From Tenacibaculum todarodis (GTDB lineage Bacteria; Bacteroidota; Bacteroidia; Flavobacteriales; Flavobacteriaceae), in NCBI RefSeq assembly GCF_001889045.1, contig NZ_CP018155.1, forward strand, positions 1,552,001-1,616,000: a stretch of DNA of 64,000 nt. Direction: 5' to 3'. Shown one piece after another: positions 1 to 64,000 of this stretch. Under the pieces are notes generated by a model. It did not search any database. It was not told where the DNA came from and was given only the letters and a program-made list of their open reading frames with translations. Position 1 is the stretch's first letter. Each line of letters opens with the position of its first letter. The translations under genes and the position numbers were made by a program.

Positions 1-261
1 TATTATAAAAAAACAGCTAATAAAATATATTAACACAGAAATTATATAAATACCAATCATACTTCTTATTTTATTTTCAATTAGTTTCAAATAAAACAAA
101 GTAAATAAGAATTAAAAAACTTGATAAGCACCTATTCCAAATGCTAAAATTAAGCCCAGATATAAGAAATCAGCAATAAAACACCCTAAAAGAATAAATA
201 GCAAAAAAGGAATAATTAAGAACCTATTAATCCATGTCATTATCATTATACTTATTTTCAT
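1..261 (-). pseudogene. Small membrane protein gene, interrupted by an in-frame TAA and cut by the window edge
   Basis: Reading leftwards from the ATG at 261-259 gives 49 codons with two hydrophobic stretches, starting MKISIMIMTWINRF and ending GIGAYQVF, then TAA at 114-112. The same frame stays open beyond the stop to base 1 for 37 more codons and encodes another hydrophobic, membrane-like segment (for example YLKLIENKIRS, then IYIISVLIYFIS). This looks like one membrane protein of more than 85 residues broken by a nonsense codon; a sequencing error or a genuinely short protein is possible. It follows the GbsR-type gene on the same strand at 38 bp, and a copy of that gene's palindrome lies 3 bp before its ATG. 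No family recognised. Confidence 0.5.
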
Positions 262-263
262 AG

Positions 264-281
264 TTTCAATAATTTTTGAAA
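264..281. promoter_or_regulatory. Near-copy of the TTTCAATAATTATTGAAA palindrome
   Basis: TTTCAATAATTTTTGAAA matches the perfect 18-bp dyad at 832-849 at 17 of 18 positions. It lies between the GbsR-type gene and the small membrane-protein gene. A regulator binding site is inferred. Confidence 0.45.
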
Positions 282-299
282 GTTTATATTCAAATTTTT

Positions 300-803
300 T
301 TACTTTTTTATAATGTTTGTAAAGTTAGACAATAGCCAATGTTCATCAGCTTTTATAGCTTTATCTAAAATACCATTTACAGTTGTTGTTACTTTAGATA
401 GATCATCAAGAACTTGTTTAAATTCATTTGCTTCATCAGAAGTTTCATCAACTTGTTGCAACTCTTCTAAAACTTTTAAGACAGGTTCAATTTCTCTTTT
501 CTTACGCTCTTTTGTAATTTGTTTAAACAATTCCCAAATATCTTTATCGGCAACAAAAAATTCTTTACGCTCACCAACTACAAATTCTTTTCTTACAATT
601 CCCCAATCAATTAATGCTCTTACATTCATATTTACATTTCCACGAGAAATCTGCAACGCTTCCATAATATCTTCAGCAGAAAGTGGTTTTGTAGAAACCA
701 ATAATAACGCGTGTACTTGTGCCATTGTTTTATTTATTCCCCAAGAAGTTGCTAAACTTCCCCAAGTATGAATGTATTTTATTTTTGCATCTGCTAATTT
801 CAT
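300..803 (-). CDS. GbsR/MarR-type winged-helix transcriptional regulator
   Basis: About 167 residues. The N-terminus MKLADAKIKYIHTWG followed by SWGINKTMAQVHALLL is characteristic of the GbsR branch of MarR-like winged-helix regulators; the helix-turn-helix spans roughly residues 25-85 (LSAEDIMEALQISRGNVNMN) and a charged helical C-terminus probably dimerises. I start at ATG 803 because the family begins MKL; the frame runs up to 818. A -7 box TATATTTG (815-808) ends only four bases before this ATG, so the mRNA may be leaderless. A perfect palindrome at 832-849 overlaps the -33 region, suggesting autorepression. The ligand is unknown; GbsR relatives often control osmolyte or envelope genes. 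Confidence 0.85.
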   Translation of the reverse strand: MKLADAKIKYIHTWGSLATSWGINKTMAQVHALLLVSTKPLSAEDIMEALQISRGNVNMNVRALIDWGIVRKEFVVGERKEFFVADKDIWELFKQITKERKKREIEPVLKVLEELQQVDETSDEANEFKQVLDDLSKVTTTVNGILDKAIKADEHWLLSNFTNIIKK

Positions 804-807
804 AAGG

Positions 808-815
808 CAAATATA
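808..815 (-). promoter_or_regulatory. Promoter -7 box of the GbsR-type gene
   Basis: TATATTTG on the minus strand fits TAnnTTTG. A TTG lies 19 bp upstream, inside the 832-849 palindrome. The box ends four bases before the ATG at 803. Confidence 0.6.
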
Positions 816-831
816 CAATTACTTTTTAAAC

Positions 832-849
832 TTTCAATAATTATTGAAA
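832..849. promoter_or_regulatory. Perfect 18-bp palindrome, probable operator of the GbsR-type regulator
   Basis: TTTCAATAATTATTGAAA is a perfect dyad that covers the -33 element of the regulator's promoter. The identical 18-mer occurs at 51608-51625 before an exbD-like gene, and a 17/18 copy lies at 264-281. Confidence 0.6.
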
Positions 850-918
850 ATAAAATAATTTATATAAATACGAATCAATATTTACGATTTATTTATCTTC
901 GATTTAAAATAATTAGAA

Positions 919-1446
919 ATGAAAATATTAGGAATAGGATCTAGAATAAATCATCCAGAGTTTGGTTTTGGAGTTGTAACCAATGTTGATAGTAAAAACT
1001 ACTGGGTAACTTTTCAAGAAAATGGATTAGAAACTATTGAGATTAATAGTGAAATAGAAATAATTGAGGCTATTGAAGATGAATTAGACACCGTAAGTTT
1101 TTATGAAGTTGAAAGTACATTGAGAAACTTATTAAAGCAATATAGTGACATTTCTGAAGTTGTACATATTGCAGACAAATGGAAAGGTGGGAAACTAATT
1201 CTAGAACCAAAAGACACTAATTTAGCTTCTAAAGAAATTCCGATGGACACTTTTTTTAATAAAATAGTTATGGTTCGTGATAGAATCCGTGTAATGGAAC
1301 AAAAAGTAAATGCCAGTAAAACATTAGACAATCAAGATAAAATTGATTTGCAACAATATATTACCCGAATCTATGGAAGTTTAACAACTTTTAATGTGTT
1401 GTTTAAATTGAAAAATCAACATTTTAGTGGTGTAAAATCTAAATAA
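919..1446 (+). CDS. Conserved hypothetical protein with an SH3/Tudor-like N-terminus
   Basis: 175 residues, soluble, no signal peptide. The first 45 residues (GSRINHPEFGFGVVTNVDSK, then YWVTFQENG) resemble the small beta-barrel Tudor-like modules at the C-terminus of UvrD/PcrA helicases, which read 'G..V.H..FG.G.V'. The rest is predicted helical and acidic, with a possible coiled coil near residues 115-150. Stand-alone gene, divergent from the regulator gene and convergent with trpA, with which it shares a bidirectional terminator. I can name no function; a nucleic-acid or protein-binding role is only a guess from the barrel-like N-terminus. Confidence 0.7.
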   Translation: MKILGIGSRINHPEFGFGVVTNVDSKNYWVTFQENGLETIEINSEIEIIEAIEDELDTVSFYEVESTLRNLLKQYSDISEVVHIADKWKGGKLILEPKDTNLASKEIPMDTFFNKIVMVRDRIRVMEQKVNASKTLDNQDKIDLQQYITRIYGSLTTFNVLFKLKNQHFSGVKSK

Positions 1447-1447
1447 C

Positions 1448-1480
1448 AAAAAAGCGAAACTGACTAAGTTTCGCTTTTTT
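1448..1480. terminator. Bidirectional intrinsic terminator
   Basis: Thirteen-base perfect arms (AAAAAAGCGAAAC / GTTTCGCTTTTTT) with a seven-base loop lie between the convergent 919-1446 gene and trpA; both directions give a U-run. Confidence 0.85.
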
Positions 1481-1483
1481 GTT

Positions 1484-2251
1484 TTATGAAATTATTGGTT
1501 TTATAAAATTATCAATCCTTTCAACTCCGTTATTTCCTAAGTGTTTTATAAAAGCAGAACCTATAATAGTTCCGTTTGCGTAATTACAAGCAGTTGTAAA
1601 CGTTTGTTTATCAGAAATACCAAAACCAATAATTAATTTACTTTGTAAATTCATGTTTTTAATCCTTTCGAAATAAGCAACCTGATTGTTAGAAATATCT
1701 CCTTTTGCACCAGTAATTGATGCAGATGCAACTACATAAATGAATGCATTTGTATACGAATCAATCTTTCTTATTCTTTCTTCTGAAGTATGCGGGGTAA
1801 TTAAAAACACATTTGTAATTCCGTATTTTTCAAACAGCGCTTTGTAATGATTTTCAAATTCTATCATTGGTAAATCTGGAAGAATTACCGTATCTATACC
1901 ACAATCAACTATTTTTTGACAGAATTTTTCTTCACCATATTTTAGCATCTGATTTAAATAGCCCATCAAAACCAAAGGAGTTTTATTAGTGTTTTTTATA
2001 GAAAGTAATTGCTCAAAAATAATATCTAAATTAATTCCGTTTTGTAGCGCAACTTGACTACTATCTTGTATAGTTGGTCCATCTGCCAAAGGATCTGAAT
2101 ACGGCAAACCAACTTCTATAAAATCTACACCACTTTTTTCTAATTGAGAAATAACCTCTATTGTGTCTTTCAAATTCGGATAACCAGAAGTAAAATATAT
2201 AGACAATACATTTTTCTCTTTTTTCTGAAATAATTGCTGAATTGAGTTCAT
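1484..2251 (-). CDS. trpA: Tryptophan synthase alpha subunit
   Basis: Cleaves indole-3-glycerol phosphate to indole and glyceraldehyde-3-phosphate, passing indole to TrpB in the cytoplasmic alpha2-beta2 complex. Visible family signatures are the substrate-site FIEVGLPYSDPLADGPTIQ, which carries the two catalytic acids (Glu in FIEVG, Asp in DPLADGP), and the phosphate-binding IIGFGIS and GTIIGSAF segments. About 255 residues, normal for TrpA. I prefer ATG 2251 (MNSIQQLF), which matches the family N-terminus; an in-frame ATG at 2263 adds MKNK and lies against a dispersed repeat. Last gene of the trp operon; a hairpin repeat separates it from trpB and a terminator follows. Confidence 0.95.
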   Translation of the reverse strand: MNSIQQLFQKKEKNVLSIYFTSGYPNLKDTIEVISQLEKSGVDFIEVGLPYSDPLADGPTIQDSSQVALQNGINLDIIFEQLLSIKNTNKTPLVLMGYLNQMLKYGEEKFCQKIVDCGIDTVILPDLPMIEFENHYKALFEKYGITNVFLITPHTSEERIRKIDSYTNAFIYVVASASITGAKGDISNNQVAYFERIKNMNLQSKLIIGFGISDKQTFTTACNYANGTIIGSAFIKHLGNNGVERIDNFIKPIIS

Positions 2252-2266
2252 TTTATTCTTCATTTT

Positions 2267-2342
2267 GTCATTCCCTAGAAATCGGAAATCTATTTTTTAT
2301 GTATTCTTATAATCATGAGATTCCTGCTTTCGCAGGAATGAC
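2267..2342. repeat. Family A dispersed palindrome, between trpB and trpA
   Basis: The right arm GAGATTCCTGCTTTCGCAGGAATGAC is canonical; the left arm (GTCATTCCCTAGAAATCGGAAATCT) has diverged. The two can pair around an AT-rich middle, so within the trp mRNA it would form a hairpin. Confidence 0.8.
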
Positions 2343-2344
2343 AG

Positions 2345-3523
2345 CTACTTTTCTAAATTATTGATATACGTTTCTAAATCTTTATCTCCTCTGCCTGATA
2401 AATTTACAACTACAACTTGGTCTTTTTTGAACTTCATTTTTGGTAAAACTGCCAAAGCATGTGCACTTTCTAAGGCAGGAATAATCCCTTCAATCTTTGT
2501 CAATTCGTAAGCCGCTGTTAATGCTTCTTTATCAGTTGCATTCAAAAATTTTGCTCTTTTTGTTTCGTGTAAAAAAGCATGTAATGGTCCAACTCCAGGA
2601 TAATCTAATCCAGCAGAAATAGAATAAGGTTCTACAATTTGCCCATATTCATCTTGCATTAAAATGGTTTTACTTCCATGAATTACACCAACTTCTCCTA
2701 ATTGAGAAGTCGCTGCACTTTCTCCAGAATTTACACCTAAACCAGCAGCTTCTACAGCAACTAACTCTACATTTTCATCTTCTAAATAATGATAAAATGC
2801 ACCTGCAGCATTAGAACCTCCACCAACACAAGCTATAATTGTGTCAGGATTTTCATTTCCTGTTTGTGCTTTTAATTGTGCTTTCATTTCTTCAGAAATT
2901 ACTGCTTGTAAACGTGCTACCATGTCTGGATAAGGATGTGGACCAACAACCGAACCAATTAAATAATAAGTATCTGGATGCTGAATCCAATAACGAATTG
3001 CTTCATTTGTTGCATCTTTTAAAGTCTTACTTCCACTTGTAGCGGCAACAACTTTGGCTCCTAACATTTTCATTCTGGCTACATTTGGAGCTTGACGTTT
3101 AATATCAATTTCACCCATAAAAACAGTACATTCTAAGCCCATTAATGCACAAACAGTTGCTGTTGCAACTCCATGTTGCCCAGCGCCAGTTTCTGCAATA
3201 ATTTTAGTCTTTCCTAAATGTTTGGCTACTAAAATCTGACCAATTGTATTGTTTACTTTATGCGCACCGGTATGATTTAAATCTTCTCGTTTCAAATAAA
3301 TTGTAGCTCCATATTTTTCCGACAATCGTTTAGCTAAATACAACGGGCTTGGTCGTCCAACATAATGCTGCAACAAATCTTTGTATTCAGTTTGAAATGC
3401 CTCTGATTCTAAAATTGTTAGATAATTATCTTCTAACTCTTTAACATTTGGATACAATAATTCTGGAATAAAAGCGCCTCCAAATTGCCCGTAATAACCG
3501 TCTTTACTTGGTTGAAATTTCAT
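2345..3523 (-). CDS. trpB: Tryptophan synthase beta subunit
   Basis: PLP enzyme that condenses indole with L-serine to tryptophan. 392 residues, the usual length. The PLP lysine is in [11 protein letters not shown], followed by [13 protein letters not shown], the PLP-phosphate loop [10 protein letters not shown] and the C-terminal NLSGRGDKD. This is the short TrpB1 form that partners TrpA. Its start lies inside the 3' end of trpF (20-bp overlap), so the two are probably translationally coupled. Nothing unusual in the sequence. Confidence 0.97.
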
Positions 3524-4202
3524 CTTTAAATTTCTTTATATTTTCTACTGATTTCAATCCTGCCTCAATTTCAAATTGACTATTTACATCTAAAGCATAA
3601 ATTGGCAAGTCAGTTTTTTTAATTTCTTCTATTTCTTTAATCTGCTCTAATCCTATTCCTCCGCTTAGAAAAAATGGTTTTGAAAACGGATATTCCGCTA
3701 AAACTTTCCAATCGAAAGTTACACCATTTCCTCCTCGTTCTTTTCCTTTTGTATCGAATAAAAAATAATTAACTACTTCTTCGTACGATTTTAAAACATC
3801 AAAATTGAATTCATCTTTAATTCCAAATACTTTTATAATTTCAATTGGAAACTCAGCAACATATTGCTTGTTTTTTTTCTTTTTTTGCAGCTTATTTTCT
3901 TCAATAAACAAAGCCCTTCTGTCTGCTAACTGACTTTTTAATTCTGTAACATATTCCACAGATTCATCTCCATGTAATTGAATGGCATCTAAGCGGTATT
4001 CTTCAACCAAAGAAATTACAATCTCTAAATATTCATTAACAAAAACACCTGTCTTTTTTATTGATTTTGGAAGTTCAGGAATAATACCTTCAAAATTTCT
4101 CTTTGATTTTTCATAGAAAATAAACCCCAAATAATCAGGTTGCAAATCTGCAACTTGTTGGATATTTTCGATGTATTTCATTCCACAAACTTTCAGCTTC
4201 AT
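3504..4202 (-). CDS. trpF: Phosphoribosylanthranilate isomerase
   Basis: Isomerises N-(5'-phosphoribosyl)anthranilate to CdRP by an Amadori rearrangement. TIM-barrel, about 232 residues. The N-terminal KVCGMK holds the catalytic Cys, GVFVN and IQLHGDES form the middle strands, and a late Asp ([10 protein letters not shown]) plus the FLSGGIG phosphate loop complete the site. A lysine-rich stretch ([11 protein letters not shown]) is an expanded surface loop. It begins one base after the trpC stop and overlaps trpB by 20 bp, so the C-F-B block is tightly packed. Confidence 0.95.
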
Positions 4203-4203
4203 C

Positions 4204-4992
4204 TTACCTAATTTGATTGATAAATTCTTGACAAGCTTCTCCTGGATTCTCTGTCTTCATAAAGTTTTCTCCAATTAAAAAACCTTGAAAACCGTATTCT
4301 TTTAATCCTGTAATAATTCTTGGATCTGAAATTCCGCTTTCTGAAACTTTAATACAAGTATCAGGAATTTGACCAGCCAATTTTATAGAATGTTCTAAAT
4401 CAACTTCAAACGTTTTTAAATTACGGTTATTAATTCCGATTATTTTATTGTCTAAATTGTTGATTTTATCTAAATCTTGTTGCGTATGCACTTCATACAA
4501 AACCTCTAAACCTAAATCATTTGCTAAGCTCCCGTAATTCTTTAATTCTTCAGCAGTTAAGCAAGAAGCAATTAACAAAATAACATCTGCACCAATGGCT
4601 TTTGCCTCCACAATTTGAAATCCGTCAACAATAAAATCCTTTCTTAAAATTGGTTTTATGTTATTGATAACTCTTGCTTCCATTAAATCTGCCATAGTTC
4701 CTCCAAAAAAAGAAGTATCTGTTAAAATAGATTGTGCTGCAACATTTGCATCTAAATATCCATTGGTAACTTCAGTAACGGTAGCTTTATCATTAATTAT
4801 TCCTTTTGATGGAGATTGACGTTTAAACTCTGCTATAATTCCTGTAGAACCAACTTCTAATAAAGATGATCTTAAAGAAATTACAGATCTTTTAAACTTT
4901 GGACTTTCCACTAATTTCTTTAATGGAACGTCTGCTTTAATCTTTGCAATTTCTTTCTTTTTAAAAGCTACTATTTTATCTAAAATTGTCAT
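4204..4992 (-). CDS. trpC: Indole-3-glycerol-phosphate synthase
   Basis: Converts CdRP to indole-3-glycerol phosphate. TIM-barrel of 262 residues with the family pattern in order: IIAEFKRQSPSKG, ILTDTSFFGG, ILRKDFIVD (catalytic Lys), EVLYEVHT, IGINNRNLKTFEVD and KVSESGIS, then the phosphate-binding GFLIGENFM. Separate from trpF, as usual in Bacteroidota. The gap to trpD, normally short, holds a four-helix-bundle gene with AT-rich flanking repeats. Confidence 0.96.
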   Translation of the reverse strand: MTILDKIVAFKKKEIAKIKADVPLKKLVESPKFKRSVISLRSSLLEVGSTGIIAEFKRQSPSKGIINDKATVTEVTNGYLDANVAAQSILTDTSFFGGTMADLMEARVINNIKPILRKDFIVDGFQIVEAKAIGADVILLIASCLTAEELKNYGSLANDLGLEVLYEVHTQQDLDKINNLDNKIIGINNRNLKTFEVDLEHSIKLAGQIPDTCIKVSESGISDPRIITGLKEYGFQGFLIGENFMKTENPGEACQEFINQIR

Positions 4993-5020
4993 ATAATTAA
5001 TTATGAATTCAAAATTATGA
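4993..5020. repeat. AT-rich flank of the four-helix-bundle cassette (trpC side)
   Basis: TAATTATGAATT-type units lie here and, inverted, on the other side of the cassette at about 5382-5408. The match is imperfect. Confidence 0.5.
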
Positions 5021-5021
5021 A

Positions 5022-5381
5022 TTACGATTTTTTATTTCTAATAGTTTTTTGAATACTTCCAATAATTTTTAAAATTTCTTCAATATCCTTTAATAATGAT
5101 TCTGATTCTTTGTCTGATAAAAAATCAGTGTCCTTTAATAATCTAATCCAATAATGAGATTCCCTTGCCTCTTTATAAGCTATAGTTAATTTAGCAAAAA
5201 AATCCTTTCTACTTTGACCTCCAATAGCTTCTTCAACATTAGCTCCAATTGATGTTCCTGAACGTAATAACTGCTTACTTAATACAAATTCTTTCTTTTC
5301 TTGAGATAAATGTTTGTATAATTTTACAACTCGAACAGCAAAATCATAGCTTTTAATCTGAATTACATTATCCTTTTTCAT
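5022..5381 (-). CDS. Four-helix bundle protein (23S rRNA intervening-sequence/TIGR02436 family) inserted in the trp operon
   Basis: 119 residues with the family hallmarks FAVRVVKLYKHL, LSKQLLRSGTSIGANVEEA and FFAKLTIAYKEARESHYWI. Members form a basic four-helix bundle; some lie in 23S rRNA intervening sequences and a related one (Avd) assists diversity-generating retroelements, but most are free-standing with unknown function. It lies 12 bp after the trpD stop and 29 bp before the trpC ATG, with inverted AT-rich repeats on both sides, so it appears to be a cassette inserted into an otherwise standard trpEGDCFBA operon. No tryptophan role is inferred. Confidence 0.88.
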   Translation of the reverse strand: MKKDNVIQIKSYDFAVRVVKLYKHLSQEKKEFVLSKQLLRSGTSIGANVEEAIGGQSRKDFFAKLTIAYKEARESHYWIRLLKDTDFLSDKESESLLKDIEEILKIIGSIQKTIRNKKS

Positions 5382-5408
5382 AATTCATAATTATTAATTC
5401 GTAATTAA
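5382..5408. repeat. AT-rich flank of the four-helix-bundle cassette (trpD side)
   Basis: Inverted relative to the 4993-5020 flank. It contributes the last codons of trpD (L-I-T-N-stop), which points to insertion at the operon junction. Confidence 0.45.
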
Positions 5409-6383
5409 CTTCTTTAATGTTTGTTTTGCTTTCAATCCGAAAAGAGAATCTTTTGCTTCTTCAAAAGCTGTTTCAAAATTTTTATTTGAATCTACAATTT
5501 GTAATGCGAAAGCTGCATTTGTTAACACAACTGAATTTTGTGAATCCGTTCCGTTTCCTTCTAAAATATCTTTGAAAATTTTTGCTGCATCAGCAACAGA
5601 ATTTCCTCCAAAAATTTCTGACTGTTCTATTCTTTTCTGACCAAAATCTTCTGGATTTATTAATTGTTCACCGTTTTTGGTGAATAATTTGAATCCGCTT
5701 GTTAACGAAATCTCATCATAACCATCTAATGCATGTACAATTCCGTAGTTTGTATTTTCCTCTTGTAAAATATAATTATACAAACGAGCAACCTCAACAT
5801 TAAAAGTTCCTAATAATTGGTTCTGTGGCGAACTCGGATTAACCAAAGGCCCTAATATATTAAAGAACGTTTTTAACTTTAATGCTTTCCTTGTTGGTCC
5901 AACGGCTTTCATTGCTGGATGAAATTTTGGCGCATGTAAAAAACAAATATTCGCTTTTTCTAAATGCTCTTTTAACGTGTTTTCATCATTTGTAAACTCA
6001 TAACCAAAACTTTCTAACATATCTGAAGAACCTGACTTTGAAGACACAGAGTAATTACCGTGTTTCGCAACTTTTTGTCCTGTTCCTGCAACAATAAATG
6101 AGGTTAAGGTTGAAATGTTGAATGTATCTTTTCCGTCTCCACCAGTTCCAACAATATCAATAGTATTATAGTCTGAAAAATCTACTTTTATTGCCAATTC
6201 TTTTAATGCATTTCTAAACCCAGAAAGTTCTTCTACCGTAATTGGGCGCATCATAAAAACAGTCATAAACGACGCTAAATGTGCATCATTGTATTTTTCT
6301 GAAGCAATATTAATCAAAACCTCTTTTGCCTGAGATTGCGTTAATCTTTTATGTTGATATAAATCGTTTAAAATATCTTTCAT
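5394..6383 (-). CDS. trpD: Anthranilate phosphoribosyltransferase
   Basis: Transfers the phosphoribosyl group of PRPP to anthranilate. 329 residues, normal length. The PRPP/Mg signature DIVGTGGDGKDTFNIST and the glycine-rich KHGNYSVSSKSGSSDMLE are intact, as is HPAMKAVGPTRKALKLKTFFNILGPLVNP, which contacts anthranilate and PRPP. Separate from TrpG (not fused as in E. coli). Its stop codon falls in an AT-rich repeat abutting the four-helix-bundle cassette, so the last few residues may differ from relatives. Confidence 0.96.
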   Translation of the reverse strand: MKDILNDLYQHKRLTQSQAKEVLINIASEKYNDAHLASFMTVFMMRPITVEELSGFRNALKELAIKVDFSDYNTIDIVGTGGDGKDTFNISTLTSFIVAGTGQKVAKHGNYSVSSKSGSSDMLESFGYEFTNDENTLKEHLEKANICFLHAPKFHPAMKAVGPTRKALKLKTFFNILGPLVNPSSPQNQLLGTFNVEVARLYNYILQEENTNYGIVHALDGYDEISLTSGFKLFTKNGEQLINPEDFGQKRIEQSEIFGGNSVADAAKIFKDILEGNGTDSQNSVVLTNAAFALQIVDSNKNFETAFEEAKDSLFGLKAKQTLKKLITN

Positions 6384-6389
6384 TTCTTT

Positions 6390-6464
6390 GTCATTCCTGC
6401 GTAGGCAGGAATCTATTTTTATTTACCTTTTTAACATTGAGATTCCTGCCTTCGCAGGAATGAC
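6390..6464. repeat. Family A dispersed palindrome, between trpG and trpD
   Basis: Canonical copy: GTCATTCCTGCGTAGGCAGG...AATCT, an AT-rich middle, then GAGATTCCTGCCTTCGCAGGAATGAC. The arms pair to form a long hairpin inside the trp transcript. Confidence 0.85.
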
Positions 6465-6471
6465 AGCATAT

Positions 6472-7050
6472 TTACTTTTTTACACTATTTATAAAGTTTG
6501 TTACTAATTGCTCCCCAACTTCAGTTAAAATACTTTCTGGATGAAATTGTACAGCTGAAATTGGAAATGTTTTATGTTCTATAGCCTGAATTCCTCCATC
6601 TTCATCTCTTGCTGTTACAATTAAATCCGCTGGAAAACCTTCATCTGTTGCAGCCCAAGAATGATAACGTGCTGCTAAAAATGTTTCTGGAACATCTTTA
6701 AAAATAGTAGCTGTTGTATCAGTAATTTTCATTTCTGTTGCTACTCCGTGAAAAACATCGTCTAGATTGATGATTTTCCCACCAAAAACTTCTGTAATTG
6801 CTTGCAAACCTAAACAAACACCAAAAATTGGTTTTTTTCCAGCATAGGTTTTAATTACATCTTTTAAAATTCCTGCTTCGTCTGGAATTCCTGGTCCTGG
6901 AGACAACATAATTAAATCGTATGTTCCAACTCCTTCAATTGAAATTTCATCGTTTCTATACACATCTGGCGTTTTATTGGTAATTTTCTCAACCATATGA
7001 ACCAAATTATAGGTAAACGAATCGTAATTGTCTAATATTAATATTTTCAT
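6472..7050 (-). CDS. trpG: Anthranilate synthase glutamine amidotransferase subunit
   Basis: Supplies ammonia from glutamine to TrpE. Class I glutamine amidotransferase, about 192 residues: N-terminal ILDNYDSFTYNLVH, nucleophile Cys in GVCLGLQAI, and the His-Glu pair in VQFHPESI. I start at ATG 7050 because MKILILDNYDSFTYN is the family N-terminus; the frame extends to 7089, but those extra residues (AKSQKPKAFK) come from a low-complexity intergenic repeat. Lies between trpE and trpD in the operon. Confidence 0.95.
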   Translation of the reverse strand: MKILILDNYDSFTYNLVHMVEKITNKTPDVYRNDEISIEGVGTYDLIMLSPGPGIPDEAGILKDVIKTYAGKKPIFGVCLGLQAITEVFGGKIINLDDVFHGVATEMKITDTTATIFKDVPETFLAARYHSWAATDEGFPADLIVTARDEDGGIQAIEHKTFPISAVQFHPESILTEVGEQLVTNFINSVKK

Positions 7051-7110
7051 TTTAAAAGCTTTTGGCTTTTGGCTTTTAGCAATTAGCAAAAAACTAACGG
7101 CAAACAGCTG
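7051..7110. repeat. Low-complexity 'GGCTTTT/TTAGC' repeat between trpE and trpG
   Basis: The stretch consists of GCTTTTGGCTTTTGGC, TTAGCAATTAGC and similar units. Closely similar units are translated as the linker of the GatB-AspRS fusion at about 16235-16320. Confidence 0.6.
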
Positions 7111-7121
7111 AAAGCAATTTT

Positions 7122-8513
7122 CTAAATATTCTCTGCTAAAATCAACGCTTTATTTAACGCAGCTAACTTATTATTTACTTCTTGTAACTCCTTTTTTTCG
7201 TCGGAATGAATTACAATTCCGGCTCCAGCTTGCGAATACAACACGTTGTTTTTACTGACAAAAGAACGGATTGCAATCGCCAAATTTACCGAGCCATTTA
7301 AACCGATAATTCCGACAGCGCCACCATAAAATCCACGGGTTTGATTTTCATATTTGTTAATCAATTCCATCGCTTTGTATTTTGGCGCACCACTTAATGT
7401 TCCTGCCGGAAAAGTATCGCCAACAATTTCAATCGGATCTCCTTTTATTTTACCACGAACTGTTGAAACCAAGTGAATTACATGGCTAAAATACTGAACT
7501 TCTTTAAAAACCTCAACGGTAACATTATCTGCATGTTTGCTTAAATCGTTACGCGCTAAATCTACCAACATTACGTGTTCTGCTGTTTCTTTTTTGTCTT
7601 CAGAAAGTTTTTTACCTAACTTAATATCTTCAGCCATATCTCCAGTTCTTCTAAACGTTCCAGCAATTGGATTTATAGTTGCTTTTCCTTCGGAAATTTT
7701 AATTTGTGCTTCTGGTGAAGAACCCATTAATTTGAAACTTCCGTAGTCGAAATAAAATAAATATGGCGACGGATTTATAGAACGCAACGCTCTATACACA
7801 TTGAACTCGTCTCCTTTAAATTTTTGCTGAAATTGGCGTGATAATACCAGTTGAAAAACGTCTCCTCTTTTACAATGTTGTTTTGCTTTTCTTACATATT
7901 CTTTAAAATCTTCGTTGGTACAATTTGAAGTTTCATTACCAACAATTTCAAATTTTTGTGTATTGAAAGTTTGCGCTTCAATGATTGTTTCAATTTCAGA
8001 AATTCTTGATTCTGTGCCTTCTTCTATGTTTTCAATCAATGTTAATTCATCATTAAAATGATTGATTGCAATGATAAATCGATAAAAACTGTATTGCATC
8101 TGCGGAATTGCAGAAGGCGCATCTGGATTGTCGAACTTTATGGTTTCAAAATACTGCACAGAATCAAAAGTTGTGTAACCGTATAATCCGTTGAAAGATT
8201 TTAAATTTTCATCACAATTTAAATCTACATTATTACAAAATCCATCAAATAACTCATAGAAATTACCATCAATTTTATGATTATCTACTTCTCTACCTTT
8301 ATAGTTCGTAGAAAAAACGTTCTTATCTGCTTTCATCGAAAAAACAGGTTCAATAGCTATAAAAGAAAAACTTTCTTCTTTACTATGATAGTCAGAACTC
8401 TCTAATAACAAGGTGTTGGCAAACTTATCTCTAAAGCGCAAATACAATCCTACAGGAGTAATTGTGTCTGAAATTCGTTTTTTTGTTATCGTATTAAATT
8501 TTATTTTCTTCAT
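7122..8513 (-). CDS. trpE: Anthranilate synthase component I
   Basis: Makes anthranilate from chorismate with TrpG; first committed step and usual site of Trp feedback. 463 residues. Chorismate-binding motifs are present: FQLVLSRQF, NPSPYLFYFDYG, the long IAGTFRRTGD and MLVDLARNDL segment, and FPAGTLSGAPK. The N-terminal LLESSD motif, which contributes to Trp binding in feedback-sensitive enzymes, is visible, so feedback inhibition is likely. First structural gene of the operon, preceded by a Trp-codon leader peptide and terminator hairpin. Confidence 0.96.
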   Translation of the reverse strand: MKKIKFNTITKKRISDTITPVGLYLRFRDKFANTLLLESSDYHSKEESFSFIAIEPVFSMKADKNVFSTNYKGREVDNHKIDGNFYELFDGFCNNVDLNCDENLKSFNGLYGYTTFDSVQYFETIKFDNPDAPSAIPQMQYSFYRFIIAINHFNDELTLIENIEEGTESRISEIETIIEAQTFNTQKFEIVGNETSNCTNEDFKEYVRKAKQHCKRGDVFQLVLSRQFQQKFKGDEFNVYRALRSINPSPYLFYFDYGSFKLMGSSPEAQIKISEGKATINPIAGTFRRTGDMAEDIKLGKKLSEDKKETAEHVMLVDLARNDLSKHADNVTVEVFKEVQYFSHVIHLVSTVRGKIKGDPIEIVGDTFPAGTLSGAPKYKAMELINKYENQTRGFYGGAVGIIGLNGSVNLAIAIRSFVSKNNVLYSQAGAGIVIHSDEKKELQEVNNKLAALNKALILAENI

Positions 8514-8525
8514 TTTATTAAATTG

Positions 8526-8556
8526 AAAAAGGCTTATCGTGAGATAAGCCTTTTTT
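8526..8556 (-). terminator. trp operon attenuator terminator
   Basis: On the minus strand GGCTTATC (8550-8543) pairs with GATAAGCC (8538-8531) across a four-base TCAC loop, extended by A:U pairs and followed by a run of Us. It stands between the Trp leader peptide and trpE. An upstream GTGAGAATAA (8586-8577) can pair with TTATCTCAC (8547-8539) as antiterminator. Confidence 0.88.
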
Positions 8557-8589
8557 ATATTTTTTACATATAGGATTTATTCTCACTTA

Positions 8590-8637
8590 TTAATTAAGAG
8601 AGTTCCACCACCAAGATATGTTTAATTGTTTATTCAT
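8590..8637 (-). CDS. trpL: trp operon leader peptide with three consecutive Trp codons
   Basis: Fifteen codons, MNKQLNISWWWNSLN, with TGG TGG TGG at 8613-8605, ending at TAA 8592-8590. It starts eight bases past a TACTTTTG -7 box and stands before a terminator hairpin. A segment overlapping its last codons (CTCTCTTA, 8602-8595) can pair with TAAGTGAG (8589-8582); that segment in turn overlaps the antiterminator strand. This is the classical 1:2, 2:3, 3:4 layout of ribosome-mediated attenuation: ribosomes stalled for Trp-tRNA would free the antiterminator. Confidence 0.88.
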   Translation of the reverse strand: MNKQLNISWWWNSLN

Positions 8638-8644
8638 TGTGCAA

Positions 8645-8675
8645 CAAAAGTAAGGTAGATTTTTATATTAAACAA
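8645..8675 (-). promoter_or_regulatory. trp operon promoter
   Basis: TTG at 8675-8673, a 20-bp spacer and TACTTTTG at 8652-8645 fit the flavobacterial consensus exactly. Confidence 0.8.
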
Positions 8676-8689
8676 CCTTAAAAATGATT

Positions 8690-9484
8690 TTATTTAACTA
8701 TTTTAGATAACCACTCTTCAAAATATGGTCTATCATTGTTCCCTTCTCTTTCATACCATTCAGAACAAACAAAGTATTTTTCATCTAAAACCGTTACGGG
8801 CTCTTTCCAATAACGAGAAACCTTGACTTCTTCAATAGATTTTACTGACTTAAAAAATGGAAATTGAATTCCAAAAGTAAATTTAGAATATTCTAAGTCT
8901 TGCATTTTTTTAAGTTCTTCTTCATTTATTAATTCTTTTCCTAATACTTCATTTAGCTTTAACCTAACATATTTACCTATTGGTATTTTTAAAATCTCTT
9001 CTTTTATTTCAAAAACGCTTTCATCAACTTCTTGTAAATTAATTTTCATAATAGCATTTGTAATATTTATATTTCTAATATCATTAATAAAATCTTGAGT
9101 TATAGAAATTACATCTCCGTTCTGAAGGTCGTTACTTTTAGCATATTCTTTTGCAACTTTTTTTGGTGAGCTTATAGCGTATAATACTCCTCCATATTCA
9201 TCAAATAAAATCACAGTTAAATAATCAAAACCCCAACTTCTAATTATACCCAATGAACCAGTTAATTTTCCTTTAACCTTTCTTGATTTCACTTGATATA
9301 ACCTACCGTCTTTCGCTTTAACATCTGCACTTTTATTAGATGGAGGAAGTAACTCTCCACCCACATAATCTTTAACAAGATGTTCAGCATACTCTCCAAC
9401 AATATTACTCGTTCTCCCTAATTCATCTTTCATTAGTTTTGCTGACAAATTATAATTTTTCCAAAGTTCCTGTTTCCTATTCAT
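8690..9484 (-). CDS. Putative PD-(D/E)XK-like nuclease domain protein (DUF6998-like)
   Basis: 264 residues, no signal peptide. The N-terminal third reads GRTSNIVGEYAEHLV, then LPPSNKSADVKAKDG and LYQVKSRK. This order (Glu in a helix, Asp in 'SADVKAKDGR', then QVKxRx) is what restriction-endonuclease-like folds of the DUF6998 type show. The C-terminal half is unrecognised. It is the last gene of a minus-strand block with three related genes; the gap to the next is 6 bp, so they are probably co-transcribed. A role in DNA restriction or defence is inferred from fold and context only. Confidence 0.6.
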   Translation of the reverse strand: MNRKQELWKNYNLSAKLMKDELGRTSNIVGEYAEHLVKDYVGGELLPPSNKSADVKAKDGRLYQVKSRKVKGKLTGSLGIIRSWGFDYLTVILFDEYGGVLYAISSPKKVAKEYAKSNDLQNGDVISITQDFINDIRNINITNAIMKINLQEVDESVFEIKEEILKIPIGKYVRLKLNEVLGKELINEEELKKMQDLEYSKFTFGIQFPFFKSVKSIEEVKVSRYWKEPVTVLDEKYFVCSEWYEREGNNDRPYFEEWLSKIVK

Positions 9485-9490
9485 AATTTT

Positions 9491-9931
9491 TTATTTTTTT
9501 TCTATTTGTAAATTATTAATGATTCTTTCTTCCAATAACTCTGACTGATACCCAAAAGCCTGAATTATTTTTTCATCATTATAAAATTTAATTCCTGTTT
9601 TAGTTACGTAATCGGGTTTTACTTTTGTAGAAAATGAAATTGTAATTAATTTATCATTATCTAAATTATAACTAACATGCGGCAATATCGGATGGTTTTC
9701 TATTCTGTTAGACTCAAAAAACACTTTTAAATCATATTCTGCTTGTTTGTCATTTTGATATGTTATTCCTTTTGATTCTAATAAAACCTCGACAAGACTT
9801 TTAAAATAATCAAACGCTTTTTTACGAGCTACTTTAGGGTTTTTATCTTTAAATTCTTCATTTACACTTATTAATTCACTCTCTTTATGTTCTGGATTTC
9901 TGTATAGAAATCCGCTGACTAAATAAATCAT
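9491..9931 (-). CDS. Hypothetical protein, short member of a local three-gene family
   Basis: 146 residues, soluble. The N-terminus (IYLVSGFLYRNPEHKES, then DKNPKVARKKAFDYFKSLVEVLL) aligns by eye with the N-termini of the two following genes (FYVVHAxFyxN...KKITKxF...RxxAxxFFxxI), and its LITISFSTKV matches their NIALTxSFG strand. It lacks their C-terminal half, so it is a short paralogue or a trimmed copy. Family unknown. The lengths and order of the block (146, 330, 323) suggest duplication and divergence. Confidence 0.6.
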   Translation of the reverse strand: MIYLVSGFLYRNPEHKESELISVNEEFKDKNPKVARKKAFDYFKSLVEVLLESKGITYQNDKQAEYDLKVFFESNRIENHPILPHVSYNLDNDKLITISFSTKVKPDYVTKTGIKFYNDEKIIQAFGYQSELLEERIINNLQIEKK

Positions 9932-9947
9932 ATTTTTTATTTTTTAA

Positions 9948-10940
9948 TTAAACCCACTCTATTACAAAACCATGATAATGCCAATTATCAACTATTTTTT
10001 GGTGTATTTCTTTTTGAGAACTAACAAAAAAATAATCTTCTTTGTTTTTACCATACAAATTGGTTAATTCTAACTTTAAGCCTTTAGCAACATCTATCCT
10101 TCTTCCTAATCGGACTGTAAAAAAACTTGACAAATTCTCCAACTCTATCTTATAGTTCCGTAGCTCACTATCATGTTTTACTTTTAAATTACTTTTTAGA
10201 TAATCAATGTAACAACCATTCCGCGATTTCTCAATACTTACTTTTTCACTTTCGCTTTTAGTAAATTGAGGAGTTGGCAATATTTTAAAATTTTCTACTT
10301 TCACTAAATCTGTAATATTATTAACAACATTATAATCACTTGTAAAATTTCCATTATTAAATACATCAACATTTTTTATTATAAAACTTGACGTTCTTAA
10401 AAAATTAACTGCAAAATATTTTCTTAAAAAGACCTTATCAACCGTATTGTTAATTGTAATTTCTTCTTGAGTTTTATATTTTAAAAGAATATAAATATGC
10501 CATTCGGCATACAAATTAATTAACAACTCAGATTCTATTTCATTTAACGAAGCACCAACAGCACATATTGGTTTTATAACATTAGCGTAATAACTATTTT
10601 CAATATCTTCTTTATAAATTGCCTCATCACTAACTCCAAAAGAAAGTGTTAAGGCAATATTAGAATTTGCTTTACCCAGAAAATTTATATCATATAAAGA
10701 AAAATCAACATCATCTTTGCTCCTTTGATTAAAAAACTCATCATAGGAAACACAATCTGCTCCGCTTTTAATAAGATATTCATTTTTTATATTAGTAAAA
10801 AATTGAATTGCTTCTTCACGTGATTCATTAGGAATTGCACTATTAAAAAACTTTGTTATTTTTTTTAAACGCTTACCATTTACACCCAAGTTCACATAAA
10901 ACTGAGCATGAACTACATAAAACATTCTACTTGTTTTCAT
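9948..10940 (-). CDS. Hypothetical protein, paralogue of the gene at 10968-11939
   Basis: 330 residues, no signal or membrane segment. N-terminal module (about 1-60): FYVVHAQFYVNLG, then KRLKKITKFFNS and REEAIQFFTNIKNEYL. Middle module (about 105-165): NSNIALTLSFGVSD and KPICAVGASLNEIESEL. Both modules are clearly shared with the next gene upstream. The C-terminal half is predicted helical and charged and is less conserved. No catalytic motif recognised. Short gaps (16 bp and 27 bp) on either side indicate one transcription unit. Confidence 0.6.
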   Translation of the reverse strand: MKTSRMFYVVHAQFYVNLGVNGKRLKKITKFFNSAIPNESREEAIQFFTNIKNEYLIKSGADCVSYDEFFNQRSKDDVDFSLYDINFLGKANSNIALTLSFGVSDEAIYKEDIENSYYANVIKPICAVGASLNEIESELLINLYAEWHIYILLKYKTQEEITINNTVDKVFLRKYFAVNFLRTSSFIIKNVDVFNNGNFTSDYNVVNNITDLVKVENFKILPTPQFTKSESEKVSIEKSRNGCYIDYLKSNLKVKHDSELRNYKIELENLSSFFTVRLGRRIDVAKGLKLELTNLYGKNKEDYFFVSSQKEIHQKIVDNWHYHGFVIEWV

Positions 10941-10967
10941 TTTTTTAATTTTATCGTTTACTAAATT

Positions 10968-11939
10968 CTACAACCAATCTTTAATATATCTTTCTAAAGT
11001 TTTTTGCTCTTTTGAAACTTCTTTTACCCCTTTCATTTCTTCATGTATTTTTAATTGTTCTGAAGTGAAAAAATTACTAAAAAAATAGCTGTTTGATTTT
11101 CTAAAAAGTTCAGCATTACTTTCTAATAAATTAATTTTAGTTCCGCTAATAATTGTATTAAAATGAGATAGCAACTCCAATTCTTTTTTATAAATGGCTG
11201 TTTTTTGTAACGTTCTATTTTTATCCAAGCGCACTGACAGTTCTAAAAAAGTTTCTTTTTCGCTTATAGCATTATCCTCTTTAACACTTTTTACTTCGTA
11301 AAACTGAAATGTTGAGAAAAATCGATTATCATTATTATTGTTATGTCGCCTATTATCTTTTAAAAACTTTTGAATTAAATAATTGTGTTCCACAAAAAGG
11401 TTATCTAAAACATAACTGTCTTTAAGTTCATTACTAATAAAATTTTTAACATAGTGTTCTTTAGGAGCATCTTCTATTTTGTAGTTTTTATATAATTGTC
11501 TTTCTAAAATTAGGCTAATTTTTAATCCATCTTCAACTTCATGTAAAGAAGGACCAACCGCACAAATAGGGTATAAATTTTTACTGTAATCGTAAGTACG
11601 TTCTCGTCCTTTAATACCAAAAGAAACAGTTAGCGCAATATTTCCATAACATGCATTCTTTGTATAAAAATACACATCTTGTATTGTATCTACATAAGGT
11701 CTTTTTTGTTGCTCTTGCTTTCTTCTTTCTGAATAAGGAAATCTCGGACAATTTATCCAAGTGTTTTTACCTAAAAATTGGTCTCTAATTTCGTCGAAAA
11801 AACCTAACGCCTTTTTTCTCAGTTTTTTAGGTTTTTTATTTTCAAAAACCTTTGTAATTTTTTTGAGTTTTTTCTCTTTTGGATCAGAATTTTCAAAAAA
11901 CTCTGCGTGTACAACATAAAAAATTGGGTAATTGTTCAT
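10968..11939 (-). CDS. Hypothetical protein, first gene of the paralogue cluster
   Basis: 323 residues. N-terminal module FYVVHAEFFENSD, KKLKKITKVFENKKP, RKKALGFFDEIRDQFL, and middle module YGNIALTVSFGIKG with YPICAVGPSLHEVEDGL, both shared with 9948-10940; the C-terminal region differs. An Asn-rich patch (RRHNNNNDNRF) sits in the middle. Basic and charged, cytosolic. It is the promoter-proximal gene of the block; a 51-bp palindrome lies 146 bp upstream. The two conserved modules may define an undescribed family; a defence role is only a suggestion from the nuclease-like partner. Confidence 0.6.
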   Translation of the reverse strand: MNNYPIFYVVHAEFFENSDPKEKKLKKITKVFENKKPKKLRKKALGFFDEIRDQFLGKNTWINCPRFPYSERRKQEQQKRPYVDTIQDVYFYTKNACYGNIALTVSFGIKGRERTYDYSKNLYPICAVGPSLHEVEDGLKISLILERQLYKNYKIEDAPKEHYVKNFISNELKDSYVLDNLFVEHNYLIQKFLKDNRRHNNNNDNRFFSTFQFYEVKSVKEDNAISEKETFLELSVRLDKNRTLQKTAIYKKELELLSHFNTIISGTKINLLESNAELFRKSNSYFFSNFFTSEQLKIHEEMKGVKEVSKEQKTLERYIKDWL

Positions 11940-12084
11940 AATCTTTGTTTTAAAGTTAATTACCTGTATTATCCATATTTTTGCTTTTAATTAACCTTTT
12001 CGTCAATTTTCAACATAATTTAACACTATTTTAACTAAAAAAAGACCTTTTTAGAACTCGCGATACACACCAGTACAAAAACTG

Positions 12085-12135
12085 AGAATCGCGTATTTAA
12101 AAAATAAAAATTTTATTTTTTAAATACGCGATTCT
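12085..12135. repeat. 51-bp perfect palindrome (25-bp arms, 1-base centre)
   Basis: Arms run AGAATCGCGTATTT...AATAAAA and its exact complement, ending at 12135. It lies in the 244-bp gap between the 355-aa gene and the paralogue cluster. It could terminate the upstream gene, form a cruciform, or bind a dimeric protein. The perfection over 25 bp is unusual for a terminator. Confidence 0.85.
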
Positions 12136-12183
12136 TGGGTGATTTTGATTAAAATTACAATCCTATATTTATTTCTAAAAATT

Positions 12184-13251
12184 TTATTTTTTCCCTTTAC
12201 TCACATTTTGAGAATTATCCATTAACTGTAATTTAGTCTCAGAGGCAATTAACTTTAACTCTTTAAGCAAAGAATCAGTTTTTATATTTTTTTTAATAAA
12301 CTCATCTAATTTATTAGAATGGCTTAGCTTAGACAGCTTTTGGTAAGTTATTTTTCCATGAATGTTTTCTTTTAATTCGTTTGTAATCAAAAGAATTGTT
12401 GGTAAATTCTTTAAGTTATCATTCATAACATTAAACAAAGAACGATCGTGATCAATCGCTATCTTCCTCAAAGCTGGTACATCAAACGGTTCAATTGTTT
12501 TATTGTCAGACAATTTTGTATACGCTAATTTAGATACTCCATTATAAGTAATATAAACTTCATTATTTATAATACACAGCTTCGTTACATCTTTAAAAGA
12601 TATTTCACTATCCTTTACAAATATATTAATAGAACAAAGTAAATCATTTAACCATTTATTAAAAGCTTTATGCTCTTTTTTCAATCTAAAAATACGAGTT
12701 ATAAATCTGATAGGAAAAAATATGTTTTCATAAGTGCGATCTTGTGTTTTAATTCGTGACAGAAAAGTTTTTACTAAATCTTTTTTTAAATATACTCTAT
12801 CTACTATTCCACTAGACAGCACCTTTCCTTTAGTAGTGAAAATTTGCATATTTTCTACTTGTTCCTCACTAGTCTTAACTCCACTTTCAATATCATCCTC
12901 AGAATCAGGAAGGTACTCTATTAAAAACTCTAAGTATCGATAAAGAGCACTTTTATAATTTTGTAGAGTTTTTTTAGGGCGACCAAAAATAACTTCAACA
13001 TTTTTTATTGATAATTCGTCAATTACAAAAGACAAGATTTCATTAATAGCTTTATAGTTCTTTTTTTCAAATTCTGTATTAAGCGTTGTAAATAAATTCA
13101 ACTGTTCTTCTTTCTTTTCCTTAGAAAAGGAAATAAGTTTATTTACTCCAGAAACATAACTTAAATATGATATCGCTGACCCTTCCGTAATTTGAGTATT
13201 TTCAATTAACCAATTTTTATACTCATTTTTTAATAGAAATTCATTTTTCAC
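12184..13251 (-). CDS. Hypothetical protein of unknown family
   Basis: 355 residues, charged, no signal peptide. An N-terminal helical part (ITEGSAISYLSYVSGVNKL and, near residues 100-115, TLQNYKSALYRYLEFLIE) resembles the SAM-like/core-binding helices of tyrosine recombinases and some restriction enzymes, but no recombinase R-H-R-Y active site is visible. It follows the ADP-ribosylglycohydrolase gene at 62 bp on the same strand and precedes the 51-bp palindrome. I cannot assign a function; DNA binding is a weak inference. Confidence 0.5.
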   Translation of the reverse strand: MKNEFLLKNEYKNWLIENTQITEGSAISYLSYVSGVNKLISFSKEKKEEQLNLFTTLNTEFEKKNYKAINEILSFVIDELSIKNVEVIFGRPKKTLQNYKSALYRYLEFLIEYLPDSEDDIESGVKTSEEQVENMQIFTTKGKVLSSGIVDRVYLKKDLVKTFLSRIKTQDRTYENIFFPIRFITRIFRLKKEHKAFNKWLNDLLCSINIFVKDSEISFKDVTKLCIINNEVYITYNGVSKLAYTKLSDNKTIEPFDVPALRKIAIDHDRSLFNVMNDNLKNLPTILLITNELKENIHGKITYQKLSKLSHSNKLDEFIKKNIKTDSLLKELKLIASETKLQLMDNSQNVSKGKK

Positions 13252-13313
13252 TTTTATAACATTTTATTTAAACATTAATACTCTCTAACAATCTTAATAA
13301 ATGTTTTACACAT

Positions 13314-14288
13314 TTAAATTTTCCACCAAGATATAAAACCTCTCTCTAATTTAATAGATAACTTTTCAACATATTTATAATTTACAACATCTTGCCACCA
13401 ATCTTTTGGCAAACTATCTTTCCCATAAAAAACACCTGCTAAACCTCCTGTTATTGCTCCAATAGTATCGGTGTCTTCACCTAAATTAACAGCTTTTAAA
13501 ACAGCTTCCTTATAAGAGTTTGTAGTTAAAAAGCACCAAATACTTGCTTCTAAACTATCAATTACATAACCTGTAGATTTTACTTGATTTTCATCTAATT
13601 TAGAAATATCGCTTTTAATTAAGCTATCAAATTTTTCTTGCTCATAAACTGATATTTCATTTTCTTTAAAGAAGACTTTCACACGGTTTTGCGTGTTTTT
13701 ATAAGCTGTTTGTTTTTCTTTTCCCTTTATCAGTTCGTCTATTAAAACAAGATAGACTAAACACGAAATTGCAGAACGTATATGTCCATGCGTTAATGCA
13801 GAAACATTCCATATTTTTTCAAACTCTTGCTCTACTCCTTTCTTTTTTACTTCATAATACAAAGGTAAAATTCGCATTAAAGAGCCATTACCGTTTGTTT
13901 TTTCATCAGTTTCTAACTTTAACAATTCTAATTCTTTGTAATTTTTAGCTTCAATAATGGTCACTAATTTAGCTATAGCTTTACTTGTGGTAAAACCAAT
14001 ATCAAAAACTTCTCCGTGTGGTGTAAATGCAGCCTCAAACTTCCAAGCAATAAAATTTTTGGCAATATCTTTTAAACTGAATCCCTTTTGCAAACTTTTT
14101 AATGTACAAAGGGTGAGCGAACTATCGTCTGACCAAGTTCCTTTTGGCTGTAGATAAGTTCCGTATTCACGCATATCCACAACTGGATTTTCTTTTAATT
14201 GTTCTCTTGTTTGAAATTCAACAGGAACACCTAAGGCATCTGCTAAAATCAATCCCATAATTCCGTTTGAAAGCTTCTTTTTTTTCAT
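13314..14288 (-). CDS. ADP-ribosylglycohydrolase family protein (DraG-like)
   Basis: 324 residues. DraG/ARH fold with the first metal cluster in GTWSDDSSLTLC and the second in LGEDTDTIGAITGGLAGV; the N-terminal GLILADALGVPVEF is also typical. Members remove ADP-ribose from proteins, nucleic acids or small molecules using two Mg ions. No cognate ADP-ribosyltransferase is visible in the window, so the substrate is open. It lies in the accessory block; reversal of an endogenous modification and counter-toxin activity are both possible. The start MKKKKLSNGIMG matches the family N-terminus. Confidence 0.88.
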   Translation of the reverse strand: MKKKKLSNGIMGLILADALGVPVEFQTREQLKENPVVDMREYGTYLQPKGTWSDDSSLTLCTLKSLQKGFSLKDIAKNFIAWKFEAAFTPHGEVFDIGFTTSKAIAKLVTIIEAKNYKELELLKLETDEKTNGNGSLMRILPLYYEVKKKGVEQEFEKIWNVSALTHGHIRSAISCLVYLVLIDELIKGKEKQTAYKNTQNRVKVFFKENEISVYEQEKFDSLIKSDISKLDENQVKSTGYVIDSLEASIWCFLTTNSYKEAVLKAVNLGEDTDTIGAITGGLAGVFYGKDSLPKDWWQDVVNYKYVEKLSIKLERGFISWWKI

Positions 14289-14369
14289 ATTGCTTATCTC
14301 TTGAGAGCTTAAAGCTAATAATTAATAGTAGATTATTAATAAAAAATTACAATAACCTGTTTTTAACAA

Positions 14370-14395
14370 AAAAATCTCGCTAAAGCGAGATTTTT
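14370..14395 (-). terminator. Terminator of the gat operon
   Basis: AAAAATCTCGC / GCGAGATTTTT with a four-base loop lies 25 bp beyond the gatB-aspS stop. Confidence 0.85.
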
Positions 14396-14419
14396 ATATT
14401 TTTCAAGGATACATAAAGA

Positions 14420-17400
14420 CTATTTCCTAATTATCTTCACATTCATTTCTTCAACCTTTTTATCTGATAAAATTGATGGTGCGTTAAATAATAAATCTTC
14501 AGACGAACCTGTTTTAGGAAAAGCCATTACTTCTCTAATAGAAGCTTTCTTTTCTAAAATCATCATTAAACGGTCAACTCCCCAAGCAATTCCTCCATGT
14601 GGTGGCGCTCCATATTGAAATGCTTTGTACATGGTTCCTACACTTTTCATCATTTCTTCTTTATCATAACCCATGTTTTTATAGGTTGCTTCTAAAATTT
14701 CTGATTTGTGTGCACGAACAGAACCTCCACCAATTTCATAACCGTTTAAGATTAAATCATATTGTTGAGCAATAATGGTTCCTATTTCCTCACCTTCTCC
14801 AGTCATGTGCTTTTCTAAATCGTAGATTGCTGGCATAGAAAATGGATTGTGTGTAAATGTCCATCTTCCTTCGTCTGTTTTTTCAAACATTGGAAAATCT
14901 ACAACCCAAGCAGGCCTTAACTCTTTAGGATTAATCAATTTTAACAAGCGCCCCATTTCTTGACGAACAGCGTCTAATGCTTTGTTTGCTGTTGCATAAT
15001 CTGCCGCAGAGAAAAACACAATATCTCCAACTTGCGCATTGGTTACTTTTATAATATTTGCTGCAATTTCTTCGCCTAAAAATTTAATAATTGGCGATTG
15101 TAAATCGTTTTCATTTACAATAATATACGCCAAACCGCCTAAACCATTTTGTTGTGCAATAGCTGTTAGGTTTTCAATTTGACCTTTAGACATTCTTTTG
15201 TTTCCTTGCTCTTTTGCAGAAACTTTAATACATTTTACAATTCCGCCTTCTTCAATAGGTTTACTAAAGACTTGGAACGTTGTATCTTTTACAATGTCTG
15301 TAATGTCTTGCATTTGCAATCCATAACGTAAATCTGGTCTATCGCAACCATATTTATCCATTGCATTTTTATATGTTATGACTTCAAACGGATGTAAAAT
15401 CCATTTTTTACCATAAATTTTACGTACAATTTCATTAAACATTTTGGTGTTTAAATCGATAATCTGTTGCATACTTGCGTACGCCATTTCAATATCTAAT
15501 TGTGTAAACTCTGGTTGTCTGTCTCCGCGAGAATCTTCATCTCTAAAACAACGTGCAATTTGGAAGTATTTTTCAAATCCACCCACCATTAACATTTGTT
15601 TAAATTGTTGTGGCGCTTGTGGAAGCGTATAAAAAGAACCTGCTTGTTTTCTTGTTGGAACAATAAATTCTCTTGCGCCTTCATCTGTACCAGCAGTTAA
15701 AATTGGCGTTTCAATTTCTAAAAATTCCTCTTCGTCTAAAATATCTCGCATTAGCTTGATAACCTTATGACGGTTTACAATTGCTTTACGAACTTCATCA
15801 TTTCTATGATCTAAAAATTTATATTGAAAACGAACCTGCTCATTACTTTTAAATGCTCTTTTAATTTCGAAAGGCAACGTTTTAGAAAGGTTTAAAATCT
15901 CTAAACTAGCCGTTTCTAATTCTAATTTACCAGTTCTTAAACCTACATTATAATCGTCTTCATTTCTTTGCACTACAACACCAGTTACAGCAATTACCGA
16001 TTCTGGTTTCAGCTTTACTAATTCGTCTAAATTAGGAAACGTTTCTTTACTTAAACGTACTTGAAAAACTTGATTACTTGAATCTCTTAAATCGATAAAA
16101 ATTAATTCTCCATGATCTCTAACACTTGCAACCCAACCCGATAATGTTACTTCTTCTTTGATTGAAGCTTCGGATAATTGAGAAATTTTATGTGTTCTGT
16201 ATTCTTCTTTTATAATAATAGGAATTTGTGGTAACTCCTCTTCTGCTTTTGGATGTTCGCTATTTGCTTTTGGCTGTTCGCTTTTGGCTGTTTGCTCTTG
16301 GCTATTATCTAAAGGCGAATTGCTAACAGCTCTTATAATTCCCTCTCTAATTACTTTTCCGGAAGCTCCTTTGCCTATAATTCCAATTACTTTACCAACA
16401 AGAATACCTGCTTTACCTTGGTTTCCTGCTTTAATATCGTTTGCAATTGCTTCATTTTCTGAAACTACCTTCTGAATTGCAGCTTCAATTTGAGCTCCTG
16501 AAATTGTATTTGTTTTAAAATATGCTGTATAGTCAAATTTTGAATCTTTTAATAAAGATGTAATAGCATTTTGAGCCAACACAACCGTTACTTTATCTTC
16601 TTTTAATAAAGAGAAAATAGCGCTTAAATCGTCAATATTCTGAATATCCTTATATTGTTCTGGCTTAATATTATTGGTTAACGTTTTTGCTACAAAAGAA
16701 GCATCATTCACCTTATTATTAATAGCTACAAAGGTTTCTGAACGCAACGAATCTGCTGTAAAAAACTTAGCATCTTGTGGTAAAACACCACCTTCAATCA
16801 AAATTGATTCAACTGCATAAGGCAAAGAACTTACATCAACATCTATACTTTCTACAACATTTTTTATGCTTACAAAAGGTAAATCTGGCTCAGAAATAAA
16901 ACGATAATCTGCTTCAAATTCCTTTTTACGCATTGTTTTGGTTTGCTTTAAATCAGCATCCCATAAAACTGTTGTTTGATCTGGTCTAAACGCGTTATTT
17001 TCTATATAGTAATTTAGTTGTTTTTCAATTTCTTCCTTTAAAGCATCAACCATAAACTTAAAAGAATTTAAGTTTTTGATTTCTGTACGCGGATTTAAAC
17101 CTGTATCATTTTTCTTTCTTAAGGATACAGAAACATCCGATTTAAACTCTCCTTTTTCTAGGTTTGCTTCCGATATTTTTAAATTCTGAACAATACGCTG
17201 AATGTATTGTGCGTATATAGATGCGTCTTCAATATTACGAACACAAGGTTCCGTAACAATTTCAATTAACGGAACACCCGCTTTATTAAAATCAACCAAA
17301 GAAACTTTCTTTTCGTGCATCAATTTTGCTGCATCTTCCTCAATATGAACTTGCGTTAATTCTACTGTAAATTGACTCCCATCATTTCTATAACAAGAAA

Positions 17401-17752
17401 CTTTTCCGTCTGGAATTACAGGATTATGAAACTGTGTAATTTGAATATTTTTAGGGTTATCAGGATATTCATAATGTTTACGATCCCACGAGATTACTTC
17501 ATTAGAAAAAGTAGACTCTACAGCCTTTCCAAAATAAATAGCTTTTGTAATTGCTTCTTTATTTATAGATGGTAAAACACCCATTTGCCCAGTACAAACA
17601 GAACAAATATTCTGATTTGGTTTTTCTATTTCTTGATTTGCACAAGAACAGAATAACTTTGTTTTTGTATTTAATCGAACGTGTGTTTCTAAACCAATTA
17701 CTAACTCTAAATCGTGCTTTTCTATAAGCTCATTTAATTGTTCCAATTCCAT
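14420..17752 (-). CDS. Fused GatB amidotransferase subunit and aspartyl-tRNA synthetase
   Basis: 1110 residues. Residues 1 to about 475 are complete GatB: ELVIGLETHVRLNT, CxC...CxxC zinc cysteines (FCSCANQ, ICSVCTG) and a YqeY-like C-terminus. A hydrophilic linker (about 475-507, rich in QTAKSEQPKANSEHPKAEE) leads to a bacterial-type AspRS: OB-fold at about 530-610, class II motif 2 (RCFRDEDSRGDRQPEFTQ), GAD insert and motif 3 (GIAWGVDRLMMIL). The OB-fold reads SVRDHGELIF with His547 where discriminating AspRS have Leu; His is associated with enzymes that also charge tRNA-Asn. The fusion would join aspartylation to amidation. The linker is encoded by an intergenic-type repeat. Start shares one base with the gatA stop. 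Confidence 0.93.
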   Translation of the reverse strand: MELEQLNELIEKHDLELVIGLETHVRLNTKTKLFCSCANQEIEKPNQNICSVCTGQMGVLPSINKEAITKAIYFGKAVESTFSNEVISWDRKHYEYPDNPKNIQITQFHNPVIPDGKVSCYRNDGSQFTVELTQVHIEEDAAKLMHEKKVSLVDFNKAGVPLIEIVTEPCVRNIEDASIYAQYIQRIVQNLKISEANLEKGEFKSDVSVSLRKKNDTGLNPRTEIKNLNSFKFMVDALKEEIEKQLNYYIENNAFRPDQTTVLWDADLKQTKTMRKKEFEADYRFISEPDLPFVSIKNVVESIDVDVSSLPYAVESILIEGGVLPQDAKFFTADSLRSETFVAINNKVNDASFVAKTLTNNIKPEQYKDIQNIDDLSAIFSLLKEDKVTVVLAQNAITSLLKDSKFDYTAYFKTNTISGAQIEAAIQKVVSENEAIANDIKAGNQGKAGILVGKVIGIIGKGASGKVIREGIIRAVSNSPLDNSQEQTAKSEQPKANSEHPKAEEELPQIPIIIKEEYRTHKISQLSEASIKEEVTLSGWVASVRDHGELIFIDLRDSSNQVFQVRLSKETFPNLDELVKLKPESVIAVTGVVVQRNEDDYNVGLRTGKLELETASLEILNLSKTLPFEIKRAFKSNEQVRFQYKFLDHRNDEVRKAIVNRHKVIKLMRDILDEEEFLEIETPILTAGTDEGAREFIVPTRKQAGSFYTLPQAPQQFKQMLMVGGFEKYFQIARCFRDEDSRGDRQPEFTQLDIEMAYASMQQIIDLNTKMFNEIVRKIYGKKWILHPFEVITYKNAMDKYGCDRPDLRYGLQMQDITDIVKDTTFQVFSKPIEEGGIVKCIKVSAKEQGNKRMSKGQIENLTAIAQQNGLGGLAYIIVNENDLQSPIIKFLGEEIAANIIKVTNAQVGDIVFFSAADYATANKALDAVRQEMGRLLKLINPKELRPAWVVDFPMFEKTDEGRWTFTHNPFSMPAIYDLEKHMTGEGEEIGTIIAQQYDLILNGYEIGGGSVRAHKSEILEATYKNMGYDKEEMMKSVGTMYKAFQYGAPPHGGIAWGVDRLMMILEKKASIREVMAFPKTGSSEDLLFNAPSILSDKKVEEMNVKIIRK
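16235..16320. repeat. Intergenic-type repeat translated as the GatB-AspRS linker
   Basis: Units such as GCTTTTGGCTGTTCGC and GCTATTTGC resemble the trpE-trpG spacer at 7051-7110. Their minus-strand translation gives the linker between the two enzymes. Confidence 0.6.
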
Positions 17753-19152
17753 TATATCGTATCTTTTAAGAAGTTAGCAAACTTCAAAACGAGTTCGTCA
17801 TTATTTTTTGCAGCCGTAATTTGCAATCCAGTTTCTGTTCCTTGTGGCACTGTTAACGTTGGTAATTGTCCTAAACTAAACCCAACCGTATACGCATCAG
17901 ACAAATACATTGCTAATGGATCTTTTAAACTATCGCCAATTTTTGGTGGCGAATTTGGAGTAACAGGTGATAAAATAATATCAACTTCTTTAAAATCTTT
18001 TTCAAAATTTTCAGAAATCTGATCTCTTAAATTCAATCCTTTTAAATAGATTTCATCAGAAAAACCTTGCGATAACACTTGATTACCACCAACTATTCTA
18101 CGTTTTGTTTCTTCAGAAAAATTCTCAGATCGCGTAATTGAATACGTGTCTTTTAAATTAACTCCCTCTATTCTGTTTCCGTAATTTGTACCATCTAATC
18201 TAGAAAGATTTGATGCTGTTTCTGCCATTGCCAACGTGTAATACGTAGAAACTAAGGTGTCAGATTCAAAGAAATCTAACTCTTTAACTTCAATTCCTTT
18301 GGCTTTTATTTTTCCTATTGCTGATAAAAAATCTGCTTTTACTTTTGCATCAATTGCATCCGTTTCAATGAAATTTTTAAAATAACCAACGGTTTTAATT
18401 TCATCAGCATTTAAAATATTTTGTTCTGATATTGCTTTGGATTGATACGTAGTTTGGTCTTTAATATCCTTACCACTCATCACATTTAAAACAATTCTAA
18501 TATCTTCTATCGATTTTGCAATGGGTCCAACACAATCTGTAGATGAAGCATACGCCATTAATCCGAATCTAGAAATTCTACCGTAGGTTGGTTTTAATCC
18601 ATAAATTTTATTGTAACCTGCTGGTTGACGAACAGAACCTCCTGTATCTCCACCAATTGAAAAAACCGTAAAGTCTTTTGCTACATTTACAGCAGAACCT
18701 CCACTTGATCCTCCAGAAACTAAATCTGTATTAATTGCATTTTTAACAGCGCCGAAAATGGTGTTTTCTGATGAAGAACCATGCCCAAAACTATCACAAT
18801 TTTCTTTTACTAACGGGATTGCGCCTGTATCTAATAATTTTTGAATAGCTGTTGCCGTATATGGCGATTTGTATTTCTTCAACAAATCTGAACTTGCAGT
18901 TGTTAAAGTTCCTTGCACCATGTACACATCTTTAATTCCGAAAGGAATCCCCTCTAACAAACCAATTTCTTGTCCACCTGCAATTTTAACATCTACTTTT
19001 GCCGCTAAATCTAACGCCAAAGTATCTAAAAGTGAGTTAACAGTATTGTGTGTATTCGATTTTAATAAATCTAACCTTTCTTGCACTAATTTTGTACATG
19101 AAATTTCTTTGCTCACCAATTGTTGATGAATTTTATGTATTTGAGATTCCAT
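17752..19152 (-). CDS. gatA: Aspartyl/glutamyl-tRNA amidotransferase subunit A
   Basis: Amidase subunit of GatCAB; releases ammonia from glutamine or asparagine for transfer to Asp-tRNA(Asn) or Glu-tRNA(Gln) held by GatB. 466 residues. The amidase-signature Ser-cisSer-Lys triad is visible: Lys in GIPFGIKDV, Ser in SGGSSGGSA and nucleophile Ser in GGDTGGSVRQPAGY. Lies 2 bp after gatC and overlaps the gatB-aspS start by one base (TAATG), so stoichiometric expression is likely. Confidence 0.95.
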   Translation of the reverse strand: MESQIHKIHQQLVSKEISCTKLVQERLDLLKSNTHNTVNSLLDTLALDLAAKVDVKIAGGQEIGLLEGIPFGIKDVYMVQGTLTTASSDLLKKYKSPYTATAIQKLLDTGAIPLVKENCDSFGHGSSSENTIFGAVKNAINTDLVSGGSSGGSAVNVAKDFTVFSIGGDTGGSVRQPAGYNKIYGLKPTYGRISRFGLMAYASSTDCVGPIAKSIEDIRIVLNVMSGKDIKDQTTYQSKAISEQNILNADEIKTVGYFKNFIETDAIDAKVKADFLSAIGKIKAKGIEVKELDFFESDTLVSTYYTLAMAETASNLSRLDGTNYGNRIEGVNLKDTYSITRSENFSEETKRRIVGGNQVLSQGFSDEIYLKGLNLRDQISENFEKDFKEVDIILSPVTPNSPPKIGDSLKDPLAMYLSDAYTVGFSLGQLPTLTVPQGTETGLQITAAKNNDELVLKFANFLKDTI

Positions 19153-19154
19153 AA

Positions 19155-19424
19155 TTATTCTTCTATCACTTTAGCAACTACTAAGTATCCGTTCTTTTCT
19201 TTCGGGAAGTTTTCAATAATGATTTCTTTTTCCGCTTGCGGACTATCAATTACCACATCTTCTCTTAAATCATCTAAAGACACTGCGTTATTATGATTTG
19301 TATTAACGGCATTATTATTTGAAGTGTTTGCGCTTTTAATTGCGTCAAACAATTTACTTACAGCTTCAGATTCTTTAGCTCCTTTAATACTCGACAAAAT
19401 GTCGACAGTCATTATTTTACTCAT
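19155..19424 (-). CDS. gatC: Aspartyl/glutamyl-tRNA amidotransferase subunit C, with a divergent N-terminus
   Basis: About 89 residues. The C-terminal half is plain GatC (LREDVVIDSPQAEKEI, then NGYLVVAKVIEE), the strap that wraps GatA and GatB. The N-terminal half lacks the usual GatC helix (I..LA.LEL...E) and instead has TVDILSSIKGAKESEAVS and an Asn-rich stretch (NTSNNNAVNTNHNNA). I start at ATG 19424; the frame runs to 19463 but the extra residues (SFSRKRETK) come from a repeat arm. First structural gene after the Asn leader and terminator. Complex assembly may differ from the standard enzyme. Confidence 0.85.
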   Translation of the reverse strand: MSKIMTVDILSSIKGAKESEAVSKLFDAIKSANTSNNNAVNTNHNNAVSLDDLREDVVIDSPQAEKEIIIENFPKEKNGYLVVAKVIEE

Positions 19425-19437
19425 CTCTTTATTTTTA

Positions 19438-19462
19438 GTTTCCCTCTTTCGTGAGAATGACA
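19438..19462. repeat. Single arm of a GTCATTC-type hairpin repeat before gatC
   Basis: TTTCCCTCTTTCGTGAGAATGAC resembles one arm of the dispersed GTCATTC repeats. It lies between the attenuator and gatC and creates a spurious N-terminal extension. Confidence 0.5.
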
Positions 19463-19507
19463 ATTCTTTTGAAACCTCGCAGAAAATCGAGAAACATTTC
19501 TTTAATT

Positions 19508-19537
19508 AAAAAAGCCTTCCAAAATTTGGAAGGCTTT
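19508..19537 (-). terminator. Attenuator terminator of the gatCAB-aspS operon
   Basis: On the minus strand AAAGCCTTCC (19537-19528) pairs with GGAAGGCTTT (19520-19511) around a seven-base loop, then a U-run. It is internal to the gat leader: pyc is divergent, so no other gene ends here. A second GGAAGG (19562-19557) upstream can pair with the CCTTCC of the first arm. Confidence 0.88.
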
Positions 19538-19565
19538 ATATATTTCTAAACAACAACCTTCCGTC

Positions 19566-19613
19566 CTATAAATTAGGATTATTGAAATTACGATTGTTAT
19601 TATTGTTTGTCAT
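19566..19613 (-). CDS. Asparagine-rich leader peptide of the gatCAB-aspS operon
   Basis: Fifteen codons, MTNNNNNRNFNNPNL, ending at TAG 19568-19566; nine are Asn, five in a row. It follows a TATATTTG -7 box by about 18 bases and precedes an intrinsic terminator. The AAC AAT AAT codons can pair with GUUGUUGUU (19557-19549), which adjoins the GGAAGG antiterminator strand. Ribosomes stalled for Asn-tRNA would therefore break that pairing, let GGAAGG capture CCUUCC and prevent termination. The operon makes Asn-tRNA if its AspRS is non-discriminating, so the logic is self-consistent. I know of no description of it. Confidence 0.8.
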   Translation of the reverse strand: MTNNNNNRNFNNPNL

Positions 19614-19630
19614 TTTTGTTATATTACTGA

Positions 19631-19638
19631 CAAATATA
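19631..19638 (-). promoter_or_regulatory. gat operon promoter -7 box
   Basis: TATATTTG fits TAnnTTTG; the nearest upstream TTG is at a short 16-bp spacing, so the -33 element is weak or different. Confidence 0.65.
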
Positions 19639-19867
19639 TGTAGAAAATATGGTACAAAAACCTCTTTCTCTTATTTTTATAAAGCTATTGAAGTATTTGT
19701 AAAATATTGATATTTAATTACAGATATTGTAAAATAACGCGAAATATTACGTACACTTTCATTAAATAAATATTTTAACGACACTGGACACATGCTTTAA
19801 AATAATTAAAAGTGACACTAAAAAAACTAGATTGTTAATAAGCAACAGTATTCTAGTTAATTTTTTA

Positions 19868-19898
19868 TTGTTAATTAAAATTGCGTTTCCTATTTTTG
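19868..19898 (+). promoter_or_regulatory. pyc promoter
   Basis: TTG at 19868-19870, a 20-bp spacer and TATTTTTG at 19891-19898. A GCGAACATTCGC dyad follows in the 5' UTR. Confidence 0.8.
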
Positions 19899-19940
19899 TA
19901 GCGAACATTCGCTAACAGGATTCAAAACACACAACAACAA

Positions 19941-22900
19941 ATGAAAATCAAAAAAGTACTTGTCGCAAACAGAGGAGAAATCGCTATTAGAATTTTTAGA
20001 GCTTGTACAGAAATAAGCGTTAAAACTGTAGGAATTTACACCTTTGAGGACAGATATTCTCTACACAGATATAAAGCTGACGAATCTTACCAAATTGGAG
20101 AGAATAACGAACCCTTAAAGCCTTATTTAAACATTGATGAAATTATTAGAGTTGCTTTAGAAAGTGGCGCTGATGCGATACATCCTGGTTATGGATTTTT
20201 ATCTGAAAATGCAAATCTTGCTCAAAAATGTAAAGACAACGGTCTTATTTTTGTTGGACCAAAAGTGTCTGTTTTAAAATCTTTAGGTGATAAAATCACC
20301 GCAAAAGAAGTTGCTGTTGCTAACAATATTCCAATTATTAAAAGTAATGACAAACCTTTAAAAGATATTGAAACTGCTTTAAGCGAAGCTGATAAAATCG
20401 GCTACCCTATTATGCTAAAAGCCGCTTCTGGTGGTGGCGGAAGAGGAATGCGTGTTATTAGAAAAGCAGATGAATTAAAACGTGCTTTTAACGAAAGTAA
20501 GCGTGAAGCTTTAAATGCTTTTGGAGACGATACTGTTTTTCTTGAAAAGTTTGTTGAAAACCCAAAACATATTGAAATTCAGATTGTTGCCGACAATTAT
20601 GGAAATACAGTTCATCTTTTTGAACGTGACTGCTCTGTGCAACGTCGTTACCAAAAAGTAATTGAATTTGCACCTTCGTTTGATTTAGCACAAGAAACAA
20701 AAGATGCACTTTACACATACGCAATTAACATTTGTAAAGCTGTAAACTATAATAATATTGGTACTGTAGAATTTTTAGTTGATGATGATGGTTCTATATA
20801 TTTTATTGAAGTAAACCCACGAGTTCAGGTAGAACATACCGTTACCGAAGTAGTAACAAATATCGACTTAATTAAGACTCAATTATTTATTGCTGGCGGC
20901 TATAAATTGGCAGATCAGCAAATTAAAATACCAAATCAAGAAGCAGTAAAAGTAAATGGTTACGCTTTACAATGTAGAATTACTACGGAAGATCCTCAAA
21001 ATGATTTTAAACCAGATTATGGAGAAATTACAACCTACAGAAGTGCTTCAGGGTTTGGAATTCGTTTAGACGCAGGTAGCGTGTATCAAGGTGCAATTAT
21101 TTCACCTTTTTTCGATTCTATGTTGGTAAAAGTTACTGCAAATAGTAGAACTTTAGACGGTGCTTGCAGAAAAGTACGAAGAGCTTTAGCAGAATTCAGA
21201 ATTAGAGGTGTAAAAACAAATATGCCGTTTTTAGATAATATTCTAAAACACGAAACTTTTAGAAAAGGAGAAGTTACCGTAAACTTTATCAAACAAAATC
21301 CTGATTTATTCAATTTTAAAGCCCCAAGAAATAGAGCTACAAAATTAGTTACCTATTTAGGTGATGTTATTGTAAACGGAAATTCGGATGTAAAAAAATT
21401 AGATCCAACAAAAACGTTTGTAACACCTGTTGTTCCTAAATTTGATGCAAACGCAAGTTTCCCGAAGGGAACAAAAGATTTATTAACAGAATTAGGCCCA
21501 GATAAATTTTCTCAGTGGTTAAAAAATGAAAAGAAAGTTCATTTTACAGACACCACAATGCGTGATGCACATCAGAGTTTATTGGCAACCAGAATGCGAA
21601 CCTACGATATGCTAAAAGTTGCTGAAGGATATGCAAAAAACAATCCGAATATCTTTAGTATGGAAGTTTGGGGAGGCGCAACTTTTGATGTTTGTATGCG
21701 TTTTTTACAGGAAAATCCGTGGGAACGATTGCAATTATTACGTAAATCGATGCCAAACGTATTGCTTCAAATGCTAATTAGAGGTTCAAACGGAGTTGGT
21801 TACACCGCATATTCAGACAATTTAATTGAAAGTTTTGTGCAACAATCTTGGGAAAACGGAGTGGATATTTTTAGAATTTTCGATTCGTTAAACTGGATGA
21901 AATCAATTGCACCTTGTATAGAGCACGTTAGAAATAAAACGGACGGTTTAGCCGAAGGATCAATCTGCTATACAAACGATATATTAGACCCTAAAAACAA
22001 AAAATACAATCTTAAATACTTCACAACTTTAGCAAAAGATATCGAAAATGCAGGTGCGCATATTCTTGCCATAAAAGACATGGCTGGTTTATTAAAACCA
22101 TATGCAGCATTCGAATTGGTTTCAGCATTAAAACAAGAGGTAAATATTCCTATTCATTTACATACTCACGACACTTCATCTATTCAATCAGCAACCTATT
22201 TAAAAGCTATTGAAGCAGGTGTAGACGTTGTTGATGTTGCATTGGGTGGTTTATCTGGATTAACATCTCAACCTAACTTTAATTCGGTTGCCGAAATGAT
22301 GAAATTCAACGAAAGAGAAAGTGATTTAAATATCGATTCTTTAAATGAATATTCTAATTATTGGGAAACTGTGAGAGAATATTATTATCCGTTTGAATCT
22401 GGTTTAAAAGCGGGTTCTGGTGAAGTTTTTAAACACGAAATTCCTGGTGGTCAATATTCAAATTTAAAACCACAAGCGCAAGCATTAGGCTTGGAAGATA
22501 GATTCCACGAAATAACTAAAATGTATGGCGATGTAAACCTACTTTTTGGAGATATTGTAAAAGTAACTCCAAGTTCTAAAGTTGTTGGAGACATGGCGCA
22601 ATATTTAGTGAGTAATAATCTAACAGTACAAGATGTTTTAGAACGCGGTGACACTATTTCATTTCCACAATCTGTAGTGAGCTTTTTTAAAGGAGATTTA
22701 GGGCAACCCGTTGGTGGATTCCCAAAAGACCTTCAGAAGTTGATTTTAAAAGATGAAGCACCTTACACAGATAGACCAAACGCTCATATTGAACCTTTAG
22801 ACATTGATGCTGAATATGCCGATTTCAAAAAAATATTTGAAAACGATTTAAGTAGGAAAATTGATTTTACGGATTTCTTATCGTATAAACTATATCCAAA

Positions 22901-23393
22901 AGTTTTTACAGATGCCTACAACAAGCATTTAAAATACGACAGTTTAATAAATTTACCTACCAAAAATTTCTTCTACGGAATGGAACGTGGCGAGGAAATT
23001 ATAGTAGAATTAGACAAAGGAAAAACGCTGCTAATCACTTTAGATTCTATTGGAAGAGCCAATGAAGACGGAATAGTAAAAGTTTATTTTAAAGTAAATG
23101 GTCAAGTTAGAACAGTTCAAATAAAAGACGAATCTATAAAAATTAACAAAGTAGAACACGTAAAAGCTGAAAAAGCCAACGAGAAAGAAATTGGTGCGCC
23201 TTTACAAGGAATGTTATCTACTATTTTGGTTAAAAAAGGTGAAAAAGTAAGTAAAAACCAACCTTTATTTATTATTGAAGCCATGAAAATGGAAACCACC
23301 ATTACCGCAACAGAAGACGCAACCATAAAACAGTTAGTTTTAAAAGCTGGAGTTATGGTAAACTCAGAAGATTTAGTGATTAAATTAGCATAA
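19941..23393 (+). CDS. pyc: Pyruvate carboxylase
   Basis: ATP- and biotin-dependent carboxylation of pyruvate to oxaloacetate, the anaplerotic feed of the TCA cycle. 1150 residues, full-length single-chain enzyme: biotin carboxylase at about 1-450 (GGGGRGMR ATP loop, EVNPRVQVEHTVTE), carboxyltransferase TIM-barrel from about 535 (FTDTTMRDAHQSLLATRMR; metal site LHTHDT), allosteric/PC domain, and C-terminal biotinyl domain with acceptor Lys1116 in EAMKMET. Stand-alone gene with its own promoter and terminator. Bacteroidota more often use a multi-subunit or other anaplerotic enzyme, but this form is common in flavobacteria. Confidence 0.96.
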   Translation: MKIKKVLVANRGEIAIRIFRACTEISVKTVGIYTFEDRYSLHRYKADESYQIGENNEPLKPYLNIDEIIRVALESGADAIHPGYGFLSENANLAQKCKDNGLIFVGPKVSVLKSLGDKITAKEVAVANNIPIIKSNDKPLKDIETALSEADKIGYPIMLKAASGGGGRGMRVIRKADELKRAFNESKREALNAFGDDTVFLEKFVENPKHIEIQIVADNYGNTVHLFERDCSVQRRYQKVIEFAPSFDLAQETKDALYTYAINICKAVNYNNIGTVEFLVDDDGSIYFIEVNPRVQVEHTVTEVVTNIDLIKTQLFIAGGYKLADQQIKIPNQEAVKVNGYALQCRITTEDPQNDFKPDYGEITTYRSASGFGIRLDAGSVYQGAIISPFFDSMLVKVTANSRTLDGACRKVRRALAEFRIRGVKTNMPFLDNILKHETFRKGEVTVNFIKQNPDLFNFKAPRNRATKLVTYLGDVIVNGNSDVKKLDPTKTFVTPVVPKFDANASFPKGTKDLLTELGPDKFSQWLKNEKKVHFTDTTMRDAHQSLLATRMRTYDMLKVAEGYAKNNPNIFSMEVWGGATFDVCMRFLQENPWERLQLLRKSMPNVLLQMLIRGSNGVGYTAYSDNLIESFVQQSWENGVDIFRIFDSLNWMKSIAPCIEHVRNKTDGLAEGSICYTNDILDPKNKKYNLKYFTTLAKDIENAGAHILAIKDMAGLLKPYAAFELVSALKQEVNIPIHLHTHDTSSIQSATYLKAIEAGVDVVDVALGGLSGLTSQPNFNSVAEMMKFNERESDLNIDSLNEYSNYWETVREYYYPFESGLKAGSGEVFKHEIPGGQYSNLKPQAQALGLEDRFHEITKMYGDVNLLFGDIVKVTPSSKVVGDMAQYLVSNNLTVQDVLERGDTISFPQSVVSFFKGDLGQPVGGFPKDLQKLILKDEAPYTDRPNAHIEPLDIDAEYADFKKIFENDLSRKIDFTDFLSYKLYPKVFTDAYNKHLKYDSLINLPTKNFFYGMERGEEIIVELDKGKTLLITLDSIGRANEDGIVKVYFKVNGQVRTVQIKDESIKINKVEHVKAEKANEKEIGAPLQGMLSTILVKKGEKVSKNQPLFIIEAMKMETTITATEDATIKQLVLKAGVMVNSEDLVIKLA

Positions 23394-23414
23394 AACACAG
23401 TTTACACCAAACTT

Positions 23415-23441
23415 AAAACCTCGCTTCTGCGAGGTTTTTTT
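23415..23441 (+). terminator. pyc terminator
   Basis: AAAACCTCGC / GCGAGGTTTT with loop TTCT and a U-run. Confidence 0.85.
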
Positions 23442-23592
23442 GTTTCTTCAATTATGCATCAAAACAAAAATACATCAGAATTAAATTTAAAGTCAATTTT
23501 CAGCGATTTAAGCCACTTTCTTCCTTCTTAACAAATGTTGATAATTATCAACTTCACTCCATTAAAAGCTTTCATTTAACATCAAAATTTCG

Positions 23593-23600
23593 TAAATTTG
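23593..23600 (+). promoter_or_regulatory. gyrB promoter -7 box
   Basis: TAAATTTG fits TAnnTTTG; transcription should start near 23606, just before a hairpin. Confidence 0.6.
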
Positions 23601-23612
23601 ATACAATTCAAG

Positions 23613-23637
23613 TCGTCTTATTTAAAGACGATTTTTT
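23613..23637 (+). promoter_or_regulatory. 5'-terminal hairpin with U-run in the gyrB leader
   Basis: TCGTCTT / AAGACGA with a five-base loop, then TTTTTTA, lies downstream of the gyrB -7 box and 31 bp before its ATG. It could be an attenuator, an mRNA 5' stabiliser or a backup terminator for pyc. Confidence 0.55.
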
Positions 23638-23647
23638 ATGATATTAA

Positions 23648-25606
<1,959 letters not shown>

Positions 25607-25623
25607 ATATTAGCAACAACCTT

Positions 25624-25658
25624 AAAAAGCCCAATTAATTTAAATTGGGCTTTTTTTT
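25624..25658 (+). terminator. gyrB terminator
   Basis: AAAAAGCCCAATT... / ...AATTGGGCTTTTT with U8. Confidence 0.88.
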
Positions 25659-25707
25659 ATGCACTAAATTTCAGTTTCATATATTTACTTTTTAAAATCA
25701 AATCAAC

Positions 25708-26724
25708 ATGAAAAAAATACTTTTACTACTTTTATTTTCAGCCTCAACAATTAATATGTACTCTCAAGATGGTGCAGAAGGAATTCTTTTTGCGGCTTCA
25801 GAAGATACAAACCGTTTAGCAGAAGGATACGTAAACCCTGTTATGAACGGACTAATTTTAAGCATGAATAATGGTTGGTATCATACAGCAAAAGTTCATA
25901 AAAAATTTGGATTCGACATTACAATTGGAGTTAGCGGATCTATAGTTCCTTCAAAAGACGAAATGTTTTCATTAACAAACTTAAATTCAATCAATCAACC
26001 ATCAGGAAATTTAACTTCAGCTACAATTGCTGGCTCAGAAAATGACGGAAGCACCGCTACAGTTACGTTTCAAGAAAACGGAATTACATTTACCGGGACT
26101 TTTGATATGCCTGGCGGAATAAAAGAAGATTTACCAATTAACGCTGTTCCTGCTCCGGCAATACAAGCAAGTTTAGGACTTCCATTTCAATCTGATATTA
26201 TGGTGCGCTATGTTCCTAAAGTTGGAGATGATGACGTAAAGGGAAGTTTATTTGGTGTTGGACTGAAAAAAGAAATAACAGACTGGTTTGGACCATTAGG
26301 AAAAACACCACTGCACATTTCTTTATTAGCAGCTTATTCTACCATGAATGTTGACTATAATATTACAGACGAAGATCCTTCTGATGATATTGAAATTGAA
26401 AACGGTAAAGTAGATTTTGATTTAAATTCTTATACAATTCAAGCTATTGCTTCTTTAAATTTTCCTGTCATTAATGTTTATGGAGGTGTGGGTTATAATG
26501 GCGGTTCTTCTTCTTTTGTAATGTCTGGAAAATATACTGTTTCTTATAACGCTTCTTTAAATCAAAGAACACTAAACGATCCATTAAATTTAGACTTCAA
26601 CTCAAGCGGAATGAATGCAACACTTGGAACACGAATAAGTTTAGGGTTTTTCAAAATATTTGGAAGTTATACCTTTCAAGAATATAACTCAGTAAATGCA
26701 GGTATTGCATTTAGTTTTAGATAA
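25708..26724 (+). CDS. DUF6588-family outer-membrane beta-barrel-like protein
   Basis: 338 residues. A signal peptide (KKILLLLLFSASTINMYSQ, cleavage after about residue 19) is followed by a DUF6588 pattern: AAEGYVNPV-like AEGYVNPVMNG, GWYHTAKVHKKFGFDIT, then alternating beta-strands ending in the aromatic YTFQEYNSVNAGIAFSFR, typical of an outer-membrane barrel C-terminus. Function unknown; possibly a small porin or structural barrel. Single gene between gyrB and mdh terminators. Confidence 0.8.
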   Translation: MKKILLLLLFSASTINMYSQDGAEGILFAASEDTNRLAEGYVNPVMNGLILSMNNGWYHTAKVHKKFGFDITIGVSGSIVPSKDEMFSLTNLNSINQPSGNLTSATIAGSENDGSTATVTFQENGITFTGTFDMPGGIKEDLPINAVPAPAIQASLGLPFQSDIMVRYVPKVGDDDVKGSLFGVGLKKEITDWFGPLGKTPLHISLLAAYSTMNVDYNITDEDPSDDIEIENGKVDFDLNSYTIQAIASLNFPVINVYGGVGYNGGSSSFVMSGKYTVSYNASLNQRTLNDPLNLDFNSSGMNATLGTRISLGFFKIFGSYTFQEYNSVNAGIAFSFR

Positions 26725-26751
26725 AAATAAAATCACATTATTTTATATGGA

Positions 26752-26778
26752 CTCCATTGAAATTTCAATGGAGTTTTA
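26752..26778 (+). terminator. Terminator after the DUF6588 gene
   Basis: CTCCATTGAAATTTCAATGGAG is a perfect 22-bp dyad followed by TTTT. Confidence 0.8.
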
Positions 26779-26802
26779 CTTTTTTATAACTAGCTAAATA
26801 AC

Positions 26803-26810
26803 TACTTTTG
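26803..26810 (+). promoter_or_regulatory. mdh promoter -7 box
   Basis: TACTTTTG fits TAnnTTTG, 40 bp before the mdh ATG. Confidence 0.6.
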
Positions 26811-26849
26811 TGTAACTTAAATTAATAACACAATTAAATAAAATATAAA

Positions 26850-27776
26850 ATGAAAGTAACAGTTGTTGGCGCAGGAGCCGTAGGTGCAAGTTGTGCAGAG
26901 TACATTGCCATTAAAAACTTCGCTTCAGAAGTTGTATTAGTAGATATTAAAGAAGGTTTTGCGGAAGGTAAAGCAATGGATTTAATGCAAACCGCTTCTT
27001 TAAACGGTTTTGACACTAAAATTACAGGAACTACTGGAGATTACACTAAAACTGCAGGTTCTGATATTTGTGTAATTACTTCTGGTATTGCTCGTAAACC
27101 AGGAATGTCTCGTGATGAGTTATTAGGAATAAACGCAGGTATTGTAAAAATGGTTTCTGCAAGCTTAATTGAACACTCTCCAAACACAATTATTATCGTT
27201 GTTTCTAATCCAATGGATACAATGACGTATTTAGTTCATAAAACAACTGGATTACCAAAAAACAGAATTATTGGAATGGGTGGAGCATTAGATTCTGCTC
27301 GTTTTAAATATAGATTAGCCGAAGCTTTAGGAGCTCCGATTTCTGATATTGACGGAATGGTTATTGGTGGACACTCAGATAAAGGAATGGTTCCTTTAAC
27401 TAGATTAGCTACACGTAACTCTGTACCAGTTTCAGAATTTTTATCTGAAGAAAGGTTAGACAAAGTTATGCAAGACACTAAAGTTGGTGGAGCAACATTA
27501 ACTGGTTTACTAGGAACTTCTGCTTGGTACGCACCAGGTGCTGCAGTTTCTGGAATGGTACAAGCAATTGCTTGTGACACTAAAAAGATTTTTCCTTGTT
27601 CTGCATTATTAGATGGAGAATACGGTTTATCTGATTTATGTATTGGAGTACCTGTTGTATTAGGAAAAAACGGAATTGAAAATATCGTTGAAATTAATTT
27701 ATCTGACGCTGAAAAAGCGCATTTAAGTTCTTCTGCAGAAGCGGTTAAAAATAACAACGCTGCGTTAGAATTATAA
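26850..27776 (+). CDS. mdh: Malate dehydrogenase (LDH-like type)
   Basis: NAD-dependent interconversion of malate and oxaloacetate in the TCA cycle. 308 residues. Rossmann GAGAVGASCAEY, the NAD-specific Asp in VVLVDIKEG, the substrate loop arginines in GIARKPGMSRDEL, VVSNPMDTMTYL, and the catalytic His in VIGGHSDKGMVPL. The Arg in ARKPGMSR marks malate rather than lactate specificity. The LDH-like MDH3 form is usual in Bacteroidota. Confidence 0.95.
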   Translation: MKVTVVGAGAVGASCAEYIAIKNFASEVVLVDIKEGFAEGKAMDLMQTASLNGFDTKITGTTGDYTKTAGSDICVITSGIARKPGMSRDELLGINAGIVKMVSASLIEHSPNTIIIVVSNPMDTMTYLVHKTTGLPKNRIIGMGGALDSARFKYRLAEALGAPISDIDGMVIGGHSDKGMVPLTRLATRNSVPVSEFLSEERLDKVMQDTKVGGATLTGLLGTSAWYAPGAAVSGMVQAIACDTKKIFPCSALLDGEYGLSDLCIGVPVVLGKNGIENIVEINLSDAEKAHLSSSAEAVKNNNAALEL

Positions 27777-27796
27777 TAATGAACTTAATAGTATTT

Positions 27797-27829
27797 AAAA
27801 AAGCAACTCTTCTGAGTTGCTTTTTTTTT
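27797..27829 (+). terminator. mdh terminator
   Basis: AAGCAACTC TTCT GAGTTGCTT followed by a long U-run. Confidence 0.88.
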
Positions 27830-27869
27830 GGTTTTTTGGCACTTGACTTTCTCGTAAAAAAACACGAAC

Positions 27870-27925
27870 TTCGCTAACTCCTGATATATCGAATTAAAAC
27901 TCGGCATATCATTTAAGTTAGCGAA
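27870..27925. repeat. 56-bp two-part inverted repeat between mdh and fhs
   Basis: Outer arms TTCGCTAACT (27870-27879) and AGTTAGCGAA (27916-27925) enclose inner arms TGATAT and ATATCA. It lies between the mdh and fhs terminators and belongs to neither repeat family described here. Confidence 0.7.
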
Positions 27926-27931
27926 ACGTAT

Positions 27932-27965
27932 AAAAAAACTCCAACTTTTAAATTTGGAGTTTTTC
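27932..27965 (-). terminator. fhs terminator
   Basis: AAAACTCCAA / TTTGGAGTTTTT with flanking A/T runs, just past the fhs stop on the minus strand. Confidence 0.75.
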
Positions 27966-27978
27966 TTTTCTCTAAAAT

Positions 27979-29655
27979 TTAAGACAATCCAGAAATTACA
28001 CCATTATTATCTATTGTCATTCCTTCGGAAGCAGGTTTGGACGGTAAACCTGGCATTCGCATCATTTTACCTAAAATTGGGATTATAAATTGTGCACCTG
28101 CTGCAATTTCAATTTCGCGAACGGTAACAACAAAATTCTCTGGCCTACCAATTAAAGCAGCATTGTCTGAAAATGATTTTTGTGTTTTTGCCATACAAAT
28201 TGCAAAATTGTTAAAGCCAAGTCGATCAATTCTGCGTAGATTTAATTTTGCTCTGTTATCGTACTCTACAGAAGTTGCTCCGTAAATTTCTTTGGCAATT
28301 GTTTCAATTTTGTCTTTTACAGGAGATTCCCAATTATATAACGGTTTAAATTGTGTGGCTTTATTTTCTACAACATCAACTACCGCAGTTGCTAAGTTTT
28401 TAGTTCCTTCTCCTCCATTTGCCCAACCTTTAGACAAAACTGCTTGCACACCTAAACTTGCACATTTCTCTATCACAAAATTCACTTCTTCATCAGAATC
28501 TGAAATAAAAGAATTGATTGCCACAACTGGCTCAATATTAAATTTTCTAATATTTTCTATATGTTTTTCTAAATTTGAAAATCCGGTTTTAACTTTTTCT
28601 AAACTTGGTGTATTGTATGCTTCTTTTTTAGCTCCACCATGATGTCTTAATGCTCTAATGGTTGCGACCAAAACTACACACTTAGGGTTTAAACCGCCAA
28701 AAGCAGATTTAATATTTAAGAATTTTTCTGCGCCTAGATCGGCTCCAAAGCCAGCTTCAGTTACTACATAATTAGATAATGAAAGTCCCATTTTGGTTGC
28801 AATTAAGGTATTTGTTCCTTGTGCAATATTTGCAAACGGTCCTCCATGAATAATGGCAGGATTTTCTTCTAAAGTCTGTACTAAATTTGGTTTTATAGCA
28901 TCTTTTAACAGAATTGCCATGGCGTTTTCAGCTTTTAAATCGCGCGCAAAGATTGGCTTTTTATCAAACGTAAATCCAATAAAGATATCACCTAAACGTT
29001 TTTTAAGGTTTTCAAAATCGGTTGTCATACAAAGAATTGCCATTACTTCCGAAGCTGGTGTGATATTGAATCCGTCTTGTCTTGGAATTCCGTTTGCTGT
29101 TCCTCCTAAACCTATGGTAATATCGCGCAATGCTCTATCATTCATATCGATAACACGTTTCCAAAGAATAGTTCTTGGATCTATGTTTAAGTTATTTTCT
29201 TTGCTTTGTAAATTATTATCAATTAATGCAGACAATAAATTATTAGCTTTTTCAATAGCGTTAAAATCACCCGTAAAATGAAGATTTATGTCTTCCATTG
29301 GCACAACTTGTGAGAATCCACCACCTGCAGCTCCACCTTTTATTCCGAAAACTGGTCCTAAAGAAGGCTCTCTTAAAACTACGGTTGCTTGTTTGTCAAT
29401 TTTATTTAAACCTTCGGTTAAGCCAATGGAAACTGTTGTTTTTCCTTCGCCAGCAGGCGTTGGTGTTAATGCAGTAACTAAAACTAGGTTGTTGTGCTTT
29501 ATTTTATTTTCGTCTATTAAATCTAAAGGTAATTTAGCTTTGTATTTTCCGTACATCTCTAAATCATCTTCCTTAATAGCAAGTTTTTTTGCAATCTCTT
29601 TTATATGTAATAATTGCTTTTCTTGTGCAATTTCTATATCCGATTTAAAACTCAT
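27979..29655 (-). CDS. fhs: Formate-tetrahydrofolate ligase
   Basis: ATP-dependent formation of 10-formyl-THF from formate and THF, feeding one-carbon metabolism. 558 residues, usual length. P-loop TPTPAGEGKTTVSIGL, the EPSLGPVFGIKGGAAGGG substrate loop, FTGDFNAIEKANN, ITEAGFGADLGAEKF-type VVTEAGFGADLGAE and the C-terminal MMRMPGLP. Single gene; the 5' region contains a diverged copy of the family B repeat rather than a recognisable regulatory RNA. Confidence 0.96.
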   Translation of the reverse strand: MSFKSDIEIAQEKQLLHIKEIAKKLAIKEDDLEMYGKYKAKLPLDLIDENKIKHNNLVLVTALTPTPAGEGKTTVSIGLTEGLNKIDKQATVVLREPSLGPVFGIKGGAAGGGFSQVVPMEDINLHFTGDFNAIEKANNLLSALIDNNLQSKENNLNIDPRTILWKRVIDMNDRALRDITIGLGGTANGIPRQDGFNITPASEVMAILCMTTDFENLKKRLGDIFIGFTFDKKPIFARDLKAENAMAILLKDAIKPNLVQTLEENPAIIHGGPFANIAQGTNTLIATKMGLSLSNYVVTEAGFGADLGAEKFLNIKSAFGGLNPKCVVLVATIRALRHHGGAKKEAYNTPSLEKVKTGFSNLEKHIENIRKFNIEPVVAINSFISDSDEEVNFVIEKCASLGVQAVLSKGWANGGEGTKNLATAVVDVVENKATQFKPLYNWESPVKDKIETIAKEIYGATSVEYDNRAKLNLRRIDRLGFNNFAICMAKTQKSFSDNAALIGRPENFVVTVREIEIAAGAQFIIPILGKMMRMPGLPSKPASEGMTIDNNGVISGLS

Positions 29656-29693
29656 TCTTATCTATTTAGTTGTTTATGTTCGATTTTGGTTTT

Positions 29694-29774
29694 GCGTTAG
29701 GGATTGAATGGCGTGTTTGAGCTCTTTTATGAGGCACGAATAAAAAGCGAGTAATGAAAGCCCGCTCGAACGCC
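29694..29774. repeat. Family B dispersed repeat, diverged copy upstream of fhs
   Basis: TTAGGGATTGAATGG at one end, GAGCTCTTTTAT in the middle and CGAGTAATGAAAGC at the other match the family B layout but with several changes. Confidence 0.65.
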
Positions 29775-29877
29775 CAAACAACAATATTTCAATACAATAA
29801 AAACCAAGTAAATATACTGTTTTTTGTAAGTAAAAAAGTTAACTTTTTAAAACACTTGTAATTGTATTAAAAAAGAA

Positions 29878-29908
29878 TTGGGTAAGAGTATTTGAAATAC
29901 TATATTTG
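29878..29908 (+). promoter_or_regulatory. secDF promoter
   Basis: TTG at 29878-29880, 20-bp spacer, TATATTTG at 29901-29908. The position excludes a start codon at 29906 and supports ATG 29945. Confidence 0.82.
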
Positions 29909-29944
29909 CACGTTTTTACACAAAAGTCGAACAAAAATATAAAG

Positions 29945-32911
29945 ATGCAAAACAAAGGACTTATTAAAGTATTCGCTATCCTTTTTGGATTAGTTAGTTT
30001 ATACCAATTATCATTTTCGTTTTTTACAACCAATGTAGAGAACAGCGCAAAAGCCTATTCTCAGGAAATGGCTATTGAAAAAACAGGTAGAGAACTTGCT
30101 ACGCTAGAGAAAAAATATTTAGATAGTGTTGCTAACAAAGATATTATTGCGGGTTATACCTACAATGATATTAAAGACAAGGAAATGAACCTTGGGTTAG
30201 ATTTAAAAGGTGGAATTAATGCCATTTTACAAGTATCTGTAAAGGATATCTTAATTGGTTTATCTAACGATTCTAAGAGTGTAGTATTTAAAAAGGCGTT
30301 AGCAAATGCTGATGAAGCTCAGAAAGATAGTCAAGATAACTACTTAGACTTATTTTTTGATGCTTTTGAAAAGGAAGCAAACGGAACTATAAAGCTAAGT
30401 GATCCTGGAGTTTTTGGAACAAAAGCTTTACGTGAAAAGATTGACTTTAAAAAAACAAATGCTGAAGTAAAGCCTATATTACAAGAAGAAATTAACAGTT
30501 CTATTAATACTACTTTTGAAGTATTACGTAGTAGAATTGATCAATTTGGTGTAGCACAACCAAACATACAACGTATTGGAAACTCTGGAAGAATTCAAGT
30601 TGAATTACCTGGAGCTAAAGACATAGAACGTGTTCAGAAAATAATTACTGCATCTGCAGAATTACAATTCTGGGAAGTACACACAAATGCAGAAGTACAA
30701 AACTTTTTCTTTGAAGCTAACGCAAAAGTAAGCGAGTTATTAAAAGATACTTCAGTTACTGAACAAGCTAAAGATTCTACAGATACAAATAGTATTGATG
30801 ATCTTTTAGGTGAAAGTGCAGATTCTACAAAGGTTGCTCAACAAGAATCGTTGTTTAAGTATTTACAACCAATGGTTGCTCAAAACCAACAACAAATTAG
30901 CTCTTTAGTTGCTAACGCAAGTGTATTAGATACTGCTAAAGTGAATACTCTTTTAGCAATGAAAGACGTTAGAGCTTTATTACCTGCAAACTTAAAGTAC
31001 ACAAAATTCTTATGGGATTATAAATCTAATACAGGTACAGACGGAACTGAATACATTGGCTTATATGCTATTAAAGGTAACAGAAATGATGTTGCAAACA
31101 TAGAAGGTGATGTTATTTTAGATGCTGCACAAGTTTACGATCAATTAAGTAAGCCTGAAGTTAGCATGACAATGAACAGTGTTGGCTCTAAGAAATGGGC
31201 AAAATTAACTGGTGATAATACTGGTAAATTTGTAGCTGTTGTTTTAGATGATTATGTATATACTGCACCATCTGTTCCTGGAGCTATTACTGGAGGTAGA
31301 ACTTCTATTTCTGGTAATATGACTGTGGAAGATGCTGAAGATATTGCTACGGTTTTAAAAGCTGGTAAATTACCTGCTGCTGCAAGAATTATTCAATCGG
31401 AAGTTGTTGGACCATCTTTAGGTAAAGAATCTATTAGTGCAAGTACTTGGTCTTTTGGATTAGCAATTTTATTAGTATTAGTTTGGATGTTCTTATACTA
31501 CGGTAAAGCTGGTTTATATGCTGATATTGCATTATTAGTAAATATCTTATTTATTTTTGGTGTTTTAGCTTCATTTAATGCGGTGTTAACATTACCTGGT
31601 ATTGCTGGTATTATCTTAACAATTGGTATGTCTGTAGATGCAAACGTAATTATATTTGAAAGAATTAAAGAAGCGCTTTACGGAGGAAAAGGTTTAAAAC
31701 AATCTGTAGAAGAAGGTTTTAGTTTTAAAGGAGCCTTATCTGCAATTATTGATGCAAATATTACTACTTTCTTAACAGGAGTTATTTTATATGTATTTGG
31801 TACAGGACCAATTAAAGGTTTTGCATTAACATTAATGGTTGGTATTTTAACATCTTTATTTACAGCAGTATTTATTACTCGCTTGTTTATTGATGGTGCT
31901 GTTGCAAGAGGAAGTAACTTAACGTTTAACACTTCAATTTCTAAAGGATGGTTCCAAAACATTAACATAAACTTCTTAAGAAAACGTAAGATTGCTTACT
32001 TTATTTCTGGTGCTATTATTTTAGCTGGTTTAGTTTCTATTGGAACTTTAGGATTAAAACAAGGAGTTGATTTTAAAGGAGGACGTTCTTATGTTGTTCG
32101 TTTTGACCAAACAATGAACCCAACAGAAGTTTCTAATTCATTAAAAGATGTATTTGGTACTGCTCCAGAAGTTAAAACTTATGGAAATGATCATCAATTA
32201 AAAATAACAACCGTTTATAAAATTGAAGAAGAAGGTAAAAATGTAGATAACGATGTTCAAAATGCATTGTTTACTGGATTAAAATCTTACTTAGGAGATA
32301 CAACTTATGAAGGCTTTAAACCAGGTTTTGAAAAAGCTGGAAGCGGGGTTATGAGCTACATGAAAGTAGAACCAACTATTGCAGATGATATTAAACAATC
32401 TGCAATTTGGGCAGTTTTAGGATCATTATTAGTTGTTTTCTTATACATCTTATTACGTTTTAGAAAAATGTCTTATTCTATTGGAGCTGTTGGAGCTGTA
32501 TTTCACGATGTATTAATCGTATTAGGAGTATTCTCAATATTCTATAAAATAATGCCATTTGATATGGAAATTGGACAATCATTTATTGCAGCTATATTAA
32601 CTGTAGTTGGATATTCATTAAATGATACCGTAGTTATATTTGATAGAATTAGAGACTTTGTTGGTGGTAAGAAAACAGTTGCAGAAAGTGATGTTGATCG
32701 TGCATTAAGCTCTACTTTAGGAAGAACAATAAATACATCTTTAACAACATTATTAGTAATGTTAGCAATCTTTTTCTTTGGAGGAGATTCTATTAGAGGA
32801 TTTATGTTTGCCTTAATTGTAGGTGTTGTTGTAGGTACATATTCATCATTATTTGTGGCGACTCCATTAATGTTCGACACTTCTAAAAAAGAAGAAAACA
32901 AAAAGAACTAA
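29945..32911 (+). CDS. secDF: Fused SecD-SecF protein translocase subunit
   Basis: RND-type subunit that uses the proton motive force to pull secreted proteins off SecYEG. About 988 residues. SecD part: N-terminal TM, LGLDLKGGINAILQV, a periplasmic domain with an acidic low-complexity insert (DSTDTNSIDDLLGESADS), then six TMs with GIAGIILTIGMSVDANVIIFERIKE. SecF part begins near residue 680 (LKQGVDFKGGRSYVV) with a second TM set containing VVGYSLNDTVVIFDRIRD. SecDF fusion is normal in Bacteroidota. Start chosen downstream of the promoter at ATG 29945. Confidence 0.95.
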   Translation: MQNKGLIKVFAILFGLVSLYQLSFSFFTTNVENSAKAYSQEMAIEKTGRELATLEKKYLDSVANKDIIAGYTYNDIKDKEMNLGLDLKGGINAILQVSVKDILIGLSNDSKSVVFKKALANADEAQKDSQDNYLDLFFDAFEKEANGTIKLSDPGVFGTKALREKIDFKKTNAEVKPILQEEINSSINTTFEVLRSRIDQFGVAQPNIQRIGNSGRIQVELPGAKDIERVQKIITASAELQFWEVHTNAEVQNFFFEANAKVSELLKDTSVTEQAKDSTDTNSIDDLLGESADSTKVAQQESLFKYLQPMVAQNQQQISSLVANASVLDTAKVNTLLAMKDVRALLPANLKYTKFLWDYKSNTGTDGTEYIGLYAIKGNRNDVANIEGDVILDAAQVYDQLSKPEVSMTMNSVGSKKWAKLTGDNTGKFVAVVLDDYVYTAPSVPGAITGGRTSISGNMTVEDAEDIATVLKAGKLPAAARIIQSEVVGPSLGKESISASTWSFGLAILLVLVWMFLYYGKAGLYADIALLVNILFIFGVLASFNAVLTLPGIAGIILTIGMSVDANVIIFERIKEALYGGKGLKQSVEEGFSFKGALSAIIDANITTFLTGVILYVFGTGPIKGFALTLMVGILTSLFTAVFITRLFIDGAVARGSNLTFNTSISKGWFQNININFLRKRKIAYFISGAIILAGLVSIGTLGLKQGVDFKGGRSYVVRFDQTMNPTEVSNSLKDVFGTAPEVKTYGNDHQLKITTVYKIEEEGKNVDNDVQNALFTGLKSYLGDTTYEGFKPGFEKAGSGVMSYMKVEPTIADDIKQSAIWAVLGSLLVVFLYILLRFRKMSYSIGAVGAVFHDVLIVLGVFSIFYKIMPFDMEIGQSFIAAILTVVGYSLNDTVVIFDRIRDFVGGKKTVAESDVDRALSSTLGRTINTSLTTLLVMLAIFFFGGDSIRGFMFALIVGVVVGTYSSLFVATPLMFDTSKKEENKKN

Positions 32912-32931
32912 AACTCTTTTTACAAAATATT

Positions 32932-32985
32932 CAAAAACCGTTTTCTTGTGCTGAATTTATTTCAGTAACTCTAAAACGGTTTTTG
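32932..32985 (+). terminator. secDF terminator
   Basis: CAAAAACCGTTTT / AAAACGGTTTTTG arms with an inner CTGAA/TTCAG helix. It overlaps the probable -33 element of the next gene. Confidence 0.75.
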
Positions 32986-33011
32986 TATTTAATATCAAGC
33001 AACTATCTTTA
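32983..33011 (+). promoter_or_regulatory. hpt-adk promoter
   Basis: TTG at 32983-32985, 18-bp spacer, TATCTTTA at 33004-33011. The box ends 7 bp before the ATG at 33019, so the transcript should have almost no leader. Confidence 0.6.
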
Positions 33012-33018
33012 CAACCTG

Positions 33019-34137
33019 ATGAAAATAACAAGAATTCACGATTTATATTTTAAAGAATTTATCCCTTCGGATGAAATTACAAGTATTGTTAAAAGCTTAG
33101 CAAGACAAGTAGAAGGCGATTTAGATAAAAATGAAGTGCCAATATTTGTTGGAATTTTAAACGGATGCTTTGTATTTGCCGCAGATTTTATTAGAGAATA
33201 TAATGGTAATTGCGAAGTTTCATTTGTAAAACTAGCTTCTTATAATGGTACATCTTCAACCGAAAATGTAAAAAAACTGGTAGGTATCAATGAAGATTTA
33301 ACTGGTAGAACAGTAATAATTCTTGAAGATATAATTGATACTGGAACAACATTACAGGAGATTTATACAATTTTTAGAAATCACAATGTAAAAGAACTTA
33401 AAATTGTAACATTATTCTTTAAACCAGATGTTTACAAAAAAGAATTGCCAATAAATTATATTGGTAAAAATATAGACGACAAATTTATTGTTGGCTACGG
33501 ATTAGATTACAACGAATTAGGTAGAAACCTACCTTCTATATACCAACTAACAACACAACCTAAAATGAAAAACATCGTATTATTTGGTCCTCCAGGAGCT
33601 GGAAAAGGAACACAAGCAACCGTTTTAAAAGACACGTATAACTTAATTCACATTTCTACTGGAGATGTATTTCGTTACAATATCAAAAATAAAACTGAGC
33701 TTGGTTTATTAGCCAAAAAATATATGGATGAAGGAGATTTAGTTCCGGATGAAGTAACTATAAACATGTTAAAAGCTGAAGTTGAAAAAAATGCGGATGC
33801 AAACGGTTTTATTTTTGACGGTTTTCCAAGAACTGAAGATCAAGCTGTAGCTTTAGATGCTTTTTTAGCGGAAAAAGGCGAACGTATTAACGGTATGGTT
33901 GCTTTAGAAGTTCCAGAAGATTTATTAGTGGAGCGTTTATTAGAACGCGGTAAAACTAGTGGAAGAACTGATGATACAGACGAATCTAAAATTAGAAATC
34001 GTTTTAACGAATACAATACTAAAACTGCCGTCTTAAAAGATTTTTACGAGGCGCAAGGAAATTACTTTGGTATAAATGGTGTAGGTTCTATTGAAGAAAT
34101 TACAGCACGTTTATCTGAAGTTTTTGACAAACTGTAG
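33019..34137 (+). CDS. Fused hypoxanthine phosphoribosyltransferase and adenylate kinase
   Basis: About 372 residues. Residues 1-180 are a purine PRTase: VGILNGCFVFAADF, the PRPP loop VIILEDIIDTGTTL and FIVGYGLDYNELGRNLP. Residues 183-372 are a short-LID adenylate kinase: GPPGAGKGTQ P-loop, HISTGDVFR, FIFDGFPRT, and a brief LID (RGKTSGRTDDTDESKIRNRF). One enzyme salvages hypoxanthine/guanine to IMP/GMP, the other balances AMP, ADP and ATP. I start at ATG 33019 (MKITRIHDLYF). An internal ATG at 33565 (MKNIVLF) could give free Adk, but no ribosome-binding site is obvious there. Confidence 0.93.
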   Translation: MKITRIHDLYFKEFIPSDEITSIVKSLARQVEGDLDKNEVPIFVGILNGCFVFAADFIREYNGNCEVSFVKLASYNGTSSTENVKKLVGINEDLTGRTVIILEDIIDTGTTLQEIYTIFRNHNVKELKIVTLFFKPDVYKKELPINYIGKNIDDKFIVGYGLDYNELGRNLPSIYQLTTQPKMKNIVLFGPPGAGKGTQATVLKDTYNLIHISTGDVFRYNIKNKTELGLLAKKYMDEGDLVPDEVTINMLKAEVEKNADANGFIFDGFPRTEDQAVALDAFLAEKGERINGMVALEVPEDLLVERLLERGKTSGRTDDTDESKIRNRFNEYNTKTAVLKDFYEAQGNYFGINGVGSIEEITARLSEVFDKL

Positions 34138-34140
34138 TTT

Positions 34141-34215
34141 GTCATTCCTGCGCAGGCAGGAATCTCAAAATATTTAGAACAAGTTTAATTAGATTCCTGC
34201 CTTCGCAGGAATGAC
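34141..34215. repeat. Family A dispersed palindrome, between hpt-adk and obg
   Basis: Canonical copy with both arms. Its terminal GGAATGAC supplies a spurious in-frame ATG for obg. Confidence 0.88.
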
Positions 34216-34228
34216 AGAAATTAAAACT

Positions 34229-35218
34229 ATGACAGAAGGAAATTTTGTTGATTACATAAAAATACACGCAGAGTCTGGAAAAGGCGGTGGTGGATCGGTG
34301 CACTTACATCGTGAAAAATTTATTACCAAAGGTGGTCCAGATGGTGGAGATGGTGGTCGTGGCGGACATATAATTGTTCGTGGTGATAAAAATATGTGGA
34401 CATTATTTCACTTAAAATTTAAAAAGCATTTTAGAGCAGATCATGGCGGACACGGAAGTGCAAGCCGTAGTTCTGGTGCAGATGGTTCTGATGCTGTAAT
34501 TCCTGTTCCATTAGGAACCATTGTTAGAGATGCTGATACTGATGAAATATTGTTTGAAATAACAGAAGATCAAGAAGAAGTAATTTTATTACCTGGAGGA
34601 AAAGGTGGACTTGGAAACTGGAATTTTAAATCTTCTACAAATCAAACTCCACGTTATGCGCAACCTGGTATTGAAGGTCAAGAAGGTTGGTACAGATTAG
34701 AATTAAAATTATTAGCAGATGTTGGTTTGGTAGGTTTTCCTAATGCAGGAAAATCAACTTTATTATCTGTTATAACTTCCGCAAAACCAAAAATTGCAGA
34801 TTATGCTTTTACAACACTAAAACCTAATTTAGGTATTGTAGAATATCGCGATTATCAGAGTTTTGTAATGGCAGATATTCCTGGGATTATTGAAGGAGCC
34901 GCAGAAGGAAAAGGTTTAGGACATCGTTTTTTACGTCATATAGAACGTAATTCTACCTTGTTATTCTTAGTTCCTGCTGATAGTGATGATATTAAAAAGG
35001 AATACGAAATTTTACTAAACGAGCTTAAAAAACACAATCCCGAATTGTTAGATAAAGATAAGTTGTTAGCAATCTCAAAATCAGATATGTTGGATGATGA
35101 ATTAAAAGAAGAAATTAAGCAAGATTTACCAGAAGGTATTGAAGCATTATTTATCTCTTCTGTTGCCCAACAAGGTATTACTGAATTGAAAGATAAACTA
35201 TGGAAAATGTTGAATTAA
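34229..35218 (+). CDS. obg: GTPase Obg
   Basis: Ribosome-associated GTPase needed for 50S maturation and stress control. About 329 residues. Glycine-rich Obg domain at 1-158 ([42 protein letters not shown]), then the G domain: [33 protein letters not shown] and the SKSD base motif. No C-terminal OCT domain. I start at ATG 34229 ([11 protein letters not shown]) because the earlier ATG at 34211 lies in the repeat arm. Confidence 0.95.
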
Positions 35219-35245
35219 ACAATTAAGTTACATTTATTATGACTT

Positions 35246-35332
35246 GTCATTCTGAACTGGTTTCAGAATCTCATATTAAAAACAGACACATTCTAATACA
35301 ATAATGAGAACCTGAAACAAGTTCAGGTTGAC
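35246..35332. repeat. GTCATTC-type hairpin repeat, variant arms
   Basis: GTCATTCTGAACTGGTTTCAGAATCTC pairs with GAGAACCTGAAACAAGTTCAGGTTGAC. Same layout as family A but different arm sequence. Confidence 0.75.
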
Positions 35333-35353
35333 AGATAAATTTTCATACAGTCT

Positions 35354-35436
35354 GTCATTCCTACGTAGGCAGGAATCCATAATGACAATAGTATAATAAA
35401 TTTATTTGCATAGATTCCTGCCTTCAAAGGAATGAC
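35354..35436. repeat. Family A dispersed palindrome, between obg and the lipoprotein gene
   Basis: Arms GTCATTCCTACGTAGGCAGG...AATCC and AGATTCCTGCCTTCAAAGGAATGAC, about 20 bp from the previous hairpin repeat, so two copies lie in tandem. Confidence 0.8.
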
Positions 35437-35449
35437 AAATAATAACCTT

Positions 35450-35917
35450 TTATTCCTTCAACTGAATTCTAATTGGTAAAGAATATTGCGTAGCAACAGG
35501 AATTCCGCGTTTGATAGCAGGAAATATTTTAGGTAAAGTGTTTACAGAAACTTCTAGTAAACTATCTAGCTTAGGTAATTGTTCTCTAATATTTTCTGAT
35601 GAATTTATTTTCTTTAAGATAAATTTTCCTTCAGTAGAAATTTCTAATTCTACCGTTACAATGGCATCAATTTCTTTTTTAATTTCTAAATGATGTTGCG
35701 ATAAGTTATCAGCAATTTTCCGATGAATTGTTTCTCTAAAACAACTTGTTTTAGCTTCATCAATTTTGTCTTTACATTCAGCAAATGATGGAAAAACATC
35801 AACTTTATTAAAATTGATAATTGTATCTAAACTTTGCTGTCCTTTGTTTTTATCCGAAGAAAAATACGTACACGAAGTGCAACAAATTATCAGCAATAAA
35901 CAAAACAATACACGCAT
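35450..35917 (-). CDS. Lipoprotein with a TonB C-terminal-like domain
   Basis: 155 residues. Lipobox near residue 16 (LLLIICCTSC, Cys acylated), then a region ending in a TonB-CTD-like fold: VTVELEISTEGKFILKKINSS, ... LPKIFPAIKRGIPVATQYSLPIRIQL. Such domains in Bacteroidota are often found on BlaR1-type proteins and small periplasmic proteins, not only on TonB. Lies downstream of the BlaI/BlaR1 operon but separated by a repeat, so probably a separate unit. Function unknown. Confidence 0.7.
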   Translation of the reverse strand: MRVLFCLLLIICCTSCTYFSSDKNKGQQSLDTIINFNKVDVFPSFAECKDKIDEAKTSCFRETIHRKIADNLSQHHLEIKKEIDAIVTVELEISTEGKFILKKINSSENIREQLPKLDSLLEVSVNTLPKIFPAIKRGIPVATQYSLPIRIQLKE

Positions 35918-35989
35918 TTAGTTATATAAATTATTACGTGAAAATACAAAAATTAGATTAATAAATTTTACCTATTAATTTTATACTTT

Positions 35990-36054
35990 TCATTCTTGCT
36001 GAAGCAGGAATCTATGAATAAGTTTGTATGGATTCCTGCCTTCGCAGGAATGAC
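35990..36054. repeat. Family A dispersed palindrome after the TPR gene
   Basis: TTCATTCTTGCTGAAGCAGGAATCT pairs with GGATTCCTGCCTTCGCAGGAATGAC; left arm somewhat diverged. Confidence 0.78.
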
Positions 36055-36059
36055 AAAAA

Positions 36060-37313
36060 CTAATCTAAAATTTCTCCTTTTTGGAAATAATACTTCTTAA
36101 TTATTGTTAATTGTTCTTTTGCATGATTAGTTAATAAACTATCCTTTTCTTCAAACTTATCCACGTAATTATTAAAATGTTTATACGCTATTTTCTTGTC
36201 CTTATAATATTCTTGAGATAAGGTAGCCATTTGATATAAAGCTTTATAATTAGCACGATTTTCCTGATATGCTCTTTTAAACATAGCAATTGCTTCTTTT
36301 ATTTTTTTGGTTTCCAAATTTACTTGACCTAAACCATAATACTCTTCATCTCTCCTATCTTTACCGGTAAAAGTTGCCATGCTAAATTGAAAAAAAGCAG
36401 TTTTAAAGTCTTTCTCTTCTAAAGCAATTTGACCTAAATAGGTATAACTCTTATAATCACTTTGATCTATTTTTTTGGCTTTATTAAAATACTTTTTAGC
36501 TTCTTCAAAATTCTTTAATTTATACCAACTTCTCCCCAACATCTTTTGAGTAAACTTTTCATTAGGTTTAAGTGAATCTAATTTTTCTAAAATTCTAATT
36601 CCGTCTAAATAGCGTTTATCTCTGTATAACTTATTAGCTTTTAGTTTATTTAACGGAATATGATTTGCATCTACTACCAAACCTCTTTCAATAAAAATAT
36701 TTGCTGAATCTCTATCTCTTAACAAGATAAAAGAGGTCGCTAATTGATGAATTGCTTTTATATGTTCATCGTCTTTTTTATACGTTTCTAAAAAACTATT
36801 AATTTTTAAGTTTCTTTTTTTAAGCATCGCATACGCTAAACCTAACTGATAGGAATAATTAGCATTCTCAGCATCTTTTTTAATTAGTTCTTGAAAGATA
36901 TTTTTTGCTTTTTTAGGTTGATTGGTCAACAAATACAAACGACCAATCCTATAATTTACTAATAGATTTTCTGAATCGTTTTTAGTAATTTCTTCAAAAA
37001 CTGAAATGGCTTTTTTATATTTCTTTAATTTTTGATACGCTTTACCAAGTTTTACTTTTGTTGCATAATCGTCTTTAAAACTAAGTGCTTTTTCATAATA
37101 TAAAACTGCTTCTTTATTATTGTCTATTGCTTCAAAAATGGAAGCTGTTTTATAGTTAGACACAAAACTTTCTGGCATATTCTCTAATTGCTGTAAAGCA
37201 ATTTTATAACGTCCTTTTTGCAACAAACTATCTATCGTAGCAAAAGCCGAAGTTTGCGCCTCGACTTTTGTTAGAAAAATTAAAACAAATAGTACTAAAA
37301 TTTTCTTTTTCAT
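36060..37313 (-). CDS. Secreted tetratricopeptide-repeat protein
   Basis: 417 residues. Signal peptide (KKKILVLFVLIFLTKVEAQ), then about ten TPR-like helical pairs (for example AIDNNKEAVLYYEKALSF, YRIGRLYLLTNQPKKAKNIF, YYGLGQVNLETKKIKEAIAMFKRAYQ). Predicted periplasmic or outer-membrane-attached scaffold. Lies 4 bp after the 37317-38210 gene, so it is the last gene of the BlaI-BlaR1-type operon. No enzyme motif. Confidence 0.78.
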   Translation of the reverse strand: MKKKILVLFVLIFLTKVEAQTSAFATIDSLLQKGRYKIALQQLENMPESFVSNYKTASIFEAIDNNKEAVLYYEKALSFKDDYATKVKLGKAYQKLKKYKKAISVFEEITKNDSENLLVNYRIGRLYLLTNQPKKAKNIFQELIKKDAENANYSYQLGLAYAMLKKRNLKINSFLETYKKDDEHIKAIHQLATSFILLRDRDSANIFIERGLVVDANHIPLNKLKANKLYRDKRYLDGIRILEKLDSLKPNEKFTQKMLGRSWYKLKNFEEAKKYFNKAKKIDQSDYKSYTYLGQIALEEKDFKTAFFQFSMATFTGKDRRDEEYYGLGQVNLETKKIKEAIAMFKRAYQENRANYKALYQMATLSQEYYKDKKIAYKHFNNYVDKFEEKDSLLTNHAKEQLTIIKKYYFQKGEILD

Positions 37314-37316
37314 AGT

Positions 37317-38210
37317 TTATTTTACTTTATCAAGCCAATGTATAATATTCAATAATAATTTATAATTTTCAGATGCGTCTTCGGAATTCATTCCAGCTTT
37401 AAATCTATTTCTACCCGCTAATTGTGCAGTAAACATAGCTGCTTCCCCAAAAACTGCAATTTTACCTTTGCCAAATTCTAAAACTGCACCTTGTGATAAA
37501 TTATTTGCATTAAACTTTTTAGTTTTATCATTAAAAACCCACATTGTGTCTGGCAAAAAAACATTGTATTTCTTTTTTAGGTTTAAAATTGAAACAGATT
37601 TATTTGGTATTTTAAAAGCTTGCCCTGTAAACGTTCTTATTTTACTAATTGAGTCCGTAATTTTATGTTTTCCTAAATCTTTTTTCTCTTTGTAAAAATC
37701 TAAAATACCTCTTCTATTTTCATCGAATAAAAAACTATCATAAAATGTAAATCCAAATGCTTCACCTAATTTAGATGCAGCTCCAGCAAAAGGCATATGA
37801 TCTGCAATTAAAAATAGCGAACCACCTTTTTCTACCCATTTTTTCACACTTTTTACTTCTTCTTTAGTAAAAGCACTTTTAGTAGGAATTACAAACGGAC
37901 CTCTCGCATTTTCTTCTAAAGCATTTGATATTACTAATATTTTAACTCCACTTAAACTCTCTACAGTAAATTTTTCTGTAAAAGATTTAACACTATAACC
38001 ATCTGCTTTTAAAACATTTGAAAATGCTAAAAATCGATTGTCTTTTGTATGAAAATTATTATGTGCTTCATCTATAAAAACTGTTGTCCCGTTTAAATTT
38101 GGATATGCTTTATTTATAATATTTGGCACATAAGAACTATCAGGAATTTGTTGTGCTTTTAAGTTTAGAGCAAACAACATAAAAAAGAAAAAGTAGATCT
38201 TATTTTTCAT
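37317..38210 (-). CDS. Secreted DUF4350/ThuA-like protein
   Basis: 297 residues. Signal peptide (YFFFFMLFALNLKAQ), then a glutamine-amidotransferase-like fold of the DUF4350/ThuA type: VFIDEAHNNFHT, VKILVISNALEENA, EVKSVKKWVEKGGSLFLIADHMPFAG, GKGKIAVFGEAAMFTAQ. No catalytic Cys triad is apparent, as usual for these carbohydrate- or sensor-associated domains. Between the BlaR1-type gene (9 bp) and the TPR gene (3 bp), so it shares their regulation. Confidence 0.72.
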   Translation of the reverse strand: MKNKIYFFFFMLFALNLKAQQIPDSSYVPNIINKAYPNLNGTTVFIDEAHNNFHTKDNRFLAFSNVLKADGYSVKSFTEKFTVESLSGVKILVISNALEENARGPFVIPTKSAFTKEEVKSVKKWVEKGGSLFLIADHMPFAGAASKLGEAFGFTFYDSFLFDENRRGILDFYKEKKDLGKHKITDSISKIRTFTGQAFKIPNKSVSILNLKKKYNVFLPDTMWVFNDKTKKFNANNLSQGAVLEFGKGKIAVFGEAAMFTAQLAGRNRFKAGMNSEDASENYKLLLNIIHWLDKVK

Positions 38211-38219
38211 ATTTCTATT

Positions 38220-39755
38220 TTACTCTATCATAAATGTAATCGGCAATGTATAACCAACTCTAACTTTTTTACCTCTATGTTTTCCTGATTTTAATTTAGG
38301 CAACTTCCCAATCATATTCATAGCTTCAGCTTTTAAATCTGGATGAGGAGCACGTGCTTTTAAGTTAGTAATTGAACCATCTTTAGCTATTTTAAATTGC
38401 ACGTATATTTTCTTTTTTCCTGAAGATAGACCTAAAGTATTTGCTAATTTGGCATCAAAATTACTTCTTACAAATTCTCTCATTTTTTTATTGAAACAAT
38501 CTTTATCTCCTTCTGGACAACCTGGAAATGTTGGTGGTGTTTCTATAATTGAAAAAGGAACGTCTTCAATTGCTTTTCCGTTTTCATCTAATTCTTGGAT
38601 TTCTACTTTTGATGTCATAATGTCCTTATCATAAACTAACATTTTTCTTTTTGAATCAAAGGCTTGATATATTTTTGGATTACAAAACTTACTTCCTTCT
38701 GCTTTATCATTAAACTTATCATATTCTTCTTTCTCAAGAGTTGTTAAGTCTGAATATTGAAACTCTTTTGTATCTGGTAATTTCCCAATATATAAATCAA
38801 AGTATGTTTCTAATGATTTACTTGAAAAACTTTTATCTTTGGAAAGGTAGGTTTTCATGTTTTGTTTTTCAACAACAACTTCTTCCTCAGTAGTTTGTAC
38901 TTCATCCGTACAAGCCGTATAAAAAAGCATACTTGTCAACACTGGAATTAACAATAAGTAACGTAATTGTTTTGTTTGATTTGATTTTCTTTTTGTCATC
39001 ATAATAATTCTTTTTTTAATTAATGAATGTTTATAAAACTGATTGATAAACGAGATATTTTCTACTTGAAAAAGATCGGAAAGTAAGGTGTTTATATAAT
39101 TTTCTTTTTCGCTCTTTTTTGCAACTATATTGTCTGAGATGTATTCGTGTACTAAAGAAATACGGTGTTGATACATCCAAATCATTGGATTGAACCACAT
39201 TATTATTTTTAAAAACTCGAAGATTAATAAATCTGCCGAATGGTTTTGAGAACTGTGCACCAACTCATGCGCAATTATTTTTTCTTTTTGTACTTCAGAA
39301 ATTTCTTTTCCTAAAAAAATGAATTTGAAAAATGAAAAAGCATTGCTTTTTTTTGGTAATAAAACAAGTTTATAATTTACTTTTTTTACTATTTCGTTCT
39401 TTAAAATCAATCGGATTATCTTTTCTAATTTATAGAGAAATAACACAAAGAAAATTGCACAACCCAACCAAAATAGTATTTGAATATAATTTATTGATGC
39501 AGATTGATACATTGTTGTACTCTCAATAACTTTTTGAGGAGACAAAACAACTTCTGGCAACAAAACACTGTATTCTAAAGGAACTGCTTTTTGAAAGCTT
39601 GGTATTTTAATAAAAGGAATTAAAAACGAACCAATTGCTGTTCCTAATAAATACCATCTGTTTTTGTTAAAAAAAGTTTCCTTACTTAAAAACAAATCGT
39701 ACACCGCTAAAAACAATACTTGAAATAGAATTACTTGAATTATATAGTTTATCAT
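38220..39755 (-). CDS. BlaR1/MecR1-type M56 peptidase with TonB C-terminal domain
   Basis: 511 residues. Four N-terminal TM segments with an M56 zinc protease site (HELVHSSQNHSADLLIFE; HExxH) at about 190, a further TM (LLLIPVLTSMLFYTA) at about 270, then a periplasmic part ending in a TonB-CTD-like KIYVQFKIAKDGSITNLKA. BlaR1 relatives cleave the partner repressor when they sense cell-wall damage. Pairs with the BlaI-type repressor just upstream (192-bp gap). No penicillin-binding sensor domain is visible, so the stimulus is unknown. Confidence 0.85.
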   Translation of the reverse strand: MINYIIQVILFQVLFLAVYDLFLSKETFFNKNRWYLLGTAIGSFLIPFIKIPSFQKAVPLEYSVLLPEVVLSPQKVIESTTMYQSASINYIQILFWLGCAIFFVLFLYKLEKIIRLILKNEIVKKVNYKLVLLPKKSNAFSFFKFIFLGKEISEVQKEKIIAHELVHSSQNHSADLLIFEFLKIIMWFNPMIWMYQHRISLVHEYISDNIVAKKSEKENYINTLLSDLFQVENISFINQFYKHSLIKKRIIMMTKRKSNQTKQLRYLLLIPVLTSMLFYTACTDEVQTTEEEVVVEKQNMKTYLSKDKSFSSKSLETYFDLYIGKLPDTKEFQYSDLTTLEKEEYDKFNDKAEGSKFCNPKIYQAFDSKRKMLVYDKDIMTSKVEIQELDENGKAIEDVPFSIIETPPTFPGCPEGDKDCFNKKMREFVRSNFDAKLANTLGLSSGKKKIYVQFKIAKDGSITNLKARAPHPDLKAEAMNMIGKLPKLKSGKHRGKKVRVGYTLPITFMIE

Positions 39756-39786
39756 AACTTTTGTTTTTTATTATATGGTCACTTAT

Positions 39787-39898
39787 GTTATTTCGAAATG
39801 AGCTTTTTGGCGATTGAGAAATCTTTTTATTAGGAGATTTTTCCTTTAAAAGTTCTCGATACAAATTTTTCGTACCTCAAAATTCACTCGAACTGACA
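39787..39898. repeat. Family C hairpin remnants (TTTCGAAATGAGC... and TTCTCGATAC...CTCGAACTGAC)
   Basis: Two GTCA-type hairpin fragments lie in tandem in the 192-bp blaI-blaR gap. Related pieces occur at 47807-47831, 49211-49258 and 51490-51528. Confidence 0.55.
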
Positions 39899-39926
39899 GC
39901 AACTGAAAACTGTTTACTGTTACTGT

Positions 39927-39961
39927 TTACTGCTTACTGCTTACTGCTTACTGCTTACTGC
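39927..39961. repeat. Five tandem copies of TTACTGC overlapping the blaI stop codon
   Basis: The unit is 7 bp, perfect over five copies, with diverged copies continuing to the left. The blaI stop (39950-39948) is inside the array, and the array holds TAA in all three minus-strand frames. Confidence 0.85.
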
Positions 39962-40316
39962 TTTTATTAACTTCTTTTAAAATCTTTTCCAATTCATTCA
40001 TATCCATTTTGTTTTCTTTTACAAAAAACGAAACCATGCTTTTAAACGAACCTTCAAAATAACCATCCATAAGTTTGTGTAAACTTTGATTGCTGTACTC
40101 AGATTTTTCTATCAAAGGAAAATACACATAACCTCTACCCTTGGCTTTATGACCAACAAATTCTTTAGTTTCTAAAATTCTAATAATTGTAGAAACTGTA
40201 TTGTATGCTGGTTTTGGTATTGGCAATTCTTCAATTACTTCTTTTACCGAAGCTTCTTTTAATTTCCATAAAACTTGCATTAATTGCTCTTCTGCTTTTG
40301 TTAATTGTTTGCTCAT
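39948..40316 (-). CDS. BlaI/MecI/CopY-family transcriptional repressor
   Basis: 122 residues. Winged helix: LTKAEEQLMQVLWKLKEASVKEV, PAYNTVSTIIRILETKEFVGHK, GRGYVYFPLI, then a helical dimerisation tail. The NTVSTIIRILE helix is the DNA reader, and the proteolysis site used by BlaR1 would lie in the tail. First gene of an operon that continues into the BlaR1-type protease, DUF4350 and TPR genes. A 34-bp palindrome covers its promoter. The C-terminus runs into a heptamer repeat. Confidence 0.88.
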   Translation of the reverse strand: MSKQLTKAEEQLMQVLWKLKEASVKEVIEELPIPKPAYNTVSTIIRILETKEFVGHKAKGRGYVYFPLIEKSEYSNQSLHKLMDGYFEGSFKSMVSFFVKENKMDMNELEKILKEVNKSSKQ

Positions 40317-40351
40317 ATATTATATTCTTATAAACTATTTTTATATTTTCT

Positions 40352-40430
40352 GTCATTCCTGTGAAAACAGGAATCTTGTTTTATATTTTGGAATCTTTAA
40401 TTTTGAGATTCCTGCCTACGCAGGAATGAC
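40352..40430. repeat. Family A dispersed palindrome in the blaI 5' UTR
   Basis: GTCATTCCTGTGAAAACAGG...AATCT and GAGATTCCTGCCTACGCAGGAATGAC, lying between the blaI promoter and ATG, so it would be in the mRNA leader. Confidence 0.8.
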
Positions 40431-40446
40431 AAACTCTTCCACACTC

Positions 40447-40454
40447 CAAATATA
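40447..40454 (-). promoter_or_regulatory. blaI operon promoter -7 box
   Basis: TATATTTG on the minus strand, directly next to the palindrome at 40454-40487. Confidence 0.65.
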
Positions 40455-40487
40455 ACTAAAAAATTAGTTTAAACTAATTTTTTAGTT
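40454..40487. promoter_or_regulatory. 34-bp perfect palindrome, probable BlaI-type operator
   Basis: Composed of two adjacent dyads, ACTAAAAAATTAGT and ACTAATTTTTTAGT. It covers the spacer and -33 region of the blaI promoter, as expected for autorepression. Confidence 0.7.
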
Positions 40488-40507
40488 GATTAATTTGTAA
40501 CAAACTT

Positions 40508-40515
40508 TAAATTTG
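40508..40515 (+). promoter_or_regulatory. Promoter -7 box of the DUF456 gene
   Basis: TAAATTTG fits TAnnTTTG; no clear TTG at the normal spacing. Confidence 0.4.
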
Positions 40516-40537
40516 TTCGTCATATTAGTAGAAAATG

Positions 40538-40600
40538 TCATTGCGAAGTACAAAGCAATCTCAACAAATACAATAGAATGAGAGATTGCTTCATTATACC
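40538..40600. repeat. Family E hairpin repeat (GCAATCTC / GAGATTGC)
   Basis: GTCATTGCGAAGTACAAAGCAATCTC pairs with GAGATTGCTTCATTATACCTC; a second, poorer copy lies at 49270-49312. Confidence 0.65.
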
Positions 40601-40627
40601 TCATCGCTATAACAAGGATTTTTATTT

Positions 40628-41131
40628 ATGGATATATTTTTACTCTTATTAGGATTTGTGTTTGTTGTTTTAGGCATCATTGGTTCTTTTTTACCAGTAT
40701 TACCTGGACCTTTAACTTCTTGGATTGGACTACTTTTATTACATTCTACTAAGATTTTTCCAATGGATTGGACTTTTCTCGGAATTACATTGGCTATTGC
40801 CATACTTATTTGGATTCTCGATTATTTTATTCCCGCCATGGGAACAAAACGCTTTGGCGGAACTAAATACGGAGTTTACGGAACCACAATTGGTTTACTA
40901 ATTGGCTTGTTCTCTCCTATTCCGTTTGGAATGTTAATTGGTGCTTTTTTAGGTGCATTTATTGGTGAATTGATGTATGACGGAAAGGACACAAATCGTG
41001 CTTTAAAAGCTTCATTTGGTGCTTTTTTAGGGTTTTTAGCTTCTGCAACTATTAAATTTTCTATTGCAGTTGTGTATTTTGTGATGTTTTTAGTTCAGTT
41101 TTGGGAATATAAAGGAGTGTTCTTTCAGTAA
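40628..41131 (+). CDS. DUF456 integral membrane protein
   Basis: 167 residues, about four to five TM segments with the DUF456 pattern: N-terminal LGIIGSFLPVLPGPLTSWIGLLLL, WILDYFIPAMGTKRFGGTKYGVYG, GLIIG-like GLLIGLFSPIPFGMLIGAFLGAFIGE and GAFLGFLASATIKF. Small-residue-rich helices recall glycine-zipper membrane proteins. Function unknown. Single gene, divergent from the blaI operon. Confidence 0.82.
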   Translation: MDIFLLLLGFVFVVLGIIGSFLPVLPGPLTSWIGLLLLHSTKIFPMDWTFLGITLAIAILIWILDYFIPAMGTKRFGGTKYGVYGTTIGLLIGLFSPIPFGMLIGAFLGAFIGELMYDGKDTNRALKASFGAFLGFLASATIKFSIAVVYFVMFLVQFWEYKGVFFQ

Positions 41132-41185
41132 GCAATAAGCAAAATTAAAAATAGGTTAAAAGCAAGACAATACATTAGCAAACAA

Positions 41186-41258
41186 GTTTAGCCCTGATTG
41201 AAGTGGCATCCTTTTGCTTTTTCGGCAAAAGATAAAACGGAAAGCGGGAAATAGCTTC
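41186..41258. repeat. Family B dispersed repeat
   Basis: Runs from GTTTAGCCCTGATTGAAGTGGCATCC through a CTTTTGC/GCAAAAG hairpin to GGAAAGCGGGAAATAGCTTC. Confidence 0.82.
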
Positions 41259-41284
41259 AAAAAAAAGCATTTTGAATTTAGTGC

Positions 41285-41386
41285 AAAAAAAAAGCGTCCC
41301 ATTTAAGGGAAGCTTTCCATCGGTTTAACAAAAACCTTGACACATTTAAGTGCCTAACAACACAACTGCTGCTTAAAAATAAACAG
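41285..41386 (-). ncRNA. Candidate small structured RNA with its own promoter and terminator
   Basis: A TATATTTG -7 box lies at 41398-41391 on the minus strand. The following ~100 bases form four local hairpins: GCTG/CAGC, GGCAC/GTGTC, GGTTT/AAACC and AAAGCTTCCC/GGGACGCTTT, the last followed by a U9 run (terminator). Single-stranded GUUGUGUUGUU lies between the first two. No ORF of note. This is the layout of a trans-acting sRNA. Known families such as 6S, SRP or a flavobacterial RNA motif are possible, but I cannot confirm one by eye. Confidence 0.6.
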
Positions 41387-41390
41387 CCTG

Positions 41391-41398
41391 CAAATATA
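41391..41398 (-). promoter_or_regulatory. Promoter -7 box of the candidate sRNA
   Basis: TATATTTG on the minus strand, divergent from the lysS promoter. Confidence 0.55.
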
Positions 41399-41442
41399 AA
41401 TACTTTAACCTAAACTGCAACAAAAAATCGTTTTTTTTTACA

Positions 41443-41473
41443 TTGCCTAATTCTACGAGTGTTTGTATCTTTA
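41443..41473 (+). promoter_or_regulatory. lysS promoter
   Basis: TTG at 41443-41445, 20-bp spacer and TATCTTTA at 41466-41473, 32 bp before the ATG. Confidence 0.7.
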
Positions 41474-41505
41474 CGTCTTTTAAAAATCTATCTAAATAAA
41501 CCGAT

Positions 41506-43200
41506 ATGCAGTTGTCAGAACAAGAGATTGTCCGTAGAGAAAAGTTAACAAAATTACGTGCTTTGGGTATAAATCCGTATCCAGCAGATTTATTTCCGTT
41601 AAATTCTAACTCAAAACAGATTAAAGAGTCTTTTTCTGAAGGTAAACAGGTTATAATTGCAGGTAGATTAATGGCAATTAATGTGCAAGGAAAAGCTTCT
41701 TTTGCGCAATTACAAGATGGTGAAGGAAGAATCCAAGTTTATTTTAACAGAGATGAAATTTGCCAAGGTGAAGACAAAACATTGTACAACGAAGTTTTTA
41801 AAAAATTACTAGATTTAGGCGATTTTGTTGGTATTGAAGGTGAATTGTTTACCACAAAAGTGGGAGAAAAAACAGTTCGTGTAAAAAACTTTAAATTATT
41901 GAGTAAAGCCTTAAAACCTTTACCAATGCCAAAGGTTAAAGATGGTGTTACTTTTGATGCTTTTACAGATCCTGAAATGCGTTACAGACAACGTTATGCT
42001 GATTTAGTTGTAAATCCGCATGTAAAAGAAGTGTTTGTTAAACGTACAAAATTGTTTACTGCAATGCGTACTTTCTTTAATGATGCTGGTTATTTTGAAG
42101 TTGAAACTCCTGTTTTACAACCAATTCCTGGAGGTGCTGCAGCAAGACCATTTATTACGCATCATAATAGTTTAGACATTCCGTTATACATGCGTATTGC
42201 AAACGAATTATATCTTAAAAGATTAATTGTTGGTGGTTTTGATGGTGTTTATGAGTTTTCTAAAAACTTTAGAAATGAAGGAATGGATAGAACGCATAAT
42301 CCTGAATTTACAGCCATGGAAATCTATGTTTCTTACAAAGATTACAACTGGATGATGGATTTTACCGAAAAACTTTTAGAGCATTGTGCTACTGCTGTAA
42401 ATGGAACTACAGAAGCTACTTTTGGTGAACATAAAATAGATTTTAAGGCGCCATACGCAAGAGTTACCATGGCAGATTCAATTAAACATTTTACTGGTTT
42501 TGACATTAATGGAAAAACAGAAGATGAAATTAGAGCTGCAGCAAAAGGTATGCATATTGAGGTTGATGAAACCATGGGGAAAGGAAAATTAATTGATGAA
42601 ATTTTTGGAGAAAAATGTGAAGGAAACTACATTCAGCCAACTTTTATTACTGATTATCCTAAGGAAATGTCTCCGCTTTGTAAAGAACATAGAGATAATC
42701 CTGAACTTACAGAACGTTTTGAATTAATGGTTTGTGGTAAAGAAATTGCAAATGCTTATTCTGAATTAAACGACCCAATTGACCAACGTGAACGTTTTGA
42801 GCATCAATTAAAATTAGCGCAAAAAGGTGATGATGAAGCTACAGAGTTTATTGATGAAGATTTCTTACGTGCGTTAGAATACGGAATGCCACCAACCTCT
42901 GGTTTAGGTATTGGAATGGACCGATTAATTATGTTTTTAACTAACAATCAATCCATACAAGAAGTGTTATTCTTTCCTCAAATGCGACCTGAGAAAAAAG
43001 CGCCTTCTATTGAATTAAACGATGAAGAAAAAGCTGTTTTAGATATAATTACCAAAGCTGAAAAAATAGATTTAAACGAATTGAAAACGCAATCTGGTTT
43101 GTCTAATAAAAAATGGGACAAAACCATTAAAGGTTTAACTAAAAAAGAGGTTGCAAAAGTTTCTAAAACAGACGAAGGTTTGTTTGTGGAGACTTTATAG
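41506..43200 (+). CDS. lysS: Lysyl-tRNA synthetase, class II
   Basis: Charges tRNA-Lys. 564 residues. OB-fold anticodon domain at about 50-150, class II motif 2 (FRNEGMDRTHNPEFTAMEIY) and motif 3 (GLGIGMDRLIMFLTN). Past about residue 500 a C-terminal extension (LNDEEKAVLDIITKAEKIDLNELK, then SGLSNKKWDKTIKGL) is predicted to be a small winged-helix-like module. The tail is typical of Bacteroidota LysRS and of unknown role. Own promoter; a half repeat and terminator follow. Confidence 0.95.
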   Translation: MQLSEQEIVRREKLTKLRALGINPYPADLFPLNSNSKQIKESFSEGKQVIIAGRLMAINVQGKASFAQLQDGEGRIQVYFNRDEICQGEDKTLYNEVFKKLLDLGDFVGIEGELFTTKVGEKTVRVKNFKLLSKALKPLPMPKVKDGVTFDAFTDPEMRYRQRYADLVVNPHVKEVFVKRTKLFTAMRTFFNDAGYFEVETPVLQPIPGGAAARPFITHHNSLDIPLYMRIANELYLKRLIVGGFDGVYEFSKNFRNEGMDRTHNPEFTAMEIYVSYKDYNWMMDFTEKLLEHCATAVNGTTEATFGEHKIDFKAPYARVTMADSIKHFTGFDINGKTEDEIRAAAKGMHIEVDETMGKGKLIDEIFGEKCEGNYIQPTFITDYPKEMSPLCKEHRDNPELTERFELMVCGKEIANAYSELNDPIDQRERFEHQLKLAQKGDDEATEFIDEDFLRALEYGMPPTSGLGIGMDRLIMFLTNNQSIQEVLFFPQMRPEKKAPSIELNDEEKAVLDIITKAEKIDLNELKTQSGLSNKKWDKTIKGLTKKEVAKVSKTDEGLFVETL

Positions 43201-43207
43201 AAACTCT

Positions 43208-43232
43208 GTCATTCCTGTGTAGGCAGGAATCT
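43208..43232. repeat. Single arm of a family A palindrome after lysS
   Basis: GTCATTCCTGTGTAGGCAGG...AATCT without a matching second arm nearby. Confidence 0.75.
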
Positions 43233-43243
43233 ATAAAATATTG

Positions 43244-43275
43244 AAAAAGGAACTACAAAATTGTAGTTCCTTTTT
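43244..43275. terminator. Bidirectional terminator shared by lysS and the MFS gene
   Basis: AAAAAGGAACTACAA / TTGTAGTTCCTTTTT, two-base loop. The last codons and stop of the MFS gene lie inside the hairpin. Confidence 0.88.
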
Positions 43276-44470
43276 CTTTCTTCAAAACTGCCATTAACCA
43301 AAGTAAAACCAAAACACCAATTAAAGCTAAAACGGTTATAACATTCCAAGTAAACTCATAACCAAATTTATCTACCATTTGCATACCTGCGTTATGACTA
43401 AATATATGCGATAATGAAAAAGCAATTGCATACAACGCCATATATTCTCCTTGATTTCCTTTCTTAGCTCTATCTAAAGCAAAGGCATTAGAAAACGGAA
43501 ACGCAATCATTTCCCCAATAGTCATTAAAAACATTCCTAAAATTAGTATTCCTGCCCAAGTAGTTAAGTTTAAAACTAAAAAACTAACTGCAACTAAAAA
43601 CAAACCAATAGCAACTAATTTTGTTTTGGAATTCTTGGTAGTTTCTAACCATTTTATCAATGGCATTTCAAAAACCGCAATAAATCCACCATTGAATCCC
43701 ATTAACAAACCAACCTCTAAAACTGTTAGCATTCTTGCTTCTTTATAATACAATGGCATTGTAGAGAAGTATTGTAAGAATACAAATCCGAAAATAAACA
43801 TTGCAACAAAGAATATCCAAAATGCTTTGTCTTTATAAACCGAAACAGGGTTTTCTACTTTTACTTCGTCTAAAATTTTTGCTTTCTTCGGATGTAAAAC
43901 TTGTAATAATAAAATTGCCGCCAAAGTACAGGTAATTCCGTCTATCCAAAACAGACCTTTATAACCAAAAAACGTGATTATCAATCCGCCAATTGCAGGT
44001 CCAGCAGAAAAGCCAAGGTTAATTGCTAAACGAATTAAAGTAACCGAACGTGTTTTATTTTCAGGCTTACTATACGCACTTAGAGCTACAAACATTGCAG
44101 GTCTAAAAGTATCTGCTACTAACATTACTAAGAATATTCCGAGACAAAACTCTTCAAAAGTTGAAGCATATTGTAAGAGTACAAACAAAATTCCTGTTCC
44201 AAATAAACTGTACAACATCACTTTATAGTAGCCAATTTTGTCAGTTAATTTTCCTCCAATCCAAGTTCCTACTACAGAACCTAATCCAAAGAATGTCATA
44301 ATCCATCCAATATCAGACTTTTCAAAATCTAAACTTTCAGATAAATAAATTGATAAAAACGGAATTACCATGGTTCCTGCTCTATTAATAAGTGTTATTA
44401 ATGAAAGCCACCAAACTTCTATAGAGAGACCTCTAAAAGTGTTTATGTAGTTGTTGTATAATTTTTTCAT
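43253..44470 (-). CDS. Major facilitator superfamily transporter (drug/metabolite exporter-like)
   Basis: 405 residues, 12 predicted TM segments. The MFS motif A between TM2 and TM3 is present as GTWIGGKLTDKIGYYK, and TM5 carries NLGFSAGPAIGG, a motif C-like element of drug/H+ antiporters. TM11-12 end in a short basic tail. Related to the MdtH/YceL-type exporters, substrate unknown. Its mRNA is preceded by a 25-codon ORF and a terminator, as in genes induced by ribosome-targeting drugs, which hints at a role in drug export. That inference rests on the leader, not on the protein. Confidence 0.85.
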   Translation of the reverse strand: MKKLYNNYINTFRGLSIEVWWLSLITLINRAGTMVIPFLSIYLSESLDFEKSDIGWIMTFFGLGSVVGTWIGGKLTDKIGYYKVMLYSLFGTGILFVLLQYASTFEEFCLGIFLVMLVADTFRPAMFVALSAYSKPENKTRSVTLIRLAINLGFSAGPAIGGLIITFFGYKGLFWIDGITCTLAAILLLQVLHPKKAKILDEVKVENPVSVYKDKAFWIFFVAMFIFGFVFLQYFSTMPLYYKEARMLTVLEVGLLMGFNGGFIAVFEMPLIKWLETTKNSKTKLVAIGLFLVAVSFLVLNLTTWAGILILGMFLMTIGEMIAFPFSNAFALDRAKKGNQGEYMALYAIAFSLSHIFSHNAGMQMVDKFGYEFTWNVITVLALIGVLVLLWLMAVLKKEKGTTIL

Positions 44471-44493
44471 GGTTTGGTTAATTGTATAAATAT

Positions 44494-44523
44494 AAAAAGT
44501 CCGACTGCGAAGTCGGACTTTTT
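44494..44523 (-). terminator. Attenuator terminator before the MFS gene
   Basis: AAAAAGTCCGACT / AGTCGGACTTTTT on the minus strand with a four-base loop, ending 23 bp before the MFS ATG. The other neighbouring gene is divergent, so nothing else terminates here. Confidence 0.85.
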
Positions 44524-44551
44524 ATGATTGAATGATTTTATATTGATATTA

Positions 44552-44629
44552 TCATAACACATACACAGCCCAACTTCTTCCGTTTCTCACAGCCGTAAAT
44601 TGTTTCTTATATGAATTATAAATTGTCAT
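44552..44629 (-). CDS. Leader peptide of the MFS transporter unit
   Basis: 25 codons, beginning MTIYNSYKKQFTAVRNG and ending RSWAVYVL, TGA at 44554-44552. Preceded by a TAGTTTTG -7 box (44656-44649) at about 19 bases. Codons 19-21 (AGT TGG GCT, 44575-44567) can pair over nine bases, with two G:U, with the first arm of the terminator (AGTCCGACT), forming an antiterminator. A ribosome that finishes the leader would mask these codons and allow termination; one arrested upstream would leave them free. No amino acid is over-represented, so a drug or a translation state is a likelier signal than starvation. Confidence 0.68.
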   Translation of the reverse strand: MTIYNSYKKQFTAVRNGRSWAVYVL

Positions 44630-44648
44630 TTCTTAATTATTTATACTC

Positions 44649-44656
44649 CAAAACTA
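44649..44656 (-). promoter_or_regulatory. Promoter -7 box of the MFS leader
   Basis: TAGTTTTG fits TAnnTTTG; the -33 element is not clear. Confidence 0.55.
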
Positions 44657-44688
44657 CACAAAATAATTGAAAGTTGTATTTTTATAAA

Positions 44689-45732
44689 ATGAAATTATTT
44701 AAAAGATTTTTTTTAATCCTGTTTTTAGGTACTCTAATTTTTGTTGCGTATGTTTTTATTTCAACCGGTTTTTTTAGAACTATTGAAAATAAGTTTGATG
44801 GAAAAATCATTAAAAAAATAAACCTTCCAGGAGCTGAAGACATTGTTATTAGTAGAATTGACAGCTTTGCTATTATTTCATCAACCAAAGGGAGAGCTTT
44901 ACCAAAAGTGAATTATGAAACTGGCGGATTGTATTATCTAGATTTAAAAACCAACGATTTTGAACCTATAAATTTAACTTCAGAGTTTAAAACTCAATTT
45001 GCTCCGCATGGAATTTCAATGATTAAAGTGGATAGCACTTATAAAATTGCAGCGATAAATCATACTGAAAAAGGCCATACAATTGAAGTTTTCACACTCA
45101 ATGGAAAAACATTAACACACCAAAAAACGTTTAAAGATGTATCAATGACAAGTCCAAATGATGTTGTTTGGTTAGATAAAAACAGTTTTTATTTTAGTAA
45201 TGATCATAAATATGAAACCGGAATTGGTAGACTTGTAGAAGATTATGTTGGCGTAGAAATAGCAAACGTTGTGTTTTTTGATGGAGAAAACTACGCAGAA
45301 GTTGCAGACGGAATTGCATTTGCCAACGGAATAAATATCGACAAAAAAAGAGATTTAGTCTTTCTTGCTTCACCAAGAAAATTCATTGTAAAAGTGTATC
45401 AAAAAAACAAAGACAATACCTTAACTTTTATTGAAGATATAGAATGTGGTACAGGTGTTGATAATATTGAATTTGATGAAGAAGGAAATCTTTGGATTGG
45501 TTCTCATCCTAATTTATTACACTTTGCCGAATACGCAAAAGGAAACAAAGAAACATCACCATCAGAAATAATTAAAATCAATTACAAAGCAAAAGGAGAT
45601 TATACAATTGAGCAAGTTTATATGGAAGACGGTACAGAAATGTCTGCTTCTACAGTAGCTGTAACGTTTGGAGATTTAATTTTTGTTGGTAATGTTATGG
45701 ACGATAATTTTATAATTTTAAAAAGAAATTAA
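44689..45732 (+). CDS. Paraoxonase/arylesterase-like beta-propeller protein
   Basis: About 347 residues. An uncleaved N-terminal TM anchor (KRFFLILFLGTLIFVAYVFI) precedes a six-bladed propeller of the SMP-30/paraoxonase type. Probable calcium-site residues sit in TSPNDVVW, ADGIAFANGINID and TGVDNIEFDEEGNLW. PON enzymes hydrolyse lactones and esters; whether this one has such activity is not shown. Faces the periplasm by topology. I start at ATG 44689 (MKLFKRFF); five upstream codons are in frame but follow no better signal. Promoter region shared with the divergent MFS leader. Confidence 0.8.
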   Translation: MKLFKRFFLILFLGTLIFVAYVFISTGFFRTIENKFDGKIIKKINLPGAEDIVISRIDSFAIISSTKGRALPKVNYETGGLYYLDLKTNDFEPINLTSEFKTQFAPHGISMIKVDSTYKIAAINHTEKGHTIEVFTLNGKTLTHQKTFKDVSMTSPNDVVWLDKNSFYFSNDHKYETGIGRLVEDYVGVEIANVVFFDGENYAEVADGIAFANGINIDKKRDLVFLASPRKFIVKVYQKNKDNTLTFIEDIECGTGVDNIEFDEEGNLWIGSHPNLLHFAEYAKGNKETSPSEIIKINYKAKGDYTIEQVYMEDGTEMSASTVAVTFGDLIFVGNVMDDNFIILKRN

Positions 45733-45741
45733 TTTACCCTT

Positions 45742-46275
45742 ATGAAAAGAGTTGCAATATTAACTTTAACCTTATTCTTATTTATTTCTTGCGGAAGCGG
45801 AAAATCTTTTCAAAGTTTTTTTAATGATCATAAAAATGACATTGGCGTAACTGCCTTTCAAGTTCCCAATTTTATGAGAACCTTGTTAGGTTCTATTTCT
45901 CCAGAAATGGGTGGCGTTTTTGATAACATTCAAGATTTTAAGTTTATCACTTTCAATGAAATTGACAACATAAAACAAAGCGAACTCATCAATCAAATGA
46001 GTTTGGTAACAGCAAATAAATACACCGATATTTTAAGAGAAAATAAGGTTGAAAAAACAAAAATTTTGTCTGTAGTAGAAGATGGAGACGTTGTTAAAGA
46101 AGCCATTATTTTCAATTCTACACTTGCAAAAACTTCAGTTTTTTATTTAAAAGGAAGTTTTGACCCAAATACATTAAAAGAAATTTCTGAAAAAGATCAG
46201 TTTGATCAATTGTCTACAAAACTATTAAACCAATACCAATCTCCATTAACACCTGGTTTTAATCCCAATAAATAA
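45742..46275 (+). CDS. DUF4252 lipoprotein
   Basis: 177 residues. Lipobox at about residue 17 (LFLFISCGSG), then DUF4252 features: FQSFFNDHKND, VTAFQVPNFMRTLLG, FKFITFNEIDN and VVEDGDVVKEAIIFNS. Function unknown. In operon with the following DUF1684 lipoprotein, whose ATG shares one base with this stop. Both are probably outer-membrane lipoproteins. Confidence 0.8.
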   Translation: MKRVAILTLTLFLFISCGSGKSFQSFFNDHKNDIGVTAFQVPNFMRTLLGSISPEMGGVFDNIQDFKFITFNEIDNIKQSELINQMSLVTANKYTDILRENKVEKTKILSVVEDGDVVKEAIIFNSTLAKTSVFYLKGSFDPNTLKEISEKDQFDQLSTKLLNQYQSPLTPGFNPNK

Positions 46276-46892
46276 TGAAAAAATTAGCACTAATAATTCT
46301 TGTCTCATTTTTTATAAACGGCTGTAACTCTCAAAAAAAGAGAGCTTTAATTGGCGAAACCAAGTATCAACAAGAATTAAATTCAAGTTATAAAGACGCC
46401 TCAGAATCTCCATTAACCAAACACGATTTAAAGAATTTTAAAGGTTTAGATTTTTTCCCTGTAGACAGTTCTTACATTGTAATAGCATCACTTACACCAA
46501 CAATTGATGCGCCTGTTTTTGAAATGAAAACAACTACAGACAGAAGACCTTTATACAAAGAATATGGCGTACTAAACTTTACCGTTAACGGAAAAGAAGG
46601 AGAATTAACGGTTTATCAAGATCAAAGTTTAGACAGAGATAAAAAATATGACGATTATCTATTTTTACCTTTCACAGACCACACAAGTGGAAATGAATCT
46701 TACGGGGGCGGTCGTTATATGGATGTTTTTATTTCAGATATTTCATCAAATAACAAAGTGCTTTTAAACTTCAACAACACCTATAATCCTTATTGCGCTT
46801 ATAATCCAAAATATTCTTGCCCAATTACACCACGCAAAAATCATTTAGATGTAGAAATTAACGCTGGCGTTAAAGCTTTTAACAAACATTAA
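46275..46892 (+). CDS. DUF1684 lipoprotein
   Basis: 205 residues. Lipobox near residue 16 (LVSFFINGCNSQ), then DUF1684: YQQELNSSYKDASESPL, FKGLDFFPVDSSY, VNGKEGELTVYQDQ, DDYLFLPFTDHTSGNESYGGGRYMD, and DFNNTYNPYCAY-like NFNNTYNPYCAYNPKYSCPI. Conserved Cys and aromatic residues at the C-terminal end. Function unknown, possibly an envelope enzyme. Starts in the stop codon of the DUF4252 gene. Confidence 0.82.
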   Translation: MKKLALIILVSFFINGCNSQKKRALIGETKYQQELNSSYKDASESPLTKHDLKNFKGLDFFPVDSSYIVIASLTPTIDAPVFEMKTTTDRRPLYKEYGVLNFTVNGKEGELTVYQDQSLDRDKKYDDYLFLPFTDHTSGNESYGGGRYMDVFISDISSNNKVLLNFNNTYNPYCAYNPKYSCPITPRKNHLDVEINAGVKAFNKH

Positions 46893-46897
46893 TTTTA

Positions 46898-46996
46898 GGA
46901 GCTACTTCCTGCTTTCGCTACTCGCTTTTTTTAGTGTTTCGACTACGCTCAACAACCAAAAAAGAGCTCAAACAAACCGCTCAATCAGGGCTAAAC
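46898..46996. repeat. Family B dispersed repeat, long copy
   Basis: GGAGCTACTTCCTGCTTTCGCTACTCGC, a central hairpin with a GTGTTTCGACTACGC insert, and AAAGAGCTCAAACAAACC...TCAATCAGGGCTAAAC. Inverted relative to the 41186 copy. Confidence 0.82.
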
Positions 46997-47054
46997 AAAT
47001 CTACAAGCGTTGTTTCTTACAATAAAAAACAACGCTTATTAATATTCTAATTAT

Positions 47055-47079
47055 GGATTCCTGCCTTCGCAGGAATGAC
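47055..47079. repeat. Single arm of a family A palindrome
   Basis: GGATTCCTGCCTTCGCAGGAATGAC, with no left arm. Confidence 0.75.
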
Positions 47080-47087
47080 AAAAATAA

Positions 47088-47789
47088 TTAAGAATTTATA
47101 GAAATATCAGAAACCAAATCTAATTCAATAGCAGCTGCTAACTTATCTAAATAAGGTTTTCTCGATTTTAATTTAGTTCCAGCATGTGCTTTCATATTCA
47201 ATTGTGAAAACATTTCAGCAATTTTAATAGCCGTTGGTAACAAATGAGTATCTGGAACAACTTTATCTAAAAATCCTGCCGTAATTGCATCTTTTGGATT
47301 GTACATTTCTGCATTACAAACACTTCTTTCAAAATATACTGAAGACAAACGCGCTTTGGCTATTTCAATTCCAGCTTGGTGCATTGTCATACCAATCATA
47401 ACTTCATTTAAACCAATTTTAAACGATCCTTCTACACCTAATCTATAATCAGCAGAAAGTAATAAAAACGCACCTTTTGCAATTGCATGTCCTGTAGCAG
47501 CAACAATTATTGGCATTGGAAAAGACAACATTCTGTGCGATAATTTAGAACCTTTGGTTACTAATTCTTTTGCACTTTCTGGCGAAGCAGTCATTATTTT
47601 TAAATCAAATCCTGCTGAAAAAATTCCTGCTTGTCCAGTAAGAATTACTACTTTTTTATCAGCTTCTGCTTTATTTAAAGCTAAGTTTAAACCTTCAACA
47701 ACTTCGTGTGAAATTGCGTTTGCTTTTCCGTTTTCAATTTTTATAATTGCGTACTTTTCTTCTGATTGATATTTTACTACTTCGTTCAT
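47088..47789 (-). CDS. Enoyl-CoA hydratase/isomerase-like (crotonase fold) protein
   Basis: 233 residues. Oxyanion-hole strands AGIFSAGFDLKIM and GHAIAKGAFLLLSADYRLG. The Glu of crotonase's first acid (normally GGGCELA) is replaced here by Phe in AKGAFLL, while the second Glu is present (IGLNEVMIGM). This suggests isomerase- or lyase-type chemistry, or a non-hydratase role, rather than classical 2-enoyl-CoA hydration. Single gene; fatty-acid or amino-acid degradation is likely but the substrate is unknown. Confidence 0.82.
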   Translation of the reverse strand: MNEVVKYQSEEKYAIIKIENGKANAISHEVVEGLNLALNKAEADKKVVILTGQAGIFSAGFDLKIMTASPESAKELVTKGSKLSHRMLSFPMPIIVAATGHAIAKGAFLLLSADYRLGVEGSFKIGLNEVMIGMTMHQAGIEIAKARLSSVYFERSVCNAEMYNPKDAITAGFLDKVVPDTHLLPTAIKIAEMFSQLNMKAHAGTKLKSRKPYLDKLAAAIELDLVSDISINS

Positions 47790-47806
47790 TTAATTTTTAT
47801 TAAATA

Positions 47807-47831
47807 GTTCTCGACTGCGCTCGAACTGACA
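47807..47831. repeat. Family C hairpin repeat (TTCTCGACTGCGCTCGAACTGAC)
   Basis: Short hairpin between crcB and the crotonase-like gene; one of several TTCTCGA...TCGAACTGAC copies. Confidence 0.5.
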
Positions 47832-47835
47832 TTGT

Positions 47836-48207
47836 TTATATAAATTTAACTACATACATTCCTGCAAAAACTGCTAAAAACCCAACTATAAAACTTGCAA
47901 TGGTATAAAAAGCAAAACTTGTAAAATCACCCGATTTTAAAAACACATGATTTTCATAAGCAAAGGTAGAAAAGGTTGTAAAACCTCCACAAAAACCAGT
48001 TGCTAAAAGCAATGTACTATTTTCTGTAAGTGTATTATTTTTTGCCGCTAAGCCTAAAATTATTCCGATTAACAAACTTCCTAAAATATTGGCCGCAAAA
48101 GTTCCGTAAGGAACCCCATTTTCAGAATTGTTCAGCCACTTCCCTATCATAAAACGAAGTACGCTACCAAATCCACCTCCAATAAAAACTAAGAACAGTT
48201 GTTTCAT
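47836..48207 (-). CDS. crcB: Fluoride exporter CrcB (Fluc)
   Basis: About 123 residues, four TM segments. Family signatures are present: GGGFGSVLRFMIGKWL at the N-terminus and GFCGGFTTFSTFAYE in TM3, which lines the pore. Single-copy Fluc forms an antiparallel homodimer channel for F-. The ATG at 48207 overlaps the DoxX-family stop by one base, so the two are co-transcribed. No fluoride riboswitch is visible upstream. The frame extends 12 codons further upstream into the DoxX gene, but MKQLFLVFIGGG is the natural start. Confidence 0.92.
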   Translation of the reverse strand: MKQLFLVFIGGGFGSVLRFMIGKWLNNSENGVPYGTFAANILGSLLIGIILGLAAKNNTLTENSTLLLATGFCGGFTTFSTFAYENHVFLKSGDFTSFAFYTIASFIVGFLAVFAGMYVVKFI

Positions 48208-49169
48208 TATAATTCTATATCTGCAACATCCGTATAATTCCATTTTCCTGTAACAGTTCCTTTGTTTAAAATTACAACTCCTGGATTTCCTCTAATTATA
48301 GTTTTCAAGGTTGTTTCATCACAGAAAAGAAACTCAAAAGGTAAATCGTATTTATTTTGAGCAATTACTAAGTCGTCTTCAAAAGAAGCTGAAACTCCAT
48401 AAACGGTATAACCTTTAACAATTGCTTCGTCAGTCATTTTTTTAATTGCAGGAAAACCGTTTTCATCAGCTTTATCAATATTATAAACAATAACAAGCAT
48501 TACTTTTTCTTTGGATAAAAGCTCTTCGGTTAAATCTGCTTCTGCACTTTCTAAAGAAAAATCGTGTACTTTCGGGATTTCTCCATCGCCTTTGTATTCC
48601 ATTCCTTCCGAAATATTTTCACCAATTGCATACGGTCTAAAATCGATTAACGGCAAATGCGTTAATACATGAAATGACAAATACATACATGCGAAAAATG
48701 ATAAAATGGTAATACTTGCAACAATTTTCTGAGAAGAAATTGGCTTTATATGCTTCTGTTGAAACAATAAAAAGACAATCATAATGGTTAAAACAACATC
48801 TTTATAAAACGATTGCCAAGGCGTAAGTTTCATAAAATCTCCAAAGCAACCACAATCTGTAACCTTGTTATAATAAGCAGAATACCAAGTTAAAAACAAG
48901 AAAACTAATATTAATCCTAAAAGTTTCCATAAAGTTAATTTTGGCAGCCAACCTACTAAAAGCGCAACACCTAAAACTATTTCTCCAATAATTAAAAGGA
49001 TTGCAAATGGCAATGCAAACGGAATTAAAAATTCTAAATTTAAAACGCCTTCTGAAAAATATTCTTGGAATTTATATTGCGAACCAATTGGATCTACCAA
49101 TTTTACAAAGCCTGAAAAGATGAATAATCCTCCGACTATAAATCTAATTATGTGTGTTAGTGTTTTCAT
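48207..49169 (-). CDS. DoxX/MauE-like membrane protein with a C-terminal thioredoxin-like region (BT_3928 type)
   Basis: 320 residues. Four N-terminal TM segments of the DoxX type, with FSGFVKLVDPIGSQYKFQEYF and a conserved Cys motif TDCGCFGDF; a further TM at about 150-170; then a soluble region (KVMLVIVYNIDKADENGFPAIKK, and a C-terminal NPGVVILNKGTVTGKWN) that resembles an AhpC/thioredoxin-like fold without the usual CxxC. Probably involved in membrane redox. First gene of a pair with crcB. Confidence 0.82.
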   Translation of the reverse strand: MKTLTHIIRFIVGGLFIFSGFVKLVDPIGSQYKFQEYFSEGVLNLEFLIPFALPFAILLIIGEIVLGVALLVGWLPKLTLWKLLGLILVFLFLTWYSAYYNKVTDCGCFGDFMKLTPWQSFYKDVVLTIMIVFLLFQQKHIKPISSQKIVASITILSFFACMYLSFHVLTHLPLIDFRPYAIGENISEGMEYKGDGEIPKVHDFSLESAEADLTEELLSKEKVMLVIVYNIDKADENGFPAIKKMTDEAIVKGYTVYGVSASFEDDLVIAQNKYDLPFEFLFCDETTLKTIIRGNPGVVILNKGTVTGKWNYTDVADIEL

Positions 49170-49210
49170 TTATATAATATTACTTTGACTACTCTACTTT
49201 ATTTTTAAAA

Positions 49211-49258
49211 CTTCTCGATACAATTCCGATAAAAAAATCGGAATCACTCGAAGTGACA
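49211..49258. repeat. Family C hairpin repeat, long form
   Basis: CTTCTCGATACAATTCCGAT pairs with ATCGGAATCACTCGAAGTGAC. Confidence 0.6.
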
Positions 49259-49356
49259 GGTTGTGATTACTCTTCTCTCAATAACAAGAGATTACTTCCT
49301 TCCTCGCAATGATAATTACTTTGTTACTCTGTAACTTTGCTACTCTGCAACTACTT

Positions 49357-49890
49357 TTACCCCAAATGAATCATTGCAAAAACCGCATAATTAATCATGT
49401 CTTGATAATTTGCATCAATACCTTCAGAAACTATGGTTTTTCCTTTATTATCTTCAATCTGTTTAACGCGTAAAAGCTTCTGTAAAATTAAATCTGTTAA
49501 AGAAGAAACGCGCATATCTCGCCAAGCTTCTCCATAATCATGATTTTTATTCAGCATTAACTCTTTGGTTATTTTACTATGCTTATCATACAAAACAGTT
49601 GCTTCTTCAGTGTTTAAATCAGGATTTTCAACAACGCCTAATTCTAACTGAATTAACGCCATTATTGAGTAATTTATAATTCCAATAAATTCAGGTCTTT
49701 CTCCTTCATCAACTTTTCTAACCTCATTTTCTTGCAACTGACGAATTCTTTGTGCTTTTATAAAAATTTGATCTGTAAGTGATGGCAAACGTAAAATGCG
49801 CCAAGCACTACCGTAATCACTCATTTTTTTAATAAATAGACTTCTACATTCGTTAATAACTGAATCGTATTCTTTTGAGGTTTTCTGCAT
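49357..49890 (-). CDS. DUF1599 protein (two tandem repeats)
   Basis: 177 residues in two similar halves: KKMSDYGSAWRILRLPSLTDQIFIKAQRIRQLQ and NKNHDYGEAWRDMRVSSLTDLILQKLLRVKQIE, each followed by a helix with GIINYSIMALIQL or DMINYAVFAMIHL. This is the DUF1599 pattern, an all-alpha NTP-pyrophosphatase-like fold (related to MazG/dUTPase helices, inferred). Divergent from the LOG-family gene. In Bacteroidota it is often found next to folP and BT_3928-type DoxX genes, as here. Confidence 0.85.
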   Translation of the reverse strand: MQKTSKEYDSVINECRSLFIKKMSDYGSAWRILRLPSLTDQIFIKAQRIRQLQENEVRKVDEGERPEFIGIINYSIMALIQLELGVVENPDLNTEEATVLYDKHSKITKELMLNKNHDYGEAWRDMRVSSLTDLILQKLLRVKQIEDNKGKTIVSEGIDANYQDMINYAVFAMIHLG

Positions 49891-49980
49891 TTTCTCTTGT
49901 TAAAAAAGTATTTGTTCAAAAATACTAAATCCTATATGCTTTTCTTTTATTTTTACATAAGAATTTTAAAACTCATTAAA

Positions 49981-50562
49981 TTGGAAAGAATTGTTGTTTT
50001 TTGTGGTGCAAGCACAGGTTTTAAACCTGTTTATAAAGAAGCTGCCATTTCATTAGGAAATTATTTTGCTGATAATAAAATCGGTTTAGTTTATGGTGGT
50101 GGAAAAATTGGAATGATGGGAGTTCTTGCTGACACTATTTTAGATAAAAACGGCGAAGTTATTGGCGTAATTCCTGAATTATTAGAGAAAGAAGAAGTTG
50201 TTCATACTGGGGTTGAAGAAATGATTGTTTGCAAAAAAATGAGCGAACGCAAAGTAATAATGAGCAAATTAATTGATGGTTATATTGCACTTCCTGGTGG
50301 TTTCGGAACCTTAGACGAACTTTTTGAAGCCTTAACTTTGGGTCAATTACACATTGAACAAAAGCCAATTGGTCTTTTAAATGTAAATGGTTTTTTTGAT
50401 GCTGTTTTATTACAATTAGATAAAATGATTGAAGAAGGTTTTTTAAAACAAACCAATAGAGACATGTTATTAGTTGGAACTTCCGTTAACCAATTAATGC
50501 AAAAAATGAACAATTACAAAGCACCAAAAATTGGGCATGTTATTAACAAAGTAGTATCTTAA
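49981..50562 (+). CDS. LOG-family protein (TIGR00730, cytokinin-riboside phosphoribohydrolase type)
   Basis: About 193 residues. Rossmann-like fold with the signature PGGFGTLDELFEALTLGQL and GGGKIGMMGVLA; the N-terminus is RIVVFCGASTGFKP. LOG proteins hydrolyse purine nucleoside 5'-monophosphates to base and ribose-5-phosphate. I choose TTG 49981 because upstream codons (LFFYFYIRI) are unlike the family and no better ATG aligns; an ATG further up would add 28 residues. It is followed by folP at 1 bp, so it is an operon. Confidence 0.85.
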   Translation: MERIVVFCGASTGFKPVYKEAAISLGNYFADNKIGLVYGGGKIGMMGVLADTILDKNGEVIGVIPELLEKEEVVHTGVEEMIVCKKMSERKVIMSKLIDGYIALPGGFGTLDELFEALTLGQLHIEQKPIGLLNVNGFFDAVLLQLDKMIEEGFLKQTNRDMLLVGTSVNQLMQKMNNYKAPKIGHVINKVVS

Positions 50563-50563
50563 T

Positions 50564-51388
50564 ATGACTATAAATTGCAAGGAAAAACTAATTGATTTAT
50601 CTTCTCCAAAAGTAATGGGGATTTTAAACATTACACCCGATTCTTTTTTTGATGGCGGTTCTTACAAAGACGAAAAGGATATTTTAGATAAAGTAACTAA
50701 AATGCTTTCTGATGGCGCAACTTTTATAGACGTTGGCGCGTATTCTTCTCGTCCTGGAGCTAAACATATTACTGAAGAAGAAGAATTGCAACGCATTATT
50801 CCTGTTATAGAATTATTGGTTAAAAATTTCCCTGAAATTATTATTTCCGTAGATACTTTTAGAAGTAAGGTTGCTCAAGAAACTATAAATGCTGGTGCAG
50901 CAATTATTAACGATATTTCTGGCGGAAAAATGGACGAAAACATGTTTACAACCGTTGCAAAATTGCAAGTTCCGTATATTTTAATGCACATGTTAGGCAC
51001 GCCACAAACCATGCAACTAAATCCAGAATACAAAAATGTTACCAAAGAAATTATCTCATTTTTTGCTGAACAAATTAACATTTTACATCAACTAAAAGTA
51101 AACGATATTATACTCGATGTTGGTTTCGGATTCGGAAAAACCATTGAACATAATTTCGAGTTACTTAAAAACTTATCGCTTTTTAAAAGTTTAGATGCGC
51201 CAATACTAGCTGGAATTTCTCGTAAATCTATGTTGTATAAAACTTTAGACATTACAGCTCAAGAAGCATTAAACGCAACAACTTCGGCTAACACAATTGC
51301 ACTTTTAAATGGCGCAAATATTTTACGTGTTCACGATGTAAAAGAAGCCGTTGAAGCTATAAAAATTGTGAATCAAATTTCTTTTTAG
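50564..51388 (+). CDS. folP: Dihydropteroate synthase
   Basis: Joins p-aminobenzoate to dihydropterin pyrophosphate in folate synthesis; sulfonamide target. 274 residues. Pyrophosphate/pterin loops GILNITPDSFFDGGSYKD and FIDVGAYSSRPGA, VSVDTFR-like ISVDTFRSKVAQE, INDISGGKMDE, YILMHMLGTP, DVGFGFGKTIEHN and the phosphate-binding GISRKSML. The stop codon falls in the start of a family B repeat. Confidence 0.95.
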   Translation: MTINCKEKLIDLSSPKVMGILNITPDSFFDGGSYKDEKDILDKVTKMLSDGATFIDVGAYSSRPGAKHITEEEELQRIIPVIELLVKNFPEIIISVDTFRSKVAQETINAGAAIINDISGGKMDENMFTTVAKLQVPYILMHMLGTPQTMQLNPEYKNVTKEIISFFAEQINILHQLKVNDIILDVGFGFGKTIEHNFELLKNLSLFKSLDAPILAGISRKSMLYKTLDITAQEALNATTSANTIALLNGANILRVHDVKEAVEAIKIVNQISF

Positions 51389-51466
51389 AAGCTATTTCCT
51401 GCTTTCACTACTCGCTTTTTTCGTTCCTCAAAAGAGCTCAGACAAACCGTTCAATCAGGGCTAAAC
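51387..51466. repeat. Family B dispersed repeat overlapping the folP stop
   Basis: GAAGCTATTTCCTGCTTTCACTACTCGC...AAAGAGCTCAGACAAACCG...TCAATCAGGGCTAAAC. Confidence 0.82.
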
Positions 51467-51489
51467 TTGTTTGCTAACTTTTAGCATAA

Positions 51490-51528
51490 TGTCATTTCGA
51501 AATGAGCTTTTTAGCGATTGAGAAATCT
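51490..51528. repeat. Family C hairpin repeat (GTCATTTCGAAATGAGC...GATTGAGAAATCT)
   Basis: Short copy of the element seen at 39787. Confidence 0.55.
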
Positions 51529-51607
51529 AAAAAAGATTCTTTGGCACTCTTTTTGTTAAAATTATGTTAACACCATAAGCGCAACCAACTTAAACTTTAA
51601 TACTGCT

Positions 51608-51625
51608 TTTCAATAATTATTGAAA
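51608..51625. promoter_or_regulatory. Second perfect copy of TTTCAATAATTATTGAAA, upstream of exbD
   Basis: Identical over 18 bp to the GbsR-promoter palindrome at 832-849. Its TTG could serve as -33 for a TAATTTTT at 51641-51648, so it sits in the same place relative to the promoter. This suggests that exbD and perhaps cdaA belong to the same regulon. Confidence 0.6.
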
Positions 51626-51662
51626 AGAAAATCAATTTATTAATTTTTAAAAACTACGTATT

Positions 51663-52283
51663 ATGAGCAAAAAAGATTCGCCAGAAATTAACGCTGGCTC
51701 AATGGCAGACATCGCATTTTTATTATTAATTTTCTTTTTAGTTACCACAACTATGGATGTAGATTCTGGTATTTTAAAAAAAATACCACAGAAAGAAAAA
51801 AATCCTCCACCAATTGATATCAAACAGAAAAATCTTTTAGAAATTACAATCAACAAAAACAACCAGTTATTTATAAACGAGCAAACAGTTGCTATTTCTG
51901 AACTCAAAGAAATTGCTTTAAATTTTATAGATAATGGTGGCGGATTTAATAAAGACGGACAAAACTGTTCTTGGTGTAATGGTGATAAGAATCCAAAATC
52001 TTCAGATCATCCAACAAAAGCTGTTATAGCAATTGAAGCGGATAGAAATGCAGATTACGGAACATACATTACCGTTTTAGACAATTTAAATAGTGCTTAT
52101 GCACAACTTAGAAACAAACTTTCGGTTAAACTTTATGGTAAAAACTACAATAGTTTAGAAGCAACTTATAAGAAATCAGACAAAAACAAAGCGCCAATTC
52201 TAGAAAAAATTAAAAACATACGAGAAAAATATCCTTTATTAATTTCTGATATTGATGTTAGTCCAGATATGGCAAAAAGGTAA
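51663..52283 (+). CDS. ExbD/TolR-family biopolymer transport protein
   Basis: 206 residues. N-terminal TM with the proton-relay Asp: PEINAGSMADIAFLLLIFFLV, then a periplasmic domain of mixed strands and helices with a Cys pair and Asn/Lys-rich loop (CSWCNGDKNPKSSDHP) absent from ordinary ExbD. ExbD works with ExbB to power TonB or related systems. No exbB lies next to it; it stands alone before cdaA at 36 bp. Start at ATG 51663; the upstream palindrome covers the likely promoter. Confidence 0.82.
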   Translation: MSKKDSPEINAGSMADIAFLLLIFFLVTTTMDVDSGILKKIPQKEKNPPPIDIKQKNLLEITINKNNQLFINEQTVAISELKEIALNFIDNGGGFNKDGQNCSWCNGDKNPKSSDHPTKAVIAIEADRNADYGTYITVLDNLNSAYAQLRNKLSVKLYGKNYNSLEATYKKSDKNKAPILEKIKNIREKYPLLISDIDVSPDMAKR

Positions 52284-52319
52284 ATAATTAGTACATTTAC
52301 CCAAAACACAAACTTTTTA

Positions 52320-53099
52320 ATGTTAGATTTTATCGATTTTTCTTTTTTGGATGTTTTAGATATTTTGTTGGTTGCAACACTACTCTATTATATTTATAAG
52401 TTATTAAAAGGAACTGTTGCTATTAATATTTTTATAGGAATTGCGCTAATTTTTTTAATATGGAAAGTAACACAAGCTTTAAAAATGGAAATGTTAAGTG
52501 GTATTTTAGGCTACTTACTTTCTGGTGGAGTTATTGCACTTATTATTGTGTTTCAGCAAGAAATACGTAAGTTTTTATTAATGATTGGTACTACCAATTT
52601 TTCTACCAAAAAGAGTTTTTTAAAGCAATTAAAGTTTTTACAATCAGAAATTAGTTCCGAAACTGATAGTGATATTATTTTAGGCGCTTGTAAAAAAATG
52701 AGTACAACCAAAACAGGTGCGTTAATTGTTGTAGAACGCACTAACAGTTTAGATTTTCTTATAAACTCTGGTGATAAAATGAATGCGTTAATTAACGAAG
52801 CCATTTTAGAAAGTATTTTCTATAAAAATAGTCCGTTACACGATGGTGCAACTATAATAAGAGACAATTATGTGGTTGCAACGCGAGTAATTTTACCGGT
52901 TTCTAACAATACTAAAATTCCAGCACGTTTTGGTTTAAGACACAGAGCAGCAATTGGTGTTACTGAAAAAACAGATGCTGTTTGTATTTTAGTTTCTGAA
53001 GAAACAGGAGAAATTTCATATATTAAGGATGGTGAGTTTGTACTGTATAAAGATTTTGAAATACTTGCAGAAAAACTTCGTGGTGATTTAGTTGGTTAA
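52320..53099 (+). CDS. cdaA: Diadenylate cyclase CdaA
   Basis: Makes c-di-AMP from two ATP, a signal for osmotic and cell-wall homeostasis. 259 residues. Three N-terminal TM segments (about 15-85), then a DisA_N domain with the DGA (LHDGATIIRDN) and RHR (LRHRAAIGVTE) motifs. Membrane-bound CdaA form usual in Bacteroidota and Firmicutes. Follows exbD by 36 bp, probably co-transcribed, and shares the upstream palindrome. A family B repeat and terminator follow. Confidence 0.94.
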   Translation: MLDFIDFSFLDVLDILLVATLLYYIYKLLKGTVAINIFIGIALIFLIWKVTQALKMEMLSGILGYLLSGGVIALIIVFQQEIRKFLLMIGTTNFSTKKSFLKQLKFLQSEISSETDSDIILGACKKMSTTKTGALIVVERTNSLDFLINSGDKMNALINEAILESIFYKNSPLHDGATIIRDNYVVATRVILPVSNNTKIPARFGLRHRAAIGVTEKTDAVCILVSEETGEISYIKDGEFVLYKDFEILAEKLRGDLVG

Positions 53100-53144
53100 A
53101 AAATCACTAATTAGTTAAATAATAAAGCTACCTTTATAAATTAG

Positions 53145-53216
53145 CTTAGCCCTGATTGAAGTGGCATCCTTTTTTCTTTTTCAGAAAAAAGATATAACGG
53201 AAAGCAGGAAATAGCT
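53145..53216. repeat. Family B dispersed repeat
   Basis: CTTAGCCCTGATTGAAGTGGCATCC, a TTTTTTCT/AGAAAAAA hairpin, then GGAAAGCAGGAAATAGCT. The hairpin covaries with the 41186 copy. Confidence 0.82.
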
Positions 53217-53238
53217 ACAAATAAGAAAACTATAGCAT

Positions 53239-53271
53239 AAAAAAAGGCTCTCAATAATTGAGAGCCTTTTT
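53239..53271. terminator. Bidirectional terminator between cdaA and the lipoprotein gene
   Basis: AAAAAGGCTCTCAA / TTGAGAGCCTTTTT with a three-base loop. Confidence 0.88.
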
Positions 53272-53292
53272 AATTATAATTTTCTAATCTAA

Positions 53293-53769
53293 TTAGTTAG
53301 CTGGTGCCATTTTAGATTGGATAGCGTTCATTACTGATTTGAATTTCTTTGCAGAATCTTCATCTAAGTTAGCAACGATTTCTTTACCTTTTGCAAGTAA
53401 ATCTTTACCTTTTTTCATTAACTCAGCATTTTTATAAGCATCTTTTCCAGCTGCCATATATTCTTTTGCGTAAGCAGTATAAGCCTGTAAGTGCTCACCA
53501 ACTTTAGGGTCTTCAAATTTAGGAATAGTTACTCCTTCTACTGCAGAAGTTAAAGCATCTCCAGCTTTATCAGCTAAATCTTTTGCTCCGTCTACAACAC
53601 TTTCTGCTCCGTCAACTACTTTGTTAGCTCCATCAGCTACAACATCTCCAGCTTTATCAGCTGCTTCTACTGTTGCATCTTTTAAATCTTTTCCTGCTTC
53701 TTGTGCTTTTTTACATCCAGTTGCTAATAATGCTCCAGCAACAAATACAGATAAAATTACTTTTTTCAT
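53293..53769 (-). CDS. Small Ala/Asp/Lys-rich lipoprotein with heptad-like repeats
   Basis: 158 residues. Signal and lipobox (FVAGALLATGCKKA, Cys about 19), then a central helix of repeated 11-mer-like units (KDLKDATVEAADKAGD, VVDGAKDLADKAGD) as in LEA/apolipoprotein-type amphipathic proteins, and a C-terminal FEDPKVGEHLQAYTAYAKEY region. Probably an abundant envelope lipoprotein. No enzyme motif. Transcribed towards cdaA, sharing its terminator. Confidence 0.75.
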   Translation of the reverse strand: MKKVILSVFVAGALLATGCKKAQEAGKDLKDATVEAADKAGDVVADGANKVVDGAESVVDGAKDLADKAGDALTSAVEGVTIPKFEDPKVGEHLQAYTAYAKEYMAAGKDAYKNAELMKKGKDLLAKGKEIVANLDEDSAKKFKSVMNAIQSKMAPAN

Positions 53770-53847
53770 TTTGTTTTGATTTTAATGTTTTGATTGAACA
53801 ACAAAAATAGCAGATTCCTACAAGTAAACAAGCATTTTTTACGTTAT

Positions 53848-55611
53848 TTATGCTACTTGTGTGCTAAATTGTTTGTCGAATAAATTTTTATAATATCCAT
53901 TTGATTTAGCTAATAATTCTTGATGGGTTCCTTCTTCCACAATTTCTCCTTTATCCATCACAATAATCTTATCTGCTTTCTTAATTGTTGCTAACCTATG
54001 TGCAATTACAATTGAAGTTCTTCCTTTAGTAATTTCTTCGGTTGCATATTGTATCATTTGTTCTGCATTCGCATCAACTGAAGATGTTGCTTCGTCTAAA
54101 ATTAACACACTTGGCTTGCTAACATAAGCTCTTAAAAAAGCTATTAATTGACGTTGACCTGATGACAACATTGCGCCACGTTCTTTAACGTTATAATTAT
54201 AACCGCCAGGAAGTGTCATTATAAAATCGTGAATCCCAATTTGTTTTGCTGCTTTTTGAACCGTTTCTAATGAAATAGATTCGTTTTTTAGGGTTATATT
54301 ATTGAAAATTGAATCTGAAAATAAAAATACATCTTGTAAAACTACCGCTATTTTATTTCTTAAGGATTCAATATCATATTCTTGAACAGGCGTTTTATCA
54401 ACTGAAATTACACCATTATCTATTTCGTAAAACCTATTTATTAGATTTATAATTGTAGATTTTCCTGCTCCTGTAGAACCAACAATGGCTACAGTTTGTC
54501 CTTTTTTAACTGAAAATGAAATTCCTTTTAAGACTTCTTCTCCTTTTATATAACTGAAACGAACATCTTTAAAATCTATATTTCCTTGTAAGTTTTCTGC
54601 GGATGTTGTTCCTGAAACATCAATAGAACTTTCAGTATCAATTACTTTAAAAACACGTTCTCCCGCTACAATTCCCATTTGTAATTGGTTAAATTTATCT
54701 GCAATTTGCCTCAAAGGACGAAATAACATTTGAGACATTTTTATAAATCCAATAATTGCACCAACAGTTACAGCTTCGTCTCCAATAGCTTGGAAACCTC
54801 CATACCAAACTAATAAACCAATTGCTATTGATGAAAATATTTCTGCAATTGGAAAGAAAATTGAATAGTACCAAACTGTTTTTACATGTGCTTTTTTGTG
54901 CTTATCGTTTATTTTCATAAAGTTCTGATACTCGATCTTCTCTCTATTAAATAATTGCACAATTTTCATTCCTGTAACACGTTCTTGCACAAATCCGTTT
55001 AAATTAGAAACCTGATCTCTAACATCTTGAAACGTGGCTTTTATGGCTATTTGAAATAACTTTGTTGCATAAATTAAAATTGGTAAAACTGCTAATGCAA
55101 TTAAAGCTAACTTCCAATTTATGTATAACATTACTCCTGTTATTACAATCATTTTTAGCAAATCACTCACAATCATAAACACTCCTTGTGTAAAAAAGTT
55201 TGCAATTGTTTCTATATCTGAAACGACTCTTGTTACTAATTTTCCAACGGAAGTATTATCAAAATAGGTCATTTTAAAGGCTAATATTTTACGAAAAACT
55301 TTAGCTCGCATATCTCTAATTACATGCTGACCAACCCAATTTGCATAATAAATAAATACAAATTGTAATAAAACTTCTACAATTAGAAGGCCAAACATTA
55401 GTAACACAAAGTTTACTAGATTATTTAAATCTTTGCTTTCTGTAAAGTCATCTACCGCTAAAACCAAAACATAAGGTCTTACAGCAGATACTATTGCTAG
55501 TAAAATTGTTGATAAGGCTGCAATAATAAATTGCATACGATAACGCTTTGCAAAACTCATTATTCTTGCAAAAATCTTTATATCGAATGCGTTTCCGGTT
55601 TTATTACTCAT
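53848..55611 (-). CDS. ABC transporter, fused permease and ATPase (MsbA/LmrA-like)
   Basis: 587 residues, half-transporter that dimerises. Six TM segments at about 15-310, then the ATPase: Walker A VGSTGAGKSTI, signature MLSSGQRQL (variant of LSGGQ), Walker B VLILDEATSS and His-switch IVIAHRLAT. Drug, lipid or peptide export is possible; the substrate cannot be told. Directly follows truA (stop-start gap of none), so probably co-transcribed. Confidence 0.92.
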   Translation of the reverse strand: MSNKTGNAFDIKIFARIMSFAKRYRMQFIIAALSTILLAIVSAVRPYVLVLAVDDFTESKDLNNLVNFVLLMFGLLIVEVLLQFVFIYYANWVGQHVIRDMRAKVFRKILAFKMTYFDNTSVGKLVTRVVSDIETIANFFTQGVFMIVSDLLKMIVITGVMLYINWKLALIALAVLPILIYATKLFQIAIKATFQDVRDQVSNLNGFVQERVTGMKIVQLFNREKIEYQNFMKINDKHKKAHVKTVWYYSIFFPIAEIFSSIAIGLLVWYGGFQAIGDEAVTVGAIIGFIKMSQMLFRPLRQIADKFNQLQMGIVAGERVFKVIDTESSIDVSGTTSAENLQGNIDFKDVRFSYIKGEEVLKGISFSVKKGQTVAIVGSTGAGKSTIINLINRFYEIDNGVISVDKTPVQEYDIESLRNKIAVVLQDVFLFSDSIFNNITLKNESISLETVQKAAKQIGIHDFIMTLPGGYNYNVKERGAMLSSGQRQLIAFLRAYVSKPSVLILDEATSSVDANAEQMIQYATEEITKGRTSIVIAHRLATIKKADKIIVMDKGEIVEEGTHQELLAKSNGYYKNLFDKQFSTQVA

Positions 55612-56352
55612 TTAATTTTTAATATAATTATATGCTACTTTTGTTAAAAATAATCCTTTTGCAGGAACTGATAAACCTGCATTACCTCTATTCTTACTTT
55701 CTATAATTTTTCTAAAATCTTCAATAGAAATTTTTCCTTGTCCTACTTCTAATAATGTACCAACAATGGCTCTAACCATATTTCTTAAAAATCTGTTTGC
55801 AGATATATAAAAGATAATTTCGTTTCCGTTTTGTTTAAATATTGCTTCAGTTATAGTACAGTTAAAAGTATATACTTCTGTTTTTACTTTTGAAAAGCTT
55901 TCAAAATCTTCATATTCAAAAAGAATTTTTGCGGCTTCATTCATCAAACTTACATTAAATTTTTGTGAATGAATTTGCCAAGAATTCTCTAACGTAAATG
56001 GGTTTCTACCTAACCAAATGTTGTATTGATAACTTCTACTTAGTGCATCAAAACGCGCATGAGCTTCATCTTCTACCAAAATCAGTTTATAAATTACTAT
56101 ATCTTTTGGTAAAATTGAATTAAACTTAAACACATAATTTTCTTCTATTTCTCTATCAATATCAAAATGTGCAAACATCTGAGAAGCATGAACACCAGTA
56201 TCGGTTCTTCCTGCTCCTACAACGTTAACAGTAGTTTGCAAGACTGTGCTTAGTGCTTTATTAATTTCTTCTTGTACAGAAATTACGTCTGGTTGTACTT
56301 GCCAACCGTGATAATTTTTTCCGTTATATGCTAGTTCTAAAAAGTATCTCAA
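55612..56352 (-). CDS. truA: tRNA pseudouridine(38-40) synthase
   Basis: Makes pseudouridine at tRNA positions 38-40. 246 residues, normal. N-terminal LAYNGKNYHGWQVQPD, catalytic Asp in GAGRTDTGVHASQMFAH, and the C-terminal RFLRNMVRAIVGTLLEVG. Two-domain TruA fold. Sits at one base from the ABC gene and divergent from yfcE. Confidence 0.96.
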   Translation of the reverse strand: MRYFLELAYNGKNYHGWQVQPDVISVQEEINKALSTVLQTTVNVVGAGRTDTGVHASQMFAHFDIDREIEENYVFKFNSILPKDIVIYKLILVEDEAHARFDALSRSYQYNIWLGRNPFTLENSWQIHSQKFNVSLMNEAAKILFEYEDFESFSKVKTEVYTFNCTITEAIFKQNGNEIIFYISANRFLRNMVRAIVGTLLEVGQGKISIEDFRKIIESKNRGNAGLSVPAKGLFLTKVAYNYIKN

Positions 56353-56412
56353 AGTTGTTTTTTGGAAACATCAAAATTACTGAATTTATTTTGTTCTTTG
56401 TACTTTCGCAGT

Positions 56413-56907
56413 GTGAAGAAAATCTTATTACTTTCAGATACTCATAGTTATATTGACGATCAAATATTAAAGTTTGTAAAACAAGCTGATGAAGTTTGGC
56501 ATGCAGGCGATATTGGTGATTTAAAAGTTACCGATACTATAAAAAAAATAAAGCCATTACGTGCTGTTTTTGGGAATATTGACGATAAAGATGCTAGAGC
56601 TGAATTTCCTTTAGATAATAAGTTTACTTTAGAAGGTGTTTCTGTGTGGATTACACATATTGGTGGTTATCCTGGCAACTATTATCAACGTATTAGGAAA
56701 GAAATAAAAGAAAATTCTCCAAAAATATTTATTTCTGGTCATTCCCATATTTTAAAAATTCAGTTTGATCAAAAGCTAAACTTACTTCATTTAAATCCTG
56801 GAGCTTGTGGCAAACATGGTTTTCATAAGATACGTACAATGATTCGTTTTCAGATTAGTAAAGGAGATATAAAAGAAATGGAAGTAATAGAACTTGCTAA
56901 ACGATAA
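56413..56907 (+). CDS. YfcE-type metallophosphoesterase
   Basis: About 164 residues. All five metal-binding blocks of the calcineurin-like fold are there: LLLSDTHSY, VWHAGDIGD, VFGNIDD, WITHIGG, and ISGHSHILK, plus LHLNPGACG. Members are small phosphodiesterases. I start at GTG 56413 (VKKILLLSDTH) since upstream residues are unlike the family and a TACTTTCG box ends about four bases before it. The 3' end overlaps the histidine kinase gene by 11 bp, convergent. Confidence 0.88.
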   Translation: MKKILLLSDTHSYIDDQILKFVKQADEVWHAGDIGDLKVTDTIKKIKPLRAVFGNIDDKDARAEFPLDNKFTLEGVSVWITHIGGYPGNYYQRIRKEIKENSPKIFISGHSHILKIQFDQKLNLLHLNPGACGKHGFHKIRTMIRFQISKGDIKEMEVIELAKR

Positions 56908-58708
56908 ATGTCTTCTTTCTTTCTTGAATTGGTAGGGTAATTTTAATTTTAGTGCCTTCATTTTCTGCAGAATCAATAACAAAAGTTCCATTTAACATTT
57001 TAACTCTTGCATTAATTTGATTTAAGCCAATTCCATCCTTATTAATTGGATCTTCTGAATTAAAGCCCTTTCCATTATCTTCAACTAGGATTTCTAACAC
57101 TCCGTTTTCTTCTTTAGCACTTAAAAAAGCTTCATTAGCTTTACTATGCTTTAAAATATTATTAGCAAATTCTTGAACCATGTTATACACTTTAATTTCA
57201 AAACTTTGATCATAACGACGTACTCCTTCAATCTTTGTGAAAAAAGAGATTTCTGAATTCGAAAATTTATCAGCTGTATCTTTTATAGCGTATTCTAATC
57301 CAAATTTCAATAAAATAGAAGAGACTAAGTTATGCGATAAGTCTCTAATTTGTTGAGATGCTTGCTTTATTATTTCTTGAGTTTTATCTAACTCTACAGG
57401 AATATTTCCGTTAAATTGTTTTTGACTTGCTTGTAAATGAAGGTTTGCCGAAGATAGAAGAGCACTTACATTATCGTGTAAAGTTTCTGCAATTTGTTTT
57501 CGTTCTGTTTCTTTACCATCTAACGTAGCATTTAAAATTTTTATTTGAGACTCTAACTTAATTTTTTCTATATCCTTTTGCTGAATTAACTCATTTTCAG
57601 ATAGTTGGGTTTTAAGTTTTTGCTGACGAAGCTTATAAACATTTACTAAATACAATAAAAGAGCAATAGTAGCAAAACCAGCTATACCTACTAACCAAGT
57701 AGTTTGATTTGCTTGTAATTCATTTTTTTCGGCTATAATTCTTTTAGATTCTGCATCTTTTGTAGCCAATTCCACATTATTTCTTGTTTCAATTTCTTTA
57801 ATTGCTTTTCTTAATCCGATATCATTTATACTATCTCTTATTGCAACAGATTTATCTAGATATTCATAAGCACGATAGTTTTTCATGTTATAGAGAGTCC
57901 AACCAATATTATCATATAAAACTTCTTTATATTTTACTGCTTCTTCTCTATTGTCATTTTCCAGAAGTTTTATTGCTTTAAGATATAAAGATTTTGCTTT
58001 ATTAAAATTTTCTTCCTCCATAAAGATATTAGCTAAATTTCCATAATTAGAAGCTAATACTAAGTTTTCTCCAAATACTTTGTTTATATCTAATGCTTTG
58101 TTAATAAAAAACTTTGCCTTTGTAAGATCCTTTAAACTACTATTATCCCTATAAATTGCAGAAAGATTATTATAAGCATTAGATTTTAACAAAGAGGCTT
58201 TTTTATTTATCAAATTTAACTCAAATAATTTATCGTAATAAAAGAGAGAGCTGTCAATATTTTTATTTAATTGATATTCAGTAGCAAGACGGTAATACAG
58301 ATTACTTAATAAATCTTCATTTATTAAATTATTTTCCTGAATAATAGATGCATTATTTTTAAAGTATTCTAAAGTGTTTAAATAATACTTAATGGCTCTG
58401 TTATGATTATTCGTTTTTCTAAAAATATTTCCTATTAAATAATTTACATTAATAATTTCTTCTTGTGCATTTGATTTTTCAAGAGCTACAAAAGATAACT
58501 CTAGAGCTTCAGAAAACTCTTTTCTCTTAAATTTATCTATGGCTTTATAATATTCTTTAGATATCGAATCTTTTTGAATTACAAAGAAAGTGAAAGAAGC
58601 TGAGCGGGGGAACTCAACTTCTTCACTTTCATAATTAACTCTATTACTAAATAATGAAACAAGGGGGATTAACGTTATTATTATTGTACTAATAATCTTA
58701 TTTTTCAA
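56897..58708 (-). CDS. TPR-containing sensor histidine kinase (HisKA_3/LytS-NarX-like)
   Basis: 603 residues. N-terminal signal or TM anchor, periplasmic TPR array (about 50-300: EEIINVNYLIGNIFRKTNNH, LASNYGNLANIFMEEENFNKAKSLY), TM at about 340 (WLVGIAGFATIALLLYLVNVY), coiled coil, then HisKA_3 (RKQIAETLHDNVSALLSSANLHLQ, phospho-His) and HATPase (GVLEILVEDNGKGFNSEDP). Partner of the LuxR-type response regulator 1 kb upstream, with a lipoprotein gene in between. An EFPRSAS motif just after the anchor resembles the end of that lipoprotein. Confidence 0.9.
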   Translation of the reverse strand: MKNKIISTIIITLIPLVSLFSNRVNYESEEVEFPRSASFTFFVIQKDSISKEYYKAIDKFKRKEFSEALELSFVALEKSNAQEEIINVNYLIGNIFRKTNNHNRAIKYYLNTLEYFKNNASIIQENNLINEDLLSNLYYRLATEYQLNKNIDSSLFYYDKLFELNLINKKASLLKSNAYNNLSAIYRDNSSLKDLTKAKFFINKALDINKVFGENLVLASNYGNLANIFMEEENFNKAKSLYLKAIKLLENDNREEAVKYKEVLYDNIGWTLYNMKNYRAYEYLDKSVAIRDSINDIGLRKAIKEIETRNNVELATKDAESKRIIAEKNELQANQTTWLVGIAGFATIALLLYLVNVYKLRQQKLKTQLSENELIQQKDIEKIKLESQIKILNATLDGKETERKQIAETLHDNVSALLSSANLHLQASQKQFNGNIPVELDKTQEIIKQASQQIRDLSHNLVSSILLKFGLEYAIKDTADKFSNSEISFFTKIEGVRRYDQSFEIKVYNMVQEFANNILKHSKANEAFLSAKEENGVLEILVEDNGKGFNSEDPINKDGIGLNQINARVKMLNGTFVIDSAENEGTKIKITLPIQERKKTFIV

Positions 58709-58718
58709 TATGATCTTT

Positions 58719-59393
58719 TTATAATATAATTATACTTCTTGGTCTTCTAACTAATGATGCTGAAACTGACTCTGAACGAGAAAATTCATTTAAATGATTT
58801 ACGAAATCAATTTTAATAGGATTTCCATCATTTGAAAATATTTTAGAAAATGTAGTCCCTTTACTTTCTCCTTCTTTTAAGTGAATCTCATAAATCTCTT
58901 CTGCTTCATTATAAGCGAAAGAAACGTTTACTCCTTTTCTTACTTTAAAATCTAATTCAACTGTTTGCTCCTCTTTATTTACAAAGAAACTATGCTGCTG
59001 TAAAAATTTAATATTACTTTCTCCTTTTGCTAAAACAATGTCTTCATCTTCAATAACAAAAGATGTTTTTGATTGAGAATCTTCAACAAAATCTACACTT
59101 AATTGATTATTGTCTAAAGATAACTCCTCACTATTTTTCTTCGTTCCTGTTAATTCTCCAGCATATAAATAAATCTCTTTAGCACCATTACTTTTTACAA
59201 CTTCTGCTGTTGTATTATCATTTAAGGTATAATCCATAGAGTAACGTCCGTTAACATCTTTTTGTAACTTATAGGACTTTAATAGTTTTCCTTGAGTACC
59301 TAGCTCAACATTGTCAAGAGATTCATTGTTTGAACAAGATGTTAATCCTAAAAAAAGAACTGAAGCACAAGCACTTAATACTAAATTTTTCAT
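58719..59393 (-). CDS. Hypothetical lipoprotein of the two-component cassette
   Basis: 224 residues. Lipobox near residue 19 (FLGLTSCSNN), then a beta-rich body (GRYSMDYTLNDNTTAEVVKS, VDFVEDSQSKTSFVIEDE) and a C-terminal EFSRSESVSASLVRRPR tail. Unknown family. It lies 164 bp after the response regulator and 10 bp before the kinase, so it is probably the kinase's partner or input protein. Three TTAGGGGG boxes lie upstream of it. Confidence 0.65.
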   Translation of the reverse strand: MKNLVLSACASVLFLGLTSCSNNESLDNVELGTQGKLLKSYKLQKDVNGRYSMDYTLNDNTTAEVVKSNGAKEIYLYAGELTGTKKNSEELSLDNNQLSVDFVEDSQSKTSFVIEDEDIVLAKGESNIKFLQQHSFFVNKEEQTVELDFKVRKGVNVSFAYNEAEEIYEIHLKEGESKGTTFSKIFSNDGNPIKIDFVNHLNEFSRSESVSASLVRRPRSIIIL

Positions 59394-59499
59394 AAGAGGT
59401 AGTTTTACTATTTTAAAGACTTATTTAAGTCTTTAACTTGGTTATATTTGGTTTATTTAATTTAAAATGAGTGGTTTTAGCAATATACAATAACAATAA

Positions 59500-59556
59500 T
59501 TAGGGGGAATCAAGTTTTCTTTAGGGGGATAGAAAAGCTGAAGGGTAATTAGGGGG
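59500..59556. promoter_or_regulatory. Three TTAGGGGG boxes upstream of the lipoprotein-kinase genes
   Basis: TTAGGGGG at 59500-59507, 59521-59528 and 59549-59556 (CCCCCTAA on the gene strand), about 107 to 163 bp before the lipoprotein ATG. Regulator binding is a guess. Confidence 0.45.
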
Positions 59557-59557
59557 C

Positions 59558-60211
59558 TTAAAGTATATTGTTTTTAACTGCGTACATTGCTAAACCTACT
59601 GCATTTTTTACATTTATTTTTTTAATTAATCGACTTCTGTAATGTTCTATTGTTCGTATACTAACATTCATAGCTTCTGCTATTTGGATAGTATCTTTTT
59701 CTTGTGCTACTAACTTTAAAAGTTCTATTTCTTTATCTGTTAATTCTTCTTCTAACTCTTCTTTTTCACTTGCTTTTTGAGTGTTAGAGAAATACATTTC
59801 GAACAAATTTTCTTTTACATTATCGCTTATGTATTGCTGATTATTATGTACTGTTTTTATTCCTTTTATTAGATGTTCGCTTGCTGCGCTTTTTTCAATA
59901 AAGCCATTTGCTCCCAACTTAATCATTTCATCTACAAGCTTAGGGTCTTGCAAACTTGATAGGATAATTGTCTTTTGATCAACGTTCCTGGCTTTAAATG
60001 TTTTTAAAACATCTATTCCATCCATTTCCGGCATATTAATATCTAAAATAAGCACATCTGCACTATTATTTTTAGACCATTCTATAATTTGCCTTCCTGT
60101 TAAAGAATATCCTTCAACATTAATCTCATCATCAGTATTTAATAATGCTACGATTCCTTCAATTAAAATTTTGTGATCGTCAGCAATGTGAACTTGTATC
60201 TGTTGTTTCAT
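59558..60211 (-). CDS. LuxR/NarL-family response regulator
   Basis: 217 residues. Receiver domain with the acidic pocket (HIADDHKIL), phospho-Asp in VLILDINMPEMDGID, the conserved Ser (IILSSLQ) and Lys in NGFIEKSA; then a GerE helix-turn-helix (LTDKEIELLKLVAQEKDTIQIAEAMNVSIRTIEHYRSRLIKKI). Expected partner of the kinase at 56897-58708. Own promoter of the form TTG-N20-TAGATTTG; the ATG is five or so bases past the predicted start. Direct repeats upstream suggest autoactivation. Confidence 0.92.
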   Translation of the reverse strand: MKQQIQVHIADDHKILIEGIVALLNTDDEINVEGYSLTGRQIIEWSKNNSADVLILDINMPEMDGIDVLKTFKARNVDQKTIILSSLQDPKLVDEMIKLGANGFIEKSAASEHLIKGIKTVHNNQQYISDNVKENLFEMYFSNTQKASEKEELEEELTDKEIELLKLVAQEKDTIQIAEAMNVSIRTIEHYRSRLIKKINVKNAVGLAMYAVKNNIL

Positions 60212-60221
60212 TATTACGTTA

Positions 60222-60252
60222 CAAATCTATGGGGTTATTTTATATCTTACAA
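60222..60252 (-). promoter_or_regulatory. Promoter of the response regulator
   Basis: TTG (60252-60250), 20-bp spacer, TAGATTTG (60229-60222). Confidence 0.75.
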
Positions 60253-60275
60253 TGGTAAAAATACGAAACGTTTCT

Positions 60276-60314
60276 GCGGTTTTACCGCAAATAGCCTTCG
60301 GTTTTACCGCAAAT
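60276..60314. promoter_or_regulatory. Direct repeat CGGTTTTACCGCAAAT x2 upstream of the response regulator
   Basis: Copies at 60277-60292 and 60299-60314 repeat at 22 bp (two helical turns). The first sits in a perfect GCGGTTTTACCGC dyad. They lie some 25-60 bp upstream of the -33 element, an activator position. Confidence 0.6.
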
Positions 60315-60398
60315 TTGGTTACTTATTTTTTAAAAAATTGTAAATCAACTACACTAAACACAATTAACAAGCTGTTTTATAGCTAATTACAAAAATAC

Positions 60399-60425
60399 AA
60401 AAACCGAAGCTTTCACTTCGGTTTT
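60399..60425 (-). terminator. Terminator of the DUF4293 gene
   Basis: AAAACCGAAG / CTTCGGTTTT with a six-base loop. Confidence 0.78.
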
Positions 60426-60455
60426 CTCGCACAAAATATTACTAAGATGTTAGGT

Positions 60456-60887
60456 TTATCGTAATCTATCTACAGATTTCACAAGATCTTCGTCCTTTTT
60501 AATGGCTTTATTTGCAAACACAGTAAGCAAAATAACAATAATAGGTAAGAACATCCCAATACCTTTCTCAGAAACCGAAGCTTCTCCAGATAATGTTAGC
60601 ATTAGATATATCAACAGTCCTAATAAAAGAAGGTTAATCAAAATTACTACTCTTCCTAAAACAAACTGTAGCTTTCTTTTTTTAAATTGAAATACAGTTA
60701 TTAAGGATATTAAAGATGATAAAATAAATAATACTGGTATTGCTTTTTGCTTTACATCAACTACTTGCATAAAATCTTGAGCAAAAAGTGTATTATTAGA
60801 AACAGTCCAAATATTAAAAACAAAAATTAATCCTCCAGCTACTATTGCTGCAAGTATTAAGTATATAGTTTGTATTCTCTGAATCAT
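60456..60887 (-). CDS. DUF4293 membrane protein
   Basis: About 143 residues, four TM segments: MIQRIQTIYLILAAIVAGGL, a loop, VLFILSSLISLITVFQF, VILINLLLLGLLIYL and FLPIIVILLTVFANKAIKKDEDLV. This is the DUF4293 pattern; in Bacteroidota the gene is usually next to rho, as here. Function unknown. I start at ATG 60887 (MIQRIQTIYL), not the upstream frame to 61007, because the -7 box TACTTTTG is at 60913-60906. Divergent from rho. Confidence 0.88.
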   Translation of the reverse strand: MIQRIQTIYLILAAIVAGGLIFVFNIWTVSNNTLFAQDFMQVVDVKQKAIPVLFILSSLISLITVFQFKKRKLQFVLGRVVILINLLLLGLLIYLMLTLSGEASVSEKGIGMFLPIIVILLTVFANKAIKKDEDLVKSVDRLR

Positions 60888-60905
60888 CTTTAAAAATTGA
60901 GATAG

Positions 60906-60913
60906 CAAAAGTA
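60906..60913 (-). promoter_or_regulatory. DUF4293 promoter -7 box
   Basis: TACTTTTG fits TAnnTTTG and lies 18 bp before the ATG at 60887. Confidence 0.65.
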
Positions 60914-60937
60914 GCATTTTCTTTTTTAATAAGAAAC

Positions 60938-60967
60938 TTTGCATATTAAAATAATATACTATATTTG
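60938..60967 (+). promoter_or_regulatory. rho promoter
   Basis: TTTG (60938-60941), 18-bp spacer, TATATTTG (60960-60967). Transcription from here gives a leader of about 120 bases. Confidence 0.65.
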
Positions 60968-61095
60968 CTATATATTCAACTACACAACAGTTGATGCTGA
61001 ATTCCATCTATTTAGCATTCTATTCAAAAAAAACATCACCTCTCAATCTTAATTATCATTAAGAAATTATAAAAAATAATTAATTCATATACAGA

Positions 61096-62757
61096 ATGTT
61101 CGAAATTGAAGAACTAAAAGCAAAAACACTTCCCGAATTACAAGGAGTTGCTAAAACAATTGGTTTAAAAAAAACTAGTCAACTTAAAAAATTAGATTTA
61201 GTTTATAAAATACTAGATGCTCAAGCAGAATCTAATGCTGCGAAAAAAGAAAATACTACTTCAGAAAAACCAAAGAGAAAACGCGTAGTAAGAAATACGG
61301 CTACAAATAAAGCGGAAACTAAAATTACTCCTGTAACTATAGAAAAAAAGGAACCAGAAGTTAAAAAACAAGTAGTCCCTAATAAGACTAGAGAAGTTAA
61401 GAAGGCTACAAAAGTTGGAAAAGAATATACAAAAGAAAAATCCGCAACAAATGACAGGGTTGTAAAGGAAGACAAGAAACCTGAGAACAAGCAACAGAAA
61501 GTACAAAAACCTCAGCAACCTAAGTCTCAACATCCAAAACAAGCACAAAATAACAACGCAAATAAAAACCGAAATAACAATAAGAAAAATCAAAATTTAA
61601 GTCATAAAAGCGGAAATAAATATCGCGACCCTGATTTTGAATTTGATGGTATTATTGAAAGTGAGGGTGTGTTAGAAATGATGCAAGATGGCTACGGCTT
61701 CTTACGTTCTTCTGATTATAATTACTTATCGTCTCCAGATGATATTTATGTATCTCAATCTCAAATTAAATTATTTGGTCTTAAAACTGGAGATACAGTT
61801 TTAGGTATTGTTAGACCTCCAAAAGAAGGTGAAAAGTATTTTCCCCTTATTAGAGTATCAAAAATTAATGGATTAAATCCAAATATTGTAAGAGATAGAG
61901 TTTCATTTGAACACTTAACACCTCTTTTTCCTCAAGAAAAATTCAATTTAGCTGAAAAAGGAAGTTCGCTTTCTACTAGAATTATTGATTTATTTTCTCC
62001 AATTGGTAAAGGACAACGTGGTATGATTGTAGCACAACCTAAAACTGGTAAAACCATGTTATTAAAGGATGTTGCCAATGCAATTGCTGCAAATCATCCA
62101 GAAGTATATCAAATAGTTTTACTTATTGATGAACGACCTGAAGAAGTTACAGATATGAAACGTAATGTACGTGGAGAAGTTGTTGCTTCTACTTTTGATG
62201 AGCCAGCAGACAAGCATGTTAAAGTTGCTAATATTGTTTTAGAAAAAGCAAAGCGTTTGGTAGAATGTGGCCATGATGTTGTTATTCTTTTAGATTCTAT
62301 TACTCGATTAGCAAGAGCTTATAATACTGTAGCGCCAGCTTCTGGTAAAATTTTATCTGGTGGTATTGATGCTAATGCTTTACACAAACCAAAACGTTTC
62401 TTTGGAGCGGCGAGAAAAATTGAAAATGGAGGTTCATTAACAATAATTGCAACTGCATTAACTGACACTGGTTCTAAAATGGACGAAGTTATATTTGAGG
62501 AATTTAAAGGAACCGGTAATATGGAGCTTCAATTAGATAGAAATATTTCTAACAGAAGAATTTATCCTGCTATCGACTTAATTAAATCATCTACAAGGAG
62601 AGATGATTTACTTTTAGATCCTAAAAACGTACAACGCATGTGGGTTTTACGAAAATATTTAGCAGATATGAACCCTATTGAAGCAATGGAGTTTATTAAT
62701 GACAAGGTTAAGTATTCTAAAAACAACGATGAGTTCTTAATTTCTATGAATGGTTAA
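61096..62757 (+). CDS. rho: Transcription termination factor Rho
   Basis: Hexameric RNA-dependent ATPase that ends transcription. 553 residues, longer than the ~420 of E. coli. SAP-like N-terminus ([19 protein letters not shown]), then a polar Lys/Asn/Gln-rich insert of about 140 residues (for example [18 protein letters not shown]), RNA-binding S1/CSD domain (GDGYGFLR-like [22 protein letters not shown]), and the RecA-like core with P-loop [11 protein letters not shown] and Walker [17 protein letters not shown]. Such inserts are common in Bacteroidota Rho and may drive phase separation or extra RNA binding. A long leader is predicted. Confidence 0.95.
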
Positions 62758-62780
62758 TTAACTCGTTATTATTATTAAAT

Positions 62781-62818
62781 AAAAAACACCTTTTTGATAA
62801 ATCAAAAAGGTGTTTTTT
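62781..62818 (+). terminator. rho terminator
   Basis: AAAAAACACCTTTTTGAT / ATCAAAAAGGTGTTTTTT with a two-base loop. Confidence 0.88.
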
Positions 62819-62895
62819 ATTTGTGTTAATTCCTACACATACTAATTACAAGTAATAAAGAATTGAACATTAAAAGCATTAACATTAAGCAAAAA

Positions 62896-62922
62896 AAAAC
62901 CGAAGCAAATGCTTCGGTTTTT
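62896..62922 (-). terminator. Terminator of the PpiD-type gene
   Basis: AAAACCGAAGC / GCTTCGGTTTT with an AAAT loop, 20 bp past the stop of the next gene on the minus strand. Confidence 0.8.
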
Positions 62923-62941
62923 CTATATATGATGTTTTGTT

Positions 62942-64000
62942 TTACTGAATTCCGTAAAAAGAAGCACGATTATCTTCAACATTAGAAGCTTTTTTAATTG
63001 CTTCATACATTTTAAAAGATTGATTTTTTCTCTGATCTGCAATACGTTTTCTGTAAGTATCGTAATTTGGTAAAGCAGTTGGCAACTCTTTTCTAGAAAC
63101 ACTAAAAGCAAATACACCTTTTTCTCCTTCTACCTTATTGTATAATTCATTTTCTTTAGCATTTATCATTGCTCCAACTACACTTGGTTCATTACCTACA
63201 CCTGAAATTGTTGGAGAATTTAATGTTACTGAAGAAATATTTTTTACAGATTGACCACTAGCACTTGCTATATCTGCTAAAGTAGCTCCGTTCATTTTAT
63301 CTTTAATTAATTCAGCTTTCTTTTCTTTTAAAACTAACGGACGAACTCTTGCTGTTGCTTTTTCTACAGATAATAAACCCTTTTTAGTTTTCCCCGTAAC
63401 TGTAGCAACTACATAACCATTGTCAATATCAAATCTTTTAAAATCTCCAGGTTCAACATCATTTCCAAAAGCCCAAGAAACTATTTGTCTTTGGTTACCT
63501 ATACCTGCAACATTTTCATCTAAAACTTTTAAACCAACTGATGCCCTTGCTTGCAATTCTTTACTTTTAGCTGCATCATCAATTGAACTACCATTTGACA
63601 ACTCTAAAGCAAATATTTCTGCATTTTGAAATATAGTATTCTCTGTTGCCTCTGAAGCCACAATTCTACGTGATAATGTTGCTAATTTTACAACTTTTTG
63701 CTTTTTAGTCTGATCATCAATTTTAATAATGTGAAAACCAAACTGTGATTTTACAACACCAATGTCCCCTTTTTTATTATTAAAAGAATAATCTCTAAAC
63801 TCAGGAACCATTCTATTGTAAGCAAACCAGTCTAACTCACCACCTTTATCTGCGTTTGTTTGGTCTGCAGAAAATTGTTTAGCTAAAGCTGTAAATTTAC
63901 TTCTATTACGTTTTAATACAGATAAAATACTGTCTGCTTGTATTCTTGCATCATCTTCTACTAAAGTAGTCTCTGCTGTAGCTGATCTAGACCCTAAAAA
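62942..64000 (-). CDS. Peptidylprolyl isomerase of the PpiD/SurA type, 3' part (5' end beyond the window)
   Basis: 352 codons are visible and the frame is open at base 64000, so the start lies outside. A parvulin (PpiC) domain is clear: ARIQADSILSVLKRN, FTALAKQFSADQTNADKGGELDWF, MVPEFRDYSFNNKKGDIGVVKSQFGFHIIKID; the C-terminal part resembles a second rotamase-like/chaperone segment of PpiD. PpiD is an inner-membrane-anchored periplasmic chaperone for outer-membrane proteins. The N-terminal TM anchor would be outside the window. Confidence 0.9.
   Translation of the reverse strand, partial: FLGSRSATAETTLVEDDARIQADSILSVLKRNRSKFTALAKQFSADQTNADKGGELDWFAYNRMVPEFRDYSFNNKKGDIGVVKSQFGFHIIKIDDQTKKQKVVKLATLSRRIVASEATENTIFQNAEIFALELSNGSSIDDAAKSKELQARASVGLKVLDENVAGIGNQRQIVSWAFGNDVEPGDFKRFDIDNGYVVATVTGKTKKGLLSVEKATARVRPLVLKEKKAELIKDKMNGATLADIASASGQSVKNISSVTLNSPTISGVGNEPSVVGAMINAKENELYNKVEGEKGVFAFSVSRKELPTALPNYDTYRKRIADQRKNQSFKMYEAIKKASNVEDNRASFYGIQ

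Follow-up and report, generated by a model that had tools for sequence, protein, structure and literature searches.

The trp, his, leu, thr, ilv and phe attenuators each place, before the first gene of an operon, a short translated ORF with many codons for the amino acid made by the pathway and a mutually exclusive antiterminator and terminator, and the leader described here upstream of gatC shares both features. T-box control of aspS2-gatCAB in Clostridium acetobutylicum, reportedly described by Saad et al. in 2012 and 2013, resembles what we predict for the gatC leader in providing feedback on tRNA-dependent Asn-tRNA formation through the charging of tRNA-Asn. The Bacteroidete tryptophan leader (RF01692) comes from the same phylum and has the same layout. 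For Flavobacterium psychrophilum, one paper presents strong indications that operons for amino-acid biosynthesis are preceded by leader-peptide attenuators; its main text, in its available part, does not name asparagine, and its tables, which cover 64 structured 5' regions, may list an asnB leader (PMC9723704). According to the available text of a further paper, Bdellovibrio, Deinococcus and Thermus synthesize asparagine in a tRNA-dependent manner with both AsnRS and GlnRS present, and among such genera a second AspRS occurs only in Deinococcus-Thermus (PMC4206432).

Within the window (the whole 64,000-nucleotide stretch of DNA analysed), we found a locus on the minus strand that, judging from its sequence, very probably encodes a ribosome-mediated attenuator which is predicted to sense charged tRNA-Asn and to control gatC-gatA-gatB::aspS, likely the asparagine route. 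The earlier note had described a TATATTTG box, a 15-codon ORF with nine Asn codons, five of them consecutive, and a perfect terminator, and all three lie where it had placed them. The box (19638-19631) matches TAnnTTTG, which we take to be the consensus of the Bacteroidota-type -7 promoter box, and the leader transcript is predicted to start about 7 nt downstream. The leader ORF, MTNNNNNRNFNNPNL followed by UAG, spans 19613-19566, and GGAAGGUUGUUGUU (19562-19549) lies 3' of its stop codon. The 1:2 hairpin (19597-19550) pairs the Asn codons and the Pro-Asn-stop region with 19568-19550. Segment 2, GGAAGGUU (19562-19555), begins 4 nt past the stop codon and is the predicted 5' arm of an antiterminator. 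Segment 3, AGCCUUCC (19535-19528), is common to the antiterminator, with segment 2, and the terminator, with segment 4. The terminator hairpin 3:4 (19537-19511) is a perfect 11 bp helix followed by a U-run (19513-19508).

The region 19500-19615 folds better than all of 200 dinucleotide shuffles (z -4.38). The window has 530 ORFs that start with ATG and span 8-30 codons; in only one of them, the leader ORF, are at least half of the residues Asn, and 30 first-order Markov windows generated as a chance control gave one such ORF in 24,288. The next upstream gene, a pyruvate carboxylase ORF starting at 19941, is divergent from gatC, thus the terminator does not mark where any known gene upstream would end; that candidate reading was rejected since the minus strand holds no such gene. 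We found no second gatC-type leader in the genome, where the covariance model described below gave only a 43.5-bit match at background level, and no similar leader, by the criteria used, in the 1467 nt upstream of its asnS. The window also contains a trp leader, MNKQLNISWWWNSLN, with three Trp codons (approximately 8637-8590, minus strand). It precedes a trpE-like ORF (7122-8513, minus strand) and then a trpG-like ORF, both named from sequence. The RF01692 match in the window is restricted to 8543-8657, over this leader, and leaves the gatC leader unmatched. The presence of a Trp leader on trpE indicates that the genome uses leader-type control. Two Flavo-1 RNAs (RF01705) lie on the plus strand at 41186-41255 and 53144-53215.

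The leader is followed by three minus-strand ORFs that overlap or nearly touch. The first, gatC (19424-19155, 89 aa), was assigned from its position and a TIGR00135 match (E 4.3e-05, 23.7 bits) that does not reach the cut-off of 47.1. The second, gatA (19152-17752, 466 aa), would encode the glutamine amidohydrolase subunit; TIGR00132 is its best family by far despite a score of 431.2 bits, short of the cut-off of 481.1. The earlier note had listed aspS as a separate gene of the operon, and this had to be corrected, as it is fused to gatB in a single 1110-codon ORF (17752-14420, 1110 aa). Residues ~14-474 of the fusion form the GatB part (NF004012, 391.4 bits, cut-off 338) and residues ~517-1108 a bacterial-type AspRS (NF001750, 715.7 bits, cut-off 443). 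GatC, GatA and GatB occur together, with GatB alone of the three scoring above its cut-off. An Asn-rich linker in GatC, TSNNNAVNTNHNNAVSL (19330-19274, minus strand), is found in most fetched loci, leaderless ones included.

The gatB::aspS fusion was found in 20 of 120 Flavobacteriaceae genomes, the other 100 giving no match to the GatB part at E 1e-60, and in 51 of 299 genomes in a larger draw from the family. A draw of 392 genomes across the phylum contained four fusions, all from Flavobacteriaceae. The fusions of relatives are open frames of 1115-1130 codons with 78-86% identity, and all 20 fusion genomes also encode a separate AspRS.

We compared the leader region in 100 sequences, namely the window and 99 gatA-bearing loci (19 from fusion genomes and the best 80 of 234 matches by identity). 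A leader is present in 46 of them, and after five identical copies were dropped, 41 distinct homologues remained. Each contains 6-10 Asn, encoded overall by 287 AAT and 71 AAC codons. The core NNNNNNFNNPN and the UAG stop codon are kept across the leaders, one locus ending later, while the ends of the peptide vary around the constant Asn core. At two positions Asn is kept as the codon varies (22 AAT to 16 AAC, and 27 to 10), and it is also kept outside any helix, at positions -7 to -5. Some other Asn positions are fixed as AAT in 41/41 leaders, and there the codon also lies inside a helix. On this alignment, part of the conservation of the Asn codons is owed to RNA pairing and not all of it to the peptide. 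All 41 leader loci carry a TAnnTTTG box no more than 80 nt ahead of the ATG of the leader. The earlier note had stated that a transcription start downstream of the terminator would count against its reading; in the stretch from the terminator to gatC, a strict TAnnTTTG box was found at one of the 41 loci and not in the window.

A covariance model built from the leaders and run on the 299 Flavobacteriaceae genomes gave 31 strong matches (122-160 bits), at least 12 of which were already in its training set. The next best match, at 52.5 bits, represents background, so that a search tally of 106 genomes at E 0.001 is mostly noise. All 30 strong matches that were fetched comprise a leader and then gatC, 75-141 nt past the leader stop codon. 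The fusion is present in 30 of the 31 genomes with a strong match. In the remaining one (G108), neither the fusion nor AsnB was called, and the leader and gatC lie at a contig end. The leader is absent from 21 of the 51 fusion genomes, thus the operon can function in its absence. A quick GatA tree, with L109 left out of the count because too little of its upstream sequence was available, requires no fewer than 14 changes to explain where the leader occurs, and well supported branches force at least five of these. Repeated loss of an old leader would fit this tree, and gains are also possible. In most leaderless loci we noted by eye a conserved, promoter-like AAACTTTYGTAAWTT motif about 45 nt upstream of gatC. 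The strict TAnnTTTG box matches 12 of 47 leaderless loci and a relaxed form 25 of 47, and on these counts we rejected the idea of a conserved promoter box in all of them. The locus of Polaribacter sp. Hel1_85 (L059) has no Asn leader; in the corresponding position it retains a hairpin resembling a terminator, AGCTCGATCGAGCT and a T-run, which is perhaps a leader remnant.

Next, we assessed the three helices across the 41 leaders. For helix 3:4, 98.7% of 447 cells are paired and 12 are altered on both sides, a level that none of 500 shuffles reached. Helix 1:2 forms standard pairs in 99.8% of 574 cells, with one pair altered on both sides in three sequences (L069, L071 and L107, two of them near-copies), where the switch of a Pro codon to Ser is accompanied by a matching change past the stop codon. 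Pairing in helix 2:3 is kept in 89.9% of 365 cells, compared with 30-65% when one strand is slid against the other. Its seven inner pairs hold in 39-41 of the 41 leaders, except for the outer G-C (35/41). The pairing level of helix 2:3 was reached by 41 of 500 shuffles, and its covariation in the 41 gatC leaders did not exceed that of shuffles (424/500 reached the score), so that support for this helix is from conservation and the sliding control. Thus, the alignment that the earlier note had proposed agrees with its reading, in that the Asn codons and helices 2:3 and 3:4 are kept in the 41 distinct leaders. Its call for covariation in all three helices was answered for 3:4, through one pair in three sequences for 1:2, and not for 2:3.

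We then modelled folding at equilibrium with an assumed ribosome footprint. With a ribosome on the first six Asn codons, helix 2:3 forms in the nascent RNA of the model with a mean of 0.97 (lowest 0.02), and with the ribosome on the stop codon it is blocked in 41/41 leaders. Even when the ribosome is taken away, the nascent RNA adopts 2:3 (mean 0.87), which makes helix 1:2 a weak competitor and, in the model, at most a helper in choosing the hairpin. Helix 3:4 always wins over 2:3 in the finished transcript, and the modelled switch must therefore be kinetic. Of the 1:2, 2:3, 3:4 logic put forward in the earlier note, the conserved 2:3 and 3:4 helices stand, and the part given to 1:2 is not borne out by the model, which suggests that the antiterminator is blocked by the ribosome at the stop codon, not by helix 1:2.

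These elements suggest the following mechanism. Transcription would begin at the TATATTTG box and a ribosome would immediately start on the leader. A shortage of Asn-tRNA would make this ribosome stall on the run of Asn codons, leaving segment 2, with its GGAAGG, free to pair with the CCUUCC of segment 3. With 2:3 formed, there would be no terminator and RNA polymerase would read into gatC. Under ample Asn-tRNA, the ribosome would reach the stop codon and cover segment 2, and the 3:4 terminator would form. The choice would be kinetic and would turn on whether, by the time segment 3 emerges, the ribosome is already at the stop codon. The fused AspRS would aspartylate tRNA-Asn and GatCAB would amidate the product to Asn-tRNA-Asn, so that the signal would be the operon's own end product. 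AsnRS would be used when asparagine is supplied from outside.

The earlier note had proposed that the operon makes the Asn-tRNA it senses and had suggested a search for asnS. AsnRS was found in the genome, along with GlnRS and a second, separate AspRS. Among 60 genomes tested (20 with the fusion and 40 without), AsnRS is present in 60 and GlnRS in 59, including all 20 fusion genomes, thus GatCAB is needed for neither tRNA. The operon as sole source of Asn-tRNA was therefore rejected, and a role of GatCAB in Gln-tRNA formation is disfavoured. The presence of AsnRS, GlnRS and a separate AspRS indicates that the job of the operon is likely asparagine synthesis, and in this form, as a likely route to asparagine and not as the only source of Asn-tRNA, the proposal stands.

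The distribution of asparagine synthetases points the same way. We called the housekeeping AsnB orthologue at a cut-off of E 1e-130 or lower; among the matches, 11 are weaker, at 1e-142 to 1e-152. It is present in 225 of the 299 genomes, in none of the 51 with the fusion and in 225 of the 248 others (Fisher 6.5e-40, in a test that ignores kinship). The 23 genomes with neither fusion nor AsnB comprise 11 with AsnA, G108 with its leader and gatC, and 11 with none of these. AsnA was not found in any of the 20 fusion genomes tested of the 51, and the genome studied here gave no AsnB and no TIGR01536 or TIGR00669 (AsnA) match. Other proteins (572-642 codons) exceed the TIGR01536 cut-off in 8 of the 20 fusion genomes and may or may not make asparagine; the other 12, including the genome studied here, have no TIGR01536 match. 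Five genera in the draw of 299 hold both states (g1, g6, g45, g98 and g117), and g112 does so when the draws of 299 and 392 are joined. Several genera with both states indicate that swaps between fusion and AsnB recurred. This near-perfect exclusion, even within genera, provides natural swaps in which free and tRNA-bound asparagine synthesis can be compared directly, in their physiology and in their regulation.

Two positions in the fused AspRS bear on its specificity, those aligned with His31 and Gly83 of the P. aeruginosa enzyme, which presumably govern acceptance of tRNA-Asn. The fused enzymes have His at the first position in 20/20 genomes and Asp at the second. Among the 11 separate AspRSs, ten carry Lys and one carries Leu at the position of His31, and ten carry Lys at that of Gly83. 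Non-discrimination by the fused AspRS would thus be predicted from two residues. For the fused AspRS, the P. aeruginosa Asp/Asn enzyme gives the best PDB chain (452.4 bits); as a sign of relaxed specificity this similarity was dropped, since discriminating enzymes score within 5-16 bits. U1-A72, which GatCAB requires on tRNA-Asn according to the available text of PMC4206432, is present in all 30 tRNA-Asn genes found (28 of 30 loci, with the fusion or not). Because it is the same in fusion and non-fusion genomes, the acceptor pair is permissive only and was set aside as a discriminator. The proposed role of the operon would give a function to a fused protein that might otherwise be annotated as two housekeeping enzymes.

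We also examined 80 regions upstream of asnB in non-fusion genomes, 20 from the first set and the 60 closest to the AsnB of G064, a sample biased to the lineage of that genome. An Asn-rich leader was found in 31 of them (1/20 and 30/60; loci L211 and L216-L245), with peptides such as MLLFNLNNNNNNNPLP and MFILANNNNNNNNNAKT. L207, L214, L260 and L266 were not counted, as no matching terminator was seen. The order is an Asn-rich ORF, GAAACUUG, and then CCCGUCAAGUUUC and CUUGACGGG with a U-run. In the 30 leaders aligned (L232 was left out), pairing is seen in 99.6% of 239 antiterminator cells and in 98.9% of 265 terminator cells. The antiterminator covaries, one pair being G-C in 12 sequences and A-U in 13, and none of 500 shuffles scored as high. 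None of the listed matches to the gatC-leader model fall at the asnB sites. The asnB and gatC leaders have only their Asn codons and logic in common and differ in flanking residues and helices, and the sharing of Asn codons by unrelated RNAs argues that Asn-tRNA is the selected signal. Asn attenuation thus appears, from these sequences, to act on both alternative asparagine routes. We lean towards the wider view that Flavobacteriaceae place tRNA-Asn attenuation on two mutually exclusive routes through unrelated attenuators, of which the one on gatCA-gatB::aspS would be a self-closing loop. If true, the one-chain GatB-AspRS makes the charged tRNA that its leader reads, input and product being one, and asparagine joins the amino acids read by leader-peptide attenuation twice, through unrelated RNAs.

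Several other explanations of the gatC leader were weighed. The attenuator could be real and sense slow translation or another cue, with the Asn-rich frame a by-product of AU-rich pairing RNA. Helix 1:2, with its pairing in 99.8% of cells and several Asn codons fixed as AAT in 41/41 leaders, would suit such an origin. Retention of Asn despite switching between AAT and AAC, and outside the helices at -7 to -5, argues against it, as does the Asn-rich asnB leader with its other flanks and helices, and we regard this explanation as unlikely. We consider it quite unlikely that the ORF encodes a functional micropeptide and the hairpin serves as an ordinary terminator or processing site, with gatC transcribed from its own downstream promoter. 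The promoter-like motif about 45 nt upstream of gatC in leaderless relatives speaks for such a promoter. Against it, a strict TAnnTTTG box is missing from the stretch that separates terminator and gatC in the window and in 40 of the 41 leader loci, the minus strand has no gene ahead of the terminator, and the peptide varies at its ends but not in its Asn core.

The remaining alternatives concern the product and the sensor. GatCAB forms Gln-tRNA in many bacteria, and neither the GatA nor the GatC model reaches its curated cut-off, so GatCAB and the fused AspRS might serve another purpose, in Gln-tRNA formation or as a relic, with Asn not the regulated product. We judge this improbable, in view of GlnRS in all 20 fusion genomes tested, a fusion partner that is AspRS and not GluRS, and the mutual exclusion of operon and AsnB in 299 genomes. 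An untranslated T-box, or another riboswitch that binds tRNA or protein, would have its counterpart in the T-boxes that control the same pathway in Clostridium acetobutylicum. No Rfam family matches the leader at gathering score, and the matches at relaxed threshold, in L041 and L064, are sub-cut-off hits to Phe_leader and Thr_leader and not to a T-box, which makes an untranslated sensor extremely improbable. Translation-dependent sensing of Asn-tRNA is therefore the reading that we prefer, and the interpretation of the earlier note is supported at the level of sequence.

Comparison with known systems places the gatC leader as follows. In the sources searched, neither the gatC nor the asnB leader matches any Rfam family at gathering score, the Phe_leader family (RF01859) reaching 38.8 and 32.7 bits in two homologues against a gathering score of 55. 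Among the matches listed from the open-access literature, there was neither an attenuator with an Asn leader peptide nor a fusion of GatB with AspRS. In their available texts, PMC2965389, on leader peptides, mentions neither "asparagin" nor gatC, and PMC4206432 names no leader-peptide regulation. The earlier note knew of no published example, which holds for an Asn leader peptide among the matches listed and not for feedback on the pathway, published for the T-box. As in Bdellovibrio, Deinococcus and Thermus, AsnRS, GlnRS and GatCAB occur together with no housekeeping asparagine synthetase, and there is a second AspRS as in Deinococcus-Thermus, as far as the available text describes these (PMC4206432), but here that enzyme is bacterial-type and fused to GatB. 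The AspRS-GatC fusion (NF009460) and the Asn-transamidosomes (PDB 4wj3) likewise couple AspRS to the amidotransferase; unlike in NF009460, which scores 468.6 against a cut-off of 1379, the partner here is GatB. The C. acetobutylicum T-box binds tRNA without translation, whereas the gatC leader would act through a translated Asn-rich ORF and has no T-box match. Relative to the RF01692 trp leader, it differs in amino acid, sequence and operon. Relative to the trp, his, leu, thr, ilv and phe attenuators, its signal would be Asn, the operon product would be a charged tRNA and not a free amino acid, and helix 1:2 seems weak in the model. Thus, the mechanism is of a known kind, while the amino acid, the operon and the identity of product and sensed molecule are new within the literature searched.
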